From an uncultured Muribaculaceae bacterium (GTDB lineage Bacteria; Bacteroidota; Bacteroidia; Bacteroidales; Muribaculaceae): a stretch of DNA of 64,000 nt. The position numbers and the translations under genes are program-made. This document shows, piece after piece, positions 1 through 64,000 of the stretch. The notes below the pieces were generated by a model. That model was not told where the DNA came from. It made no database searches and was given only the letters and a program-made list of their open reading frames with translations. Position 1 is the stretch's first letter, and each line of letters opens with the position of its first letter. The stretch is from assembly GCA_905233915.1 (NCBI GenBank), contig CAJOFM010000015.1, positions 1 to 64,000 on the forward strand. Reading direction: 5' to 3'.

Positions 1-91
1 AGGCATTCCACTGAACCCAGAACACCAGGACACAACAGAGTATAATTATGCCAAGAGTTGCTAACCTTGATTTTCTAATAGAATCCATCAT
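1..91 (-). CDS. Partial membrane or exported protein, N-terminus only
   Basis: A reading frame enters from the left edge on the minus strand and starts at ATG 91-89 (a second ATG follows directly). The 30 visible residues are a short basic stretch (MMDSIRKSR) followed by a hydrophobic segment rich in I, L, C and V, so this is a signal anchor or signal peptide. A TACCTTTG box lies upstream at 140-147 in the right orientation, which supports the start. The rest of the protein is outside the window and no function can be assigned. Confidence 0.6.
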   Translation of the reverse strand, partial: MMDSIRKSRLATLGIIILCCVLVFWVQWNA

Positions 92-139
92 TTTTTATTG
101 TAACTTATAAATTCCGATTTATCTTTCAGTAAACGCAGA

Positions 140-147
140 CAAAGGTA
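140..147 (-). promoter_or_regulatory. Bacteroides-type -7 box for the edge gene
   Basis: The minus strand reads TACCTTTG, a full match to TAnnTTTG, about 50 bases before the ATG at 91. I see no good TTTG at the -33 position, so the assignment rests on one box. Confidence 0.45.
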
Positions 148-312
148 GCGAATTCATTCCGCTAAGCACTCATTTTCTTTTAGATTTCGGTGATTTATTA
201 TTCATGAGGCGCTGGTACTCGCCAGACTTTTATGATTTTGGAAAAGATGTTCAACCGATTAGGCCTTAAAAAGACGTATATCCAAGTCACAAATGAGGTC
301 TCAGTGCTCTTT

Positions 313-984
313 TTATTTGTTGATAAACATCAAAACTTGCTGTGCAATTGACCTCATTCCTTTTACCGTGGGATGATTCTGTTTCTTGTCTATGTCTTTT
401 AGCTCGATATATGGAATGTCGTAATGGTTACAAATAACTTTGGTCGATTCCTTAAAATCTTTATCCAGTATGTCATTGATGAGAAAGAATATTCTGACAT
501 TGGGATACCTCTCCTTTGCCTGTTGCAGCAGGTTGGCCAATGCGGGACGATAGGTGTAGAAGTCGGCCTGAGTGAAATTATCATATTGATAATCGCCCAA
601 TTCTGCCCCTGCCCAGTCGTCGTTGGTGGCTCCAAAGATGAAAATCACATCAGGGCTGCCAAGGCGTGGCAATCGGGTGACAAACGACCTGTAGCTGTAA
701 TCTTCATTGTTGTATCCGTGGTTGCTGACCGTTGCACCGCTGTAGGAGTCATTCTTCTCGATGAGGCAGCCTGCCTGATTGATGACCTGCCACCACCAGG
801 TCTGAGTGACATTTTCCACATCGGTTAGTGAAGTGTCGGTCGGGGTATAGTACCATGTCTCGTTTCCCTCAGGTATATACCCCTGAAAAGTCGAGTAAGA
901 GTCACCCAAAACGGAAACTCGTGGCCGATTCTGTGCGCAGACAAACAGCGGAATCAACAGAGCAAAAAGCAATACTTTTTTCAT
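313..984 (-). CDS. SGNH/GDSL-family hydrolase, exported
   Basis: A 223-residue protein with a signal peptide (cleavage likely after VCA, residue 17). SGNH hydrolases are esterases, lipases or carbohydrate deacetylases that use a Ser-His-Asp triad. Block I is GDSYS with the nucleophile Ser29, block III is FGATND with Asn121, and block V is NHPT with His204. The acid usually lies three residues before the His; here that place is Lys201, and Asp199 is the nearest acid, so the triad geometry is a little unusual. The substrate is unknown. It stands alone on the minus strand upstream of the FISUMP cluster. A carbohydrate esterase role is a guess from the family in gut Bacteroidales. Confidence 0.75.
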   Translation of the reverse strand: MKKVLLFALLIPLFVCAQNRPRVSVLGDSYSTFQGYIPEGNETWYYTPTDTSLTDVENVTQTWWWQVINQAGCLIEKNDSYSGATVSNHGYNNEDYSYRSFVTRLPRLGSPDVIFIFGATNDDWAGAELGDYQYDNFTQADFYTYRPALANLLQQAKERYPNVRIFFLINDILDKDFKESTKVICNHYDIPYIELKDIDKKQNHPTVKGMRSIAQQVLMFINK

Positions 985-1067
985 AATAGGTCTAATGATA
1001 ATAATGAATTCAATAACTATTGATATCCAACAATCAACCGCCTGTGCCTTGATGAGACGCTGCTACT

Positions 1068-1748
1068 CTAATTTTGCGAGACACGCACTGGACGAACTGG
1101 TAACCCTTCAAAACGCCAGTTGCCCTGTAAGAACAATCTGTCTGAAATGAAGTACAGATTGTAAACATAATAGGGGCAGTGAGAATCGATTGTGCGAGAC
1201 CAATAGAGGCCGTACGAACCAATCCATAATGTCTCTCTCCAGCGGTAGCCGGCAGCAGGCAAGAAGATTTCAGCACCGCTAGGGCCAGAAACCGAATAAC
1301 CTTCCACGCCGTTTTGTGATGTCCAAGTCCATGTACACTGCTCGAGCAACTCTTCTAACTGAGCCTTAGTCGGTATGCGCCACGACTGACCCCAGTTCAC
1401 GTAGGCCGCGTCATCCTCGGGATCCAATTCGGTCTTGCCGTCTCTAGATCCGGTGTTGCCTACATACTTTGTTATACCATTGGTGTTGCCTGTGCCGTTA
1501 CACCACTTGTAGTTGCCCGATTGATAGTGATATATCTCCTTGGGTTCGGTCTCGCCCCAAGCGAAATAGTCGCCATATTCCTCGGGACTATTAGCACCGA
1601 CGTTGCATGTCGCCCACAGCGTGCCGCTAGGCAAGCCCAGGTCAACATATTCATGCTCCTCACGAGCCATTGGTTCATCATTATCTTTGCCCCATGAATC
1701 GAAGGTGAGAAGCAATAGAATAGCCATTAACAAAAGGCGCTTCTTCAT
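1068..1748 (-). CDS. FISUMP-domain exported protein, lipobox Cys replaced by Trp
   Basis: A 226-residue protein whose residues ~32-226 match the FISUMP fold (Fibrobacter succinogenes major paralogous domain), seen in the EYVDLGLPSGTLWATCNVG block, the GDYFAWGET block and the C-terminal RPVRV end. The function of FISUMP domains is not established; they occur on surface proteins of Bacteroidota. The paralogue at 2590-3273 has an N-terminus ending in ISCGDDKDEP, a lipoprotein signal. Here the same place reads DSWGKDNDEP, so the lipid-attachment Cys is Trp (TGG against TGC). It may be periplasmic or remain anchored by its N-terminus. The two paralogues sit either side of an SH3-like protein. Confidence 0.75.
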   Translation of the reverse strand: MKKRLLLMAILLLLTFDSWGKDNDEPMAREEHEYVDLGLPSGTLWATCNVGANSPEEYGDYFAWGETEPKEIYHYQSGNYKWCNGTGNTNGITKYVGNTGSRDGKTELDPEDDAAYVNWGQSWRIPTKAQLEELLEQCTWTWTSQNGVEGYSVSGPSGAEIFLPAAGYRWRETLWIGSYGLYWSRTIDSHCPYYVYNLYFISDRLFLQGNWRFEGLPVRPVRVSQN

Positions 1749-1815
1749 AATAGAAAGATGATATGATTACTATCTGGAAAAGGTAGCGATTGTATCGCCA
1801 AAAACTCATATCCTG

Positions 1816-2358
1816 TTAACAGCAGTTGGTCTGCGGATTGCTGCAAAGCCATTCGGCCTCAATCCAGCCGACGATATCATAGCCGTCCACCTGGACTTTC
1901 ACCCAGTCACCGTGGATGTCCAATGGCATGAGAAGCATTTCCTTGTCGAAAGTGAAGACGACGCTGGCGTCTTCATCGGGGGCATCGCGTAAGTATAGTT
2001 CCTGTCCGCCATAATTCCTTGTATCCACGCCGAGGGCTAAATAATGAATCCAGTATTCGCCCGTATCGGAGCCTTCAAGGATCACGTCGGAATCATCATC
2101 GCCTACTTTCCAGATTTCAAGAATCTTCCACCATCCATCTTGGGGTGCGGATAGGACGAAGACATAATCATTATCCGGCGACAGCGTCATGACTGTCGTG
2201 CCACGGGCTTTGTTAAGAATGTTGGTGCCTTGGCCTTCATCGGCGAGAAAAGCGGTGAATGTGTCATCAAGGGAGACATCGATGGCCTCCGTCGAGTTCT
2301 GAGCCAAAGTCACTAGCGACGCGGCCAGCATAACTGAAATAAAGATAAATCTCCTCAT
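1816..2358 (-). CDS. Exported protein with C-terminal SH3-like domain
   Basis: A 180-residue protein with a clear signal peptide (MRRFIFISVMLAASLVTLAQ). Residues ~110-170 resemble a bacterial SH3 fold: LYLRDAPDED, then a hydrophobic strand, a GDWVKVQV strand and GWIEAEWL near the end. Such domains bind cell-wall or protein ligands. The N-terminal half is acidic and unrecognised. The last residues contain three Cys (CSNPQTNCC), unusual for an exported Bacteroidales protein. It lies between two FISUMP paralogues on the same strand but has its own promoter box, so a shared role is only suggested by position. Confidence 0.65.
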   Translation of the reverse strand: MRRFIFISVMLAASLVTLAQNSTEAIDVSLDDTFTAFLADEGQGTNILNKARGTTVMTLSPDNDYVFVLSAPQDGWWKILEIWKVGDDDSDVILEGSDTGEYWIHYLALGVDTRNYGGQELYLRDAPDEDASVVFTFDKEMLLMPLDIHGDWVKVQVDGYDIVGWIEAEWLCSNPQTNCC

Positions 2359-2386
2359 AAAAACAGCCTTTATAAGATTGACAGCA

Positions 2387-2394
2387 CAAAGGTA
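2387..2394 (-). promoter_or_regulatory. -7 box for the SH3-like protein gene
   Basis: The minus strand reads TACCTTTG 29 bases before the ATG at 2358. No convincing TTTG lies 19-21 bases further upstream. Confidence 0.4.
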
Positions 2395-2459
2395 AGAAAT
2401 ATTCTGCTGGTTTCCTTGTCGTTAGTGGATAAAAATGGCGGCGTCAGTCAAATGCTCAA

Positions 2460-2481
2460 CCATGAGAATGATTTCTCATGG
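2460..2481. repeat. 9-bp perfect inverted repeat, 4-base loop
   Basis: CCATGAGAA and TTCTCATGG flank TGAT in the gap between the SH3-like gene and the second FISUMP gene. It has no T-run on either side, so it is not a clear terminator. Confidence 0.4.
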
Positions 2482-2524
2482 CATTGACTCAACCTGAATT
2501 ATGCTGCCCTTGATGGTGAGTATC

Positions 2525-2566
2525 AAAAAAGCGGTTGAATGACCGCATGGGTAATCCAGCCGCTTA
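2525..2566 (-). terminator. Intrinsic terminator of the second FISUMP gene
   Basis: Read on the minus strand, GCGGT and ACCGC pair around a 6-base loop and are followed directly by TTTTTT. A larger alternative stem uses AAGCGG and CCGCTT. It lies 24 bases after the stop of the gene at 2590-3273. Confidence 0.65.
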
Positions 2567-2589
2567 GATTCTATAATAAGGCGTCACTA

Positions 2590-3273
2590 TTATTTCGATG
2601 CACGCACGGGGCGGACAGTGCAGCCTTCGTATCGGCTGTTATACCAGACTTCGTTTCCTTGTGAGCCTTGGAACAGGATATAGGCTTCGCCCTGGCCAGT
2701 TGCCTCAATGACGAGTTTGTCGGGGGAGCAGAGCGTGCGTGACCAATAGTAGCCGCATTTGCCATCGTTGAATAGCTGACTCGAGCGGCCGCCCGCAGCG
2801 GGAAAGAAGATGGACTTGCCATTAGGACCGGTGGCCAGGCGACCATTCACGCCATTCTTCTGGGTCCGTTGCCAATCGCATTTTTCCAGCAGCTCTTGTA
2901 ACTGTTCCAGCGTGGGCATGCGCCATTGTGAGCCCCAGTTCATGCTGGCGGCATCGTCTTCAGGGTCCAATTCACCCTTGCCGTAACGGCTATCGGAGTC
3001 GTACTTCATCAGCATGTCCATGCTGCCATTATACCACTTGTAGGTGTTCCTGGAATAGTCATCCTTGGGCTTGGTCTCGCCCCAGGCGAAGTAGTCGCCA
3101 TACTGCTCAGGGCTGTCGGCACCGACGTTACATGTCGCCCACAGCGTGCCGCTGGGCAACCCCAAGTCAACGTACTCGTGATTATCGGGAGACTCGGGTT
3201 CATCTTTATCGTCACCGCATGAAATGAGAACAAGAGGCAACGCGACAGCCATTAACAGAAGAATTCTTTTCAT
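2590..3273 (-). CDS. FISUMP-domain lipoprotein
   Basis: A 227-residue lipoprotein with signal and lipobox (VLISC, Cys19) followed by an acidic DDKDEPESPD linker, which in Bacteroidota often favours export to the cell surface. Residues ~32-227 are a FISUMP domain with the same EYVDLGLPSGTLWATCNVG, GDYFAWGET and TVRPVRA blocks as the paralogue at 1068-1748; the two are clearly the product of duplication. The molecular role of the domain is unknown. A terminator follows at 2525-2566. Confidence 0.8.
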   Translation of the reverse strand: MKRILLLMAVALPLVLISCGDDKDEPESPDNHEYVDLGLPSGTLWATCNVGADSPEQYGDYFAWGETKPKDDYSRNTYKWYNGSMDMLMKYDSDSRYGKGELDPEDDAASMNWGSQWRMPTLEQLQELLEKCDWQRTQKNGVNGRLATGPNGKSIFFPAAGGRSSQLFNDGKCGYYWSRTLCSPDKLVIEATGQGEAYILFQGSQGNEVWYNSRYEGCTVRPVRASK

Positions 3274-3483
3274 GATGATTTACCTTGTTAAAAACTATGA
3301 TACACCAATATAACGTAATAATGGCCCCAAATAATATAAGCGCATGCAGTTTTATATTTCACATGGCGATTGCAAGATAATGAGTAGTTCAAGTTGTTGT
3401 CTGGTTGTCATGGTTGTTTGATAAAGGGTGTAGATGTCAACCAAAAACTAAGGTCGGGAAACCGAAGAGTAGAAACTTTGTAT

Positions 3484-3491
3484 TACCTTTG
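3484..3491 (+). promoter_or_regulatory. -7 box for the HAD phosphatase gene
   Basis: TACCTTTG lies 24 bases before the ATG at 3516; the -33 region is not recognisable. The 240-base gap from 3274 holds nothing else I can identify. Confidence 0.5.
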
Positions 3492-3515
3492 TAGCCGTAA
3501 ATAAAGAACAACGAC

Positions 3516-4184
3516 ATGAAGAAGCTGGTGATTTTTGACTTGGACGGCACACTGCTCAACACCATCGAGGACTTGGGGCAGGCGGCCAACTATGCGCTGG
3601 AACGCAATGGTTATGCCACCCATAGCATGGCGAGTTACCCCTACTTTGTGGGTAACGGTGTGCGTCGTCTGATGACACGCGTGTTACCCGAGGATGCCCG
3701 CAACGATGATACAGTGGACCGTGTGTTGGGCGACTTCCTTGAGTTTTACGACGAGCATTGCACCGATTATACCAAGCCCTATAGCGGCATGCCTGAATTG
3801 CTGCAGGACCTGAGGGATTTGGGCGTTGAGATGGCTGTCGCCAGCAACAAGTATCAGAAAGCTGTGGACAAGATTATTCCGCATTTCTTCCCCGACATCA
3901 ACTTCGTTGCAGTTGAAGGGCACCGCGAGGGGGTAAACGTCAAGCCCGACCCCAGTGTGGTGTTCTCGATACTTGCCAAGGCAAGAATGCCTAAGGCTGA
4001 TGCGCTTTATATCGGCGACAGTGGCGTGGACATGGAGACGGCCCGCCGTGCCTGCATCGACTCGGTGGGCGTGACCTGGGGCTTCCGCAGCATGAAGGAA
4101 CTTGTCGAGTACCATGCCGATGTCATCGTCAACAACCCTGTCGATATCCTCGATATCGTTGAAAACGGCATCAAAATCTCCTGA
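3516..4184 (+). CDS. gph: HAD-superfamily phosphatase, phosphoglycolate phosphatase-like
   Basis: A 222-residue cytoplasmic HAD hydrolase of subfamily IA. Motif I is FDLDGTLLN (nucleophile Asp8, acid Asp10), motif II is VASN, motif III involves the Lys of KPDPS, and motif IV is IGDSGVDMETA. Proteins of this type remove phosphate from 2-phosphoglycolate, salvaging a product of DNA repair, though many related enzymes act on other small phosphoesters. The helical cap lies between residues ~15 and 85. The gene is followed after 56 bases by the transporter at 4241, probably in one transcript. The symbol is a family-level guess, since substrate cannot be read from sequence. Confidence 0.8.
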   Translation: MKKLVIFDLDGTLLNTIEDLGQAANYALERNGYATHSMASYPYFVGNGVRRLMTRVLPEDARNDDTVDRVLGDFLEFYDEHCTDYTKPYSGMPELLQDLRDLGVEMAVASNKYQKAVDKIIPHFFPDINFVAVEGHREGVNVKPDPSVVFSILAKARMPKADALYIGDSGVDMETARRACIDSVGVTWGFRSMKELVEYHADVIVNNPVDILDIVENGIKIS

Positions 4185-4240
4185 TTGGTTGCTGCTTTCA
4201 CTTTTCAAACAATAGACCTAACACCTAAATCCTTCAGAAT

Positions 4241-5926
4241 ATGAATTGGTTAACTGAATTATTTATTGGCAACAGTGTGGCGCACACATTGCTCATCTAT
4301 GCCATCGTCATCGCCATTGGCGTGTTGCTGGGCAAGGTGAAAATCTTTGGCATCTCACTGGGTGCCACATTTGTGTTGTTCTGTGGAATTCTGGCAGGGC
4401 ATCTGGGTGTGGCTGTCGATGGCCCCACTCTCAAGTTCATACAGGAGTTCGGTCTTATCCTCTTCATTTTCTCCATCGGTTTGCAGGTAGGACCCAGTTT
4501 CTTCTCTTCGTTCAAGCAAGAAGGAATCCAACTCAACGGTGTCGCAATGCTCATCGTGGGTCTTAACGTGGTTGTGGCGCTCGCTATCTATTTCATTGCG
4601 GGTAACATATCCATTACCGACATGGTGGGCGTGATGAGCGGTGCCGTGACCAATACGCCTGGACTGGGTGCCGCCCAGCAGGCTCTCATTGAGACTGTAG
4701 GCGAGAGGGCTGGCGACCTCAACGAGTCGATGTCATTAGGCTATGCTGCCGCCTATCCTCTTGGCGTCATTGGCATCATCTTGTCGATGGTGCTGCTGAG
4801 GGCCTTCTTCCGCATCAATGTTGATAAAGAAATCGAGGCCATCGAGCGTGAAAAGGAGGATAGCCAACTCAAGCCCTACGTCATCACCTATCAGGTGACG
4901 AATAAACTCATCTATGATATCCCCGTGACGCGCCTGCATGCTATCATCGACCATAATTTCACTATTTCACGCATGAAGCGTGTGGATGGTACCATCGAGA
5001 TTCCGCAAGGTGAGACCATCATCCACCAGGATGATGTGTTACGCATTGTCATGAGTGCCCACGATCAGGATATCTTTGACGCGGTGATTGGTCCTCATGT
5101 GGACTTTGACTGGCAGCTTGAGACATCCCCCAAGGGTATCGTGAGCAAGCGCATTGTCATCACCAATAACGAACTCAACGGCCGCAAGATCGGTTCCATC
5201 CGTCTTCATGAGGGTTACAAGGTGAACATTACCCGCATCTATCGTGCTGGTGTAGAACTGCTGGCAAGCCCCAACCTGTCGCTGCAGGTGGGTGACCGCC
5301 TCACCGTTGTGGGTCGTGAGGAGGACGTTGACCGATTGGGCAAGCGCATGGGTGATTCCTACAAGCGACTGGAGCATCCCAACCTGTTCACGATGTTTAT
5401 TGGTATCTTCCTGGGTATCATTGTCGGCTCTATTCCCTTCATGTTGCCAGGCATGTCGGTGCCCATGAAGCTCGGTCTTGCGGGTGGTCCCCTTATCGTT
5501 GCCATCCTCATCGGTCGTTATGGTTATAAGGCTAGACTGGTTACCTATACCAGCACAGCCGCGAGCTTGATGTTGCGTGAGTTGGGCTTATGCCTGTTCC
5601 TCGCTTCGGTGGGTCTTGCCGCCGGTGGCAAGTTTGTTTCGACTATCCTGAGCGCCAATGGTGCCCTGTGGGTGCTTTATGGTTTCCTCATCACCATCAT
5701 CCCGCTGCTCATCGCAGTGGTGGTGGCACGAGGAAAACTTCATCTCAATTACTGTACCATCATGGGTCTTGTGGCTGGAGCCACAACCGACCCTCCAGCA
5801 TTGGGCTACGCCAACACCACTGCAGGCAACGACGCGCCGGCAGTCGCCTATGCCACTGTTTATCCGTTGACGATGTTCATGCGCGTGCTGATTGCCGAAC
5901 TGATCATCATCTTTGCCGTCGCTTAG
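4241..5926 (+). CDS. AspT/YidE/YbjL-family membrane transporter
   Basis: A 561-residue inner-membrane protein with two transmembrane blocks (residues ~10-195 and ~385-561), each carrying the AspT duplication, separated by a cytoplasmic region with two RCK_C/TrkA-C domains (~210-290 and ~300-375). The repeated signature appears as GAVTNTPGLGAA in the first half and AGATTDPPALGYA in the second. AspT exchanges aspartate for alanine; YidE and YbjL homologues have no proven substrate. The RCK_C pair suggests regulation by a small ligand. It converges on the DUF2200 gene with only 13 bases between the stops. Confidence 0.85.
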   Translation: MNWLTELFIGNSVAHTLLIYAIVIAIGVLLGKVKIFGISLGATFVLFCGILAGHLGVAVDGPTLKFIQEFGLILFIFSIGLQVGPSFFSSFKQEGIQLNGVAMLIVGLNVVVALAIYFIAGNISITDMVGVMSGAVTNTPGLGAAQQALIETVGERAGDLNESMSLGYAAAYPLGVIGIILSMVLLRAFFRINVDKEIEAIEREKEDSQLKPYVITYQVTNKLIYDIPVTRLHAIIDHNFTISRMKRVDGTIEIPQGETIIHQDDVLRIVMSAHDQDIFDAVIGPHVDFDWQLETSPKGIVSKRIVITNNELNGRKIGSIRLHEGYKVNITRIYRAGVELLASPNLSLQVGDRLTVVGREEDVDRLGKRMGDSYKRLEHPNLFTMFIGIFLGIIVGSIPFMLPGMSVPMKLGLAGGPLIVAILIGRYGYKARLVTYTSTAASLMLRELGLCLFLASVGLAAGGKFVSTILSANGALWVLYGFLITIIPLLIAVVVARGKLHLNYCTIMGLVAGATTDPPALGYANTTAGNDAPAVAYATVYPLTMFMRVLIAELIIIFAVA

Positions 5927-5939
5927 TGACGCAAATTAC

Positions 5940-6299
5940 TTAAGTTAGTTTCTTGAGGATTTTATCGATAGGCTTGCCTTTGGCTAGCTCATCGACCAGT
6001 TTGTCGAGGTAACGGATGTCCTGCATCAGAGGCTCGTCGATTTCGGCGAGTTTCACGCCGCAGATAGAGCCGGTAATGAGGTGCCGGGCCGGGTTCATTT
6101 GTGGCGCTTGAAGGAAGAAATCGCCATAGGTGATGTCGCTATCAACGAGTTTTTCAATTTCGGCAATGGAGTAGCCCGTCAACCAGGAAGTCACTGTCAA
6201 CACCTCGTCACGAGTTCTGCCTTTTTTCTCGGCTTTGGCGATGAGAAAGGGGTAAACTTTCTGCAACGTCATTCCATAGACTTTATCGTATTTGCCCAT
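5940..6299 (-). CDS. DUF2200 family protein
   Basis: A 119-residue soluble protein beginning MGKYDKVYGMTLQKVYP. Residues 1-105 match DUF2200, a small domain of unknown function; the block LTVTSWLTGYS and the NPARHLITGSICGVK block are typical. The frame is open upstream for 30 more codons but those overlap the end of tamL, so the ATG at 6299 is preferred. It is the last gene of the minus-strand run from 13212. No function can be proposed. Confidence 0.75.
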   Translation of the reverse strand: MGKYDKVYGMTLQKVYPFLIAKAEKKGRTRDEVLTVTSWLTGYSIAEIEKLVDSDITYGDFFLQAPQMNPARHLITGSICGVKLAEIDEPLMQDIRYLDKLVDELAKGKPIDKILKKLT

Positions 6300-6319
6300 A
6301 ACGTGTGCCTCTCTAGGGA

Positions 6320-8659
6320 TTAGAATGGATAGCCGACCGAGAAATGGAACTCGCTGTCGCGTTTGAAGTTGGGGTGGGTCAATGGCCATTTCTCTTGACC
6401 CATTGCTGGGTTGTGGGCCTTCATACCCATATCAACACGCACCAGGAAGTACTTGAAGTCCAAACGAATGCCGGCGCCATAGGCCGCGGCTATCTGCTCG
6501 TAGAATTTGTTGAACTTGAACACACCGCCAGGCTGGCTCTCATAATCCTTGATGGTCCAGATGTTACCCGCATCCAGGAAGAGGCCCAACTCAACGACCC
6601 AAAAGAGCTTGGCGCGGTATTCCAGATTGACGTCGAAGCGGATGTCACCACACTGGAAGATGAAGTTCGACAGGTTGTTATTACTGTTGTAGCTACCGGG
6701 ACCCAGCGTGCGCACACCCCAGCCGCGCACACTATTGGCGCCACCGCTGTAGAAGCGTTTCTCAAAGGGGAGGACATCACTGTTGCCATAGGGGATGGCA
6801 ATACCTGCACCAACGTGGAACGCGATGCTCTGGCGACGGTCAAAATAATGGGTGAAGGCGTAGTCGGCATCGGCCTTGATATATTGTGAATAGCGGATGC
6901 CCAAAGCCTTGTAATTGCCATCTTTGTCGGCCTTCTGCCCCGATAGGCGGGACAGGCCGTAAAGCAGGTTGCCTGCCGTCTCGGCGTTGGCACGAATGGT
7001 AAATACGTCGCGCTGGAAACGGCCCATCTGCAAGACGTTCATCTCGGCCTTGTTGGTGCGGTAGAGGTTGTAGCCCATGCGCATGATCAAGTGGTCCTGG
7101 TAACTGTAGAGCAGCAGGGGATTGGTGATGCGGTCAAAGAACTGCTTATTGAACTTGGGCACGCTGATGACGCTCAGGTCAAACAGGGTTAGCGTGTGGG
7201 CCAAGCGGCGGCTGCGCTCGGTCCATTGATAGCGCCACGCACCACCAGCAATGACACGGGTGTATTCCGGTCGAGCCTGATAGTCGAAGTTCACCGTGAA
7301 GGCAGTCGATGCCTGAATCTTGCGCTTGAACGACTGCTTGAGCAGGGGGAACATGAACTTGGGAAACGTGAGTCCCATCTCGGTGAAATACTCGCTATAG
7401 TTGTCGTTGATAAGACCGCTGATGTTACCTGAGATACTTTCATAGGAAACCTTGGCCTTGGCGCTGAATACTTCGGCGCCCTTGAAGATGTTGCGGTGTT
7501 CATAGTCCACTCCCACACCGAAGCCCAAATCACCCTCGCTGTTGGTTCCCTCGAGTGATACCGAGACGGTCTGTGATTTGTCGGGTTGCAGCAGCACAAA
7601 GGCATCTACCATCAGCACACCATCCACTTCTCCCAGCGGACGGATGTCAATGTTGATCTGCTTAATGATGCCCAGGCGCCCCAGGGCGCGGTAGGTGCGG
7701 GTCACAGTCTCGGCATTGTAGAGTTCGCCCGGCTCGATGTGGTTGCACTCGGCGAGTACCGCGGGACGCAGGTAACGTGTCTCATCCTCAATGACCTTGA
7801 CACCGCCGGAAACGGTCACTGTGTCGATGCCCCAAAAGCCATCGTGCATCGCCACGGGGTCGTAGTTGGTGACGTAGATGACATTGCGCACATAGAACGG
7901 CTCATGCTCGGTGTAATAGGGCATGTGGTCGTTGCGGTAGGGATCACGGGTGTTGAGGGTGAGGTCAACGGCCTTGGACCCTGCGGCAGTATCGGCCATA
8001 AAGGTGATATACTCCTTGTTGAAAGCATAGTAACCGCGGTTACGCAGGTTCTCGGTGATGCTCTGCCGCCACTCGTCAAGCCGGTTGAAGTCCAGCAAAT
8101 CCCCCGTTCGGATGTTGAACCGTGCCGAGTCCTCGAGGATGATTTCCCGCAGCTCCTCGTCGGGGATATCATAATCAATGGAACGGATGAAATAGGGCTC
8201 GACTAGGGTGATGTCATAGTCCACCCGAGCCTTGCGCTTAGCGCTGTCGGCATTGACCTGATAATTGACCACATTGTTCATGAAGCCCCGGTTACTCAGA
8301 GCGGTGTGTAATTGCTCAGCGCTGGCAACAGTGAGCGTGCTGTCGTAGATAACCGGCGGCGTGCCCACGCGCTGAATCCAGCGGTTGAACCAGTTGGTGC
8401 TGTCTTTACCCGAGAGGTTGTAGAAAGCGAGTTGCAGTTTCAAGCCGCCCAAAACGCGGTGGTTGGCATTCTGGCGCAGGTAATTGGCCAATTGTGATGA
8501 CTCGACACCATCACGCGGGTCGTTGATGTTGATTTTTACCTTGTCGAGCAGGAGTCTACCTTCAGGCACGTGCTTGGTGGACGAACATGATGGCAGGATT
8601 GCCATGAGCAACAATGTCATGGCAAGTCCAATGAATGTCCTATAGGCACGGCAAGTCAC
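6320..8659 (-). CDS. tamL: TamL-like outer-membrane assembly lipoprotein (BamA/Omp85 superfamily)
   Basis: A 779-residue protein with a lipoprotein signal (ILPSC, Cys25 by count from the first ATG). Residues ~30-400 hold POTRA-like repeats (for example RGFMNNVVNYQV, NRGYYAFNKEYI and IKQINIDIRP) and residues ~410-779 form an Omp85 barrel ending in FHFSVGYPF with the terminal Phe. The RGWGVRTLGPGSY block matches the conserved RGF/Y motif of barrel strand six. Bacteroidota carry a lipidated TamA homologue, TamL, working with TamB in outer-membrane assembly; no tamB is in this window. It sits in a six-gene minus-strand run with kdsA, fitting an envelope role. Confidence 0.88.
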   Translation of the reverse strand: MTCRAYRTFIGLAMTLLLMAILPSCSSTKHVPEGRLLLDKVKININDPRDGVESSQLANYLRQNANHRVLGGLKLQLAFYNLSGKDSTNWFNRWIQRVGTPPVIYDSTLTVASAEQLHTALSNRGFMNNVVNYQVNADSAKRKARVDYDITLVEPYFIRSIDYDIPDEELREIILEDSARFNIRTGDLLDFNRLDEWRQSITENLRNRGYYAFNKEYITFMADTAAGSKAVDLTLNTRDPYRNDHMPYYTEHEPFYVRNVIYVTNYDPVAMHDGFWGIDTVTVSGGVKVIEDETRYLRPAVLAECNHIEPGELYNAETVTRTYRALGRLGIIKQINIDIRPLGEVDGVLMVDAFVLLQPDKSQTVSVSLEGTNSEGDLGFGVGVDYEHRNIFKGAEVFSAKAKVSYESISGNISGLINDNYSEYFTEMGLTFPKFMFPLLKQSFKRKIQASTAFTVNFDYQARPEYTRVIAGGAWRYQWTERSRRLAHTLTLFDLSVISVPKFNKQFFDRITNPLLLYSYQDHLIMRMGYNLYRTNKAEMNVLQMGRFQRDVFTIRANAETAGNLLYGLSRLSGQKADKDGNYKALGIRYSQYIKADADYAFTHYFDRRQSIAFHVGAGIAIPYGNSDVLPFEKRFYSGGANSVRGWGVRTLGPGSYNSNNNLSNFIFQCGDIRFDVNLEYRAKLFWVVELGLFLDAGNIWTIKDYESQPGGVFKFNKFYEQIAAAYGAGIRLDFKYFLVRVDMGMKAHNPAMGQEKWPLTHPNFKRDSEFHFSVGYPF

Positions 8660-8671
8660 GATGGCAGCAGA

Positions 8672-10282
8672 CTAGTTAGCGCTCTCAATGAAATTGCGTT
8701 GAGCCTTTTCAATCAGCATGTCAAAGTCGGACTCGTTGCGTATGGATTTGAGCGAAATCGGCGACAGGATATCGTATTTCAGGTTGAACAGGCTGCCGTA
8801 GCCTTGGTCAATGGCCCGTTGGGAATACTCCATGGCTTTGAAATGGTCTCCCCTGAGTGCCATGAAAACGGCGGCATAATAGTAATTCTCACCACCAGGC
8901 AAATTGGAGCGAAGGATGGAGCCGAGCCAATTGAGGGCATCGTCGTCACGTCCTAACATGCTTAAAGCTATTCCCTTGAGGTCCTCAACGTCGTCGGTCA
9001 AGCGTGTGACGATAGATAAGTCCTTGTTGGCCAGTTGGGGCTTGTCAAGCTTCTTGAGCAGTATGGCGCGTGTGAGACGTGCCTCGGCGTCAGCGGGTTC
9101 GTTGGCAACAGCGGCATTGAGGTAGCCCAGAGCGTCATTTTCCATGCCGTGATTGGCGAGCAATGAAGCTTTGGTCAACAGCATTGGAAGGTATTGCGGA
9201 GCAAATGATGAGCACTGGTTAAGGATGTCCATGGCACCATCGAGGTCTTGGCAATCACTGGTGTAATAACTGGCAAGAGCCTTGGTTACATAGCAATCAG
9301 GTTGGTTGATCGATTGCGCCAATGAAAGGTCGGCATGAGTGATGGCCTCATCCCAGCGGGCGAGTTCAAGATAGCACTTTGCCAGATTGTTGTCCACAGC
9401 AGGACTCTGATAAAGGTTGTTGCGCTTGATGAGATTCAGATCGCTCAGGGCCTGTGCATAGCGCTTATGATCCATGGCGATGTTGGCGCGCAGGTAACGG
9501 TAAATCCCGCTGTCACTGCTCTTGCTGGCCACATCGGCAAGCGCACGCATCACAGCGTCATAATTGGTGTCGCTCAGGTCAAACAGGGCTTGGGCTGCTC
9601 TGCCACCATCACCCACAGCCATGCCAAGAACCAGATCCTGGACAGCGGCATCGATGTTGCCCTGACGGGCATAGATGTTGGCTCGGTTGACATAGACTTG
9701 AGGCTCAACCCGGAACAGGGAAACGGCCTTATCCATGTGTTCAATAGCAGCCTTGTTGTTGCCGCGAGCAACCTCAACCTGTGCTAAACCATACATCGCG
9801 TCATAGTTCATCGGCTCGGATCGCAGGATGGTCTTGAAAGCTTTTTCGGCAGCATTGAGGTTGTTGATTTTCAAGTTGGCTTTGGCGATGAGATCAGTGC
9901 AGGCCAGTGATTTAGGCTCTATCTCCTGGGCCAGGAGCAGGTCGGCCAACGCACCATTATAGTCATTGCGGGCTTCACTGATGCGCGCACGCAGGATGTA
10001 CTCGTCAAACCGCAGTTCCTTGTCGGTCTTGGGGGTAAGTAGCATCGCTTGGTTGACATCGGCGAGAGCGGCGGTGTAGTCGCCGTTATAGTATTGCTGA
10101 TGGGCTCTTGCAAAGAGCGTGTTGTAGTCGTTGGGGTCCTTGGCAATCTGTTCGTCATAGACCTTCATCACAGCGTCGGTGATTCGGTCACGCAAGAGAA
10201 CGTCATTGTCTTGGGCCAACATTGTGAAGGCACACAGCACAAATGTCCATGCAAAAATAATGCGGTTTAGCCTGATATTCAT
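8672..10282 (-). CDS. Exported tetratricopeptide-repeat protein
   Basis: A 536-residue protein with a signal peptide (cleavage near MLAQ, residue 24) and TPR motifs covering residues ~40-520, seen as repeated helix pairs such as YNTLFARAHQQYYNGDYTAA, VYVNRANIYARQGNIDAAVQ and YYYAAVFMALRGDHFKAMEY. TPR proteins are scaffolds for protein contacts in the periplasm or at the outer membrane. It is 12 bases upstream of tamL and 22 bases downstream of kdsA, so co-transcription with outer-membrane biogenesis genes is likely. Its partner is unknown. Confidence 0.75.
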   Translation of the reverse strand: MNIRLNRIIFAWTFVLCAFTMLAQDNDVLLRDRITDAVMKVYDEQIAKDPNDYNTLFARAHQQYYNGDYTAALADVNQAMLLTPKTDKELRFDEYILRARISEARNDYNGALADLLLAQEIEPKSLACTDLIAKANLKINNLNAAEKAFKTILRSEPMNYDAMYGLAQVEVARGNNKAAIEHMDKAVSLFRVEPQVYVNRANIYARQGNIDAAVQDLVLGMAVGDGGRAAQALFDLSDTNYDAVMRALADVASKSSDSGIYRYLRANIAMDHKRYAQALSDLNLIKRNNLYQSPAVDNNLAKCYLELARWDEAITHADLSLAQSINQPDCYVTKALASYYTSDCQDLDGAMDILNQCSSFAPQYLPMLLTKASLLANHGMENDALGYLNAAVANEPADAEARLTRAILLKKLDKPQLANKDLSIVTRLTDDVEDLKGIALSMLGRDDDALNWLGSILRSNLPGGENYYYAAVFMALRGDHFKAMEYSQRAIDQGYGSLFNLKYDILSPISLKSIRNESDFDMLIEKAQRNFIESAN

Positions 10283-10304
10283 ATTTCAATAATCTGTTAT
10301 TTCG

Positions 10305-11123
10305 TTATTCTTGATAGTCAATTTCGTTGATGGCTTGTTTGATGCGGGTCAGACGGGTCAACAGGCCCTCAAGCAGTTCGAGGCGAAGCATGTTGGCTCC
10401 GTCACTCTTGGCCACTGCAGGATTCGGGTGCGTTTCCAGGAACAGGCCATCGGCTCCCGTGGCAATGGCGGCGCGGGCCATGGTCTCAATGAGTTCGGGA
10501 CGGCCACCGGTGACGCCTCCACCCTGGTTGGGCTGCTGCAGCGAGTGGGTGATATCCACAATGACTGGAGCGAAGGCCTGCATCACGGGCACACCGCGGA
10601 AATCCACCACAAGGTCCTGGTAGCCGAATGTGGTGCCACGCTCGGTAATGGTTATTTGGTCATTGCCTGCGTCCCTCACCTTTTGCACGGCAAAGCGCAT
10701 AGACTCAGGTGCGAGGAACTGTCCTTTCTTGATATTGACGAGTTTGCCAGTGTGTGCGGCAGCAACAAGCAATTCGGTTTGACGGCAAAGGAATGCGGGA
10801 ATCTGCAGGACGTCCACATATTCGGCTGCGATATCAGCCTCCACGGGCTCGTGGATATCGGTCACAACGGGAATATTAAACGTCTCGCCCACTTTGCGCA
10901 GGATACGCAGGGCTTTCTCGTCACCAATGCCAGTGAATGAGTCGATGCGGGAGCGGTTGGCCTTACGGTAGCTGCCCTTAAATACATAGGGGATGCCTAA
11001 GGATTGGGTGATTTTCAATGCCTTTTCGGCAATTTCCATCGCCATTTCCTCGCCTTCAATCACGCAAGGTCCAGCCAGTAAGAAAAAGTTGTGGCTCGGT
11101 GATGCCAGTAATTCGTTCAACAT
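10305..11123 (-). CDS. kdsA: 3-deoxy-8-phosphooctulonate synthase (KDO-8-P synthase)
   Basis: A 272-residue cytosolic enzyme that joins phosphoenolpyruvate and D-arabinose 5-phosphate to give KDO-8-phosphate, the precursor of the lipopolysaccharide inner core. Recognised by LLAGPCVIEGEEMAM near the N-terminus, FKGSYRKANRSR, QIPAFLCRQTEL and RGTTFGYQDLVVDFRGVP. The frame is open 50 codons further upstream, into rsmE, but KdsA proteins begin close to this Met (MLNELLASPS), so 11123 is the start. It is in the run rsmE-kdsA-TPR-tamL. Confidence 0.95.
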   Translation of the reverse strand: MLNELLASPSHNFFLLAGPCVIEGEEMAMEIAEKALKITQSLGIPYVFKGSYRKANRSRIDSFTGIGDEKALRILRKVGETFNIPVVTDIHEPVEADIAAEYVDVLQIPAFLCRQTELLVAAAHTGKLVNIKKGQFLAPESMRFAVQKVRDAGNDQITITERGTTFGYQDLVVDFRGVPVMQAFAPVIVDITHSLQQPNQGGGVTGGRPELIETMARAAIATGADGLFLETHPNPAVAKSDGANMLRLELLEGLLTRLTRIKQAINEIDYQE

Positions 11124-11157
11124 AAGTATGATAGTCTTTATTGTGTTATTGTCTGTG

Positions 11158-11883
11158 TTAGTTCTCGGCGGCTGCCATGTCGAGGGCATGGACAGCGGCG
11201 ATGGCCATGAGGCCGGCGGTCTCGGTGCGTAGGCGGCTCTCGCCCAACGTAACAGGTGAGAAACCAGCGGCAAAGGCCGTTTTGACCTCCTCGGGACTAA
11301 AATCGCCCTCGGGTCCGATGAGCACCATCACGTCATGACCAGGCTGATAAGCTCTGGCAATGGTGTGGCGCTGGTTGCGCGGCAGTTGCTCATCGCAATA
11401 GGCGATGCAGCGTGTGCCGTCAAAAGATTCGGCGAACAACTGGTCCACTGGCGTCATTTCGTCAAGCTGGGGCAGAGTCGCCTTGAGTGATTGTTTCATT
11501 GCCGAGATCATGATTTTCCTAAGTCTCTCGGTCTTCAATACGGTGCGCTCGCTGTTGTGACAACGCAGGGGGACGATGCGGTCCACGCCCATCTCCACGC
11601 ATTTCTCGACAAGCCACTCGATGCGGTCCAGATTCTTGGTGGGCGCGATGCCCAGCACAATCTGGTGCCCCCAGTGTGGGGTTTGAACTTCCTTGCCCAA
11701 CACCTCGACGGCACACCGCTTGGGGTGCGCCATCGAGATACGGCAAGTGTATAGGTTTCCGTTTCCGTCAACCACCTCAATGGTTTCGCCCTCGGCCATA
11801 CGCAACACCTTGACGCAGTGTTTGGAATCCTCCTCACCCAGCGTCAATGTGTCGGCTATGTCGGGACAATAGAAACGGTGCAT
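11158..11883 (-). CDS. rsmE: 16S rRNA (uracil1498-N3)-methyltransferase
   Basis: A 241-residue SPOUT-class methyltransferase that methylates U1498 of 16S rRNA. The start MHRFYCPDI and the C-terminal knot motifs LIGPEGDFSPEEV and LGESRLRTETAGLMAI are diagnostic. An N-terminal PUA-like domain covers residues ~1-70. It begins 9 bases after the transporter stop and ends 34 bases before kdsA, so it belongs to the same transcript. Confidence 0.93.
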   Translation of the reverse strand: MHRFYCPDIADTLTLGEEDSKHCVKVLRMAEGETIEVVDGNGNLYTCRISMAHPKRCAVEVLGKEVQTPHWGHQIVLGIAPTKNLDRIEWLVEKCVEMGVDRIVPLRCHNSERTVLKTERLRKIMISAMKQSLKATLPQLDEMTPVDQLFAESFDGTRCIAYCDEQLPRNQRHTIARAYQPGHDVMVLIGPEGDFSPEEVKTAFAAGFSPVTLGESRLRTETAGLMAIAAVHALDMAAAEN

Positions 11884-11892
11884 GTCTTTGAC

Positions 11893-13212
11893 TTATTTTT
11901 CTCTTACATGTTTGTACTTGAACAGGAACATGAACGACACGGCTACCACCAGGGCGAATCCAGCGAAGATGTACCATGCGGTGCTCCAGCTGGTTGGAGT
12001 GTTGCCCACAAGGAAGCCGTCCTCGTTCCAGTGGCACAGGCTGTTTACAATCGCACCAGCGGCGAGTGTGCCGATGGTGGCGCCCAGACCGTTGGTCATC
12101 AGCATGAACAGGCCTTGAGCCGAAGCCTTGATATTGGGCTCACATTCCTTATCCACAAAGATGCCGCCTGAGACGTTGAAAAAGTCAAAGGCCACACCGT
12201 AAACCAGGCATGAAAGCACAATCAGAATGATACCGGGGAATGCAGGGTTGCCGGCACCAAAGAAACCGAACCTCAATACCCAAGCGAACATGGCGATGAG
12301 CATAACCACCTTAATGCCGTAGCGCTTGAGGAAGAAGGGAATCAACAGGATGCAGAGGGCCTCGGCAATCTGTGAAAGTGAAACAAGCATCGTGGCATTG
12401 TTGGCACCGAAGGTGTCGGCCATCGTCGGGTCACTCTTGAAGTGGGTCAGATAGGGAGTGGCAAAGCCGTTGGTCACCTGCAAGGACATACCCAGCATGG
12501 CTGAAAAGATGAAGAACATTGCCATTTTCTTGGTCTTGAACAACTTGAAAGCGCTCAAACCCAGCTGCTCGACAAGTGATTGCGACTCCTTCTTAACCAG
12601 TTTGCAGGCCGGTAAGGTCATGCAGTACAGGAACAGAACGATACTCAACAAGCCCGACACGATGAACTGCATGTAGGTGTACTGGAACTTATTGGCGTTC
12701 TCACCTAACGTGAAGCTAAAGCTGCCATTCTCGAGCACTGCGCAGTTGACAAACCACATCGTTGCGATAAAGCCGATAGTGCCAAACACACGGATGGGGG
12801 GGAAGTCTTTCTCGGTGTCCATGCCATTGTCCTTAAGAATGGTGAAAGCCACCGTGTTGGACAATGCCAGGGTGGGCATATAGAATGCCACACTCAGCGT
12901 GTAGATGGTGATGAATGCCGCTCTGCTAGGCTCGGGATTGGTCATGCCCATGTAGGCCAATGCAATCATCGCCATGCCGGCAATCAGGTGGCAGATACCC
13001 AACAGACGCTGGGGCTGAATGTACTTGTCGGCAACAATGCCCATCAGCGTGGGCATGAAGATTGACACGATGCCTTGAATGGCATAGAACCAGGCAATCA
13101 CGTCACCCATGCCTGCACGTCCCAGATAGTTGCCCATACAGGTCAAGTAAGCACCCCATACGGCAAACTCCAGGAAATTCATCACAATGAGTCTCAACTT
13201 CAGATTTTTCAT
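11893..13212 (-). CDS. MFS nucleoside permease (NupG-like)
   Basis: A 439-residue inner-membrane protein with about 12 hydrophobic segments and the nucleoside:H+ symporter signature at the N-terminus (NFLEFAVWGAYLTCMGNYLG), matching E. coli NupG and XapB. It probably imports nucleosides with protons. An internal QSLVEQLGLSAFKLFKTKK loop lies between the two six-helix halves. It is the first gene of the run ending with DUF2200, preceded by a candidate promoter at 13246-13253. Confidence 0.85.
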   Translation of the reverse strand: MKNLKLRLIVMNFLEFAVWGAYLTCMGNYLGRAGMGDVIAWFYAIQGIVSIFMPTLMGIVADKYIQPQRLLGICHLIAGMAMIALAYMGMTNPEPSRAAFITIYTLSVAFYMPTLALSNTVAFTILKDNGMDTEKDFPPIRVFGTIGFIATMWFVNCAVLENGSFSFTLGENANKFQYTYMQFIVSGLLSIVLFLYCMTLPACKLVKKESQSLVEQLGLSAFKLFKTKKMAMFFIFSAMLGMSLQVTNGFATPYLTHFKSDPTMADTFGANNATMLVSLSQIAEALCILLIPFFLKRYGIKVVMLIAMFAWVLRFGFFGAGNPAFPGIILIVLSCLVYGVAFDFFNVSGGIFVDKECEPNIKASAQGLFMLMTNGLGATIGTLAAGAIVNSLCHWNEDGFLVGNTPTSWSTAWYIFAGFALVVAVSFMFLFKYKHVREK

Positions 13213-13245
13213 AACGAGTCTATTTTAAAATGATGTTTTAACCTA

Positions 13246-13278
13246 CAAAATTAATAAAAATCGCCAACACAGGTTCAA
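13246..13278 (-). promoter_or_regulatory. Candidate promoter for the nupG-like/rsmE/kdsA/tamL run
   Basis: The minus strand reads TAATTTTG at 13253-13246, with TTG at 13278-13276 after a 22-base spacer, one longer than the best Bacteroides promoters. It overlaps the stop of the upstream nuclease gene. Confidence 0.45.
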
Positions 13279-13871
13279 TCTTGGGCAGAATTGGTCTTGC
13301 TGGCAATGATTTTTTGGATAAGTGCAGCTTTTTCATATTGCTCTTTATCGACATAATGCTGCATGCGGCGCTCGAGTTTCTCGACAGGGAGGTCTTCGAG
13401 CCGCACAGGGGGTTGTGGCTTGTAGTTCCCGTCACGTCGCCACTCATAGCTGGTGTGATCCATCACCTCTTTTGTCGTGTAGATGGGAGCGCCGGTGCGC
13501 AGGGCGATGGCGATGGCATCGCTCGTTCGGGAATCGATATCCACCTCAACCGAGCCATTGCTCACACGAAGCATGGCAGCAAACACACCATCCTTGAAAC
13601 TGTAGATAGTGACACGCTGCAACTCGATGCCATAGACGTGAAACATGCTCACAAATAAGTCATGGGTCAAGGGGCGGGATGGCACTACTTGCTCAAGGTT
13701 GACAGCGATGGATTGGGCCTCGGCGGCTCCCACTACGATGGGGATGCGACGTGCCTCGTCAGGTGTGCTGTCGGCATTCTCAAGTAACAGGGCGTAAGCT
13801 CCTGGCTGTACCTCACTGCGGGTGATGCCCAGTACCTTGAGTTCTATTAATTCGTCTTTGTTCATTGTCAT
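13275..13871 (-). CDS. Bifunctional nuclease (BFN/DUF151) with C-terminal UVR motif
   Basis: A 198-residue protein. Residues ~5-140 form the BFN/DUF151 domain (IPIVVGAAEAQSIAVNLE, then DSRTSDAIAIALRTGAPI), a family with reported RNase and DNase activity. Residues ~155-195 carry a UvrB/UvrC-like motif (LERRMQHYVDKEQYEKAALI), a helical hairpin for protein contacts. The frame is open to 13928, but a consensus promoter at 13898-13929 would start transcription near 13893, so translation must begin at the ATG at 13871 or at 13865. Confidence 0.85.
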   Translation of the reverse strand: MTMNKDELIELKVLGITRSEVQPGAYALLLENADSTPDEARRIPIVVGAAEAQSIAVNLEQVVPSRPLTHDLFVSMFHVYGIELQRVTIYSFKDGVFAAMLRVSNGSVEVDIDSRTSDAIAIALRTGAPIYTTKEVMDHTSYEWRRDGNYKPQPPVRLEDLPVEKLERRMQHYVDKEQYEKAALIQKIIASKTNSAQD

Positions 13872-13897
13872 GAGAAAACAGGTTAACAAAACCGTTG

Positions 13898-13929
13898 CAA
13901 AAATAGCCACAAATCGCCATTGTGCCAAA
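13898..13929 (-). promoter_or_regulatory. Promoter of the bifunctional nuclease gene
   Basis: On the minus strand TTTG (13929-13926), 20 bases, then TATTTTTG (13905-13898): a full match to the Bacteroides consensus. It fixes the start codon downstream of 13893. Confidence 0.75.
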
Positions 13930-13970
13930 TAATGTGATGCGGTTTTTAGCGGCTGTTAATAAGTTTCTCT

Positions 13971-14555
13971 TTATGCTTGGCGTTCAAACACGGCTCTATA
14001 GGCTTGGGCTTTCTTTTCAAGCGGTAAAGGATAGGCGCGTGAAGTTGATGGCATGCGCCATAAGGTGAATGCATGCGCCCCGACCATGCATTTCACGGGA
14101 TTTCCGATTTTGGGGATGTCGATGCCTGCTTGAGTGGCGATCACACTGGTGGCTTTCTCGCCTGTAGTGATGACGTTTTTTATGGTCGGATGGCTGTCGA
14201 GCAGTGCGGCCAAGTCGATGGGCTCCACAATCTCAAGGAATTTGTCGCTGGCATTGTCCCGGAGCCGTCTCACTGCCATGGCGGTATCCCATAAGGCGAT
14301 ACCCTCTTGTCGCAGAAAATCTTGGATGGCATTTAGATTAAATCGCTTCAATTCACTGTCCCACAACGCGTCACGGTCATCCATGAAAATGATGCCCATC
14401 ACCCTCCAGAAATCGTTGATCTTGTTCGGGTAGAAGAAGGGCATGGACCAGCGTTCGGGTTTGGGCGGGAATGTGCCTAAAAACAAGTAGCGCGCGTTCT
14501 CGGGAACAAAGGGTTCCCAGGGATGGCGTTCGACCGGTGCTTGATTAGTATTCAT
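13971..14555 (-). CDS. Uracil-DNA glycosylase-family protein
   Basis: A 194-residue cytosolic protein of the UDG superfamily, which excises uracil or mismatched bases. The N-terminal block LFLGTFPP and PFFYPNKINDFW correspond to motif A, VITTGEKAT to a central strand, and LWRMPSTSRAYPLPLEKK to the C-terminal loop that enters the DNA groove. The family is distinct from classical Ung, which has GQDPYH. The exact lesion it removes cannot be told from sequence. It stands alone on the minus strand, divergent from the Wza-like gene. Confidence 0.8.
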   Translation of the reverse strand: MNTNQAPVERHPWEPFVPENARYLFLGTFPPKPERWSMPFFYPNKINDFWRVMGIIFMDDRDALWDSELKRFNLNAIQDFLRQEGIALWDTAMAVRRLRDNASDKFLEIVEPIDLAALLDSHPTIKNVITTGEKATSVIATQAGIDIPKIGNPVKCMVGAHAFTLWRMPSTSRAYPLPLEKKAQAYRAVFERQA

Positions 14556-14631
14556 GGCTGCAAAGGAAATGAAAAAATGTGCGTTTTAATATATTTTTCT
14601 AGAAAAAAACACCATGTGTTTCAAATTTTAC

Positions 14632-14639
14632 TACCTTTG
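14632..14639 (+). promoter_or_regulatory. -7 box for the polysaccharide export gene
   Basis: TACCTTTG lies 34 bases before ATG 14674; the -33 box is not clear. Confidence 0.5.
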
Positions 14640-14673
14640 CATTCATAATAACAAATCATAAACAATAATCATT

Positions 14674-15495
14674 ATGAATATCAGAAATCTATTTTTGCTC
14701 GCTGCAATTTCATTGATTCTTGTCTCGTGCGGCACGCAGGGTAAGGAAATTCCCTATATGCAGAATATTGATCAGCTTCCTGCTGGCGCACTTGGTACCG
14801 CTACGACTCTGGCGGGTGACTTTACCATTAAATCTGGTGACATGTTGCAGATTAATGTGGCTTCATCTAATTCTGATGCAGTTAAGCCGTTCAATAAAAT
14901 CCAGTATATTCCCACGTTAGGTGGTGGCGGAGGAGCTTATACTGCTCTGGGCGACCTTTCCACCGTGTTCTATCTTGTGGACGATCATGGCAATATTGAT
15001 TTCCCGGTGTTGGGCAAGTTGCACATCGGTGGCATGACAAAGCATGCGGTTGAGGAATATGTGGCATCGTTGATTTATCCGCGTTACCTCACCGAGAAGC
15101 CCGATGTTGAATGCCGTATCCAGAACTTCCGTGTATATTGCATTGGCGATTTCAATCATCCTGGAGTTGTTCAAGCCGAGAATGGCCGACTGAACTTGAT
15201 TGAGGCCATCGCATTGTCTGGTGACCTGACATTGCAAGGCCAGCGCGAGAACATAATGCTCGTCCGTACTGACCCCAATGGCCAGCGCTTTGTAAGACGC
15301 ATTGACTTGACGGATGCAAATTTTTTGTCCATGCCTGAGTTTGAGTTGCAGCAGAATGACATCCTCTATGTCGAGCCCAACAAGTACAAGAAACGTTCAG
15401 TTTGGAGCATGCCCCCTGTGTATACAACCGCTGTTAGTATGCTTGGAACAGCCATCTCACTTGTTACCTTTATCACTGTACTGGCTAGGAAGTAA
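14674..15495 (+). CDS. Wza-like polysaccharide export lipoprotein
   Basis: A 273-residue lipoprotein (lipobox LVSC, Cys19). Residues ~45-145 form the polysaccharide biosynthesis/export domain (DFTIKSGDMLQINV, then NIDFPVLGKLHIGGMT), residues ~150-225 an SLBB domain, and the C-terminus ends in a hydrophobic helix (~245-270) as in Bacteroidota Wza homologues. Such proteins form the outer-membrane channel for capsule or exopolysaccharide. No partner tyrosine kinase/copolymerase (Wzc) and no glycan cluster lies next to it, so it is an orphan export component here. Confidence 0.85.
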   Translation: MNIRNLFLLAAISLILVSCGTQGKEIPYMQNIDQLPAGALGTATTLAGDFTIKSGDMLQINVASSNSDAVKPFNKIQYIPTLGGGGGAYTALGDLSTVFYLVDDHGNIDFPVLGKLHIGGMTKHAVEEYVASLIYPRYLTEKPDVECRIQNFRVYCIGDFNHPGVVQAENGRLNLIEAIALSGDLTLQGQRENIMLVRTDPNGQRFVRRIDLTDANFLSMPEFELQQNDILYVEPNKYKKRSVWSMPPVYTTAVSMLGTAISLVTFITVLARK

Positions 15496-15516
15496 CTGAA
15501 TTACAGTATATTATTA

Positions 15517-15550
15517 ACGACGGCCCGTCCTTATGGATGGGTCGTTTTGT
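15517..15550 (+). terminator. Intrinsic terminator after the Wza-like gene
   Basis: CCCGTCC pairs with GGATGGG around TTAT, extended by ACGA/TCGT across a 3-base bulge, and is followed by TTTGTT. It lies 22 bases after the stop. Confidence 0.65.
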
Positions 15551-15553
15551 TAA

Positions 15554-15572
15554 AACTGACATTTTGTCAGTT
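15554..15572. repeat. 8-bp perfect dyad upstream of clpB
   Basis: AACTGACA and TGTCAGTT flank a 3-base TTT centre, about 75 bases before the clpB ATG. The size and symmetry suit a repressor or activator site, but no regulator is known from the sequence. Confidence 0.45.
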
Positions 15573-15646
15573 AAACTGTTTTGGTATAAGTGTTGAAGTG
15601 AAATTATTGAATTTGCTTTACATAGAAATGAAAGGAGAAACAATAT

Positions 15647-18235
15647 ATGAACTTTAACAATTTTACGATCAAAGCACAGGAAGTTGTACAGAAAGCGGTA
15701 CAACTCACCCGAGACAACGGTAACCAAGCCGTTGAGCCTGAGCATCTTCTCAAGGCTGTCATGACCGAGGGCGATGCTGTGGTTCGCTTCATTTTCCAGA
15801 AGTTGGACATTAATCCCGCCAATGTGGAGCGGTCTCTCGAAGCGGCTTTGCAGAAATTGCCCCACGTGAGTGGCGGTGAGCCTTATCTGAGCAGCGATGG
15901 GAGCAAGGTGCTTGAAAAAGCCACCGATATCGCCAGCAAGAATGGCGACCAGTATGTGACCGTTGAGACTATTCTCATGGCGCTGTTTGAGGTGAAATCT
16001 TCGGTTTCCTCGATTCTTAAAGATGCAGGAATGACCCACGATGATCTCAAGGCTGCCATCGACGAACTGCGCAAAGGCAAGAATGCTACCTCGCAGAGTG
16101 CCGAGGAGCAGTACAACGCCTTGAGCAAATATGCCGTCAACTTAAATGAACGTGCGCGCCAAGGCAAACTCGACCCGGTTATCGGTCGTGATGATGAGAT
16201 CCGTCGCGTGCTGCAGATTCTGAGCCGCCGCACCAAGAACAACCCGATTCTCATTGGTGAGCCTGGTACGGGTAAGACCGCCATTGTCGAGGGCTTGGCC
16301 CAACGCATTGTGCGCGGTGACGTGCCTGAGAACCTGAAAATGAAGCAGGTCTATTCGCTTGACATGGGTGCGCTGATTGCTGGAGCCAAGTATCAGGGTG
16401 AATTTGAGGAACGCCTCAAGTCGGTGATCAACGAGATCACGCAGGCCAATGGCGAGATCATCTTGTTCATTGATGAGATTCACACGCTGGTAGGCGCGGG
16501 CAAGTCAAGTGGCGCAATGGATGCGGCTAACATCCTTAAACCTGCCCTGGCTCGTGGCGACTTGCGTAGCATCGGCGCGACCACACTCGATGAGTATCAA
16601 AAGTATTTTGAGAAAGACAAAGCTCTCGAGCGTCGTTTCCAAATTGTTATGGTCGATGAGCCCGATGAGGAAAGCGCCATTGCCATTATGCGTGGCTTGA
16701 AAGAGCGTTATGAGAACCATCACAAGGTGCGCATCAAGGATGATGCTATCATTGCTGCCGTACAATTGAGTCAACGTTACATCAGTGACCGATTCTTGCC
16801 CGACAAGGCTATTGACCTGATTGATGAGGCTGCCGCCAAGTTGCGCATTGAGATGGACAGTGTGCCGCAGGGCCTTGACGAGATCTCACGCAAGATTTCC
16901 CAACTTGAGATTGAGCGTGCCGCCATCAAGCGCGACGGCGATGAAGCCCGTATCGCAGACTTGGACAAGCAGATTGCCGAGCTCAAGGACCGCGAGAGCG
17001 ACTATAATGCCAAGTGGAAGAGTGAGAAGGAGTTGATCAATAAGATTCAGCAGAACAAAATTGACATTGAGCAACTCAACTTTGAGGCTGAACGTGCCGA
17101 GCGCAATGGTGACTATGGCCGCGTGGCCGAGATTCGCTACTCTCTCATCAAGCAGAAGCAGGATGAGAACAACCAGTTCCAACAGAAACTCCGAGATATG
17201 CAGGGCGACAAGGCGCTCATCAAGGAGGAAGTTGACAGTGACGACATTGCCGATGTTGTTTCGCGTTGGACGGGCATCCCTGTCACAAAGATGCTCCAGA
17301 GCGAGAAGGAGAAACTGCTCCATCTTGAAGAGGAACTGCACAAGCGCGTGATTGGTCAGGACGATGCCATCAAGGCCATCAGCGATGCTGTGCGTCGCAG
17401 CCGTGCCGGCTTGAATGACCCGCGCCGACCCATCGGTTCGTTCATCTTCTTGGGTACCACAGGTGTTGGTAAGACCGAGTTGGCCAAGGCGTTGGCCGAC
17501 TACATGTTCAACGACGAGAACATGATGACGCGCATCGATATGAGCGAGTACCAGGAGAAATTCTCGGTCACCAGGCTCATCGGTTCGCCTCCCGGCTATG
17601 TGGGCTATGACGAGGGTGGCCAGTTGACCGAGGCCGTAAGGCGCAAGCCTTATTCGGTCGTGCTGTTCGATGAAATTGAGAAGGCTAATCCTGATGTGTT
17701 CAACGTGCTGTTGCAGGTACTTGACGACGGCCGCTTGACCGACAACAAGGGCCGCACCGTCAATTTCAAGAACACCATCATCATCATGACCAGCAACCTA
17801 GGTTCAAGCCTTATCCGTGAGCGCTTTGAGCACTTGACCGAAGCCAACCGTGACGAGGTTATTGGCCAGACGCGTGGGGATGTCATGGAAATGTTGAAGA
17901 AGACGATCCGCCCCGAGTTCCTTAATCGAATTGACGAGATTATAATGTTCACGCCGCTCGATGAGGAGCAAATCCGTCAGATTGTCGTGATGCAGCTGCA
18001 GGGCGTGAAGAAGATGCTGGCTAAAAACGGCATCACCCTCGAGGCAACCGATGCTGCTATTCATCTGCTGGGCAAGGCTGGTTACGATCCCGAGTTTGGC
18101 GCTAGGCCTGTCAAACGTGCTATCCAGAGCCTTGTACTCAATCAGTTGAGCAAGGACATTATAGCCATGAAGGTCAATCGTGACCGCCCCATCATCATCG
18201 ATGCGGCCGATGGCGAGTTGATATTCAAGAATTAA
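15647..18235 (+). CDS. clpB: ATP-dependent disaggregase ClpB
   Basis: An 862-residue AAA+ chaperone that, with DnaK, pulls polypeptides out of aggregates through a hexameric ring. In order: Clp_N repeat domain (~1-145), first AAA+ module with Walker [10 protein letters not shown] (~205) and Walker [10 protein letters not shown], the coiled-coil middle domain (~405-525) diagnostic of ClpB, and second AAA+ module with GTTGVGKTE (~605). There is no IGF-type ClpP loop in the second module, unlike ClpA at 51655. The length is usual for the family. A bidirectional terminator follows. Confidence 0.97.
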
Positions 18236-18255
18236 GTGTCAACGCTATTCATTAA

Positions 18256-18293
18256 AATGGGGAGGAAGACCAAAGTCGGTCTTCCTCCCCATT
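18256..18293. terminator. Bidirectional terminator between clpB and rfbC
   Basis: A perfect 16-bp stem beginning AATGGGGAGGAAGACC with a 6-base loop stands between the convergent genes. The minus-strand side continues into TTTTAAT, giving the better U-run for rfbC. Confidence 0.85.
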
Positions 18294-18313
18294 GTTAGTT
18301 ATTCAGTAATAGG

Positions 18314-18871
18314 CTAGAATCCTAGGAATTCAGGGGTCATCTCGTCGAGCGAAAGGCCCTTGAGGTCTTTTTCGCTCAGTATCATAGCGGTACTGTCTAT
18401 CAGCCAGTCGATGCCCAACGCGGGGTCATCAAAGCGCAAGGTGGCCTCGCTGTGCGGATCATATAGGTTGTCCACTTTGTATTGGAATTGAGTCACGTCG
18501 CTTAACACGGCAAATCCGTGGGCGAAACCACGGGGGATGAACATCTGGCGGCCGGTCTCGGCGCTGAGCTCGATAGCTACATGCTTGCCCCAAGTTGGAC
18601 TGCCGTGGCGCAGGTCAACGGCCACATCGAGGACGGCGCCTTGTGAAACGCGGACGAGTTTGGCCTGGCTGGACGTCCCGCGTTGGAAATGAAGGCCGCG
18701 TAACACTCCCTTGCTGGAGAGGGACTCATTGTCTTGCACGAAGTCCACATGGCCCACGTGGCGCTCAAATTCGCTCAGTTTGAACACTTCGCTGAAGTAT
18801 CCACGCTTGTCGCCAAACCGTTGAGGCTCAATTACCCAAACGCCTTTGATGTCCTGTTCAATGAATTTCAT
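18314..18871 (-). CDS. rfbC: dTDP-4-dehydrorhamnose 3,5-epimerase
   Basis: A 185-residue cupin enzyme that converts dTDP-4-keto-6-deoxyglucose to its L-lyxo epimer, third step of dTDP-L-rhamnose synthesis. Evidence is GVWVIEPQRFGDKRGYF, VLRGLHFQRG with the catalytic His, LDVAVDLRHGSPTWGKHV and FIPRGFAHGFAVL. The start MKFIEQDIKG at 18871 is supported by a promoter at 18901-18931; the frame upstream to 18940 is not needed. The other rhamnose genes (rfbA, B, D) are not adjacent. Confidence 0.93.
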   Translation of the reverse strand: MKFIEQDIKGVWVIEPQRFGDKRGYFSEVFKLSEFERHVGHVDFVQDNESLSSKGVLRGLHFQRGTSSQAKLVRVSQGAVLDVAVDLRHGSPTWGKHVAIELSAETGRQMFIPRGFAHGFAVLSDVTQFQYKVDNLYDPHSEATLRFDDPALGIDWLIDSTAMILSEKDLKGLSLDEMTPEFLGF

Positions 18872-18900
18872 TTCACTATGTTTAGTAGTTAAACAATCTG

Positions 18901-18931
18901 CAAAATTACCCTTTTTTGCACACAAATACAA
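18901..18931 (-). promoter_or_regulatory. Promoter of rfbC
   Basis: On the minus strand GTTG ending at 18929, 20 bases, then TAATTTTG at 18908-18901, placing the mRNA start about 25 bases before the rfbC ATG. A TATTTTTG box on the opposite strand at 18952-18959 may serve the divergent GlmU-like gene. Confidence 0.6.
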
Positions 18932-18983
18932 CACAATCAATAAAAATAGAGTATTTTTGCCGTGCGATTATCGATAATAAAAA

Positions 18984-20180
18984 ATGAAAAAGACAGCCCG
19001 CAATATCATCCTGTTTGATGACAACGAGGTGCGTAAGCACTTGATGCCGTTTACCTATACTCGCCCCACCGCCCTGTTGCGCCTGGGTATCACCACCATA
19101 GCCGAGAAGTGGCAGGCCATGCTTGGAGAAGCCACCTATAGCTATCTCACGGTTCCCTATCTCAAAAAGAAATACCCCTTGAGGGCCCGCCGCAGCAGTA
19201 ACCTTATGGTGGCTGGCCATGTTGTCCCCACGCCTGAATTGGCTCAGCAAGTGCTTGACCTCCAGTTGGGTGAGGCTCTGATGGTGGGCGAGGAGTTGAT
19301 CGCGTTCAACGGTAGCGCCCATGACTACGATGCGCGGCACTACACCCGTGTGCTTTACCCTGCTGTCAAGCCGTTGGTAATTAGGCATCTGTATGACATC
19401 TTTGAGTTTAATGCGCAGGTGTTGGCTCAAGACTTTGACCGCCTCACAGCTGGCCGGAAGTCGCAAGCGTTGTCTAAAACCAATACTGTCATCGGCGACA
19501 AGGCCCGCATTTTTATTGAGGAGGGCGCTTATGTCGAGGGTGCCATGCTCAACACCAACGAGGGTCCCATCTACATCGGGAAAGATGTGGAGATTATGGA
19601 GGGCGCATGCATCCGTGGCGGTTTTGCCGCCTGTCACGATGCCAAGGTGCGCATTGGTGCCAAGGTCTACGGTGCGACCACACTGGGCCCGCATTGCAAG
19701 ATTGGCGGTGAAGTCGAGAACTCTGTCTTCATCGGCTACAGCAACAAGGCTCACGAGGGATTCCTGGGCGACGCTGTCATCGGCGAGTGGTGTAACATCG
19801 GTGGAGGAACCACTGCCAGCAATCTCAAGAACGATTATGGCGAGATTAAGTTGTGGAATTATGCCAGCAAGCGTTTTGAGCGTACGGGTCTGCAGTTCTG
19901 CGGCCTCTTTATGGGCGACCACAGCAAGATCGGCGTTAATGGCATGATCAACACTGCCACCGTGCTGGGTGTAGGAGTCAATATCCATGGCGCTGGCTTC
20001 CCCCGCAACTTCGTTGCCTCGTTCCAGGAGGGTAGTGCGGCTGCCGGCTTCAAGGATGTCCCGCTTGAGACCTTTTACACCATTGCCGAGCGTGTTATGG
20101 CACGTCGCAGCATCTCCCTGACCGACATCGACCGCGATATCTACAAGGCTATCTATAACATCCGCGACCGCTACAAGTAA
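18984..20180 (+). CDS. GlmU-family putative sugar nucleotidyltransferase
   Basis: A 398-residue cytosolic protein of the Bacteroidota-type GlmU-like family. The N-terminal ~180 residues (IILFDDNEVRKHLMPFTYTRP) are a divergent nucleotidyltransferase-like domain, and residues ~185-360 form a left-handed beta-helix of hexapeptide repeats (IGDKARIFIEEGAYVEGA, then ATTLGPHCKIGGEVENSVF) as in acyl- or acetyltransferases. Activity is probably sugar-phosphate activation or acetylation, but the classical GlmU N-terminal GGxGTR loop is absent, so the substrate is uncertain. It is divergent from rfbC. Confidence 0.8.
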   Translation: MKKTARNIILFDDNEVRKHLMPFTYTRPTALLRLGITTIAEKWQAMLGEATYSYLTVPYLKKKYPLRARRSSNLMVAGHVVPTPELAQQVLDLQLGEALMVGEELIAFNGSAHDYDARHYTRVLYPAVKPLVIRHLYDIFEFNAQVLAQDFDRLTAGRKSQALSKTNTVIGDKARIFIEEGAYVEGAMLNTNEGPIYIGKDVEIMEGACIRGGFAACHDAKVRIGAKVYGATTLGPHCKIGGEVENSVFIGYSNKAHEGFLGDAVIGEWCNIGGGTTASNLKNDYGEIKLWNYASKRFERTGLQFCGLFMGDHSKIGVNGMINTATVLGVGVNIHGAGFPRNFVASFQEGSAAAGFKDVPLETFYTIAERVMARRSISLTDIDRDIYKAIYNIRDRYK

Positions 20181-20200
20181 CCCATCAATTAGTCTGATAA

Positions 20201-20842
20201 TCAGTTATTGAGGATTATCTTGATCAGTGCTGTCACATCGGCGACATTGAGATTCTCGTCACCTGTCAGTTCTGCATTGGCGGGGTAGAAAGGCTCTATG
20301 TCATTACCCAGAATCTTGCTAATAAGCGCCGTCACATCACCCACATTAACAAATCCGTCTCCATTCACATCACCTGGCTGGACGGGATTGGTCACGGTGC
20401 ATTCTTCGTCGGCAAAGGTGGCTTCAACTCCATCCTCGGTTGTGAAGACTATATTGCGCAGGGTAATGACCGCTGTTCCGTTGAAGTTCTCATTGGCCGT
20501 CACATCCATAGTGACAAGTGCGCCGCTGTTGCCGCTGTAACTTTTGAGCCTGAGAGAATAGGAGAGCAGGCGTTGTCCACCATCGGGCAGAGTGCTGACC
20601 GATAGTGTGTGATTGGAATTTTTGCGGTTGGTCAATGCGAAGTTGGTAGCCGTGAGACCATCGGGCATATACAGGTCACACTGGAATGCGCTATAGGCCA
20701 CCTCGTTGTCAAGCAAGATGCTCACCTGCTTAGTCTCACCAGCTGCAATCGAGAAATCCTCAATATAAAACCTATCGGTTGCAGCAGCACACAAAGCCAC
20801 CAAAGCCATCACTGCAAATATTATACTCTTCTTCATTTTCAA
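20201..20842 (-). CDS. Secreted cohesin-like and dockerin type I protein
   Basis: A 213-residue exported protein: signal peptide (~1-20), a cohesin-like beta-sandwich (~25-140; FSIAAGETKQVSILL, AFQCDLYMPDGLT and GNSGALVTMDV), and a C-terminal dockerin (~150-213) with two calcium loops, GDVNGDGFVNVGDVTALIS and TGDENLNVADVTALI. Dockerins bind cohesins in cellulosome-like assemblies. The cohesin-like part is a close relative of the second such module in the neighbouring protein at 20966-24484. It lacks the T9SS tail seen in that neighbour. It converges with the GlmU-like gene 20 bases away. Confidence 0.8.
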   Translation of the reverse strand: MKMKKSIIFAVMALVALCAAATDRFYIEDFSIAAGETKQVSILLDNEVAYSAFQCDLYMPDGLTATNFALTNRKNSNHTLSVSTLPDGGQRLLSYSLRLKSYSGNSGALVTMDVTANENFNGTAVITLRNIVFTTEDGVEATFADEECTVTNPVQPGDVNGDGFVNVGDVTALISKILGNDIEPFYPANAELTGDENLNVADVTALIKIILNN

Positions 20843-20864
20843 TCAGCTAATTAAACTTTTGTAA

Positions 20865-20884
20865 GGCCTCGCCTTGGCGTGGCC
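20865..20884. repeat. GC-rich imperfect palindrome
   Basis: GGCC-T-CGCC and GGCG-T-GGCC pair around TT in the gap between the two cohesin/dockerin genes. It resembles other short GC-rich palindromes at 45540, 48809 and 54612. Confidence 0.4.
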
Positions 20885-20930
20885 GTCTTACCCGCGCTAA
20901 GCCGCCCAGTCGCTAAGAATTAAACACTAA

Positions 20931-20961
20931 AACTTAGCGTCTTAGCGACTTAGCGTGAGGC
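20931..20961 (+). repeat. 31-bp direct repeat, copy 1 (CTTAGCG-type)
   Basis: A 31-base stretch made of CTTAGCGT/CTTAGCGA units lies just after the stop of the large BspA-like gene. A copy with one mismatch lies upstream of the same gene at 24702-24732. An inverted fragment AGTCGCTAAG lies at about 20908-20917. Confidence 0.85.
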
Positions 20962-20965
20962 CATG

Positions 20966-23900
20966 TTAGTGAATGAGTTTGGTCGTGGTACGAGTGCCGT
21001 CAGTGTAGGTGGTGACGACGAGGGTCACGCCGCTCTCGGGTCGGTCAACACGCTGACCAGCCACGTTGTAGTAATCCACTCGGGCGATGGCCTTGCCTGT
21101 GGTCAACTCATTCACTGCAGTTTGGGTGCTTACGCCAATGTTGAAAGCGTCGAGCAGCACGGGCTGGCAAGTCGTGGTCACCATTTCGATGCCGTCAACG
21201 GTGATGTCGCCAGCAATGGGAGCGAAAGCAATTACGTCGAATGACAGCAAAGCGCCGCTGTTGCCCGCGATGGCTTCGATGGTGGGAGAGTAGCACAGGA
21301 TACGTGTCTTGCCATTACCAATCGATTCCATATCAAAGGCGTGGTTGCCAGTGCGGCTGGTCAACTCAAAGTTATTGACTGTCAAGCCGTCGGGCAGGTT
21401 CAGGTCGAGCTGGAAGGCGGCATAGTCCATCTCATTTTCGAGTGCGATGCTCACCTTGCGGGTTTCGCCAGGCTGGAGGGAGATGGACTCACCACTCATG
21501 CGGTCGTAGTTCGTCGCGATGGCGGGCGCCTGTCGTGGTGCGTTCATCATCGTGGGATATAGAATTAGGCGGGCGATGAGCATGATGTCGGTCACGGTCA
21601 CCTCGCCGTCACCGTTCATGTCTGCTGCGTCAAAGATGAATGGACTAGGGTTGCGCTGCAGCACATACTGCGCTGCCACCACGATGTCGGTCACGTTGAC
21701 GTTATGGCTGTCATTCACGTCACCCGGGATAAAGGTGTTAACCGTGAGCACAGCACCCGCATCTGGAATACGGATCTCGTTATAATTCATATTCGTCAAG
21801 CGCGAGTTGCGCAGATAGATGGCATAATCGCCAGCGGCGTCATCGGGCGCATTGACCGTAATATAGAACAGGTTGCCTTCATTGCCGCTGATGATTTGTT
21901 CTGACGCATTGTAGCAGAGGACACGCACGCCACCATCATTCAAGTACTCCGCCATAATGATGTGGTCATCAGTAAGGCGGCTCGACGGCATGATAATAGG
22001 CTCGTCGTCCTCGTCGGTTACCAGCGAGAAACCCTCAGGCAGATAAAGATCTGTCTGGAACGCCATGATGTTCTCGGTGTTGTTCAACTGAATTGGTATG
22101 GTGATGCTCTCCCCATGCAGCACCTCGCAATCAGGCATCGAGAAGCAGTTATCAGTGCTCAGGCTCTTCACCGTCACTTGGCAAGACGCCGACAGGTTAC
22201 TGCCGTCGGTCGTCATGGCCGTAATCGTCGAACTGCCCACACTCACACCTGTCACCAAACCATTTTCATCAACAGTGGCCACCATGGGATTACTCGATGC
22301 CCAAACCACCGTCTTGTTATAGGTGTAATCCGGGAACACCATAGCCGTCAGTTGCATTGTTTCGCCCTCAATCACTACCGCAGCGGTTTTATCTAGTTCA
22401 ATCGATTCGGCAATCTCATTACCTATCTCTACGATCTTCTCGAAATACTGGCTCCATTTCGGTTCCGCCTGATATGCTGCCAATGTGCCATAGGGAACAT
22501 GCAAGGTGCGACCTGTGTAATCCTGCGATGACAAATTGAAGACCATTGACCCAATATACATATCTGAAATATCAGTGATGTAGGAATACACATCAGTCAG
22601 CCCGCTGCAATTAGCGAAGGAGCAGTAGCGGAGGGCCGTGACGGAAGCGGGGATGGTAACGCTGTTCAACCCGCTGCAACCATTGAACGCGCTATTGTCG
22701 ATGGAAGTGACCGAGTTGGGGATATCAACGCTGGTCAGGCCGGTGCAGCCACCGAACGCCCATGTGCCGATAGTGGTGACCGAGTTGGGGATGGTAACGC
22801 TGATTAATCCCGTGCAGTGATTGAACGCATATTCGCCGATGGTGGTGACAGAATTGGGAATTACCGTGGTTTTGCAACCGACCAGCAACGTGTTGCTTGC
22901 TGTCTCGATGATGGCATTGCAATTGTCACGGGAATCATATACGGGATTCCCACTTGCTACAATGATGCTGGTCAATCCGCTGCAGTAATCAAGCACACCG
23001 CTACCGATGGTGGTAACAGAATTGGGGATGGTGATGCTGGTCAGTCCAGTGCAGCGGGAGAACGCACTTTGGCCGATGGTGGTTACTGAGTTGGGTATGG
23101 TGATACTGGTCAGGTCGCCACAGTAACCAAACGCAGCCGTACCGATGGTGGTGACCGAGTTGGGGATGGTGATATTGGTCAGGTTCGTGCAGTAATTAAA
23201 CGCATTGCCATCGATGGCAGTCAGCCCAGTAAAATACTGCAGTTCATCAAATGAGGTGATATTTGTGTTGGATTTAAAGACGGTGCTGAGACTCGTGACA
23301 GCGGCGGCTTCACTCATGGTTAACTCTCCATCACCGTTAGTGTCCCAATGCCACACACAAAGCGACTTAACATTGGCATCAGCAAAGTCAATAATGACAT
23401 CCTCCATTTCAACTATAGTACCAAAATACTGGCTCCATTTCGTATCCGCTTGATAGGCATCCAAAGTGCTATAGGGCACATAAAGTGTACGGTTAGCATA
23501 ATTTCCTTGGTAATAGTAGAATGAGAAGACAGATGACCCCATTGTCACTTTTGACAAGTTGGTAATACGGGAATACACATCAGCTAGGCCACTGCAGTCC
23601 AAAAAGGCGTAATCGCCGATGGTGGTGACCGAGTTGGGGATGTCGATGCTGGTCAGGCCGCTGCAGCCCGCGAACGCATAATCGCCGATAGACGTCACCG
23701 AGCTGGGAATAAAAGTGTTCATGCAACCTGCAATCAACGAGTTGGATGCCGTCTCGATGATAGCATTGCAATCCTCTCGTGAATCATAGGTCGGGTTACC
23801 ACTTTCCACATTAATGCTCATCAAGCTTTGACAATCACCAAACACGGTTTCGCCAATTGTAGTGACGGAGTTAGGAATACTAACGCTTGTCAGCTCCCAG

Positions 23901-24484
23901 CAACTACAGAACGCGCGGTCACCAATGGTGGTGACAGAGTTGCCGATGGTGACACTGGCCAAGCCGATGCAGCCCTCGAACGCACAAGAGTCGATGGTAG
24001 TGACTGAATTGGGGATGGTAATGCTGGTCAACCCCCTGCAGCCCTCGAACGCACAAGAGCCGATGGTGGTGACGGAGTTGGGGATGGTGACGCTTGTCAG
24101 GCTGCCACAGGCCATAAACGCAGATATTCCAATGGTGGTGACGGAGTTACCGATATTGACGCTTGTCAGCGCAGGGCAGTATTCTACAGCGTGGTCTTCG
24201 ATAGTCGTAACTGAATTGGGAATGTCAAGGCTGGTCAAGCCGCATCCCCAGAATGCGCCGTAGCCAATGGTGGTGACGGAGTATGTTGTGCCGTCGTAAA
24301 AGACGGTTTCGGGAATCATCACGTTTTCAGAATATTCGTAAGTACTTGGACTATAGGTAACGGAGGCTTCGTTGCCGCCCTTGATGTTGTAGTAGATACC
24401 GTCGACCACGAAGTCGTGGGCGAGGGCGGTGGCTGGGCGCAAAAGGGCCAGCAGCAGGAGCAAGAGTTTGATCAGGTTTTTCAT
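20966..24484 (-). CDS. Large BspA-like leucine-rich repeat surface protein with cohesin-like, dockerin and T9SS tail
   Basis: A 1172-residue multidomain protein. Order: signal peptide (1-22); LRR_5 block 1 (~45-303) built on IPNSVTTIG units; an EF-hand-like loop DTNGDGELTMSEAAA (~380); LRR_5 block 2 (~420-645); a Big_2 Ig-like domain (~690-770); cohesin-like 1 (~775-915); dockerin (~918-980, GDVNDSHNVNVTDI and DMNGDGEVTVTDI); cohesin-like 2 (~1000-1125); and a C-terminal sorting tail (~1128-1172) ending VVTTYTDGTRTTTKLIH. BspA-type repeats mediate adhesion or matrix binding. The start MKNLIKLLLL at 24484 is chosen because the 18 upstream codons lie in the leader. Highly repetitive LRR DNA could recombine. 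Confidence 0.88.
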   Translation of the reverse strand: MKNLIKLLLLLLALLRPATALAHDFVVDGIYYNIKGGNEASVTYSPSTYEYSENVMIPETVFYDGTTYSVTTIGYGAFWGCGLTSLDIPNSVTTIEDHAVEYCPALTSVNIGNSVTTIGISAFMACGSLTSVTIPNSVTTIGSCAFEGCRGLTSITIPNSVTTIDSCAFEGCIGLASVTIGNSVTTIGDRAFCSCWELTSVSIPNSVTTIGETVFGDCQSLMSINVESGNPTYDSREDCNAIIETASNSLIAGCMNTFIPSSVTSIGDYAFAGCSGLTSIDIPNSVTTIGDYAFLDCSGLADVYSRITNLSKVTMGSSVFSFYYYQGNYANRTLYVPYSTLDAYQADTKWSQYFGTIVEMEDVIIDFADANVKSLCVWHWDTNGDGELTMSEAAAVTSLSTVFKSNTNITSFDELQYFTGLTAIDGNAFNYCTNLTNITIPNSVTTIGTAAFGYCGDLTSITIPNSVTTIGQSAFSRCTGLTSITIPNSVTTIGSGVLDYCSGLTSIIVASGNPVYDSRDNCNAIIETASNTLLVGCKTTVIPNSVTTIGEYAFNHCTGLISVTIPNSVTTIGTWAFGGCTGLTSVDIPNSVTSIDNSAFNGCSGLNSVTIPASVTALRYCSFANCSGLTDVYSYITDISDMYIGSMVFNLSSQDYTGRTLHVPYGTLAAYQAEPKWSQYFEKIVEIGNEIAESIELDKTAAVVIEGETMQLTAMVFPDYTYNKTVVWASSNPMVATVDENGLVTGVSVGSSTITAMTTDGSNLSASCQVTVKSLSTDNCFSMPDCEVLHGESITIPIQLNNTENIMAFQTDLYLPEGFSLVTDEDDEPIIMPSSRLTDDHIIMAEYLNDGGVRVLCYNASEQIISGNEGNLFYITVNAPDDAAGDYAIYLRNSRLTNMNYNEIRIPDAGAVLTVNTFIPGDVNDSHNVNVTDIVVAAQYVLQRNPSPFIFDAADMNGDGEVTVTDIMLIARLILYPTMMNAPRQAPAIATNYDRMSGESISLQPGETRKVSIALENEMDYAAFQLDLNLPDGLTVNNFELTSRTGNHAFDMESIGNGKTRILCYSPTIEAIAGNSGALLSFDVIAFAPIAGDITVDGIEMVTTTCQPVLLDAFNIGVSTQTAVNELTTGKAIARVDYYNVAGQRVDRPESGVTLVVTTYTDGTRTTTKLIH

Positions 24485-24535
24485 TGTTGTGATAGTTTTA
24501 TGTTTATTTGTTGTTATTCGGTATTTTGTTGCCTG

Positions 24536-24543
24536 CAAAGATA
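24536..24543 (-). promoter_or_regulatory. -7 box for the large BspA-like gene
   Basis: TATCTTTG on the minus strand, 52 bases before the ATG. The usual -33 TTTG is missing; a perfect dyad occupies that place (24545-24572). Confidence 0.55.
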
Positions 24544-24544
24544 A

Positions 24545-24572
24545 TCAAATTTTCACTTGAGTGAAAATTTGA
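24545..24572. repeat. 13-bp perfect dyad abutting the BspA-like promoter
   Basis: TCAAATTTTCACT and AGTGAAAATTTGA flank a 2-base centre. The dyad begins one base upstream of the -7 box and covers the -33 region, an operator-like or activator-like position. Confidence 0.7.
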
Positions 24573-24627
24573 GTTAGAAATTAGAGGTTAGGGGTTAGAA
24601 ATTAGGAGATAGGAGTTAGACGTTGGA
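24572..24627. repeat. Degenerate heptameric tandem repeat (GAGTTAG type)
   Basis: Eight 7-base units: GAGTTAG, AAATTAG, AGGTTAG, GGGTTAG, AAATTAG, GAGATAG, GAGTTAG, ACGTTGG. The same family in the other orientation makes a longer array at 56678-56808. Confidence 0.75.
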
Positions 24628-24701
24628 GGTAGCCCATTAAAAATGTTGTACAAGTTGTTTGAGTTGTTTTCTGTTTTATAGAATGCGGATGCCCAATAAA
24701 A

Positions 24702-24732
24702 AACTTAGCGTCTTGGCGACTTAGCGTGAGGC
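24702..24732 (+). repeat. 31-bp direct repeat, copy 2
   Basis: Same 31 bases as 20931-20961 with one change (CTTGGCG for CTTAGCG). The pair brackets the BspA-like gene, its promoter and the heptamers. The remaining gene-free sequence between 24485 and 24845 holds the ruvC promoter and nothing else I recognise. Confidence 0.85.
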
Positions 24733-24802
24733 AAAAGGGGTTGGTGGAACCTAATATAGTGTATTTTTTGTAGGCGTTCGTGTTGAAGTATTTCCAGCCG
24801 AA

Positions 24803-24834
24803 TTTGGAAATGCTGAATTCTTGTGTTAATTTTG
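24803..24834 (+). promoter_or_regulatory. Promoter of ruvC
   Basis: TTTG (24803-24806), 20 bases, TAATTTTG (24827-24834): a complete consensus match. Transcription should begin near 24838, only about 8 bases before the ATG at 24846. Confidence 0.75.
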
Positions 24835-24845
24835 CGGGCAATGTG

Positions 24846-25409
24846 ATGGAAAGGCAGTACCAGAATATCATCATCGGCATTGACCCGGGCACTAACGTCA
24901 TGGGTTATGCTCTGTTGGGCGTCAACGGCAAGAAGCCCGAACTCATCGTCATGGGCGTGCTGCAGCTCAACCGCATGGAGGACCACTACATGCGCCTGCG
25001 GCACATTTATGAGCGCGTGAGCGGCGTCATTGATGAGTATCTGCCCGATGAGATGGCCATCGAGGCACCATTCTATGGAAAGAATGTGCAGTCGATGCTC
25101 AAACTGGGTCGTGCCCAGGGCGTGGCGATGGTTGCTGCCTTGAACCGCGAGATTCCCATCACTGAATATGAGCCGCGCAAGATCAAGATGGCCATCACGG
25201 GCAACGGTGCCGCCAGCAAGGAGCAGGTGGCCCTGATGCTGCAAAAGACCTTGCGCCTCGATGAGGCACAGATGCCGGCTTTGCTCGATGCTACCGACGC
25301 GCTGGCTGCCGCCTTGTGCCATTTCTACGAGCGCAACAAGCCCTTCACGGGCAAGGGCACCAAATCCTGGAAAACTTTCATAGCCCAGCACCCCGACCGC
25401 GTCAAGTGA
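24846..25409 (+). CDS. ruvC: Holliday-junction resolvase RuvC
   Basis: A 187-residue endonuclease that cuts Holliday junctions with RuvAB. The RNase H-like fold is visible: [16 protein letters not shown] (catalytic Asp), [22 protein letters not shown] (catalytic Glu), and [15 protein letters not shown] (last acidic pair). The frame is open back to 24780, but the promoter puts the mRNA start near 24838, so the ATG at 24846 (MERQYQN) is the start. A terminator stem overlaps the stop codon. Confidence 0.93.
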
Positions 25410-25426
25410 GGTCGGGCATCCTATTT
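25392..25426 (+). terminator. Terminator overlapping the ruvC stop
   Basis: CCCGACC inside the last codons pairs with GGTCGGG after the stop (11-base loop), followed by CATCCTATTTTTT. Confidence 0.65.
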
Positions 25427-25562
25427 TTTACGCCCTACTGAAAGTAATAGTTTTAACTAAGTGCTTCATTCGACTTTAGTGCTTTGAATTATGGTTTCCA
25501 CTTATCCGTTAATTGGATTAGGCGAATTTTTTATTAGTGTTAATAAATTCTTTTCAAGATTG

Positions 25563-25593
25563 TTTGCCGTGTCGGGAAAAAAGACTACTTTTG
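25563..25593 (+). promoter_or_regulatory. Promoter of the TonB-receptor leader
   Basis: TTTG (25563-25566), 19 bases, TACTTTTG (25586-25593). The predicted start near 25597 gives an untranslated leader of about 248 bases. Between 25427 and 25562 I see only AT-rich sequence. Confidence 0.75.
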
Positions 25594-25596
25594 CAC

Positions 25597-25772
25597 CGAA
25601 TTTATGACAAGAAGTTGAAGTGTTAATACATAGCTTTAGCATACCTTTCAGGATAACTTGTAGCGGTGAGGCAGCAAGCCAGTTTTATAACCCGTTGCAA
25701 GAGAGGGTATCTAGCGACAAACGCGCCGTATTAGTAGGGGAAGACCCCGCTAATATGGCGCGAAATCTTTTT
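25597..25772 (+). ncRNA. Structured leader RNA, candidate cis-regulator or small RNA
   Basis: Nested pairing is visible. ATACCTT (25641-25647) pairs with AGGGTAT (25704-25710), enclosing CTTGTAGCGG (25657-25666) paired with CCGTTGCAAG (25692-25701), which encloses GGC/GCC (25670-25680). This domain is followed by a long hairpin (25722-25762) and ATCTTTTT. An aptamer-like domain then a terminator is the layout of a transcription-attenuating riboswitch, or of a short RNA ending at ~25772. It does not match the conserved boxes of the cobalamin, TPP, SAM or other common riboswitches that I can recall. Function is unknown. Confidence 0.55.
25722..25772 (+). terminator. Terminator-like hairpin inside the TonB-receptor leader
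   Basis: An 18-bp stem with one bulge: CGCGCC pairs with GGCGCG, TATTAG with CTAATA, GGGG with CCCC, around the loop AAGA, followed by AAATCTTTTTA. It lies 82 bases before the receptor ATG, so read-through must be controlled or partial. Confidence 0.7.
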
Positions 25773-25844
25773 ATGAATGATTATCAATTCAATCACTATT
25801 CTAATAATTAATTATTTTTCATCATTTAAAAACAAGTTTTTCGT

Positions 25845-28800
25845 ATGTTGAGAACAGTTAAGTTAATGGCATTGGTGGCAATGTTCTTTGTGGCATTGTC
25901 GGCAAGTGCTCAGGTGACAACTTCGGCACTGTCGGGTGTTGTGACCGATGAAAATCATGAGGCGATGATTGGCGCCACGATTACTGCGTTGCATACGCCT
26001 TCGGGCACGAAGTACAACGCCGTGACCAACATGGATGGCCGTTACACCATCCAGGGTATGCGCCCCGGCGGTCCCTACACCGTTTCGGTAAGCTACGTCG
26101 GCTATGCTCCCCGTCAGATTGAAGGTGTGAATCTGCAACTGGCCGAGACCTTCAATTTGGATGTTGACATGAGTGTTGACGCCAACTCGCTGGGCGAGGT
26201 GATCGTTACCGCCATGGGCAGCAAGTTCCAGACCGAGAAGACCGGAGCTGCCACCAACATCACCACGGCTCAGATTGGCAATCTGCCCACCGTTACCCGC
26301 AGCCTGACGGACATTACCCGTCTGTCGCCCTACGGTGGTAACGGCATGAGCTTTGCCGGTACCGATGGCCGTACTGCCAACTTCACCGTTGACGGTGCCA
26401 ACTTCAACAACAACTTCGGTTTGAGTGACAACCTCCCCGGTGGTGGTAACCCCATCAGCATCGAGGCCATTCAGGAGTTGCAGGTGGTGATTTCGCCCTA
26501 CGACGTTCGTCAGACTAACTTCATCGGTGGTGGTGTGAACGCTATCACCAAGAGCGGTACCAACACCTTCCGCGGTAGCGCCTACATCTTCCACCGCAAC
26601 GAGAACATGCGTGGTGATGCAGTAGAGCGCACCCAGATTGGTCAGGCTCGCGAGAAGTTCAAAGTGACTACCTATGGTGCCGCCATTGGCGGCCCGATCA
26701 TCAAGGACAAGCTGTTCTTCTTTGTGAACGGTGAGATGACCAAGCAGCCGACCGTTGTGAACATGTGGCGTGCATCGGAGAACGGTGTCGCTGTTCCCGA
26801 CCAGTACATCTCACGCACCTCGCTCGCCGATCTGGCCCGCGTGAGTGACTTTGTAAGGAACAAATACGGTTATGAGACCGGTTCCTACACCAACTTCCCC
26901 GCCGACGAGAACAACTACAAGCTGCTGGCCCGCCTGGACTGGAACATTACGCAGAACCATCACCTGGCCCTGCGCTACAACTACACCAAGAACCGCTACT
27001 GGAGCAATCCCAACGCCTCGTCGATGGACGGCGGCACGCGCATGGCCAACGGCCGTGTATCGCAGAAGTCCTTCTCGTTTGCCAACTCGATGTATGGCAT
27101 GGACAACCTGGTACACTCATTCTCGTTTGACCTGAACAGCCGCCTGACCGACAACCTGTCGAACCAGTTCCTGGCTACCCTCTCCAAGCTGGATGACGTG
27201 CGCACGACCAACTCCAGTGAGTTCCCCTTCATCGACATCACGATGCTCGACGCCGAGGGTAACCGCGACAACTACATGGCCCTGGGCTATGAGCTGTTCA
27301 CCTGGAACAACGCCGTTCACAACACCATCTGGAACCTGCGTGACGATGTGACCTGGTACTATGGTAACCACAAGATCATGGGAGGTCTGAGCTTTGAGCA
27401 TCAGATGGCCGACAACCAGTACATGCGCAACGGTACCGGTTACTACCGCTATAACAGCGTTGACGACTTTATCAACGGAGCTGCCCCCGAGGTTGTTTGC
27501 TTGACCTACGGTTACGGTAGCGAGACCAAGCCTGCTGCCCGCGTGCAGTTCAACAAGGCCGGCATCTATGCCCAGGACGAGTGGAACATCACCCGCAACT
27601 TCAAGCTGACCTATGGTCTGCGTTTCGACGGTCTGTTCTTCAATAATGGTGACCTGATCACCAACAACGCTATTCTGGCGCTGAACTATTATGACAATGA
27701 TGGCAATGTTCGCCACATCGACACCGGCAAGTGGCCGAACAGCAACCTGATCATCCAGCCTCGTGTAGGTTTCAGCTGGGACGTATTTGGCAACAAGGTG
27801 CTCAAGCTGCGCGGCGGTTCGGGTCTGTTCTCAGGCCGTCTGCCCCTGGTATTCTTCACCAACATGCCCACCAACGGCGGTCTGGTTCAGTATCAGGCTC
27901 AGCTCAACGGCAACACCAAGATTGGAGGTCTTGACAGTGATGGTAACTATGTTGCCAACAAGGGCTTTGAGAATTACACCGGAGCCTATACTACCGACTC
28001 CAAGGGCAACCGTTACATTGACATGAGCCAGTTTGCCGGCGGTCTGGTTACCGAGAATGGCCAGGCATCGGTTAATGCACTGCGCAACAAGCTCATCTCC
28101 ATGGGTTATCCCGAGAACGTGACATCAGACATGGGTACTGTCCCCTCGGCCGTCAATGGCGTGGATCCCAAGTTCAAGATGCCGATGGTGTGGAAGACCT
28201 CGTTGGCCGTTGACTACTCGCTGCCCGTTTCGTTCCCCTTCAGCGTGACTGTCGAGGGTATCTTCAACAAGAACATCAATGCCGCCAGCATCAGCGACTG
28301 GGCTATCCCCAGTGTAGCCGGTTTTGCCCGCTTCAACGGTGCTGACAACCGTCCCATGTATCCTGCCGGTTTCCGCACGGGTACCAAGGCCTTCATGCTG
28401 GAGAACACCAGCCGTGGTTATGGTTGGATTGCCAACATTACCTTGAATGCTGATCCCACCGACTGGTTGAGCCTGATGGCTGCTTACACCCACACCGTAC
28501 AGAAGGAAGTGACCGGTATGCCCGGTAGCGCTGCCGAGCCCACCATCGAGGGTCCCAACAACATCAAGCTGCACAACTCGCAGTATGTAACTCCTGACCG
28601 TTTCGTCCTCTCGGCAACCGGTCACGACCGCAGCGGTAACCACTATGGCCTGATCTATGAGGCTTGGCGCGGTGGTTACAACTACTCTTACATGATGGCC
28701 AACGACATGAACGGCGACGGTTACAACTACGATGCACTGTACATCCCCACTGACGAGCAGGTTGCCAAGGGCGACTTCCGCTTCGTGAGCGAGGGTGACA

Positions 28801-29207
28801 AGACCCGTTTCATGGACTATGTACACGCCAATAACTACTTGAAGAATCATCAGGGCGAATATGCCGAGGCTTACAGCCTGTACAATCCTTGGGTACATCG
28901 CATCGACCTGAGCTACAAGCATGACTTCTCGTTCAACGTTTGTGGTGCTAAGCACACCCTGCAGTTGCTCCTCGACGTGAAGAACGTGATGAACCTGTTC
29001 AACTCGAGCTGGGGCGTTAGCAAGTATCTCAACCCCGAGATTGGTAGTGATCCCCGCATCCTGAAGTATGAGGGCATTGATGCCTATGGTTATCCCACCT
29101 TCTCGACTCCCAAGTCGATTGACGGTAACACCAAGACCTTTGTTCCCAACAAGGCCATCGGTCAGTGCTGGAACGCATCTATCGGTATTAAGTACATCTT
29201 TAACTAA
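25845..29207 (+). CDS. TonB-dependent outer-membrane receptor (Oar-like)
   Basis: A 1120-residue outer-membrane protein: signal peptide (1-22), carboxypeptidase-regulatory-like domain (~27-112; LSGVVTDENHEAMIGATI, NMDGRYTIQGM), plug (~118-235; GEVIVTAMGSKFQTEKTG, TVDGANFNNNFGLS, SGTNTFRGSAY) and a 22-strand barrel to the C-terminus (KYIFN). It is closer to Oar-type receptors than to SusC: the SusC TonB-box spacing and a SusD partner are missing. It probably imports a large or scarce ligand using TonB energy. It is followed after 20 bases by a BACON/OB-fold lipoprotein, likely its partner, and preceded by a structured leader. Confidence 0.88.
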   Translation: MLRTVKLMALVAMFFVALSASAQVTTSALSGVVTDENHEAMIGATITALHTPSGTKYNAVTNMDGRYTIQGMRPGGPYTVSVSYVGYAPRQIEGVNLQLAETFNLDVDMSVDANSLGEVIVTAMGSKFQTEKTGAATNITTAQIGNLPTVTRSLTDITRLSPYGGNGMSFAGTDGRTANFTVDGANFNNNFGLSDNLPGGGNPISIEAIQELQVVISPYDVRQTNFIGGGVNAITKSGTNTFRGSAYIFHRNENMRGDAVERTQIGQAREKFKVTTYGAAIGGPIIKDKLFFFVNGEMTKQPTVVNMWRASENGVAVPDQYISRTSLADLARVSDFVRNKYGYETGSYTNFPADENNYKLLARLDWNITQNHHLALRYNYTKNRYWSNPNASSMDGGTRMANGRVSQKSFSFANSMYGMDNLVHSFSFDLNSRLTDNLSNQFLATLSKLDDVRTTNSSEFPFIDITMLDAEGNRDNYMALGYELFTWNNAVHNTIWNLRDDVTWYYGNHKIMGGLSFEHQMADNQYMRNGTGYYRYNSVDDFINGAAPEVVCLTYGYGSETKPAARVQFNKAGIYAQDEWNITRNFKLTYGLRFDGLFFNNGDLITNNAILALNYYDNDGNVRHIDTGKWPNSNLIIQPRVGFSWDVFGNKVLKLRGGSGLFSGRLPLVFFTNMPTNGGLVQYQAQLNGNTKIGGLDSDGNYVANKGFENYTGAYTTDSKGNRYIDMSQFAGGLVTENGQASVNALRNKLISMGYPENVTSDMGTVPSAVNGVDPKFKMPMVWKTSLAVDYSLPVSFPFSVTVEGIFNKNINAASISDWAIPSVAGFARFNGADNRPMYPAGFRTGTKAFMLENTSRGYGWIANITLNADPTDWLSLMAAYTHTVQKEVTGMPGSAAEPTIEGPNNIKLHNSQYVTPDRFVLSATGHDRSGNHYGLIYEAWRGGYNYSYMMANDMNGDGYNYDALYIPTDEQVAKGDFRFVSEGDKTRFMDYVHANNYLKNHQGEYAEAYSLYNPWVHRIDLSYKHDFSFNVCGAKHTLQLLLDVKNVMNLFNSSWGVSKYLNPEIGSDPRILKYEGIDAYGYPTFSTPKSIDGNTKTFVPNKAIGQCWNASIGIKYIFN

Positions 29208-29227
29208 TTTAAGATACAGACAACACT

Positions 29228-30742
29228 ATGAAACTCAGATATTTTATTTCGTTTTTTGCACTGATTGCCCTGTTGTCGAGCTGCTCTGATGAAGAGACAA
29301 TGACCTTGCTCGATGAGCTCAAGGTGTCGTCATCCTATGTGGGCATCGATGTCAATGGCGGTTCCAACAATATCATTCTGAACGCCAACGGCGCCTGGAC
29401 TTTTGACCAGGATGAGATTCCCGAGTGGCTTACCGTAAGCCCCATGTCGGGTGGCGCAGGTGAGTATGGTATAACCTTCACCGCTCCCGCCGCTCCTGAC
29501 GGCCGCACCGCTGTCCTGCACGTTGAGTGCGACGGCAAGCAGCAGACCATCAACGTGATCCAAGGTCTCGCAGTAGTCAGTGAGGCTACCTGTGCCGAGG
29601 TTAATGCTGGTCCCGAAAGCAAGACCTATCGCGTCACCGGTACCGTGGACAGGATCATCAATACCACCTACGGCAACTGGTACCTGCGTGACGAGACCGG
29701 TGAGGTTTACATCTATGGTACGCTGGACGCCAAGGGTCAGACCAAGAACTTCCTGAGCCTGGGCCTTGAGGTGGGTGACATTGTTACCGTCGAGGGTCCC
29801 AAGACCGTGTATAACGGTACTGTAGAGTTGGTTGACGTGACTGTTGTCAAGATTCAGAAGTCGCTGGTTAAGGTCGAGGGTTATGATCCCGAGGATGCCA
29901 CTATCCCCGTTGAGGGTGGTAACGTGACCGTTAACCTGAGCTGCAAGACCAACAACGGCATCTCGGTTGAGATTCCCGACGAGGCCAAGGATTGGCTGGG
30001 TATTGTGTCGGTTTCTGGTGGCGCTGAGCCCACAGTAACCTTCCATGCCAATGCTAACCCTGGTGGCGACCGCAGCGCAAATGTAGTCTTCAAGACCACC
30101 GACGACAAGGGTCAGGAGTACACCGCCAGCGCAACCATCAACCAAAAGGGCGCTATCGTTGCCGCTACCGTAGCCGAGTTCCTTGAGGCTCCCGTGGGTG
30201 ACACCCAGTATCGCCTGAATGGTATCGTGGTAGGTCTGTATCGCGAGAATCAGGGCTTCTACCTGCGTGACTACACTGGTGAGACTTTGATTTACAGGCC
30301 CGAGGGCTTCACCGGCACCGAGGTTAAGGTGGGTGACGTTGTCACCGTTGTCGGCAAGCGCGGCGCTTACAAGGATTCTCCCCAAATGGTATCGGGTATG
30401 ATCGAGGAAATCAATTACACGGCAAAGGCCATCAGCATCGCTGAGTTCCGCAACCTGCCTGATGACAAGGAGGCTTACTACCTCATCTCGGGTGAGATTG
30501 TAACCGCTACCGAGGAAGGCTCAAAGAACGATATTGAGCAGTATGGTAACTTCAACCTGAAGGATGAGACCGGTGAGGTTTACATCTACGGTGTCTATAC
30601 CGGTTGGGGTGGCCAGAAGGGCCACTTTGGTGAGCTTGGTCTCACCTGGGGTGACCAGATCACCATCATCGCTTACAAGACCACTTACAAGGGCCTTGTT
30701 GAGGGTGTAGGTTACTACATCTCGCACGAGAAAGCTGAGTGA
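29228..30742 (+). CDS. BACON and OB-fold lipoprotein, partner of the TonB receptor
   Basis: A 504-residue lipoprotein (LSSC, Cys19) with acidic residues after the Cys, suggesting surface exposure. Order: BACON-type Ig-like domain (~30-118; GAWTFDQDEIPEWLTVSP), OB-fold (~130-215; YGNWYLRDETGEVYIYG, LGLEVGDIVTVEGPK), second BACON-like domain (~218-320), and two further OB-fold units (~325-405 and ~415-504; the last repeats FNLKDETGEVYIYG). These are DUF5689-like OB-folds found on Bacteroidota surface proteins, usually linked to ligand binding or secreted nucleases. No catalytic residues are evident. The gene overlaps in context with the receptor upstream, so capture of its ligand is a fair inference. 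Confidence 0.75.
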   Translation: MKLRYFISFFALIALLSSCSDEETMTLLDELKVSSSYVGIDVNGGSNNIILNANGAWTFDQDEIPEWLTVSPMSGGAGEYGITFTAPAAPDGRTAVLHVECDGKQQTINVIQGLAVVSEATCAEVNAGPESKTYRVTGTVDRIINTTYGNWYLRDETGEVYIYGTLDAKGQTKNFLSLGLEVGDIVTVEGPKTVYNGTVELVDVTVVKIQKSLVKVEGYDPEDATIPVEGGNVTVNLSCKTNNGISVEIPDEAKDWLGIVSVSGGAEPTVTFHANANPGGDRSANVVFKTTDDKGQEYTASATINQKGAIVAATVAEFLEAPVGDTQYRLNGIVVGLYRENQGFYLRDYTGETLIYRPEGFTGTEVKVGDVVTVVGKRGAYKDSPQMVSGMIEEINYTAKAISIAEFRNLPDDKEAYYLISGEIVTATEEGSKNDIEQYGNFNLKDETGEVYIYGVYTGWGGQKGHFGELGLTWGDQITIIAYKTTYKGLVEGVGYYISHEKAE

Positions 30743-30763
30743 TACTGTAACTGAATTATAATG

Positions 30764-30799
30764 AGAGGGCATCCGCCAAATGCGGGTGTCCTCTTTTTC
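30764..30799 (+). terminator. Terminator after the BACON/OB lipoprotein
   Basis: A 13-bp stem with two G-T pairs (AGAGGGCATCCGC with GCGGGTGTCCTCT), loop CAAAT, followed by TTTTTCTT. Confidence 0.85.
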
Positions 30800-30810
30800 T
30801 TGTCATGATA

Positions 30811-30842
30811 TTTGGCGCTCAATGAGTTTTTCTTTACCTTTG
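30811..30842 (+). promoter_or_regulatory. Promoter of the phosphodiesterase gene
   Basis: TTTG (30811-30814), 20 bases, TACCTTTG (30835-30842), 26 bases before ATG 30869. Confidence 0.75.
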
Positions 30843-30868
30843 TGACATCATTATAAAGCATTTGGATT

Positions 30869-32071
30869 ATGGTTAGACGTCAGTTTTTTATTCTGCTTCT
30901 CTTGTCGCTGGTGGGATTGTGTTCCCAAGCTGCAGGACGTGACAATTACACGGTAATCATTTCGCTCGATGGACTGCGTTGGGATTATCTTGATACCTAT
31001 GACGTGCCGTTCATGAATCAGCTGGCACGTGAGGGCGTCAAGGCTGTGATGCAGCCGTCGTTCCCTAGCAAGACGTTCCCTAACCATTATACTCTTGCGA
31101 CGGGTCTCACGCCCGACCATCATGGAATTATCGCTAACATATTTTGGGATCGCGAGAAGGGTGTGGAGTTCTCGTTGAAGAATAATGTAACCCGTGCCGA
31201 CGGCAAGTATTATGGCGGCGACCCCGTGTGGCTCACGGCCAAGCATCAAGGGGTGAAAACGGCTACCGTCTTCTGGGTGGGCAGTGATGTCGCAGTCAAT
31301 GGCGAGCATCCTACCTATTGGCGTGATTATCAGACCGAGCAGTTGGACTTTGAGGGTCGTGTGGATGAGGTGATTCGCTTGCTGAGTATGCCTGAGCAGG
31401 ATCGTCCCCACTTGGTGATGGCCTATTTTGAGGAACCTGACCGCAGTGGCCACAATTATGGCCCCATGAACCGCCTCACGCGTCGCGCCCTGGAGGAAGT
31501 TGACCGCCTGCTGAGCATGATGTGGACCCGCATTCAAATGTTGCCCATCGCCGACAAGGTGAACCTTATTATCACTGGTGACCACGGCATGACTAGCGTG
31601 GATCCCAAGCGCTTTGTCGATATTGATGACGTCTTGCCCCAGCGTTGGTATGAGCGTTTCTGCAACGATTATCCCACGCTTATCTATGCCAGTGCGCCGC
31701 AGTACATCGATTCTATCTGCAACGCCTTGCAGGGCGTTGACCACATCCGTGCATGGAAAAAGGCTGACATTCCTGCCTATCTTGGATACGGCACCAATAA
31801 AAACATGGGTGATGTGGTAGTGCTGCCTGATGTAGGTTGGCTCTTTGCCGATAAACCCTCACAAAAACAACGGGGTAGCCACGGCTTTGACCACACGGCC
31901 GCCGACATGCAGGTGGGCTTCCGTGCCATCGGGCCTGATTTCAAGGTAGGCTATACCAAGGTGGACCGTTTCCGCAACGTGTGTGTTTATCCGCTGCTGT
32001 GTTACCTCTTGGGCGTGACGCCGTCGCCTAACGACGGTAACCTCGATGAGGTGGCCGACATGCTGCGATAA
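30869..32071 (+). CDS. Ectonucleotide pyrophosphatase/phosphodiesterase (NPP family)
   Basis: A 400-residue exported enzyme of the alkaline phosphatase superfamily with a signal peptide (cleavage near SQAAG, residue ~23). Metal and catalytic sites are visible: SLDGLRWDY (metal Asp), PSFPSKTFPNHYTLATGL (Thr nucleophile), EEPDRSGHNYGP (Asp and His ligands), TGDHGM (Asp and His), and SHGFDH (last His). NPP enzymes split phosphodiester or pyrophosphate bonds in nucleotides or lipids. It probably works in the periplasm on external nucleotides. The downstream ATP-grasp gene starts 26 bases later and may be co-transcribed. Confidence 0.88.
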   Translation: MVRRQFFILLLLSLVGLCSQAAGRDNYTVIISLDGLRWDYLDTYDVPFMNQLAREGVKAVMQPSFPSKTFPNHYTLATGLTPDHHGIIANIFWDREKGVEFSLKNNVTRADGKYYGGDPVWLTAKHQGVKTATVFWVGSDVAVNGEHPTYWRDYQTEQLDFEGRVDEVIRLLSMPEQDRPHLVMAYFEEPDRSGHNYGPMNRLTRRALEEVDRLLSMMWTRIQMLPIADKVNLIITGDHGMTSVDPKRFVDIDDVLPQRWYERFCNDYPTLIYASAPQYIDSICNALQGVDHIRAWKKADIPAYLGYGTNKNMGDVVVLPDVGWLFADKPSQKQRGSHGFDHTAADMQVGFRAIGPDFKVGYTKVDRFRNVCVYPLLCYLLGVTPSPNDGNLDEVADMLR

Positions 32072-32097
32072 TAACCAGAATAACCAAGACACAAGCT

Positions 32098-33081
32098 ATG
32101 AGACTCAAGACCGTTGTCAGATATTTCAAGAGGATTAATCGTGAGGTGACCAAGTTGTCTAAGCAGACAGGTTATAACCGCTTTTACCACCTGTGGGATT
32201 ACCTGACGGCTTTCGTGCGGCATGGGGCTCACATCGACCAGTATATCGCTGGCCGATTCTGGCAATATAGCAACCCGATGCGCGGCAAGTGTCTCACTCA
32301 CTATCGCCGCGTGGCTCTTGAGGAGAAGTACAATAATCCGGCGGATTTCCATTATTTCAAGAATAAGCCCGAATTTAACCGTTTTTTTGCAGACTACGTG
32401 CGCCGCGGCTGGCTGTGGATCAAGGAATCCTCGTTTGAGGATTTCAAGGCTTTTCTGACACAATACAAGTCGGTGATTGTGAAGCCGATGGATGGCAAGC
32501 AGGGTGATGGTATCCGCAAATTGAATTATGATAATCAAGACGACACGGCATTGCGCGGCTTGTTTGATTCGCTCGTGGATGAAAATGTCATTGTCGAGGA
32601 GCTGATTGTTCAGCATCCCGATATGGTATTCGGCAACAAATCGGTCAACACGATTAGGGTGCTCACAGCCTGCCGTCCCGATGGTGAGGCCCGCATCATG
32701 AAGGCGTTCCTACGGGCCGGGGTGGGGGATACATTGGTAGACAACACCGCCACTGGCGGCTACTATTATGAGGTCGATCTTGAAACTGGCATAGTTTCGT
32801 CGGCGGGTATATCCAAGGACGGTGACCTGGTTTTCATCCATCCAGGCTCCGACATCGTGATGTTGGGTTTCAAGGTGCCCCTGTGGGATGAGGTCGTCAA
32901 GATGTGTCTGGATGCAGCAAGGCGGATGCCCCGAGTCGCCCTTGTGGGTTGGGACGTCGCTATTTCTCAGGATCATGTGCAGTTGGTTGAGGGAAATAAC
33001 AGTGCCGATTACATTGGCTATGAATTTGTGGGCAGCAACGGCTATTACGAGAAGATAAAAACCTTTATGGAGGAAAAGTAA
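32098..33081 (+). CDS. Sugar-transfer-associated ATP-grasp protein
   Basis: A 327-residue cytosolic protein. Residues ~100-320 match the ATP-grasp domain associated with sugar transfer: VIVKPMDGKQGDGI (nucleotide-binding lysine and glycine loop), NVIVEELIVQHPDM, NTIRVLTACRPDGE, and GWDVAISQDHVQLVEGNN, the last supplying metal-binding acidic and Asn residues. These proteins are linked with capsule or cell-surface glycan assembly and may ligate an amino or carboxyl group to a sugar; the substrate is not known. The helical N-terminus (~1-95) is typical of the family. Confidence 0.75.
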   Translation: MRLKTVVRYFKRINREVTKLSKQTGYNRFYHLWDYLTAFVRHGAHIDQYIAGRFWQYSNPMRGKCLTHYRRVALEEKYNNPADFHYFKNKPEFNRFFADYVRRGWLWIKESSFEDFKAFLTQYKSVIVKPMDGKQGDGIRKLNYDNQDDTALRGLFDSLVDENVIVEELIVQHPDMVFGNKSVNTIRVLTACRPDGEARIMKAFLRAGVGDTLVDNTATGGYYYEVDLETGIVSSAGISKDGDLVFIHPGSDIVMLGFKVPLWDEVVKMCLDAARRMPRVALVGWDVAISQDHVQLVEGNNSADYIGYEFVGSNGYYEKIKTFMEEK

Positions 33082-33088
33082 GGGTACA

Positions 33089-33194
33089 AAAAAAAGGGCA
33101 AGTGAGCTACAGCGCGCCGCTACAACCTCGTTACCCTTGCTTCGGTCAAGACCTGGGGGATTGGGAGGGAGCTGGCCGTGTAGGACTTACCCGG
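33089..33194 (-). ncRNA. ffs: Signal recognition particle RNA, small bacterial type (4.5S)
   Basis: Read on the minus strand, the RNA begins GGGTAAGT and ends ACTTGCCC, which pair, then TTTTTTTT. The apical core reads CCAGGTCTTGACCGAAGCAA, which is the SRP domain IV with its Ffh-binding GAAGCA loop. A second helix uses CCTACA with TGTAG. Together with Ffh it directs membrane proteins to the translocon. Length is about 97 bases before the U-tail. A promoter lies directly upstream. The rest of the gap to 33457 holds only AT-rich sequence and the next promoter. Confidence 0.9.
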
Positions 33195-33197
33195 CTG

Positions 33198-33227
33198 CAA
33201 AGGTACTGCTTTTTCCTAAACTACCAA
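33198..33227 (-). promoter_or_regulatory. Promoter of ffs
   Basis: On the minus strand GTTG (TTG at 33227-33225), 19 bases, TACCTTTG (33205-33198), ending 4-6 bases before the 5' end of the RNA. Confidence 0.75.
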
Positions 33228-33387
33228 CCTTTTTCAAGAAATTATTTTATTATTGTCTTTTAAGTGGCTAATTACTAGTTACTTGTTATTTTGTTAAAAA
33301 GACTGGCTTATAGATAATCGGGCATTGCTGCCTGCTAAGTGTTGTGTCGTTAAATAATGATGCAAATTCAGTTATTTTTTTAGAATA

Positions 33388-33419
33388 TTTGTTCAATTTG
33401 ATAAAAATCATTAGTTTTG
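33388..33419 (+). promoter_or_regulatory. Promoter of the small BspA-like gene
   Basis: TTTG (33388-33391), 20 bases, TAGTTTTG (33412-33419), 38 bases before ATG 33458. Confidence 0.75.
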
Positions 33420-33457
33420 TGGTCGCAATAATAACATTCTAACAAAAATAAACTGAA

Positions 33458-34102
33458 ATGACTATGAAACATCTGATGAAGACTTCCTTATTGCTGTTGG
33501 CATTTTGCTTGCCCCTGAGTGCTATAGCCTATGACTTTAAAGTGGATGGTGTTTGCTACATGACCGACTTGTGGGGCGACTATGCTATGGTCTGTGATCA
33601 GGGCGAAGACGGAGGGCATTACAGTGGCAACGTGACGATACCTGCTACTGTCACCAATGAGGATACGACCTATCCCGTTACCAGAATCAATGCTTATGCC
33701 TTCAGCAATTGCGCAGAACTAACTGGTGTGACCATACCTGGCTCGGTGACTGAAATCAATGACCATTCGTTTGAGAATTGCACAGGGCTGTTGGCAGTGG
33801 AATTGCCTGAAAAGCTTATTGTAATAGATGCGGCTGCTTTTGAGGGCTGCACAGCATTTACTCGGATCGACATCCCCGCCAGTGTCGCCAAAATAGGAAT
33901 CTGGGCTTTCCAGAACTGCACTAACCTCACCGACGTGTATAGCCACATTGCTGACCCGTCGCAGGTGGATTTCGGCTTCAATTCCTTTGCTCTTGAAGAT
34001 GAGAATTACTCGCCGCGCACGCTGCATGTGCCTGCTGGCACCATTGGAGCCTATAAGGAGGCAGGATGGGATAGTTATTTCGGCAAAATCGTCGAGATGT
34101 AA
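33458..34102 (+). CDS. Small BspA-like leucine-rich repeat protein
   Basis: A 214-residue exported protein. A signal peptide (~1-24, ending LSAIAYDF) is followed by about four LRR_5 units (AFSNCAELTGVTIPGSVTEI, SFENCTGLLAVELPEKL, and so on) and a terminal module RTLHVPAGTIGAYK..YFGKIVEM. The same start (DFKVDG) and end module occur in the large protein at 20966-24484. It stops exactly at the module boundary, so it has no Ig, cohesin or T9SS tail; how it would leave the periplasm is unclear. Translation may also start at the second Met (33464). Confidence 0.8.
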   Translation: MTMKHLMKTSLLLLAFCLPLSAIAYDFKVDGVCYMTDLWGDYAMVCDQGEDGGHYSGNVTIPATVTNEDTTYPVTRINAYAFSNCAELTGVTIPGSVTEINDHSFENCTGLLAVELPEKLIVIDAAAFEGCTAFTRIDIPASVAKIGIWAFQNCTNLTDVYSHIADPSQVDFGFNSFALEDENYSPRTLHVPAGTIGAYKEAGWDSYFGKIVEM

Positions 34103-34165
34103 CCTCCATCTTCTCTCATAAAACCACCCATCCAGATGCCAACGCATCGTGGGCTGCGATAACTT

Positions 34166-34206
34166 GGATTTCTGGTGAAAAAAACAGCCTTTTTCACCAG
34201 AAATCC
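34166..34206. repeat. 17-bp perfect inverted repeat beside a -7 box
   Basis: GGATTTCTGGTGAAAAA and its exact complement flank a 7-base loop. The right arm ends one base before TATCTTTG (34208-34215). There is no T-run after the stem, so it is a poor terminator for the gene ending at 34102; it occupies the -33 region of the next gene. Confidence 0.85.
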
Positions 34207-34207
34207 T

Positions 34208-34215
34208 TATCTTTG
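34208..34215 (+). promoter_or_regulatory. -7 box of the gene at 34315
   Basis: TATCTTTG with no TTTG at the -33 position, which falls inside the inverted repeat 34166-34206. The predicted leader is about 95 bases. Confidence 0.5.
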
Positions 34216-34314
34216 CACATCCAACCTCACTGCTGCCTTGCAAAAATTGTCGGCAGCAATGATAATCGGTTTGGTGTATCTATGTCAACGGTTTTTGAAA
34301 ATTAATTGATACTT

Positions 34315-34842
34315 ATGGAGGATTTTGCGACGATATTGCTTACCGACTTGCATCGTTATCTTGTACAGCGAGATGCTGTGGATGAGCGACTGCCTGAGTG
34401 TCCCGATGTGGAGGGTAAATGGCCCACTATTGCCGAAGCCTATCTGCCCGACGGGGCGCGTGAGTTTGCCAATTACCCTGTGGCATCGTTGGGGTGGATG
34501 ATGTTCATCGCCATGGCTGTTGCCAAATTCTGGGATGAGGATTGGGTAAAATATGACCAGATTGAGGACCTGTACCTCTACCTGCGTGACAAGCGGGGCT
34601 TTGATAACCTTGACGAATATATCCTCGACGAGGTGCTTGACTTGCACGGTGATGACGCCGAAGCGATGCAGAACCTTGTGGGTGACTGTGCCGAGCGAGC
34701 CAAGCGGGCACTGTTCAAGCGGGATATCGAGCCTGGCACTGTCGAGGCTTTCAAGGGCTATGTTGCTTGTCTGCAGTGCATGTATCAGCTGGGCATGGCA
34801 GTGCAGCTTAAAGTCATGGGGTATCACATGACTAAACTTTAG
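34315..34842 (+). CDS. Conserved hypothetical protein
   Basis: A 175-residue soluble, acidic, mainly helical protein that I do not recognise. The start ATGGAGGATTTT at 34315 is preferred over an ATG three codons earlier. No signal peptide or membrane segment. A GWMMFIAMAVAKFWDEDW block and a CLQCMYQLGMAVQLKVMGYH C-terminus stand out. It lies 13 bases before the methyltransferase gene, so the two are probably co-expressed; whether they share a task is unknown. Confidence 0.65.
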   Translation: MEDFATILLTDLHRYLVQRDAVDERLPECPDVEGKWPTIAEAYLPDGAREFANYPVASLGWMMFIAMAVAKFWDEDWVKYDQIEDLYLYLRDKRGFDNLDEYILDEVLDLHGDDAEAMQNLVGDCAERAKRALFKRDIEPGTVEAFKGYVACLQCMYQLGMAVQLKVMGYHMTKL

Positions 34843-34855
34843 TATTATAGTAAAC

Positions 34856-35569
34856 ATGAAACAGGAAAAAGACCCGATGGGAAGTGCCATCGCCGATTTC
34901 CATGCTACGGGCAAGGCGGCTAAGTTGCGTGTGTTCTCGCCCATGTTCGACGAGGACGAGATACCTGTCAAGACGCTATTCCGCAGCTTTGATGAGATGC
35001 CTGCCATAGAACAGACGGCGTTGCGTGAGGCGACGGGCCGCATCCTCGACGTGGGCGCTGGAGCGGGTTGCCATTCCCTGGCGCTGCAGCACATGGGTAA
35101 ACAAGTGACTGCCATCGATATTTCTCCACTCGCTGTGGCGACGATGCGTGACCGTGGCGTTAAGGAGGTTTTGCAGCAGGATTTTTTTACACTTGACGGC
35201 CAGTATGACACCATACTCATGTTGATGAATGGTATCGGTATTGTGGGTTCCCTCTCGCGTATGCCGGCATTCTTCATGCAGGTGGACCATTTGTTGACAC
35301 CAGGAGGACAGTTGCTTTGCGACTCCAGTGATATCTGTTATATATTTGAGGATGAGGACGGTATCATCGACCTTACAGGCATTGAGGGCTATTATGGTGA
35401 ATTGAACTACCAGATGCAATATAAGAATATCAAGGGAGAAGAGTTTCCATGGTTGTTTATTGATCCCGAGACACTGAAGGAACAAGCTCTGGCTCATGGA
35501 TTCAAAGTGGATGTGATAGCCCGCGGGTCTCATTATGATTACCTTGCGCGCATCATGCGTTCGGCATGA
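34856..35569 (+). CDS. Class I SAM-dependent methyltransferase
   Basis: A 237-residue cytosolic protein with a Rossmann-type methyltransferase core (~55-170). Motif I is ILDVGAGAGCHSLAL, motif II VTAIDISPLAV, motif III-like YDTILMLMNGIGI, and motif IV LLTPGGQLLCDSSD. The substrate is unknown; no C-terminal substrate domain is recognisable. The gene follows the hypothetical protein at 34315. Confidence 0.82.
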   Translation: MKQEKDPMGSAIADFHATGKAAKLRVFSPMFDEDEIPVKTLFRSFDEMPAIEQTALREATGRILDVGAGAGCHSLALQHMGKQVTAIDISPLAVATMRDRGVKEVLQQDFFTLDGQYDTILMLMNGIGIVGSLSRMPAFFMQVDHLLTPGGQLLCDSSDICYIFEDEDGIIDLTGIEGYYGELNYQMQYKNIKGEEFPWLFIDPETLKEQALAHGFKVDVIARGSHYDYLARIMRSA

Positions 35570-35671
35570 TTTTTGCAGTGGTAGAGTTGTAAAACAGAAT
35601 TAAAAATAGCTAAAAAAAAGATATTAGGCATAATATCGCGTTTTGTGGCCAAGTTATAATGAAAAAAGTTG

Positions 35672-35679
35672 TATCTTTG
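35672..35679 (+). promoter_or_regulatory. -7 box for the GT2 gene
   Basis: TATCTTTG 46 bases before ATG 35726; a TTTG at 35642 is 26 bases upstream, too far for the usual spacing. Confidence 0.45.
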
Positions 35680-35725
35680 CATTTCGATATTTTGCCGACT
35701 AATGACTAAAAATTTATAAGCACCA

Positions 35726-36496
35726 ATGAAGTCCGACAGCTTAGTTATTATTCCTACTTATAACGAGAAGGAGAATATCAGGAATATCATCACTGCAGTG
35801 CTCAATATAACTGAGCACCAGTTTGATGTGCTCATAGTTGACGATAACTCGCCTGATGGCACCGCTGCCATCGTGGATGAGATGATTGCCGTTCAACCTG
35901 AACGCATCAATATTCTCAAGCGGCCGGGCAAGCAAGGTCTGGGCACTGCCTACATCGCTGGCTTCAAGTGGGCTCTGGACCACGGCTATGAATACATCAT
36001 CGAGATGGATGCTGACTTCTCACATCCGGTCAACAAGTTGCCTGAACTGCAGGCAACGTGTGCCGACGGTGGCGCAGACGTCTCGGTGGGTTCACGCTAT
36101 ATCTCAGGCGTGAATGTCGTCAACTGGCCTATGGGCAGGATGTTGATGAGTTACTATGCGTCGGCCTATGTCCGCCTGATTACGGGCATGAAGGTGCGTG
36201 ACGCTACGGCGGGTTTTGTGTGCTACCGCCGCGAGGTGCTGCAGTCCATCAACCTGGATGGTATCGAGTTCAAGGGCTATGCTTTCCAAATTGAGATGAA
36301 GTTCACTGCCCACTGCATGGGATATAGAATCAAGGAGGTTCCTATCGTCTTTATCAACCGTGTGCTGGGTACCAGCAAGATGAACAGCAGTATCTTCTTT
36401 GAGGCTTTGTGGGGTGTTATCAAGTTGCGTTGGGATTCAATCTTCAACAAGAAACGCTTCACACGCATGCCGCTGCCCAAACAGATTACGGCATAA
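35726..36496 (+). CDS. Polyprenol-phosphate mannosyltransferase-like GT2 enzyme
   Basis: A 256-residue family 2 glycosyltransferase close to dolichol/polyprenol-monophosphate mannose synthases. Visible motifs: LVIIPTYNEKENI, VLIVDDNSPDGTAA, RPGKQGLGTAYIAGFKWAL, EMDADFSHP (metal-binding DxD-type), and the acceptor region DATAGFVCYRREVL. It would transfer mannose, or a related sugar, from a nucleotide sugar to a lipid phosphate at the inner membrane, supplying surface glycosylation. No membrane segment is obvious at the C-terminus. A terminator follows. Confidence 0.85.
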   Translation: MKSDSLVIIPTYNEKENIRNIITAVLNITEHQFDVLIVDDNSPDGTAAIVDEMIAVQPERINILKRPGKQGLGTAYIAGFKWALDHGYEYIIEMDADFSHPVNKLPELQATCADGGADVSVGSRYISGVNVVNWPMGRMLMSYYASAYVRLITGMKVRDATAGFVCYRREVLQSINLDGIEFKGYAFQIEMKFTAHCMGYRIKEVPIVFINRVLGTSKMNSSIFFEALWGVIKLRWDSIFNKKRFTRMPLPKQITA

Positions 36497-36508
36497 GCCA
36501 CTCCATAT

Positions 36509-36558
36509 AAAAGCCGACTTGATTATTTGTTGAGAATTTTCAAGGCGGCTTTTGTTTT
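36509..36558 (+). terminator. Terminator after the GT2 gene
   Basis: AAAAGCCG and CGGCTTTT pair, extended by CTTG/CAAG across one A-G mismatch, with a 19-base loop, followed by GTTTT. Confidence 0.75.
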
Positions 36559-36614
36559 GGCATGGTATTTGCCCTAACTGAGGCGTTATCAATTGTGAAA
36601 ATTGACTGAAACCA

Positions 36615-39302
36615 ATGAATCATAATCATATCACTGGATTGACTACCGAGCAGGTGCTGGAAAGCCGCATGAGGCATGGTTCCAACGTGCTCACTCCTCC
36701 CGCACGCGAGCCGTTGTGGAGGCAGTTCCTCAAAAAATTCAACGATCCTCTCATCAAGATACTTCTGGTTGCTCTTATCCTATCAGTGGCACTGTCGCTG
36801 TATGAATATTTTGGGCTACACAAGGAAGCAACGGTATTGTTTGAACCGATAGGCATTTTTGTTGCTATTGTTTTGGCGACACTGGTGGGCTTTTTGGTTG
36901 AGGTCAATGCCAATAAAAAGTTCCGCCTGCTCAATCAGACCGATGACCATGTTGGCGTTAAGGTCATGCGCGATGGACATATCACGCAAGTGCCCCGCTG
37001 CGACATTGTAGTGGGTGATATCGTTATTCTGGATACTGGAGAGAAAGTCCCTGCCGATGGCAATGTCATTGATAGCTTCAATTTAACGGTCGATGAGAGC
37101 TCTTTCACGGGCGAGCCCTCGGCATGGAAAACCCATGACGAGGCAGCCGCTCAGCGTGAAAAGGAGGCGACCTATCCTGCAAACATGCTGCTGCGAGGCA
37201 GCACAGTCATTGAGGGAAACGCTAAGATGCGGGTACAGAATGTGGGAGACAAGACCGAATTTGGCAAGGTATATAGGGATGCGCAGATTGAAAACAACAT
37301 CAAGACGCCGCTCACCCAGCAGCTTGACAGATTAGGACGTACAATTGCCCGTGGCAGTTACATCATGGCGGGCTTGCTGGTGCTTGGCCGTGTGGTTGAG
37401 TATGTGGTGGGTGGCAGTGAGGGCTTTGTGGCCGATGCCCAGTACTTTATCGAGACTGTTATGTTGGCGGTTACTCTGATTGTGGTTTCGGTTCCCGAAG
37501 GATTACCAATGAGTGTCACGCTCTCGTTGGCGTTGAGTATGCGCAAGATGCTCAAACACAACAATTTGGTGCGAAGAATGCATGCATGCGAGACAATGGG
37601 CGCCACTACAGTGATCTGTACCGACAAGACCGGCACACTCACACAGAACAAGATGCAGGTTTATCAAGCCCATTTCAACGGGTTGTCCGAGGGGCAACAT
37701 CTTGCTAAGGACGAGACAAGCGAACTGATAGCCCAGAGTATTGCATGCAACAGCACTGCATACCTTGACGATAGTGATTCTGACCATGTTGTAGCTTTGG
37801 GAAATCCCACCGAAGGAGCCCTGTTGCTGTGGTTGCGTGATCAAGGCGTAGACTATATGGAAACGCGCGAGAACTGCAAAGTGATCGCCCAATCCCCGTT
37901 CTCGACAATGACCAAGTTCATGGCAACAGTCATTGGGCGCCCTGATGGAAAACGCGTGTTATTGCTTAAAGGTGCGCCTGAAATTGTTATGCGGCTGTGC
38001 GGTATGCGCCAGGATGATTCTCTATTCCTTGAGGTGAATAAAGAATTGGCTGATTATCAGTCCAAAGCGATGCGCACATTGGCGTTTGCTTGCCGTTTCC
38101 TAGATGCTAGCGAAAAGCCGGAGATTGTGCTGCGTGATTTGAAAAACGGGACTGCCGAATCGATGCGTTTTCAGGGGATTGTCGCTATTAGTGACCCTGT
38201 ACGCGCTGATGTGCCAGCTGCTATTCAAGATTGCCGCAATGCGGGAGTGAAGGTTAAGATTGTTACGGGAGACACCGGGGCTACGGCCCGTGAGATTGGC
38301 CGCCAGGTTGGGTTGTGGACCGAGGCGGACAGTGACGATGCAATCATCACAGGACCGGATTTCGCTGCCTTGAGTGATGAAGAAGCTGCTAAGCGTGCGG
38401 CGTCTATCAAGATTATGGCCCGTGCCCGTCCCGATGACAAGGCGCGTCTTGTGCGACTCCTGCAGCAACAGCATGAAGTGGTCGCCGTTACGGGTGATGG
38501 TACCAATGACGCCCCCGCGCTCAATGCCGCCCAGGTCGGCTTGTCGATGGGTGACGGCACTGCCGTGGCCAAGGAGGCAAGTGACATCACCATTATCGAC
38601 AATTCTTTCGCAAGCATCAACAAGGCTGTGTTGTGGGGTCGATCCCTGTATAGCAATATCCAGCGTTTCATCCTCTTCCAGTTGGCCGTTAACGTCTGTG
38701 CCTGTCTTGTGGTGGCGATATGCTCATTCTTCAGCAAGCAGCCGGCGCTGACGGTAACCCAGATGTTGTGGGTCAACCTCATTATGGACACTTTTGCTGC
38801 ACTGGCGCTTGCGGCGTTGCCGCCTAACAGCGTACTCATGCGTCAAAAGCCCCGTGATTCCCGTGCGAGCATCATCACTTCAACGATGATGAAATTTATC
38901 ATGATTTCAGGTTCAATTTTTGCTGTTCTCATGATAGGCCTGTATTATTATTTCGTGCGCGAAGCTAATGGCGGTCCTGTGTTTGCGCGTGGCATCAATC
39001 CTAATATCAATCCGCACGAGATGGGCATTTTCTTCAGCGTTTTCGTGTTCCTCCAGTTCTGGAATATGTTGAACGCAAGAGCCTTTGCGACAGGCAAATG
39101 GGCCTTTAACAACATGGAGGACAGCAAGGTCTTTTGGGTTGTGGCTGCAGTCATTTTTGTGGGTCAGATTGCCATCGTCCAGTTCTTTTCGCCTTTGTTT
39201 AACTGCGCGCCTCTTGAATTGACTGATTGGCTGTGGATTATATTGGGCACATTCCCCGTATTTTTGGTGGGGCAGGTCGTGTCGAAAGTGCAGAATAAAT
39301 AG
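36615..39302 (+). CDS. Calcium-transporting P-type ATPase, PMCA type
   Basis: An 895-residue inner-membrane pump that probably exports Ca2+. Order: N-terminal cation ATPase domain, M1-M2, actuator domain with FTGEP (the family usually has TGES; the catalytic Glu is kept), M3-M4 with VSVPEGLPMS, phosphorylation site CTDKTGTLTQNKMQ (Asp337), nucleotide domain with KGAPE, KIVTGD hinge, GDGTNDAPAL, then six C-terminal helices. Length and the PEGLP motif match PMCA/SERCA-like prokaryotic pumps. The ion is inferred from family. Confidence 0.9.
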   Translation: MNHNHITGLTTEQVLESRMRHGSNVLTPPAREPLWRQFLKKFNDPLIKILLVALILSVALSLYEYFGLHKEATVLFEPIGIFVAIVLATLVGFLVEVNANKKFRLLNQTDDHVGVKVMRDGHITQVPRCDIVVGDIVILDTGEKVPADGNVIDSFNLTVDESSFTGEPSAWKTHDEAAAQREKEATYPANMLLRGSTVIEGNAKMRVQNVGDKTEFGKVYRDAQIENNIKTPLTQQLDRLGRTIARGSYIMAGLLVLGRVVEYVVGGSEGFVADAQYFIETVMLAVTLIVVSVPEGLPMSVTLSLALSMRKMLKHNNLVRRMHACETMGATTVICTDKTGTLTQNKMQVYQAHFNGLSEGQHLAKDETSELIAQSIACNSTAYLDDSDSDHVVALGNPTEGALLLWLRDQGVDYMETRENCKVIAQSPFSTMTKFMATVIGRPDGKRVLLLKGAPEIVMRLCGMRQDDSLFLEVNKELADYQSKAMRTLAFACRFLDASEKPEIVLRDLKNGTAESMRFQGIVAISDPVRADVPAAIQDCRNAGVKVKIVTGDTGATAREIGRQVGLWTEADSDDAIITGPDFAALSDEEAAKRAASIKIMARARPDDKARLVRLLQQQHEVVAVTGDGTNDAPALNAAQVGLSMGDGTAVAKEASDITIIDNSFASINKAVLWGRSLYSNIQRFILFQLAVNVCACLVVAICSFFSKQPALTVTQMLWVNLIMDTFAALALAALPPNSVLMRQKPRDSRASIITSTMMKFIMISGSIFAVLMIGLYYYFVREANGGPVFARGINPNINPHEMGIFFSVFVFLQFWNMLNARAFATGKWAFNNMEDSKVFWVVAAVIFVGQIAIVQFFSPLFNCAPLELTDWLWIILGTFPVFLVGQVVSKVQNK

Positions 39303-39340
39303 TAATTGCGAAAGTTTTTACAAAATATTAATGGTAAAAT

Positions 39341-39372
39341 TTTGTTGGTTCAGCAGAATTGATGTAATTTTG
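39341..39372 (+). promoter_or_regulatory. Promoter of the T9SS-tail protein gene
   Basis: TTTG (39341-39344), 20 bases, TAATTTTG (39365-39372): full consensus, 63 bases before ATG 39436. Confidence 0.8.
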
Positions 39373-39435
39373 CGACATCTATATAGTATAGTATTGTAAA
39401 CCAACAAATAATAACTTAATAAATTTCAAGCTACA

Positions 39436-40650
39436 ATGAAAAAATCATTACTATCTGCTTTTGTAATGGCTCTTGCATGCTTTGGCTCAGCCAATGCTGC
39501 TGTAGAGGTTATCGCAACCAATGTGGCCCAGCCCGCTAACGACACCCTGTTGTTCGCTATGCCCGTAAACCCTGAGATCTCTCAGGAGATTTGGACTTCT
39601 TATCAGCCTGAGACCGGTGGTGAGATGCGTTTCATGAAATTCCAGCCCGAGTACTTGGTTACCGCTCAGGATTTCACCAAGGGTGATGTTACCAAGGGTA
39701 CAGCTACTCTGCCCGCCAACGCTAAGGTGATTGGCCTGGCTCTCGACGGATATGATATCGGCAGCGATATTACCAGCAAGGGCGTTTTCCATGAGGCTAC
39801 CGCTTGGTGCCGCAACGTCCCCAGGGACAAGATGACACTTGACTATCTTGACTTGTTCGATGGTTATAGGACCCATGCTCCCCAGGGCCAGTTGTGCGTT
39901 GATACCGTAACTTATCGTGGCTATGATGTCTATGGCACTGACCATCCTGGTGTGATCTGCACCTTTGACCTCAATGCTACTGCCGAGAATCCCTGCACCA
40001 TCGTTGACATTCCCTTCGGCAATCCCGATGATCCCCACATGCCTTTCTGGTATCAGGGTGAGAATATCTACCTGACTCTGTGGCTGACCAACTACTTTGA
40101 TGTTCACATGAAGTACCACTACATGGCTTACGACCAGGCCGAGGCTCAGTATGCCAGCCTTATGCGTACCGGTAACTACTGCTTCAACAGTGAGTCACAG
40201 TATGACATTCTGGACTTCTTCGGCATGGAGCTGATGTATGAGTTGCCCGAGTATCGCATTCCCGCTTTCCGCACTCCTTACTACACCAACGATATCCGCG
40301 TAACTGGTGAGGGTTATGAGACCTTCTTCGAGCTTCGCGATGAGGATGGCAATGTAATCGAGCGTGACGCCGATGGTAACTACTACAGCTTGGATCACAC
40401 CAAGACCTATACCGTATTTGTTGCTGACAAGGCTCGTGGTTCTTTCACCTTCGACAACATCTACACTGATATCGACCTGATTATCCGTAACCTCACCGCT
40501 GTTGAGGAGGTTAACGCTGGTAAGACTGTTGCAAGTGTGAACTACTTCAACCTGGCAGGTCAGATGAGCGAGCAGCCCGTTAACGGTGTGAACATCGTTG
40601 TTACCACCTACACCGATGGTACCCGCAGCACCGCTAAGGTGATTAAGTAA
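39436..40650 (+). CDS. Secreted protein with T9SS sorting tail
   Basis: A 404-residue secreted protein: signal peptide (~1-21), an unrecognised acidic and aromatic-rich body, and a C-terminal sorting tail (~362-404) reading GKTVASVNYFNLAGQ..GVNIVVTTYTDGTRSTAKVIK in two parts. The same tail ends the proteins at 20966 and 54696. T9SS tails direct proteins across the outer membrane and may be cleaved with attachment to surface polysaccharide. The body has regular blocks that suggest beta-sandwich folds, but no enzyme motif. It has its own promoter and terminator, so it is a monocistron. Its position next to the SusC/D locus may be chance. Confidence 0.75.
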   Translation: MKKSLLSAFVMALACFGSANAAVEVIATNVAQPANDTLLFAMPVNPEISQEIWTSYQPETGGEMRFMKFQPEYLVTAQDFTKGDVTKGTATLPANAKVIGLALDGYDIGSDITSKGVFHEATAWCRNVPRDKMTLDYLDLFDGYRTHAPQGQLCVDTVTYRGYDVYGTDHPGVICTFDLNATAENPCTIVDIPFGNPDDPHMPFWYQGENIYLTLWLTNYFDVHMKYHYMAYDQAEAQYASLMRTGNYCFNSESQYDILDFFGMELMYELPEYRIPAFRTPYYTNDIRVTGEGYETFFELRDEDGNVIERDADGNYYSLDHTKTYTVFVADKARGSFTFDNIYTDIDLIIRNLTAVEEVNAGKTVASVNYFNLAGQMSEQPVNGVNIVVTTYTDGTRSTAKVIK

Positions 40651-40686
40651 GATAACTCACTTGAGTTAAACAAAGACTTTTCAAGG

Positions 40687-40725
40687 AGTCGCCAACCACT
40701 CAATGTGGTTGGCGACTTTCTTTTC
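40687..40725 (+). terminator. Strong intrinsic terminator
   Basis: A perfect 13-bp stem, AGTCGCCAACCAC with its complement, loop TCAAT, followed by TTCTTTTCT. Confidence 0.92.
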
Positions 40726-40736
40726 TGTTGTGAGGC

Positions 40737-40767
40737 TTGCCATTTTAAGGGATTGTGACTACCTTTG
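40737..40767 (+). promoter_or_regulatory. Promoter of the SusC/SusD locus
   Basis: TTG (40737-40739), 20 bases, TACCTTTG (40760-40767), 27 bases before the susC-like ATG at 40795. No ECF sigma/anti-sigma pair or hybrid two-component gene lies nearby. Confidence 0.65.
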
Positions 40768-40794
40768 CCTACAGCAAATCAATCATATAAGGTT

Positions 40795-43700
40795 ATGATA
40801 AAACAACTAAAAGTCAAACCTCGATATCTAATCAGGTTGCTAGTAATACTGGCTTTCCTTGCAGGAGGTGATATCGCGTCAAATGCCACTCCAGTGCCGC
40901 AGACGCAGAACGGCGCTGTTGTCCAGGCTGTGACGGGACAAGTGCTTGACGAGAATGGAGACCCCATGATCGGGGCGACTGTGAGTGTTAAGGGCACCAT
41001 TGTGGCAACTGCCACCGATTTTGATGGGCGGTTCAGCATTAATGCGGCCCACGGCGCCACCTTGACCGTCAACTTTGTAGGCTACAACACCCGCACTGTT
41101 CTGGTGGATGGTTCAGACCTGATGATTACACTGGAACCGTCGGCCTCTCGTGATCTTGAAGAGGTTGTGGTGACGGCTTTGGGTATCAAGAAGGAGGTTA
41201 GGTCGCTGTCCTACAATGTGCAGCAGGTCACTGGTGATGCCTTAACGAGGGTACAGGATGCTAACTTTGTCAACTCCCTGGCTGGCAAAGTGGCCGGTGT
41301 GACTATCAATGCCAGTGCGACTGGTGCGGGTGGCAGCAGCCGCGTCGTCATGCGTGGCGCCAAGTCCATCAACGGCAACAACAATGTGCTCTATGTGGTG
41401 GACGGTATCCCCATGCAGAACCTCAGTAGTGAGCAGCCCGAAGGCATCTTTGCCGGTGCGGGGCAGACGGGAGATGCCACGGCCAACATTAACCCTGATG
41501 ATATCGAGAGCATCAGTGCCCTTACAGGGCCTACAGCAGCTGCCCTCTATGGCGCCAATGCCGCTAATGGTGTCATCATCATTAATACCAAGCGTGGACG
41601 CGCGGGTAGGGTAGACGTGACTTATAACGGCAGTTTCCAGTTCTCTCATCCTTTTGTGCTGCCTCGTTTCCAGAACCAGTATGGACCTAGTGAGACGGGC
41701 AGTTACTTCAGTTGGGGAGAGAAATTGGTAGAGCCCAGTAGCTACCGTCCTGCCGACTTCTTCCAAACGGGTACCAACATCGCCAATTCGGTCAGTTTGA
41801 GCACGGGCACCGACAAGAATCAGACCTACTTGTCTCTTGGCTCTACTAACGCCCAGGGCATCATCCACAGCAACAACTACGACCGCTATAACCTGAGTGT
41901 GCGTAATACCACCAGTTTCCTTGACGACCGCATGACCCTCGACCTAGGCTACATGCTCACGGCCGTTAAGGAGCAGAACATGATCAGCCAGGGCCAGTAC
42001 CACAATCCGCTGGTGCCAGTCTATCTGTTCCCTGCGGGAGACGATTTCTCCAAGTTGGGCTACTTTGAACGCTACGACACGGGCCGCAATTTCCCTGTGC
42101 AGTACTGGCCCTACAATTATGACATCTCGATGGAAAATCCCTATTGGGAGACCGAGCGAGAGCGCTTCGTCAATCACAAGGAGCGCCACCAGGCGACAGT
42201 ATCGCTCAATTGGAGCATCACGCCATGGCTGGACATCACGGGCCGCGTTAAGTATGACAAGAGCAGCGACAAATATGAGGAGAAATTCTTTGCCTCTACC
42301 AACACGCTCTATGCCTCCAAATACGGTCACTATGGCCTGCGCAACGTGAGCAACCGCCAACTCTATGCCGAGGCCTTTGCCAAGGTCAATAAGTATTTCG
42401 GTCACGACCATTGGAACATCAGTGGTGTTTTGGGTGCCAGCTTTGACCAACGCGACAACGCCATTGAGGGCTTCAGTGGCCATTTGAAGGGAACGGCCAA
42501 CAAGTTCACCTATGCGAATGTCGAGACCACCAACTCGACGTTCAAGCCAGTCCAGAGTGGTTACCGTACCCAATTACAGAGTGTCTATGCCACCGCCCAG
42601 CTGGGTTTTGAAAGCAAGGTCTATGTTGACTTGACTGCCCGCAACGACTGGTCATCGAAACTTGAAAAGAGTTATTTCTACTGGTCGGCGGGTATTTCGG
42701 CAATCTGGACCGATATCTTTTCGGGCATCAAGAGTTATGATTGGCTCAATTACCTCAAGACCCGTGTGGGTTACTCCCAGGTGGGTAACGAGCCCAACGA
42801 GCCTTTCTTGACGCGTGAGACCTACGCCATCAACCCTTCAACAGGTCTTGCCGAGACCTCGACACGCATGCTTACCGACCTCAAACCCGAGCGCACTGAC
42901 TCGTGGGAAGCCGGTATTGATATGTATATGTTCCGTAACCGCTTGCGCCTGAACGCGACACTTTACCAGTCTAGCACGCGCAACCAGTTCTTCTATCCCA
43001 CACTGCCCGCATCGTCGGGTTATACCAGTGCGGTGGTCAATGGCGGCCGTGTGGACAACAAGGGTGTTGAGTTGACAGCCCGCTATATGCAGCCCATAGG
43101 CCCGCTCACATGGGAGACTTTTGTCACTTGGACGCTCAACCGAAACAAGGTCAAGGAATTGCTCAAGAATTGGCGCAATCCCATCGATGTCGAGGTTTAC
43201 AACCTTGATGAACTCTACATGGGTGGCACCTCGGGCTACCAGATACGCCTAACCGAGGGAGGCACCCTGAGCGATGTGTATGTTTCCACGCTCAAGACCG
43301 ACGAGCACGGTGCCATCTACGTCAACCCCGAGCGTCAGAATGTCGAGGCCAATCCCAACAATAATGCCTACTACATCTATGCTGGGCAGTCAGCGCCACG
43401 CTACAATCTCTCGTGGGGTAACACGTTCACGTTAAAGGGCGTGACCCTTTCGGCACTGTTGTCCTACCGTAATGGTGGCATTGTCGTGAGCGAAACCCAG
43501 GCAATCCTGGACTATTACGGGGCTTCTGAGGCTTCACAGGAAGCCCGCAACAACGGCGGCGTACTCGTCAACGGCAAGTTGGTCAATGCGCAAGGCTTCT
43601 ATCAGACCGTGGGCAATCCCAACGGCACCGTGGATGCCCGCTATGTCTATAGCGCGACCAACCTCAGGTTGGCCGAACTGAGCCTTTCTTATGACGTGCC

Positions 43701-43893
43701 TGTCAATCGCTGGGTGAAATGGATCAAGGGCTTGAATGTGGCTTTTGTGGCGCACAACCTGTGCATGCTTTACAACAAGGCGCCCTATGACCCCGAGGCG
43801 ACATCCAACACGGGTACCTACTACCAGGGCATCGACTACTTCATGCAGCCCAGCCTGCGTTCCATGGGATTTAATGTGAAACTCAAATTCTGA
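40795..43893 (+). CDS. SusC/RagA-family TonB-linked outer-membrane protein
   Basis: A 1032-residue glycan importer. Order: signal sequence (~1-32), carboxypeptidase-regulatory-like domain (~45-125; VTGQVLDENGDPMIGATVSV, DFDGRFSI), TonB-box region (EEVVVTALGIKKEVR), plug (~140-245) with LYVVDGIPM, and barrel ending in FNVKLKF. The start MIKQLKVKPR at 40795 is used because the promoter overlaps the ten earlier codons. It forms the transport pair with the SusD-like lipoprotein immediately downstream (2-base gap). The likely cargo is a host N-glycan, judged from the GH18 gene that follows. Confidence 0.93.
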   Translation: MIKQLKVKPRYLIRLLVILAFLAGGDIASNATPVPQTQNGAVVQAVTGQVLDENGDPMIGATVSVKGTIVATATDFDGRFSINAAHGATLTVNFVGYNTRTVLVDGSDLMITLEPSASRDLEEVVVTALGIKKEVRSLSYNVQQVTGDALTRVQDANFVNSLAGKVAGVTINASATGAGGSSRVVMRGAKSINGNNNVLYVVDGIPMQNLSSEQPEGIFAGAGQTGDATANINPDDIESISALTGPTAAALYGANAANGVIIINTKRGRAGRVDVTYNGSFQFSHPFVLPRFQNQYGPSETGSYFSWGEKLVEPSSYRPADFFQTGTNIANSVSLSTGTDKNQTYLSLGSTNAQGIIHSNNYDRYNLSVRNTTSFLDDRMTLDLGYMLTAVKEQNMISQGQYHNPLVPVYLFPAGDDFSKLGYFERYDTGRNFPVQYWPYNYDISMENPYWETERERFVNHKERHQATVSLNWSITPWLDITGRVKYDKSSDKYEEKFFASTNTLYASKYGHYGLRNVSNRQLYAEAFAKVNKYFGHDHWNISGVLGASFDQRDNAIEGFSGHLKGTANKFTYANVETTNSTFKPVQSGYRTQLQSVYATAQLGFESKVYVDLTARNDWSSKLEKSYFYWSAGISAIWTDIFSGIKSYDWLNYLKTRVGYSQVGNEPNEPFLTRETYAINPSTGLAETSTRMLTDLKPERTDSWEAGIDMYMFRNRLRLNATLYQSSTRNQFFYPTLPASSGYTSAVVNGGRVDNKGVELTARYMQPIGPLTWETFVTWTLNRNKVKELLKNWRNPIDVEVYNLDELYMGGTSGYQIRLTEGGTLSDVYVSTLKTDEHGAIYVNPERQNVEANPNNNAYYIYAGQSAPRYNLSWGNTFTLKGVTLSALLSYRNGGIVVSETQAILDYYGASEASQEARNNGGVLVNGKLVNAQGFYQTVGNPNGTVDARYVYSATNLRLAELSLSYDVPVNRWVKWIKGLNVAFVAHNLCMLYNKAPYDPEATSNTGTYYQGIDYFMQPSLRSMGFNVKLKF

Positions 43894-43895
43894 CG

Positions 43896-45524
43896 ATGGC
43901 TATGAATACAAGAATCATGAAATATATGTGTGCAGTGCTGGCCTCAATGCTGATGCTGGCGGCATGCACCAAGTCATTTGACGATATCAACACCAATCAG
44001 CACCAGCTGACCGATGAGGAATTGGCCAACGATTACCAGAACGTGGGGGCTTTCTTTTCACAGATGGTGTCGCGCGTTGTCCTCTTTGATGACGGCTCGG
44101 GTAACTGTCTGTCGTCGGACTATCAGGTGTCTCAGGGCTTGAGTGCCGACCCGTTTTCAGGCTATGTGGCCCTCACGGGCACCTGGCGCAATGGCGTTCA
44201 CAATGGGTCCTACAGCTTTGTGAGTGGCTGGTATGACCAGATGTTTACGAGGGCCTTTAGCGAGGTGATGCCCGCATGGCAGCGCGTGATTCAAGTCGCT
44301 GCCGAGATGGGTCAGCCTGCAGTGGCCGCTTTAGCCACCATCGTCAAGGTCGAGGCCTTGCACCGCGTGACCGACATGTACGGCCCCATCCCTTACACCC
44401 GTTTTGGCAGTGGAACGCTTGGAACCGCTTATGACCGACAACAGGAGGTTTACAACCGGTTTTTTGCCGAGTTGGATAGTGCCATTGATGTCCTGACGCC
44501 ATTGGCTGAATCAGGAGGGCTGCTCCTCCCTGATTACGACAACGTCTATGAGGGCAACGTGGCCCGCTGGGTGAAGTTTGCCAACACCCTGCGACTGCGT
44601 TTGGCGATGCGTGTGGTTTATGCCGATCCAGCTTTGGCGCAACGCGAGGCCGAGAAGGCGGCAGCCTGTCCATTGGGCTTTATTGAGACCGCGGCCGACC
44701 GTGCCGAGTTGCAGCATGGCCGCTTGACCTACTTCCACCCCAATTATGACATGGCCTATAACTTCAATGCGGGCGAGGTGCGCATGGGAGCGAGCATAGA
44801 CTGCTACATGAATGGCTACAGTGACCCGCGTCTTGCTGCTTACTTTGTTCCTGCCAGCAACGACAACAAGTATCACGGTGTGCGTCTGGGAGTTCATAAC
44901 ATGAACCCCACCCGGTATGCTGGCGTTTATATCTCCAACCTGAATATTGACCGCGCCACCACACCTATCGTGTGGATGACTGCGGCCGAGGGTTTCTTCC
45001 TGCGTGCCGAGGCGGCGCTGCGCGGTTGGAACATGGGCGGCACGGCACGCGCTTTCTATGAGGCTGGCATCCGTGCCTCCTTCGACGAGAACAGTGTCAG
45101 TGGCGCCGACAACTATGTCAACAACAGCTCCTCCAAGCCCACACGCTATGTGGACCGCACGAGTGGCGGCAATAATGCCAATGCCCCCAGTGAGATTACC
45201 ATTGCCTGGAATGATGATGCCGACTTCGAGACCAACTTGGAACGCATCATTACCCAGAAGTGGATTGCCATGTATCCCGACGGTTGCGAGGGCTGGGCTG
45301 AGTTCCGCCGCACGGGTTATCCCCGCCTGTTGCCTGTTGTGAACAATGACAGCCAGGGACTCATCGACACACAGATTCAGGTGCGCCGTTGTCCCTTCCC
45401 TGTTCAGGAATACAATACCAACGAGGCTGCCGTACAGGCCGCGATTCAGTTGCTGGATGCCGAAGCCCTGGGCGGCGGTCAGGACAATGGAGGCACTCGC
45501 CTGTGGTGGGACAAGAAAGAATAA
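43896..45524 (+). CDS. SusD/RagB-family glycan-binding lipoprotein
   Basis: A 542-residue surface lipoprotein (lipobox MLAAC, Cys26 if the first ATG is used) that forms a lid over the SusC barrel. The CTKSFDDINTN start, the TPR-type helices and the LHRVTDMYGPIPYTRFG block are diagnostic of the SusD_2 type group. Start codons at 43896 and 43902 are both possible. A GC-rich palindrome stands between this gene and the GH18 gene, where it could affect expression ratio. Confidence 0.92.
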   Translation: MAMNTRIMKYMCAVLASMLMLAACTKSFDDINTNQHQLTDEELANDYQNVGAFFSQMVSRVVLFDDGSGNCLSSDYQVSQGLSADPFSGYVALTGTWRNGVHNGSYSFVSGWYDQMFTRAFSEVMPAWQRVIQVAAEMGQPAVAALATIVKVEALHRVTDMYGPIPYTRFGSGTLGTAYDRQQEVYNRFFAELDSAIDVLTPLAESGGLLLPDYDNVYEGNVARWVKFANTLRLRLAMRVVYADPALAQREAEKAAACPLGFIETAADRAELQHGRLTYFHPNYDMAYNFNAGEVRMGASIDCYMNGYSDPRLAAYFVPASNDNKYHGVRLGVHNMNPTRYAGVYISNLNIDRATTPIVWMTAAEGFFLRAEAALRGWNMGGTARAFYEAGIRASFDENSVSGADNYVNNSSSKPTRYVDRTSGGNNANAPSEITIAWNDDADFETNLERIITQKWIAMYPDGCEGWAEFRRTGYPRLLPVVNNDSQGLIDTQIQVRRCPFPVQEYNTNEAAVQAAIQLLDAEALGGGQDNGGTRLWWDKKE

Positions 45525-45539
45525 TGTTTGGTTCACTGT

Positions 45540-45557
45540 GCCGTGACTTGTCACGGC
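45540..45557. repeat. REP-like palindrome between susD-like and GH18 genes
   Basis: GCCGTGAC and GTCACGGC flank TT. A near copy, GCCGTGGC/GCCACGGC, lies at 48809-48827. Confidence 0.7.
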
Positions 45558-45576
45558 CTGTCTAAAAACTAATTAG

Positions 45577-46512
45577 ATGAAAATGTCAAGATATATTATT
45601 GCAATAGCATTGCTCGCGGTTCTGGTGACGGCTTGTGACACCGAGCCCGAGGCGCTGGACCTGCAGCCGCTCAAGGAATATAGCAAGGAGTATTATCAGG
45701 CGTTGCGTGACTACAAGGCCAGCCCCCACGAGATCTGCTACGTCTATTATGCCGACTGGTCTCCCATCGAGGGCGCCAGCGGCTACAAGGACCCCGCTTC
45801 TTGGGGTGAGCGCATCATCGGTCTGCCCGACAGCATCGACATCGTGAACCTGTGGATGGGCATCCCTACGCCTGAGACCCACCCCGTCGCCTATCAGGAC
45901 ATGATAGAGACCCGCGACAAGAAGGGCACCCGCTTTGTCTTCCATGCCGATGCCTCCAACTACAATCACCGTTTCACTATCGATGGTCGTACCTATGATC
46001 TCTCCAGTGATCGCAGCGAGGAGGCAATCCGCGCCTATGCCCGCTGGGTGTGTGACACGGTTGTCGAGACAGGGCTTGACGGGGCCGACTTCGATTACGA
46101 GGGTTGGAACGGTCAGCACCTGACGTGGGCCATCGAGGAATGTGACAAGGTGTTTGGCCTTGGGGGCCGTTACACCGAGAAACTCATTATCGTGGACTAT
46201 TTCTCGGTATCGCCTCCTGTGGCGTGCGACCCCTATGTGGACTATTATGTCAAGCAGGCCTACAGCCAGCAGGGAGCTGGCGTGGGCGCCATGGGACATC
46301 CCGACGAGAAGACGGTCTATTGCGAGTCCTTCGGCCAGAAGCCAACAGGCGGCGAAATCTTCAACTATGCCGCTTGGGAACCAGCAATGGGCCATAAGGG
46401 CGGCTGCGGTGCCTACTATGTGGAACGCAACTACTATAACACGAGCGATGGCGTGCCCTATGGCGCCATCCGCCGTGCCATCCAGATTATGAATCCGGCT
46501 AAAACAAAATAA
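45577..46512 (+). CDS. Family 18 glycoside hydrolase, endo-beta-N-acetylglucosaminidase-like lipoprotein
   Basis: A 311-residue lipoprotein (VTAC, Cys20). The GH18 signature DGADFDYE, in DxxDxDxE form, runs from Asp168 to the acid catalyst Glu175; substrate-assisted catalysis uses the acetamido group. The context SusC-SusD-GH18-DUF1735 matches Bacteroides loci in which the GH18 enzyme cuts between the two core GlcNAc residues of N-glycans. Chitinase activity is the main alternative. The gene is short for a GH18 but all active-site acids are present. It lies 3 bases upstream of the DUF1735-LamG gene. Confidence 0.88.
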   Translation: MKMSRYIIAIALLAVLVTACDTEPEALDLQPLKEYSKEYYQALRDYKASPHEICYVYYADWSPIEGASGYKDPASWGERIIGLPDSIDIVNLWMGIPTPETHPVAYQDMIETRDKKGTRFVFHADASNYNHRFTIDGRTYDLSSDRSEEAIRAYARWVCDTVVETGLDGADFDYEGWNGQHLTWAIEECDKVFGLGGRYTEKLIIVDYFSVSPPVACDPYVDYYVKQAYSQQGAGVGAMGHPDEKTVYCESFGQKPTGGEIFNYAAWEPAMGHKGGCGAYYVERNYYNTSDGVPYGAIRRAIQIMNPAKTK

Positions 46513-46515
46513 GCG

Positions 46516-47736
46516 ATGAAAAAGACGTTATTATATATTACTTTTCTCCTGACAGTTGGTCTGATGATGGCTGCTTGTGACAGTGAGGGCGACAAGTTTG
46601 ATTATGAAAAGGTCGGGTTGCTCATCTCGGGCACCGAGCAGGTGCCAGTACAGCGTTTCACTGTCGATGAACTGCCCGCATCCTATGCCGTGACCATCAA
46701 GGCAACCCGCCGGTGTGAGAAGGCGGTCACCATGCGCCTGGCTATTGATACGGCCCTGGTGCGCGCTTATAATGCCAAGCATGGCACAGCCTATTATCCT
46801 GTGCCCGCATCTTGTGTGACCCTCGAGAACAGCGAGGTCGAAATCAAGCAGGGCGAGGCCCTGTCCACAGCCGCCCAGGTCAAGGTCGTCAATACGGACG
46901 GCTTCATTGAGGGCGCCACCTATGTCATCCCTGTGACCATCCAACAGGTCACGGGCGAGGGTGGGGAAGTCATCGAGAGCAGCCGCACGATTTTCCTGCA
47001 GATTTCCCGCATCATCTCGTTCTGGTCGCTCGAGAATAACCAAAATGCCTCGTCCAACTACATCTTCCCCGACGATAAGATGGTCAATCTCACCAACTAC
47101 ACCATCGAGTTCAAGGTCTATTCCTATCGTTTTGGCAACGTGGGCAACATTAAGCGTGTACTGGCCATCGAGGGCAAGAACGAGGAAGAAGCTAATATGT
47201 TCCGCTTTGGTGAGAACGGTTCGGCTGGCGGTGACATCCTGCAGTGGGTATTGCCAGGCGGACGTTGTTTCTCCAACACCCATTTCAAGACCAACCAGTG
47301 GTATCTCGTTTCATGCACCTACGACGGGACGACTTTCAAGATGTATGTCGATGGCGTCGAGGATGCGCAGACCACAGGCGGCGGTAAAGCCACACCGTTC
47401 CAGCGCTTTGAGTTGGGCATGTCGTGGGGTGGTTACCGCAACAGCCAGTTCTTCCATGGCCGCTTGTGCGAGGTGCGCGTGTGGAATCGTGCCCTCACGG
47501 CCAGCGAGATTTCGATGGGCTTTGCCGGCGTGAATGCTCAAAGCGACGGGCTGGTCGCCTACTGGAAGATGAACGAGGGCGAGGGCCATATTTTCCATGA
47601 TGCGACAGGCCACGGCTATGACATGGACTGGACCGACACCTGGCGTGACGACCGTGAGAACGGCGTCCTCGTCCCCCACGATTACAGCCAGTACATCAAG
47701 TGGATTAAGGACGACAATAATAAGGTCGCCCAATAA
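46516..47736 (+). CDS. DUF1735 and LamG-domain glycan-binding lipoprotein
   Basis: A 406-residue lipoprotein (MMAAC, Cys21). Residues ~35-160 match DUF1735 (AIDTALVRAYNAKHGTAYYPVP and EGATYVIPVTIQQV), a beta-sandwich found beside GH18 in N-glycan loci. Residues ~175-400 are a concanavalin-type LamG fold (YTIEFKVYSYRFG, NQWYLVSCTYDGTTFKMYVDG, GRLCEVRVWNRALTASEI). It probably holds the glycan or glycoprotein at the cell surface for the GH18 enzyme. It is the last gene of the locus; no clear terminator follows before manA. Confidence 0.85.
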   Translation: MKKTLLYITFLLTVGLMMAACDSEGDKFDYEKVGLLISGTEQVPVQRFTVDELPASYAVTIKATRRCEKAVTMRLAIDTALVRAYNAKHGTAYYPVPASCVTLENSEVEIKQGEALSTAAQVKVVNTDGFIEGATYVIPVTIQQVTGEGGEVIESSRTIFLQISRIISFWSLENNQNASSNYIFPDDKMVNLTNYTIEFKVYSYRFGNVGNIKRVLAIEGKNEEEANMFRFGENGSAGGDILQWVLPGGRCFSNTHFKTNQWYLVSCTYDGTTFKMYVDGVEDAQTTGGGKATPFQRFELGMSWGGYRNSQFFHGRLCEVRVWNRALTASEISMGFAGVNAQSDGLVAYWKMNEGEGHIFHDATGHGYDMDWTDTWRDDRENGVLVPHDYSQYIKWIKDDNNKVAQ

Positions 47737-47762
47737 TCCTGTTGAAAATCGACCGCCTGAAA

Positions 47763-47794
47763 TTGGTAACTGAATGATAAAATTCATATCTTTG
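47763..47794 (+). promoter_or_regulatory. Promoter of manA
   Basis: TTG (47763-47765), 21 bases, TATCTTTG (47787-47794), 20 bases before ATG 47814. Confidence 0.6.
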
Positions 47795-47813
47795 TAGGCT
47801 AATTTCATCCGAA

Positions 47814-48785
47814 ATGCAGATATATAAGTTCAATAGCATACTTAAACCCGTCCTGTGGGGCGGCGACAAGTTGGTGGCTTTTAAGCAGTTGCCGCCATGT
47901 AATGAGCCCATTGGCGAAAGTTGGGAGCTTTCGGCCATGCCTGGCTTTGAGTCGGTGGTGGCCGAAGGGGCCGACCGTGGCTTGACCCTTACCCAACTGG
48001 TGCAACGTTATGGTGCTGACCTGGTGGGAGAGGATGTTTATCGCCGTTATGGTGACCGCTTCCCCTTGCTCATCAAGTTCATTCATGCCAAGCGAGACCT
48101 CTCTATTCAGGTTCACCCTGATGATCAGATGGCGTTGCGTCTCCATGGCTGTACTGGCAAGAACGAGATGTGGTATATTCTGGAGGCTGATAAGGGTGCC
48201 CTTATCCACACGGGCTTTAATCGGCAGATGTCGGATGAGGAACTGGACCGTCGCTTAGCCGAAGGTTCGCTTCTTGAAGTCATCAATGCGACCGAGGCTC
48301 AACCGGGAGACACTTTCTTTATTCCTGCTGGACAAATCCATGCTATCGGGGCGGGTAACCTGTTGGTCGAGATACAGCAATCCTGCGACATCACCTATCG
48401 CGTGTGGGATTACGGTCGTCGTGACTCAGATGGCAACCTGCGCCAGTTGCATGTGCAACAGGCCCATGAGGCACTGGATTTCAATGCCCGTGACGGCAAG
48501 GTGGATTACACCCCCTGCGATGGTCAAGGTGTTACACCGTTGCTGAAGTGTAAAGAATTTACAGTGAGCCGTGTCGTTGTCGATGACTGTTATGGGCTGG
48601 AAATGCCAAGGCCTCACTCCTTCGTGGCAATGGTGTGCATCCACGGCGATGTAACCCTCACCGCCGAGGACATGGACATTGTGCCGATGCACCAGGGCGA
48701 GACAGCCCTTGTTCCCGCCACTGTGAACAGGCTGCAGATGACAGGCTCAGCCCAACTGCTGTTGACCACAGTCCCCGAGAAGTGA
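47814..48785 (+). CDS. manA: Mannose-6-phosphate isomerase, class I
   Basis: A 323-residue cytosolic zinc cupin that interconverts mannose 6-phosphate and fructose 6-phosphate. Zinc ligands are visible in SIQVHPDD (Gln and His), KNEMWYIL (Glu) and PAGQIHAIGAG (His). The N-terminal FNSILKPVLWGG and C-terminal EIQQSCDITYRVWDYGR blocks are typical of the short Bacteroidota/Firmicutes class. It can provide mannose for nucleotide sugars or take it into glycolysis. Its place after a probable N-glycan locus is suggestive, but it has its own promoter. Confidence 0.93.
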   Translation: MQIYKFNSILKPVLWGGDKLVAFKQLPPCNEPIGESWELSAMPGFESVVAEGADRGLTLTQLVQRYGADLVGEDVYRRYGDRFPLLIKFIHAKRDLSIQVHPDDQMALRLHGCTGKNEMWYILEADKGALIHTGFNRQMSDEELDRRLAEGSLLEVINATEAQPGDTFFIPAGQIHAIGAGNLLVEIQQSCDITYRVWDYGRRDSDGNLRQLHVQQAHEALDFNARDGKVDYTPCDGQGVTPLLKCKEFTVSRVVVDDCYGLEMPRPHSFVAMVCIHGDVTLTAEDMDIVPMHQGETALVPATVNRLQMTGSAQLLLTTVPEK

Positions 48786-48808
48786 AATAACCCTCAGTGT
48801 TAATGTAT

Positions 48809-48827
48809 GCCGTGGCACCGCCACGGC
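48809..48827. repeat. REP-like palindrome between manA and mltG
   Basis: GCCGTGGC and GCCACGGC flank ACC; it has the same TGCCGTG..CACGGCC frame as the one at 45540-45557. No T-run follows. Confidence 0.7.
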
Positions 48828-48850
48828 CAACCAATAAAACGACAATAACA

Positions 48851-49861
48851 ATGAACAAGAAAAAATGGATCATCGGCATCCTTGCCGCAATACTCATTAT
48901 TCTGGTGGCGTGTGCCGCTCCCTATCTGTTTACAGGAGCGCCAGCCGAGGGGCTGATCAAGATGCGCAAGGGTAGCACCATCGAATCGATTGCCGATAGT
49001 GTGAAAGCCAATGTGGGTGATAGCTTTGGCAAACGCGTGGCTACGATGCTCTCGCTCATGGGCGCCAAGGTCGAGAACCGTGAGGGCGCTTTCCGCATCA
49101 CCCAGGGTATGTCCCCGTTCACTGCCGCCCGTTACATCAAGAACGGTGCCCAGAGTGGCATCCGTTTCACCTTCAACAACGTGCGCACCCTTGACGAATG
49201 GACCAAACGCTGGGGCGAGACTTTCATGGACGGGCCGGAAGCGATGCGCAAGGCATTGGCTGATAGCGCTTTTTGCGCCAAATACGGCAAGACGCCGCAG
49301 ACCATTGCATGCCTGTTGATGCCCGATACCTACGAGTTCTACTGGAACACTACGCCCGAGAAGATGCTCGACCGCTTGAATGACTATTATAACGATTTCT
49401 GGTCCAGTGAACGCAAAGCCAAGGCCGAACGCCTGGGACTTACCCCTGATGAGGTGGCTACCATCGCATCCATTGTCGAGGAGGAGACCAGCAAGGCCGA
49501 CGAGCGCGGCAAGGTGGCCCGTCTGTACTTGAACCGTTACCAGCAGGGCATGCGCCTGCAGGCCGACCCAACAGTGAAATTTGCTATTGGTGACTTCTCT
49601 ATCAAGCGTATCACCGTTCCCATGACCCAGGTCAACTCGCCTTACAACACCTATCGTGTTAACGGCTTGCCTCCCGGTCCTATTCGCCTGCCCGAGAAAT
49701 CGACCATCGACGCTGTGCTCGACGCGCCGCAGCATGACTATCTCTACATGTGCGCCCGTGCCGACTTCAGCGGCTATCACGACTTCACTCGTGACTATGC
49801 GTCTCACCTCGACAACGCCCACCGCTACCAGGCAGCCCTGAATGCCCGTGGCGTGAAGTGA
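48851..49861 (+). CDS. mltG: Endolytic murein transglycosylase MltG
   Basis: A 336-residue inner-membrane enzyme that cuts nascent peptidoglycan strands and sets their length. An N-terminal transmembrane helix (~5-25) precedes the LysM-like and YceG catalytic region. The catalytic Glu lies in ATIASIVEEETSKADER, and the substrate loop NSPYNTYRVNGLPPGPI is strongly conserved. The start MNKKKWIIG at 48851 is chosen; the 18 upstream codons cross the palindrome at 48809. The next gene follows 41 bases later. Confidence 0.93.
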   Translation: MNKKKWIIGILAAILIILVACAAPYLFTGAPAEGLIKMRKGSTIESIADSVKANVGDSFGKRVATMLSLMGAKVENREGAFRITQGMSPFTAARYIKNGAQSGIRFTFNNVRTLDEWTKRWGETFMDGPEAMRKALADSAFCAKYGKTPQTIACLLMPDTYEFYWNTTPEKMLDRLNDYYNDFWSSERKAKAERLGLTPDEVATIASIVEEETSKADERGKVARLYLNRYQQGMRLQADPTVKFAIGDFSIKRITVPMTQVNSPYNTYRVNGLPPGPIRLPEKSTIDAVLDAPQHDYLYMCARADFSGYHDFTRDYASHLDNAHRYQAALNARGVK

Positions 49862-49902
49862 GCGATTGCAGCAATAATTAACCATCATTCAACACATTCA
49901 CT

Positions 49903-50148
49903 ATGGACGAAGAGAAATTAGTTGTTCTCAACAAGTATCCCAATGCTGTCGATGCCAACATCGTCAAGGGCGCCCTGGAGGCCAGTGGCATTCCCGCTGG
50001 CGTGATTGTTGACAGCACCGCCAACGCCATCTGGATGGCACCCGTCAGGGTCGTAGTCTTTGAACGCGACCTGGAACTGGCCAAGCAGGTAATCAGCGAG
50101 GCCGAGGAGACGCCCGAAGACGTGACAGAGGACACAACTGAGGATTGA
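49903..50148 (+). CDS. DUF2007 small protein
   Basis: An 81-residue acidic cytosolic protein. Residues 5-68 match DUF2007 (LVVLNKYPNAVDANIVKGAL, VRVVVFERDLELAKQVI), proposed to be a signal-transducing fold related to the PII/ACT group. Its C-terminus is a Glu/Asp/Thr-rich tail. The role is unknown. It lies between mltG and porQ. Confidence 0.8.
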   Translation: MDEEKLVVLNKYPNAVDANIVKGALEASGIPAGVIVDSTANAIWMAPVRVVVFERDLELAKQVISEAEETPEDVTEDTTED

Positions 50149-50174
50149 AATATACTAAAGGGAGGATTTCTTCG

Positions 50175-50200
50175 TTATATTATTACTTGGAATAATATAA
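50175..50200. repeat. 10-bp perfect inverted repeat just before porQ
   Basis: TTATATTATT and AATAATATAA flank ACTTGG; the stem ends 7 bases before the porQ ATG, where the ribosome must bind. Confidence 0.75.
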
Positions 50201-50207
50201 AAAAGAT

Positions 50208-51239
50208 ATGACAACCTATTTGCGTCACTTGATATTGTTCGCCATGGGTGTCATGGCTTTTGTTGCCATGGCCGATGACGGGCACACCACTACCGCCTAT
50301 AACTTCCTGAGCGTTCCTGCCTCGAGCCACGTTTATGGCTTGGGCGGACACAACCTCACCATCATCGACGATGACATCAATCTCGTCGAGCAGAACCCCG
50401 CCTTGCTGGGTCCCGAATATGACCATCAGGTGGGACTCAACTACATGCGTTATATCGGTGAGACCAATTTTGCGGGCCTGCGCTATGGCCAGGGCGTGAG
50501 TGAGCATGGAGCGATTGCCGCAGGTGTCCAGTATTTTGGCTACGGCAACATCCAGGGCGCTGCCATCGATGGCACCAAGACCGGTACTTTCAGCGCTAGC
50601 GACATTGCCTTCAGCCTCACCTATAGCCACGACATCAGCGAGAAGTTCCGCGGCGGTATCACCGTGAAGTACCTGTACTCCAAGTACGAGGACTATTCTG
50701 CCGGAGCTGTTGCCGCCGACTTGGGTATCAACTACTACGACCCCGACCATGAGTTCTCGGCATCGTTGGTTGCCAAGAACCTGGGTGGTCAGGTAAAGAA
50801 GTTCAACGAGTACAAGGACAAATTGCCTTGGGATATCCAGGTGGGTTTCAGCAAGATGCTGAGCAGGGCTCCCATACGCCTGCATGTTACCGCCTATGAA
50901 CTTGCGCGTTGGAGTTCCCCCTATTACAAGATTCAGGACGTTAACAATCCCAATAGTGACTTGATTGAGAAGGAATCGTTTGGCAGTAACCTGTTGCGGC
51001 ACCTCGTGTTTGGTGTAGATGTCCTGCCCACCAATAATTTGTATATCGGTCTGGGCTACAACTACCGCACCCGCACCGACATGGCGACTTACAAGCGTGA
51101 CTTTATGTCAGGTCTCTCGGTGGGCGGAGGATTAAAAGTTAGGGCATTCGGCTTTGGTGTCGCTTACGCGCGTCCCCACACGGGTGCTTCGACATTCATG
51201 TTCAACTTCACCACCAGCATTGGTGAGTTGCTCAAGTAA
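50208..51239 (+). CDS. porQ: Type IX secretion system protein PorQ
   Basis: A 343-residue outer-membrane protein with a signal peptide (~1-22). The FLSVPASSHVYGLGGHNLTI and DDINLVEQNPALLGPE blocks are the PorQ signature, followed by a FadL-like barrel ending TTSIGELLK. In Porphyromonas, PorQ works with PorU, PorV and PorZ in the attachment complex that processes and anchors T9SS cargo. No other por genes are in the window, as is usual since they are scattered. It fits with the three proteins here carrying T9SS-like tails. Confidence 0.85.
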   Translation: MTTYLRHLILFAMGVMAFVAMADDGHTTTAYNFLSVPASSHVYGLGGHNLTIIDDDINLVEQNPALLGPEYDHQVGLNYMRYIGETNFAGLRYGQGVSEHGAIAAGVQYFGYGNIQGAAIDGTKTGTFSASDIAFSLTYSHDISEKFRGGITVKYLYSKYEDYSAGAVAADLGINYYDPDHEFSASLVAKNLGGQVKKFNEYKDKLPWDIQVGFSKMLSRAPIRLHVTAYELARWSSPYYKIQDVNNPNSDLIEKESFGSNLLRHLVFGVDVLPTNNLYIGLGYNYRTRTDMATYKRDFMSGLSVGGGLKVRAFGFGVAYARPHTGASTFMFNFTTSIGELLK

Positions 51240-51290
51240 CACAGGGAATTGCCCCGTCCTGCGCATCATTAACTCAAAGTATTTTAATCA

Positions 51291-51611
51291 ATGGCCGATC
51301 AACATCCAAACCAGGGAACTGGCACGGGTGCCAAAACCCGTGAACGTGTCCTCATCGAGGAACCGCGCCAGTACAAGGTGATTTTTCATAACGACGACTT
51401 TACGACGATGGAGTTTGTTACTGACGTGTTGCGCCGGGTGTTCAACAAACCCGCCGACGAGGCCGTTGTGCTGATGATGAAGGTGCACCGCGAGGGACAG
51501 GCAACCGTGGGCGTTTACAGCTATGATGTGGCGATGACCAAGGCGTCACAGACTATGTCGATGGCGCGCAATGAGGGTTTCCCCTTGCGTGTCACATGTG
51601 AACAGGCATAG
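51291..51611 (+). CDS. clpS: ClpS adaptor protein
   Basis: A 106-residue adaptor that gives N-degron substrates to ClpA. The core YKVIFHNDDFTTMEFVTDVL holds the DD residues that bind the N-terminal amine, and VLMMKVHREGQATVGVYSYD contains the His of the same pocket. A flexible N-terminal tail (~1-25) engages ClpA. It is 43 bases upstream of clpA. Confidence 0.95.
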   Translation: MADQHPNQGTGTGAKTRERVLIEEPRQYKVIFHNDDFTTMEFVTDVLRRVFNKPADEAVVLMMKVHREGQATVGVYSYDVAMTKASQTMSMARNEGFPLRVTCEQA

Positions 51612-51654
51612 TAATTGCATGTAGCATGTAGAGATAAAACCAACAGAGAAAAAA

Positions 51655-53907
51655 GTGGAATTTACTACCGAACTTGAGAATATCATCACATCGGCAATGA
51701 TTATTGCCGATACCTGCCGCAACAAGCTGGTGACTCCCGAGCATCTGCTGCTTGCTGCCTTGGGCGAGGACGTCGTGGATGCCTCGTTGCGGGCGAGTGT
51801 CGTTGATCTGCCCATCGATGATGTGAAACTGCAACTGCGTGACTACATCGACACGCGGCTGGAGCGTTTTGCTGAGGACGAAACCGAACGGCAGATGTAT
51901 GCCTCGCACCAGTACGGAGAACTCATTCACCACCTGGACCAAGAGAGCGAGAAGGCCGGGTCGTCTGTTATTGATGTTCCGCAGCTGATTGCAGCTATGA
52001 TGGACCTCAAGGAGTCCTTTGCCGCCAACTGTCTGAAAACCCTGGTTAATGAGGATAAAGACAGGTTCTTGCGTGTCTTGGAAAGGGCCTATCGTACCGA
52101 GAAGCCGACCGATGATGCAGAGATTGATGATGGGGGCGAACTTGATGTGCTTGAGCCCCATGAGGAACAGCGTGCACCGCAGGCTGGAAGTTGGCGTGAC
52201 TATGTGCTCTGCATCAACGACCACTTGGATGACCACAACCCGCTCATCGGACGTGAAACCGAGTTGGACCGCACCATCCAGGTGCTGTGCCGTAAGGACA
52301 AGAACAACCCGTTGCACATCGGTGAGCCTGGCGTGGGCAAGACCAGCATCGTTTACGGCTTGGCCCAGCGCATCGAGGACGGCAATGTGCCCGAGTCGCT
52401 CAAGGACTCACGCATCTATATGCTCGACTTGGGTGCGCTCATTGCCGGGACACAGTACCGTGGCGACTTTGAGAAACGCCTCAAGACTGTGATGAAAGGT
52501 ATTGCAGCCGAGAAAGGCGCCATCCTTTATATCGACGAAATCCACAACATCGTTGGGGCAGGACAGACGGGTGAAGGCTCGATGGACGCCAGCAACCTGT
52601 TAAAACCGTACCTCGAGGGTGGACGGGTGCGCTTCATCGGGGCCACGACCTACGAGGAATACAACCGCTACATCATGCGCAACAAGGGCCTGATGCGCCG
52701 TTTCCAGCAAGTGGCCATTGACGAGCCAAGCATTGAGGAAACGCTCAAGATTGTGCAGATGCTCAAGGAGGGGTACGAGCAATTCCATCAGGTGGAATAT
52801 GACGATGACGCCCTGGAACTGGCAGTGACAGGCAGCGCCCGCCACATCACCGACCGATATTTGCCCGACAAGGCCATCGACCTGATGGACGAGGCCGGCG
52901 CGTGGGTGCAGATGAACCGCAAGGATGGTGAGTCACGGCGCGTGGACAAGGCACTCATCGCCAACGTGCTCGCCCGTATCGCTAAGGTGGACTCCTTGAC
53001 GATGGACCAGGATGACAACGACAGGCTGGAGAGCCTGGAGCCGCGCATCCTTGACAAGATTTACGGTCAGGACAAGGCGGTCAAGCAGGTGGTCGAGGCA
53101 GTGCAGATGTCCAAGGCGGGCCTCACCGACGAGAACAAGCCCCTGGCATCGCTGCTGTTTGTGGGCCCTACGGGAGTGGGTAAGACCGAGGTCGCACGAG
53201 TCCTCGCCAAGGAATTGGGCGTGGAACTGGTGCGCTTCGACATGAGCGAATATGTGGAGAAACACACGGTTGCCAAACTCATCGGCTCGCCCGCTGGCTA
53301 TGTGGGTTACGATGATGGCGGACTGCTGACCGATGCGGTGCGCAAGCATCCCGATTGTGTGCTCCTGCTCGACGAAATCGAGAAAGCACATGACGATATC
53401 TTCAACCTGTTGCTGCAGGTAATGGACTATGGCACGCTGAGCGACAACAAGGGCCGCAAGGCCGTGTTCCGTAACGTGGTGCTCATCATGACCAGCAATG
53501 CCGGTGCACAGTTTGCGCATCAGGCGTCGGTGGGATTCGCTTCAACGGTGACCGCAGGCCAGGCAATGCTCAAGCAGGTGAAGAAGACCTTTAAGCCCGA
53601 GTTCATCAACCGCCTGTCATCGATTGTGGTGTTCAACGACATGGACCTCACGATGGCGGGCATGATCCTGGACAAGAAGTTGCGCGAATTGCAGGAGATG
53701 CTCAACACCAAGGGCGTCACGCTCCGCTTGGGCGACAAGGCCCGCGAGCAGTTGCTCCAAGAGGGCTATAGTCAGGAATACGGTGCCCGCGAGATGGACC
53801 GTGTGATCCATGCCCGCCTCAAGACCCGGCTTGTGCGTGAGATCCTGTTTGGTTCGCTCAAGCAGGGCGGCGAGTGTGTAATCGATGATTTGGGTCAGAT
53901 AGAGTAG
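51655..53907 (+). CDS. clpA: ATP-dependent Clp protease ATP-binding subunit ClpA
   Basis: A 750-residue AAA+ unfoldase that feeds proteins to ClpP. It starts with GTG (VEFTTELENII). Order: Clp_N (~1-145), AAA+ 1 with GEPGVGKTS (~225), Walker B LYIDEIHNI, no ClpB-type coiled coil, AAA+ 2 with GPTGVGKTE (~505) and LLLDEIEKAH. The ASVGFAS stretch after SNAGAQFAHQ corresponds to the ClpP-binding loop (IGF/IGL type). The stop is 11 bases before aat, so the three genes clpS-clpA-aat make one unit. clpP is elsewhere. Confidence 0.95.
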   Translation: MEFTTELENIITSAMIIADTCRNKLVTPEHLLLAALGEDVVDASLRASVVDLPIDDVKLQLRDYIDTRLERFAEDETERQMYASHQYGELIHHLDQESEKAGSSVIDVPQLIAAMMDLKESFAANCLKTLVNEDKDRFLRVLERAYRTEKPTDDAEIDDGGELDVLEPHEEQRAPQAGSWRDYVLCINDHLDDHNPLIGRETELDRTIQVLCRKDKNNPLHIGEPGVGKTSIVYGLAQRIEDGNVPESLKDSRIYMLDLGALIAGTQYRGDFEKRLKTVMKGIAAEKGAILYIDEIHNIVGAGQTGEGSMDASNLLKPYLEGGRVRFIGATTYEEYNRYIMRNKGLMRRFQQVAIDEPSIEETLKIVQMLKEGYEQFHQVEYDDDALELAVTGSARHITDRYLPDKAIDLMDEAGAWVQMNRKDGESRRVDKALIANVLARIAKVDSLTMDQDDNDRLESLEPRILDKIYGQDKAVKQVVEAVQMSKAGLTDENKPLASLLFVGPTGVGKTEVARVLAKELGVELVRFDMSEYVEKHTVAKLIGSPAGYVGYDDGGLLTDAVRKHPDCVLLLDEIEKAHDDIFNLLLQVMDYGTLSDNKGRKAVFRNVVLIMTSNAGAQFAHQASVGFASTVTAGQAMLKQVKKTFKPEFINRLSSIVVFNDMDLTMAGMILDKKLRELQEMLNTKGVTLRLGDKAREQLLQEGYSQEYGAREMDRVIHARLKTRLVREILFGSLKQGGECVIDDLGQIE

Positions 53908-53918
53908 GGGACAGGAAC

Positions 53919-54596
53919 ATGATATACCAGTTGAATGACGAAATCGTTTTCCCCGACCCCAGGACGGGCGAGGAGGATGGCCTGCTGGCTGTGGGTGGCG
54001 ACCTGAGCGAGGAGCGCCTCTTGCTTGCTTACAGTTACGGCATCTTCCCGTGGTTCTCGTTCCGTGACTGGGAACAACCCGCATGGTATTGTCCCATGCA
54101 GCGCTTTGTGATTTTCCCCGATGAGATTCATATTTCCCACTCGATGCGCACCTTGATGAACAAGAAGGAGTATTATGTCACATTCAACCGCGATTTTGAT
54201 GCGGTGATTGAAGGGTGCAGCCAGGTGGACGGCCGCTATAATGCCGCGGGCGCATGGTTGGGCGAGGACATGATGAAAGCCTATCGGCACATGAACCGCC
54301 GCGGCTATGCCGTCAGTGTGGAGACCTGGAACAAGGAGCACGAACTGGTGGGCGGACTCTATGGCATGGCCATGGGTGACTGCTTCATTGGCGAGAGCAT
54401 GTTCTCGAGAGAACCTAACGCGTCAAAGCTGGCCCTGATTGACCTGGCAAAGCTCATGCAGCGCATTGGCGGCAAGATGATCGACTGCCAGCTCGAAACG
54501 CCCCACCTCAAGTCGATGGGAGGTCATTTCATCCCTTATGAGCAATACATGGAACTGCTCAACCCTGGCGCGCTGGCTCTTATCGATCAACAATAA
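53919..54596 (+). CDS. aat: Leucyl/phenylalanyl-tRNA-protein transferase
   Basis: A 225-residue cytosolic enzyme that adds Leu or Phe from tRNA to proteins with N-terminal Arg or Lys, creating an N-degron. Evidence is FPDPRTGEEDGLLAVGGDLS, YSYGIFPWFS, WYCPMQRFVIFP, and LVGGLYGMAMGDCFIGESMFS, all conserved in Aat. It lies directly after clpA, so tagging, recognition and unfolding are encoded together. Confidence 0.95.
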   Translation: MIYQLNDEIVFPDPRTGEEDGLLAVGGDLSEERLLLAYSYGIFPWFSFRDWEQPAWYCPMQRFVIFPDEIHISHSMRTLMNKKEYYVTFNRDFDAVIEGCSQVDGRYNAAGAWLGEDMMKAYRHMNRRGYAVSVETWNKEHELVGGLYGMAMGDCFIGESMFSREPNASKLALIDLAKLMQRIGGKMIDCQLETPHLKSMGGHFIPYEQYMELLNPGALALIDQQ

Positions 54597-54611
54597 CCCC
54601 ATCATTGCATT

Positions 54612-54627
54612 GCGGGCGGTAGCCCGC
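54612..54627. repeat. Short GC-rich palindrome
   Basis: GCGGGC and GCCCGC flank GGTA after aat; REP-like in form. Confidence 0.45.
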
Positions 54628-54641
54628 GTGTGACAACATAA

Positions 54642-54673
54642 CGAGGCGACCCATTTGGGCCGCCTCGCTGTTT
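54642..54673. terminator. Terminator between aat and the T9SS-tail gene
   Basis: CGAGGCG and CGCCTCG pair, extended by CCC/GGG across one mismatch, loop ATTT, followed by CTGTTT on the plus side. It lies between convergent genes. Confidence 0.65.
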
Positions 54674-54695
54674 GATGCGATGGACGCAGCACAGG

Positions 54696-56516
54696 TTACT
54701 TGACAACCTTAACGGCGCTGGTGGTGCCGTCGGTGTAGGTGGTAACCTTGATGGTCAAGCCCTGGGGCTGGGCCATCTCCTGGCCAGTCACGTTGAAGTA
54801 GCGGACGCTGGCAACAGACTTGCCGGCATTCATCTCGTTAACGCTGCTGGGACGCTCATAGAGCCATGCGATCTCAGATGCGTTCTTCACACCATCCACC
54901 TCGTAGAAGGCTTGCACGCCAATGTTCTCGGTGAACAAGGGATTGTCACCCTCGTTGGTGCGGTAGAAGGTGCAGCCATAGGCCGAGATGTCCACGCCGT
55001 AGGCATATAACTCATAGGGAATCTCGGTCATGTCCTCCCACAGGTCGTTAACGTAGGTGTCGGCCTCGAAGGTGAACAACTCGGGACCATTGCCATTGTC
55101 AACGTAAACGCTGAAGCTCAAGCACTCGGGATTGATGAGGTTACCCTCGATGTCGGTGGTGGGCATGTAGAAGATAAAGAAGCTGTTGCCCTCCTCATCA
55201 CCGCCGTCATACCAGCCATCGATGATGGGTGCCTCGGGAATGGCGGGCACCGTGTTGATGAGTTGACCGAAGGGCATCACGTCGCCGTAGATGTTCCAGT
55301 TGGCAAACTCAATGCAATTCACTGAATAGTCATAGCTGTACATGCCCACCATGCCGGTGGCGTTGCCCCAGTCGGGGAAGTCAGCCATGACGTCACCCTC
55401 GCTGTCAAGCAGGTACAGGGCGTTGTCCATGAACAGGAAATTGATTTCCTCGGTGTTGAAGTCGACCTCGGTGTCCAGGTAGTAGCCATCCTCTTCTTCA
55501 GACACATAGGTGCTGCCCCACATGAGTTGGATACCGTATTCCATGTCCTCGTTGTAGTAGATATACTGTCCCGTGGGAATGCTGATCATGCCCGTCTCGG
55601 GATCGTAAGTTCCCTCAACCCAATAGCCGTAGTCGTGCCACCACAACGGATTCATGATGTAGGCTTTGCCTTCTTCCTCGTTCAAGACAAGGTTGATGTC
55701 GCCATCGGTCTTGCCGTAGTAAATGCCGCTGCTGAACAGAATGTAGCCTGAATTGCGGTTCAAGGTGTACAGGTCGCCCTCAGGTTGCTCGGTGATGACT
55801 GAGGGGCCAGTGGGATCCAGCGGTTCGGTCTCGGTGAACACGGTGTTCCACTCCAGTGCGCCCGCAAAGCTCATGTCATCGGTCCAGTAGGTGCCCAGTC
55901 CAGTGGCCTCGAAGTCCCAGAACTCGTTGTCCGGGTCTTCGACAGGGGCAATGCCATCTTCCAGGGTGATGGTTTCGCCATCGATGGTGTAAACCACCTC
56001 GGTGGTGCGCTCATCAATGATGAAATCGATGTAGGGCGTGCCATCCTCGTTATAGGCGATAACCGTGGAGCCCCATGCCAGCACAATGTCGGCATCGTAG
56101 GTGTAGCTGTGATAGACCGATTGGCCCATGGGGACGATGATTTGTGTGCCGTCATCACTGAGTTGTCCTTCAACCCAGTTGTTGCCCCATGCCTTGCCGA
56201 TGTTGTAAAGGATGTTTTTCAGGTAAACCTTGCCGTCCTCGGCAAACACAACGTCCATACGGCCATCTATCTGATCGCCCGTGTAGATCCTGTTGCCTTC
56301 AGGGTAGATGGCTTTGCCGGACCGCAGGTAGCTGTGGAGCTCGCCCTCGGGCTGGTCATAGATGACACGCATGCTGCTTTTCAAGTCCGTTGGTTTAGCC
56401 TGCTGAACTTGTTCCATCTTGTTTTTCCTCACGTCATGGGAAGTCTTGATGCCAACACCTGCCGATGCGCACAAGGCGGTGATGGCAATTAACAGAAGAA
56501 GAGATAACTTTTTCAT
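54696..56516 (-). CDS. Secreted protein with internal duplication and T9SS sorting tail
   Basis: A 606-residue secreted protein: signal peptide (~1-20), two related ~150-residue units, the first beginning near QPEGELHSY (~52) and the second near QPEGDLYTL (~242), an Ig-like stretch (~410-540), and the sorting tail (~563-606; GKSVASVRYFNVTGQ, then KVTTYTDGTTSAVKVVK). The units share a pattern of IY..DG, VEG and WGST blocks, which points to a duplicated beta-rich fold, function unknown. The tail matches those at 20966 and 39436. A consensus promoter and a heptamer array lie upstream. Confidence 0.75.
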   Translation of the reverse strand: MKKLSLLLLIAITALCASAGVGIKTSHDVRKNKMEQVQQAKPTDLKSSMRVIYDQPEGELHSYLRSGKAIYPEGNRIYTGDQIDGRMDVVFAEDGKVYLKNILYNIGKAWGNNWVEGQLSDDGTQIIVPMGQSVYHSYTYDADIVLAWGSTVIAYNEDGTPYIDFIIDERTTEVVYTIDGETITLEDGIAPVEDPDNEFWDFEATGLGTYWTDDMSFAGALEWNTVFTETEPLDPTGPSVITEQPEGDLYTLNRNSGYILFSSGIYYGKTDGDINLVLNEEEGKAYIMNPLWWHDYGYWVEGTYDPETGMISIPTGQYIYYNEDMEYGIQLMWGSTYVSEEEDGYYLDTEVDFNTEEINFLFMDNALYLLDSEGDVMADFPDWGNATGMVGMYSYDYSVNCIEFANWNIYGDVMPFGQLINTVPAIPEAPIIDGWYDGGDEEGNSFFIFYMPTTDIEGNLINPECLSFSVYVDNGNGPELFTFEADTYVNDLWEDMTEIPYELYAYGVDISAYGCTFYRTNEGDNPLFTENIGVQAFYEVDGVKNASEIAWLYERPSSVNEMNAGKSVASVRYFNVTGQEMAQPQGLTIKVTTYTDGTTSAVKVVK

Positions 56517-56564
56517 ATAAATGCTGATTTAAACGGTTAATTGAATAATGGTTATTAACGTGAG

Positions 56565-56595
56565 CAAAGTTAGTGCTTAAATTTTGAAATTCAAA
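56565..56595 (-). promoter_or_regulatory. Promoter of the T9SS-tail gene at 54696
   Basis: On the minus strand TTTG (56595-56592), 19 bases, TAACTTTG (56572-56565): full consensus, 49 bases before the ATG at 56516. Confidence 0.8.
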
Positions 56596-56677
56596 GCATT
56601 ACCCTGATTTTTTTAAGTAAATCGCTAATATCTTCTAGCCGTTTCCCATTCTAACCCAATGAATACCTGATAATTCC

Positions 56678-56808
56678 TAACTCTTAACTCTTAACTCTTA
56701 ACTCTTAACCTCTAACCTTTAACCTCTAACCTCTAACCTCTAACCTCTATCCTCTATCCTCTATCCTCTATCCTCTATCCTCTAACCTCTAACCTCTAAC
56801 CTCTAAAC
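56678..56808. repeat. Heptameric tandem repeat array (TAACCTC type)
   Basis: About 18 seven-base units in runs: four TAACTCT, then TAACCTC/TAACCTT, a block of TATCCTC, then TAACCTC again. It lies in the 745-base gap before rpsL. The block structure suggests expansion by slippage or unequal exchange. A related, more decayed copy is at 24572-24627. Confidence 0.95.
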
Positions 56809-56865
56809 TATATATATTATATATAATGTGTAGCTTGGACAGTCGCCTCTGATGTTTTGTCTCAT

Positions 56866-56901
56866 CCCTGGTTGCCTTCACCGATTGCGGTAAGGCCTGG
56901 G
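56866..56901. repeat. Extended hairpin upstream of the str operon
   Basis: GCCTT-c-ACCG pairs with CGGTAAGGC around ATTG, extended outward by CCC-t-G with C-t-GGG. No promoter or U-run was recognised, so its status as RNA, terminator or remnant is open. Confidence 0.45.
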
Positions 56902-57007
56902 ACGGTTTTGGGATGCGATTTGCCTAAAAATGTGCCGAAATTCGGCTAAAATAAGTTAAATATCGTTAAGCTTAAATAATTTTCACAGTCTTAAAACCGT
57001 TTGAAAT

Positions 57008-57033
57008 TCACCATTATAGACGTATTATGGTGA
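57008..57033. repeat. Imperfect dyad upstream of rpsL promoter
   Basis: TCACCATTATA and TATTATGGTGA flank GACG, with one mismatched pair. A smaller inverted pair, CAGGTA and TACCTG, follows at 57038-57062. Confidence 0.5.
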
Positions 57034-57086
57034 TAAACAGGTAGTTGTGAAAATGATACCTGGTACATTATATATAAAAAAGAGTA

Positions 57087-57102
57087 GGCCAAACGTTTGG
57101 CC
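57087..57102. promoter_or_regulatory. 16-bp perfect palindrome on the -33 box of the str operon
   Basis: GGCCAAACGTTTGGCC is fully self-complementary and contains the TTTG (57096-57099) that forms the -33 element, so a protein bound here would block the promoter. Confidence 0.7.
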
Positions 57103-57127
57103 ATTACGGAAATTGTTTGTAATTTTG
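57096..57127 (+). promoter_or_regulatory. Promoter of the rpsL/str operon
   Basis: TTTG (57096-57099), 20 bases, TAATTTTG (57120-57127): full consensus. The leader to the rpsL ATG is about 130 bases. Confidence 0.85.
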
Positions 57128-57261
57128 CATCGCTTTTTTGCGCCGCTAGGCCGAAAAATGATATCTAACCGCTTGATTGCGTGAGGAATTAGGTGGTCTG
57201 AGGGGCAGGGAAGCAAACTGAAAAATATTTGTCAAATTAATTAAAAACTAAACAAACTAAG

Positions 57262-57642
57262 ATGCCTACAATTCAGCAATTAGTAAGAAAAGGCCGCACT
57301 GCGCTGGAATCCACCAGCAAATCGCCCGCTCTGGACGCATGTCCCCAGCGTCGCGGTGTGTGTGTTCGTGTTTACACGACCACGCCTAAGAAGCCGAACT
57401 CGGCAATGCGCAAGGTTGCCCGTGTCCGTCTGACCAACGGTAAGGAGGTGAACTCCTACATCCCTGGTGAGGGCCACAACCTGCAGGAGCACTCGATCGT
57501 CATGGTACGCGGTGGCCGCGTTAAGGACCTTCCCGGTGTTCGCTACCACATCATCCGTGGCACTCTCGACACCGCCGGTGTAGAAGGCCGCACCCAGCGC
57601 CGCAGCAAGTACGGTGCCAAGCGTCCCAAGAAGAAAAAGTAA
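57262..57642 (+). CDS. rpsL: 30S ribosomal protein S12
   Basis: A 126-residue ribosomal protein of the decoding centre. [48 protein letters not shown] and the P-loop [16 protein letters not shown] are diagnostic. The Lys in TTPKKPN is the site where streptomycin-resistance changes occur; it has the normal sensitive-type residues. First gene of the operon. Confidence 0.98.
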
Positions 57643-57822
57643 TTGACGCTCTAAAGGCCCTGACTTACTAAAATCAATTCAAAAAGTAAAATTAATTTCA
57701 AACTTAGTTTTCAGTTTTATTGGATTGGACATTTGGTTGAGTAAACGCGCCGCAGCGGCGGGCGTTGAAGAACAAAGCAAAAGACAACCAAGCAGACTTA
57801 AAACTACAACTGTGTTTAAAAA
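57643..57822 (+). promoter_or_regulatory. rpsL-rpsG intercistronic region with GC-rich hairpin
   Basis: A 180-base gap, far longer than other gaps in this operon. AACGC-g-CCGC pairs with GCGG-cgg-GCGTT around A at about 57744-57768. In E. coli S7 represses its own operon by binding in this gap, so a similar role is possible; this is inference only. Confidence 0.35.
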
Positions 57823-58299
57823 ATGAGAAAGGCTAAGCCCAAAAAAAGGATCATCCTCCCCGATCCTAAGTTCGGTGACGTTCGCGTAACCAAGTTCGTC
57901 AACCACCTCATGTATGATGGTAAGAAGACCACTTCTTACCGAATCTTCTACAGTGCCCTGGATCTCGTGGGCAAGAAGATGGCTAGTGAAGAGAAGACCC
58001 CTCTCGAAATTTGGAAAGCCGCGCTCGAGAAGATCACTCCCCAAGTGGAGGTGAAGTCCCGTCGCGTGGGTGGCGCTACCTTCCAGGTGCCCACCGAAAT
58101 CCGCCCCGACCGCAAAGAGTCGGTTTCAATGAAGAACATGATCATTTTCGCTCGCAAGCGTGGCGGCAAGACTATGGCCGACAAGCTGGCTGCTGAAATC
58201 ATGGACGCTTATAACGAGCAGGGTGGCGCGTTCAAGCGCAAAGAGGACATGCACCGCATGGCCGAGGCTAACCGCGCATTTGCTCACTTTAGATTCTGA
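57823..58299 (+). CDS. rpsG: 30S ribosomal protein S7
   Basis: A 158-residue protein that nucleates the head of the small subunit. [47 protein letters not shown] and [41 protein letters not shown] in pieces show the full family pattern and usual length. Followed after 22 bases by fusA. Confidence 0.98.
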
Positions 58300-58321
58300 T
58301 TTAGCGACGACGTGAACAGCA

Positions 58322-60448
58322 ATGGGCACTGACGCACAACTGAAATATACACGTAACATCGGCATCATGGCACACATCGATGCCGGCAAGACCACCACAT
58401 CGGAGCGGATCTTGTACTACACGGGCCTTACCCACAAGATGGGAGAGGTTCATGAGGGTACCGCCACCATGGACTGGATGGAGCAGGAGCAGGAGAGGGG
58501 CATCACCATCACCAGCGCCGCCACCACCGCGTTCTGGAACTATGACGGTGACAAGTACAAGATCAACCTGATCGACACTCCGGGGCATGTGGACTTCACC
58601 GTCGAGGTGGAGCGCTCGCTGCGCGTGCTGGATGGCGCTATCGCCACCTTCTGCGCCGTGGGCGGTGTAGAGCCCCAGAGCGAGACCGTGTGGAGGCAGG
58701 CCGACAAGTATGAGGTGCCCCGCATTGCTTATGTTAACAAGATGGACCGTGTGGGCTGCAACTACCTTGACGTGGTGCGCCAGATCCGCGAGGTCCTCGG
58801 GGCCAATCCTTGCCCCATTCAGTTGCCCATCGGTGCCGAGGAGAATTTCAAAGGCGTCGTTGACCTGGTGACGATGCAGGCCCTGTACTGGCACGACGAG
58901 ACGCTCGGTGCCGAGTATGAGACCGCCGACGTCCCCGCCGATATGCTTGACGAGGTTCAGGAGTACCGCGACAAGATGCTTGAGCAGCTCGCCGAATTTG
59001 ACGACGAGTTCATGGCCAAGTACTTTGATGACCCTGAATCGATCACCGTGGACGAGATCAAGAGCGCGATGCGCAAAGCCACGCTCGACCGCAACATCGT
59101 TCCCGTGCTGTGCGGCAGCTCGTTCAAGAACAAGGGTGTGCAGACGCTGCTCGACGCCGTTTGTGCCTACCTGCCCAGCCCTGCTGATGCAGGTGAGGTG
59201 AAAGGCGTTGCCGCCGATGACCCCGAGAAGGTGATCACCCGCAAGCCCTTGTTTGAGGAGCCCTTGTGCGCGCTGGTGTTCAAGATCGCTACCGACCCCT
59301 ATGTGGGCCGTCTGGTCTTCTTCCGCGTGTATTCGGGTCAGTTCAACGCCGGCAGCCAGGTCTATAACGTGCGCACCGGTCAAAAGGAGCGCGTGTCCCG
59401 CTTGTTCCAGATGCACAGCAACCGCCAGAACCCCATGGAGGTGATCGGTTGTGGTGACATCGGCGCGGGAGTGGGTTTCAAGGACGTGCACACGGGTGAC
59501 ACCCTGTGCAGCAGCCGCGAGACCGCCGTTGCCCTCGAGGCAATGGACTTCCCCGAGCCCGTGATCGGTATCGCCGTTGAGCCCAAGACGCAGAACGACC
59601 TCGACCGCATGGCAGTGGGTCTGGCAAAGCTTGCCGAGGAAGACCCCACCTTCCAGGTCGAGAGCAACGAGGAGACAGGACAGACCATCATCCGCGGAAT
59701 GGGTGAGTTGCATCTGGACATCATCCTCGACCGTCTGCGCCGCGAGTTCAAGGTAGAGTGCAACCAGGGTCGCCCCCAGGTTTCCTACAAGGAGGCCATC
59801 TCGCAGGCCGCAACCGTGCGTGAAGTCTTCAAGAAGCAGACCGGTGGTCACGGCAAGTTTGCCGACATCGAGTGCCGTGTCGAGCCCGTTGATGACGACT
59901 TTGAGGGCACGCTGCAGTTTGTCAACGAGGTGAAGGGTGGCAATATCCCCAAGGAGTACATCGCCAGCATCGAGAAGGGTTTCAAGAGCGCTATGCGCAG
60001 CGGTGTTCTCGCAGGCTTCCCCCTGCAGAACCTCAAGGTGACCGTCCTGGACGGCAGCTACCACCCTGTGGACAGCGACAGCCTGAGCTTCGAGCTCTGT
60101 GCCATGCAGGCCTACCGCAGCGCCTGCCGCAAGGCCCGCCCCGTGCTGCTCGAGCCGATGATGAAGCTCGAGGTTGTGACTCCCGAGGAGAACATGGGTG
60201 ACGTCATCGCCGACCTCAACAGGCGCCGTGCCATCGTCGAGGGTATGGAGACCGCCCGCAGCGGCGCCCGCATCGTTAAGGCGAGCACCCCGCTGGCCGA
60301 GATGTTCGGCTATGTCACCGCCCTGCGCAACATCACCAGTGGCCGCGCCACCAGCACGATGTCGTTCTCGCACTTCGCGCCCGTCGCCACTCCTATTGCC
60401 CTGAAGGTGCTCGGTGAGTGCCTGGGTCACGTCGAATTATTGCAATAA
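58322..60448 (+). CDS. fusA: Elongation factor G
   Basis: A 708-residue translational GTPase that drives ribosome translocation. G1 is [16 protein letters not shown]2 includes the RGITI switch, G3 DTPGHVDF, and G4 VNKMDR; domains II-V follow, with [18 protein letters not shown] in domain III. It is the canonical form, located between rpsG and rpsJ, with no tuf gene in the cluster. The opposite strand is open for 709 codons by codon bias alone. Confidence 0.98.
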
Positions 60449-60473
60449 TACAATTTCACATTGATTAAATAAA

Positions 60474-60779
60474 ATGAGCCAGAAGATTAGAATTAAATTG
60501 AAAAGCTACGATCACAACTTGGTAGACAAGTCAGCCGAGAAGATCGTGCGCACAGTGAAGAGCACTGGCGCCGTGGTTAGCGGTCCGATCCCCCTGCCCA
60601 CACACAAGCGCATCTTCACCGTGAACCGTTCGACCTTTGTCAACAAGAAGTCTCGCGAACAGTTCCAGCTGTCGGCTTTCAAGCGCCTCATCGACATTTA
60701 CAGCTCCACCGCCAAGACCGTGGACGCCCTGATGAAGCTTGAGTTGCCCAGCGGAGTTGAGGTAGAGATCAAGGTGTAG
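60474..60779 (+). CDS. rpsJ: 30S ribosomal protein S10
   Basis: A 101-residue protein, also NusE in antitermination. [36 protein letters not shown] and the C-terminal [11 protein letters not shown] are standard. It starts the S10 part of the cluster 25 bases after fusA with no terminator, so str and S10 operons are joined here. Confidence 0.97.
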
Positions 60780-60844
60780 TACTTAAGGATTGAACAAAAA
60801 CGAGTAAAACTAACAGCATTAACAATTAAAAAATTTCAAGAGAA

Positions 60845-61462
60845 ATGCCAGGATTATTAGGAAAGAAAATCGGAATGACATCCGTTTTCAGTGCCGACGG
60901 CAAGAATGTGCCGTGCACTGTTATCGAAGTAGGTCCTTGCGTTGTCACTCAAGTGAAGACTGTTGAAACCGACGGTTACGAGGCTTTGCAGCTGGGCTTT
61001 GTCGAGAAGAAGGACAAGCACACCACCAAGCCCATGGCCGGTCACTTCAAGAAAGCCGGAGTGAAACCGCAAAGATTCTTGGCCGAGTTCAAAGGATTTG
61101 ATGGAGAGCACAAGGCTGGTGACGAGTTCACCGTAGAGATGCTCAACGACGTTGAATTTGTTGATGTTATCGGCACAACTAAGGGTAAGGGCTTCCAGGG
61201 CGTTGTGAAGCGTCACGGTTTCGGTGGCGTGGGCCAGACCACTCACGGTCAGGACGACCGTCAGCGCGCTCCCGGTTCAATCGGTGCCTGCTCCTATCCC
61301 GCAAAGGTTTTCAAGGGCATGCGCATGGCCGGCCAGATGGGCAACAAGCGCTGCACCGCTCAAAACCTGCAAGTGATTAAAGTATTGCCCGAGAACAATC
61401 TTCTCATGGTAAAAGGCTCAGTACCGGGCAGCAAAGGTTCAATCGTAATTATTGAAATGTAA
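60845..61462 (+). CDS. rplC: 50S ribosomal protein L3
   Basis: A 205-residue protein near the peptidyl-transferase centre. [20 protein letters not shown] at the N-terminus, [13 protein letters not shown] with [15 protein letters not shown], and [15 protein letters not shown] match the family. The 65-base gap from rpsJ is the longest in the S10 part and has no terminator. Confidence 0.97.
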
Positions 61463-61464
61463 GA

Positions 61465-62091
61465 ATGGAACTCGCAGTTTATAACATCAAGGGTGAGGAC
61501 ACCGGTCGCAAGGTGACCCTTAACGACGAGATTTTCGCCATCGCCGAGCCTAACGAGCATGCCGTTTATCTCGATGTTAAGCAATTCCTGGCTAACAAGC
61601 GTCAGGGAACCCACAAGGCTAAAGAGAGAAGTGAAATCGCTGGTTCGACCAAGAAGCTCGGTCGCCAGAAGGGTGGCGGCGGTGCCCGTCACGGTGACAT
61701 CAAGTCTCCGCTGTTCCATGGTGGTGGCCGCGTCTTCGGTCCCCGTCCCCGCAACTACAGCTTCAAGCTGAACAAGAAGGTGAAGGCTCTGGCTCGCCGT
61801 TCGGCCCTGACCTACAAGGCTCAGAACAACCAGATCATGGTTATCGAGGACATCAAGTTCGACGCCCCCAAGACCAAGGAATTTGTCAACATCACCCGCA
61901 ACCTCAAGCTTGAGGGCCAGAAGTTGCTGCTCGTCCTGGCAGGCCAGGAGCGCAACCTGTATCTGTCGCTGCGCAACGTCCCCACCGCCAGCGTGGTGAC
62001 CGCAACCGACATCAACACTTACCGTGTGCTTGACAACCGCATGATTCTCATTACCGAGAGCTCGGTTGACGCGCTCAACAATTTAAAGTAA
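61465..62091 (+). CDS. rplD: 50S ribosomal protein L4
   Basis: A 208-residue protein lining the exit tunnel. The [20 protein letters not shown] loop, [20 protein letters not shown] and ALTYKAQNN are diagnostic. It begins 2 bases after the rplC stop, indicating coupled translation. In E. coli L4 is the operon regulator; nothing in this sequence shows that here. Confidence 0.97.
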
Positions 62092-62103
62092 GGAGGAGAG
62101 ACA

Positions 62104-62397
62104 ATGGAGAACATTCAGATTATTCCCGTTGTGACCGAGAAGGCCAACGCTATCACCGAGAAGGGAAACCGTTACACATTCAAGGTATCTCCCGACGCCA
62201 ACAAGTATCAGATCAAGGACGCCGTTGAGAAGCTCTATGACGTCAAGGTCGTTGGCGTGAGCACCATTAACTATGGTGGCAAGAACAAGCAGCGCTATAC
62301 CAAGAGCGGTGTCATCAAGGGCAAGACCGTCGCTTTCAAGAAGGCTATCGTAACCCTTGCTGAAGGACAAACTATTGATTTCTATAGTAATTTATAA
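62104..62397 (+). CDS. rplW: 50S ribosomal protein L23
   Basis: A 97-residue protein at the exit-tunnel rim that docks trigger factor and SRP. IIPVVTEKANAITEKGNRYT, YQIKDAVEKLYDVKVVGVST and NYGGKNKQRYTKSG fit the family. Twelve bases after rplD. Confidence 0.96.
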   Translation: MENIQIIPVVTEKANAITEKGNRYTFKVSPDANKYQIKDAVEKLYDVKVVGVSTINYGGKNKQRYTKSGVIKGKTVAFKKAIVTLAEGQTIDFYSNL

Positions 62398-62403
62398 TAA
62401 AAA

Positions 62404-63228
62404 ATGGCAGTAAGAAAATTGAAGCCCACAACACCGGGGCAAAGACACAAAGTTATTGGTGTATTTGACGACATTACAAAGCGTACACCAGAGAAGTCTC
62501 TTACGGTCGGTAAGCGTTCCACTGGCGGTCGCAACAACGAGGGTCACCTCACCGCCCGCTATCGTGGAGGCGGTCACAGGCGCAAACTCCGCCTGATCGA
62601 CTTCAAGAGGAATAAAGACGGTGTGCCGGCAGTAGTGAAAGCCATCGAGTACGATCCCAACCGTTCGGCTCGCATTGCTCTGCTCTACTACGTAGACGGC
62701 TACAAAGCTTACATCATTGCCCCCAACGGACTTGAGGTGGGTGCAACGATCGAGAGCGGTGAGAACGTGGCCCCCGAAGTGGGAAACGCGCTTCCACTGA
62801 GCAAGATTCCTGTTGGTACTTTAATTCACAACATCGAGTTGCGTCCCGGTCAGGGTGCCGCTATGGCACGCGCAGCCGGCACCTTCGCCCAGCTCACCAG
62901 CCGCGAGGGTAACTACGCAATCATCAAATTACCTTCGGGTGAGACACGCAAGGTCCTTGCCGCTTGCAAGGCTACCGTTGGTGTGGTTGGCAACAGTGAC
63001 CACGCGCTCGAGCAGTCCGGTAAGGCCGGCCGCTCACGCTGGCTGGGTCGCCGCCCCCACAACCGTGGTGTCGTTATGAACCCCGTTGATCACCCCATGG
63101 GTGGTGGTGAGGGCCGCCAGAGTGGTGGACATCCCCGTAACCGCAACGGTTTGTACGCTAAGGGCTTGAAGACCCGTGCACCGAAGAAGCAGTCTTCGAA
63201 GTACATCATTGAAAGAAGAAAGAAGTAA
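62404..63228 (+). CDS. rplB: 50S ribosomal protein L2
   Basis: A 274-residue core protein of the large subunit. [51 protein letters not shown] and the conserved [16 protein letters not shown] with the His near the active centre are present. Six bases after rplW. Confidence 0.98.
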
Positions 63229-63249
63229 TTTGATTAAATTCGATTAATT

Positions 63250-63519
63250 ATGAGTCGTTCATTAAAAAAAGGCCCTTACATCAGCGTGAAACTGGAAAAG
63301 AAGGTTGACGCCATGAACGAGAGCGGCAAGAAGAGTGTGATCAAGACCTGGTCGCGTGCTTCGATGATCTCTCCCGAATTCGTGGGACACACCTTTGCCG
63401 TTCACAATGGCAACAAGTTCATTCCCGTCTATGTTACCGAGAACATGGTCGGTCACAAGCTCGGTGAGTTCGCTCCGACGCGCACCTTCCGTGGCCACAG
63501 CGGCAACAACAAGAAATAA
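63250..63519 (+). CDS. rpsS: 30S ribosomal protein S19
   Basis: An 89-residue protein. [38 protein letters not shown] and [16 protein letters not shown] are typical. Twenty-one bases after rplB. Confidence 0.97.
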
Positions 63520-63569
63520 TGGGCCCGGGATTATTTAACCGTTTATAGAACAAAAAAGAATTAAATACA

Positions 63570-63977
63570 ATGGGTAAAAGAAAAAGAGAATCAGCTAACT
63601 TGAAGAAGGAAGCTCGCAAGAACGAGTCCTTCGCAAAGTTGCGCAACATTCCCAGCTCGCCCCGCAAGATGCGTCTCGTGGCCGACATGGTGCGTGGCGT
63701 CGAGGTCTTCAAGGCACTCGGTCTCCTGCACTTCTCTAACAAGCAGGCTGCCGTTGACGTGGAGAAGCTGCTCAAGTCAGCTATCAGCAACTGGGAACAG
63801 AAGAATGGCAAGAAGGCCGAGAGCGGTGAGCTCTACATCAAGACCATCACGGTCGATGCAGCCCCCATGCTCAAGCGCCTCCGTCCCGCCCCCCAAGGGC
63901 GCGGCTATCGCATCCGCAAACGTTCCAACCACGTGACTATCTTCGTGGACACTATTAACAAAGAAAAAGACGCATAA
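63570..63977 (+). CDS. rplV: 50S ribosomal protein L22
   Basis: A 135-residue protein of the exit tunnel. Its N-terminus is a basic extension ([18 protein letters not shown]) before the [19 protein letters not shown] core; the tunnel hairpin [20 protein letters not shown] is near the C-terminus. Six bases upstream of rpsC. Confidence 0.97.
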
Positions 63978-63983
63978 AACGAA

Positions 63984-64000
63984 ATGGGACAGAAAGTTAA
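63984..64000 (+). CDS. rpsC: 30S ribosomal protein S3, first residues only
   Basis: ATG at 63984 encodes MGQKV before the window ends, which is the usual start of S3, expected after rplV in this order. Confidence 0.85.

Follow-up and report, generated by a model that had tools for sequence, protein, structure and literature searches.

The window, which is the whole 64,000-nucleotide stretch analysed from an uncultured Muribaculaceae bacterium, contains a gene for an Oar-type TonB-dependent outer-membrane protein at 25845–29207 of the forward strand, recognised by the Pfam models OMP_b-brl_4 (5.3e-53) and CarboxypepD_reg (1.5e-20). The gene name oar comes from an earlier note on the same DNA; no model so named matched. 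Two more forward-strand genes probably belong to the same operon. The second gene, at 29228–30742, encodes a BACON / OB-fold-like protein (Pfam BACON, 2.1e-19), and the gene at 30869–32071 encodes a type I phosphodiesterase / nucleotide pyrophosphatase-like protein (Pfam PF01663, 6.6e-88). Among 14 genomes examined, all 14 have a BACON/OB-fold relative behind oar, and 11 have a phosphodiesterase in the following 6.3–6.6 kb. Sorted by the leader types described below, the phosphodiesterase accompanies the first leader peptide in 10 of 10 genomes, another type in 1 of 1, and the second peptide in 0 of 3. That the neighbouring genes suggest nucleotide or phosphate uptake is a guess. Elsewhere on the reverse strand, the window contains a Bacteroidales small SRP RNA at 33092–33199 (Rfam RF04183, 100.8 bits) and, at 20966–24538, a BspA-type leucine-rich-repeat protein with Big_2 and type I dockerin domains (Pfam). 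A type I dockerin together with a BspA-type protein is unusual company for a Bacteroidales genome.

The leader of oar, the presumed controlled gene, begins behind a forward-strand promoter of the sigma-ABfr type, composed of TTTG at 25563–25566, a spacing of 19 nt, and the -7 box TACTTTTG at 25586–25593. The earlier note had placed a full promoter at 25563–25593, where it is indeed located, and the assignment to sigma-ABfr follows from its match to the consensus TTTG / TAnnTTTG, as given in PMC7366714. From the promoter position, transcription is predicted to start at about 25597–25600. The TAnnTTTG box is present upstream of the ORF start in 39 of 39 homologous leaders, and TTTG or TTGT occurs at a -33-like spacing in just 25 of 39, a count in which the -7 box is misplaced in five rows. 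Between the hairpin described below and the oar ATG, the TAnnTTTG motif occurs in 0 of 39 leaders. As this motif is present only upstream of the ORF, oar apparently depends on read-through, unless it has a promoter of another kind.

The leader comprises an ORF that the earlier note overlooked. It extends on the forward strand from GTG 25620 to TAA 25809–25811, consists of 63 codons, and stays in frame across the hairpin; its profile is matched in 39 of the 101 genus genomes. The GTG lies 26 nt past the -7 box and about 20–23 nt past the predicted transcription start; the commonest 5′ UTR length in Bacteroides thetaiotaomicron is 23 nt, according to PMC7366714. The leaders of the genus (39 genomes, including that of the window) conserve the peptide core GIPFRITCSGEAASQFYNPLQER. 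The predicted ORF is probably translated.

Codons 1–36 of this ORF (25620–25727, forward strand) are under coding selection. In an alignment of 30 rows, their synonymous fraction is 0.340 versus 0.218 in column shuffles (5 of 2000 as high), their mean BLOSUM score is equalled by 2 of 2000 shuffles, and they contain zero stop codons, with 0 of 2000 shuffles having as few. The remaining two frames contain 60 and 94 stop codons over the 30 rows. For codons 7–36 the synonymous fraction rises to 0.404 (1 of 2000 shuffles as high; 30 rows). The first ten oar codons, used as a positive control, give 0.533 (60 of 2000 shuffles). The coding signal is absent from codons 37–50, which lie in the hairpin (0.101 versus 0.191 shuffled, 1890 of 2000 as high; 30 rows), and the same test in the same rows gives no coding signal in either flank (upstream 60 nt, downstream 66 nt). 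Fitch parsimony on the oar tree, with 37 of the 39 leaders (L013 and L031 were missed by the oar start pattern and left out), yields, over codons 7–29, a median of 2 changes at first, 1 at second, and 5 at third codon positions. Four amino-acid columns are invariant and 13 are nearly invariant in the 30 rows, three of which are trimmed at indels, and the exchanges are conservative, such as K/R and T/S. This amino-acid conservation exceeds the need of simple coupling, and the nascent or free peptide may therefore have a function. The window peptide and 30 family members have no significant Pfam match (best E 0.064 among the 30 members), and the leader peptide has no significant match in NCBIfam (best E 0.13) or PHROGs (best E 0.09).

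The ORF part contains two near-invariant rare AUA codons on the forward strand, codon 8 (25641–25643) and codon 12 (25653–25655), which are ATA in 36 and 37 of the 39 leaders, respectively. The two exceptions at codon 12 are both TTA, likewise a rare codon. In eight genes of the window, ATA represents 4.7% of 343 isoleucine codons. AUA accounts for 96 of 108 isoleucine codons in the 39 leaders (codons 1–35) and for 3 of 695 in the available oar sequence of 36 of these loci, and among arginine codons AGG accounts for 52 of 96 in the leaders compared with 12 of 751 in oar. A recount anchored on the alignment returned identical numbers for isoleucine codons, -7 boxes, and TTTT. Third-position A has a frequency of 0.24 in the leader, which is an even composition, and of 0.05 in oar. 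Because the third positions of the leader are even, part of the AUA excess is simply a lack of codon optimisation. The third positions of codons 8 and 12, with 1 and 0 changes against a median of 5, are not explained in this way. No run of codons for the same amino acid is present in the leader ORF, and the isoleucine codons of the window peptide stand singly (codons 3, 8, and 12).

The hairpin at 25722–25762 of the forward strand is terminator-like, with 18 pairs, one bulge, and the loop AAGA at 25741–25744. The earlier note had described this 18-bp hairpin, its loop, and its distance from the start codon correctly, with 82 bases separating 25762 from the oar ATG at 25845. The stretch 25716–25772 has a folding z of -6.84 (0 of 200 shuffles as good). 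Across the 39 leaders, 44 cells are altered on both sides of the stem compared with 13.0 ± 3.2 in shuffles (0 of 500), both-side changes affect 11 of the 18 pairs, and the covariation score in alignment A2 is unmatched by shuffles (0 of 500). The hairpin is under selection. It is followed by the U-rich tail ATCTTTTT at 25765–25772 (forward strand), a predicted site of premature termination, and TTTT occurs within 16 nt past the stem in 37 of 39 leaders. A scan of the hairpin for consensus terminators gives 0 sites and the T run begins 5 nt beyond the stem, so the hairpin appears not to be a canonical terminator. It would be a terminator of moderate strength.

The stems upstream of this hairpin have a different record. 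The earlier note had listed the nested pairings ATACCTT with AGGGTAT, 25657–25666 with 25692–25701, and GGC with GCC, and all of them are present in the MFE fold. The covariation in homologous leaders that it named as supporting evidence is strong in the hairpin but not found in the 10-bp and outer stems. The 10-bp stem (25657–25666/25692–25701, forward strand), a possible but unproven pause hairpin, is paired in 93.8% of cells, and its covariation score is reached by 63 of 500 shuffles. Such a lack of covariation would be expected of bases constrained by the genetic code. Some wobble positions in this stem, codon 13 among them, are unusually fixed, and the stem may thus still have a role. For the outer stem, pairing is seen in only 70.5% of cells, which is below the shuffled mean (462 of 500 shuffles at least as paired), and has no covariation in the 39 leaders. 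The upstream domain 25640–25712 folds only modestly better than shuffles (z -2.22, equalled by 3 of 200), as does 25597–25712 (z -1.87, 8 of 200). The conservation of 25620–25727 is that of coding sequence, so the folded domain of the earlier note is mainly a coding one. Selection thus acts on two pieces of the element, a coding stretch and, overlapping the last part of the ORF, an RNA hairpin.

The position of the stop codon relative to the hairpin varies. In the 39 leaders the ORF stops before the hairpin in 0, inside it in 4 (L004, L091, L094, and L095, which keep the hairpin), at most 12 nt past it in 5, and later in 30. It thereby extends beyond the hairpin end in 35 of 39 leaders. The 30 later ones include five in which the leader ORF stays open into oar. 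In these five (L003, L005, L006, L010, and L011) it is in frame with oar, so gene callers may extend the N-terminus of oar and hide its signal peptide. Folds of the window sequence with a ribosome masked at nine positions give the hairpin a mean pair probability of 0.99 at seven of the nine and of 0.00 with the P site at 25719 or 25731. No alternative antiterminator appears in these nine masked folds of the window sequence.

The element is present in 35 of 101 genus genomes in a DNA search and in 39 of 101 in a peptide profile search. The DNA query yielded 30 loci, one of them the window's own, and oar follows the element directly in every one. Homologues of oar at E ≤1e-100 are found in 90 of the 101 genomes. 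The family search detects the first leader peptide in 18 of 297 genomes, all from the genus of the window, and the order search in 1 of 393, namely the window's own. A tblastn search of plasmids and phages with the window's 51-residue peptide gives no match. Named records with the peptide are metagenome-assembled genomes labelled Prevotellaceae, Muribaculaceae, Porphyromonadaceae, or Bacteroidales. Some of them name rumen or abomasum in their titles, and the prefix RUG stands for rumen. No earlier report of the element itself was found in searches of the open-access literature.

A second leader peptide family, M-x-L-L-x-F-[FL]-I-[FL] (alignment A3), is present in 17 of the 101 genus genomes, none of which is among the 39. 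The two leader profiles have no detectable similarity (hhalign probability 0.2%). Every one of the 17 ORFs of the second family ends within a strong hairpin, and the frame in which the hairpin is read differs among them. Codon 8 is ATA in 16 of 16 covering rows, and ATA accounts for 31 of 42 isoleucine codons in codons 1–28. The coding test of this family covers 16 of the 17 rows (L115 was left out because its ORF start was not found) and is weaker, with a synonymous fraction of 0.228 compared with 0.164 (104 of 2000 shuffles), a BLOSUM result of 11 of 2000, and a stop codon result of 0 of 2000. In two genomes, G094 and G100, a diverged copy of the leader (L050 and L092) precedes a DUF5689 gene (Pfam matches of 1.1e-56 and 4.7e-61). 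These copies share the strand of the oar leader and precede it by about 1.7 kb (L050) and 4.3 kb (L092). They retain an I-P-x-x-(I/L)-T-C-x-G core together with a hairpin like that of the oar leader, and in these two copies one stop falls within the family profile.

Taken together, the element is read as a translation-coupled leader-peptide transcription attenuator in front of oar, with a probability of roughly two in three. This reading is based on the coding selection in the ORF, the covarying hairpin, the frame that is open into the hairpin, the restriction of the -7 motif to the upstream side, the masked folds, the preference for AUA, the recurrence of the layout with a different peptide in 17 genomes, and the diverged copies before DUF5689 genes. 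Speaking against it are the departure of the hairpin from a textbook terminator, the four leaders whose ORF stops inside it, the amino-acid conservation of the peptide, the stop in the diverged copies, the oar leaders without the module, and the share of the AUA excess that reflects absent codon optimisation. The proposed sequence of events would begin with transcription at about 25597. A ribosome would start at GTG 25620 and make the short conserved peptide, and RNA polymerase would next produce the hairpin 25722–25762 with its U-rich tail. Since the ORF runs through the hairpin, a closely following ribosome could enter it and block its formation, and the polymerase would continue into oar and the genes behind it. 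With a slow, stalled, or absent ribosome, the hairpin would form and transcription would end near 25772. A competing antiterminator fold would be unnecessary, as in the Escherichia coli pyrBI leader. The ribosome is probably throttled by rare codons, AUA (and AGG), among the first dozen. Selection on the ORF, selection on the hairpin, and the overlap of the two are shown by the comparisons; translation of the ORF, termination at the hairpin, the polarity of the control, and the signal sensed are inferred. A tentative extension is that the identity of the rare codon, AUA, and not the peptide is the sensor, with dissimilar peptides being swapped before the same receptor while AUA stays at fixed places and a hairpin at the end of the ORF; this is doubtful but conceivable. 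The AUA-reading tRNA-Ile is the lysidine-modified species. If the extension is true, the supply of this tRNA or the balance of ribosome and polymerase speed would gate the synthesis of the outer-membrane receptor and of the secreted DUF5689 and phosphodiesterase proteins.

The main rival to the attenuator is a role of the peptide itself, either as a nascent arrest peptide that halts the ribosome when a signal is sensed or as a trans-acting small protein co-transcribed with oar. The high amino-acid conservation and the conservative exchanges, which go beyond what coupling needs, speak for such a role. It is nevertheless unlikely, as the 30 of 39 leaders with a stop more than 12 nt past the hairpin would yield a terminated transcript without a stop codon, the stop codon is loosely placed, rare codons are favoured, 17 other genomes have a different peptide at the same place, and neither Pfam, NCBIfam, nor PHROGs contains a significant match.

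The earlier note had seen the layout of an attenuating riboswitch, in which a metabolite would bind the folded domain at 25641–25710 and control the terminator. Of this proposal, the attenuator layout is supported, in that a leader conserved in the genus precedes an Oar-type receptor and has both a promoter of its own and a terminator-like hairpin that covaries; the aptamer part is not supported. The domain does fold slightly better than shuffles (z -2.22), the 10-bp stem can pair in 93.8% of cells, and some wobble positions, such as codon 13, are fixed. On the other side, the outer stem is unconserved, the 10-bp stem lacks covariation, substitutions follow codon positions, and the leader has no Rfam match at the gathering threshold. 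The riboswitch is therefore rejected as highly improbable. The earlier note had itself recognised no known riboswitch class, in line with the Rfam 15 search of the leader, in which four matches at E ≤5 belong to unrelated families and score far under their gathering scores. Another alternative is a free small RNA, about 175 nt long and ending at its own terminator, in which case oar would be transcribed by read-through or would have a different type of promoter. The promoter and the terminator-like end are in its favour, and 5′-derived small RNAs are reported from B. thetaiotaomicron in PMC7366714. This alternative is also very improbable in view of the coding selection in the leader, the position of oar directly downstream in all 30 loci, and the count of 0 of 39 for the -7 motif in between. 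A free small RNA may arise as a by-product of termination.

Attenuators of the kind proposed are known; this one would be new in its target gene, in having a peptide that differs from clade to clade, and in keeping AUA codons at fixed places. The amino-acid attenuators of the trp, his, and leu type have a short ORF, a terminator, and a gene in this order, with conserved codons that possibly slow the ribosome. The oar leader shares this order and its conserved, potentially slowing codons. In contrast, it lacks a codon run for a single amino acid, has no antiterminator in the masked folds, and precedes a receptor gene instead of a biosynthetic one. In E. coli, the pyrL ORF extends into the terminator of pyrBI, and the coupling of a leader ORF to a terminator makes this leader similar to that of oar. 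Tight coupling of ribosome and polymerase across the pyrBI leader peptide prevents terminator formation, according to PMC5021804. The oar leader differs from that of pyrBI in phylum, gene, and peptide, as well as in the conservation of the peptide within the clade and in its AUA codons. The UTP-sensing pause site is a pyrBI feature and lies outside the likeness drawn here. In Streptococcus gallolyticus pil1, transcription is higher with longer leader peptides, as the ribosome then destabilises a premature stem-loop terminator (PMC3894217). The pil1 leader is similar in having a leader terminator that is melted by the ribosome before surface-protein genes, and different in being set by the number of GCAGA repeats (phase variation), whereas no such repeat is visible in the aligned oar leaders. 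For short ORFs in the long 5′ UTRs of B. thetaiotaomicron, the source says that their existence needs validation; the present evidence is comparative and concerns one operon.

Studies of how gut and rumen Bacteroidales regulate their TonB-dependent receptors usually look to transcription factors, ECF sigma factors, and antisense RNAs. A translation-sensing leader before a large receptor would add a layer of control. Since the peptide changes between clades and the rare codon and the hairpin are kept, the question of "peptide or codon?" becomes directly testable. The locus also carries a caution, in that conserved and stably folding leaders can be small coding genes and not riboswitches.

The module is dispensable for oar, because short leaders in which no module is seen exist among the oar relatives of the genus (L103, L104, L105, and L125, and the more distant L161, L162, and L164). 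In other genera, five of eight loci are readable (L151, L154, L156, L157, and L158, from four genera) and have -7 boxes 42–90 nt upstream, with no such module by eye. The other three (L152, L153, and L155) have no readable start and were left out. In the genome of the window, 18 of 20 Plug-domain loci are readable, L131 being at a contig edge and L138 having no start. Within 350 nt upstream, 16 of these 18 have no T-run hairpin between the listed box and the start, although five loci (L137, L144, L145, L146, and L148) have no -7 box found and are thus little informative. L135 has a hairpin before the start, with the -7 box within the hairpin itself, and L140 has a weak hairpin (-8.0 kcal/mol) before a doubtful start codon.

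Many of the genus oar loci read without the first peptide have a long leader with a different ORF. Among 12 leaders of other types (L096–L099, L102, L106, L109, L123, L124, L126, L127, and L129), some ORF reaches the best hairpin in 11 by rough hairpin calls that carry no weight in the argument, L124 being the single exception in which none does by the same calls. L100 and L159 are outside the leader-type counts, and L159 showed no oar start. L126 and L129, which L124 resembles in DNA, belong to one more type of oar leader. They share the string LRQRYKRGLCCGDYC, which is read through a hairpin whose U-rich tail is interrupted. In L160 and L163, two of the more distant oar relatives in the genus, a -7 box likewise precedes the gene by about 260 nt, and a hairpin followed by a T-rich tail can be made out by eye between the two.
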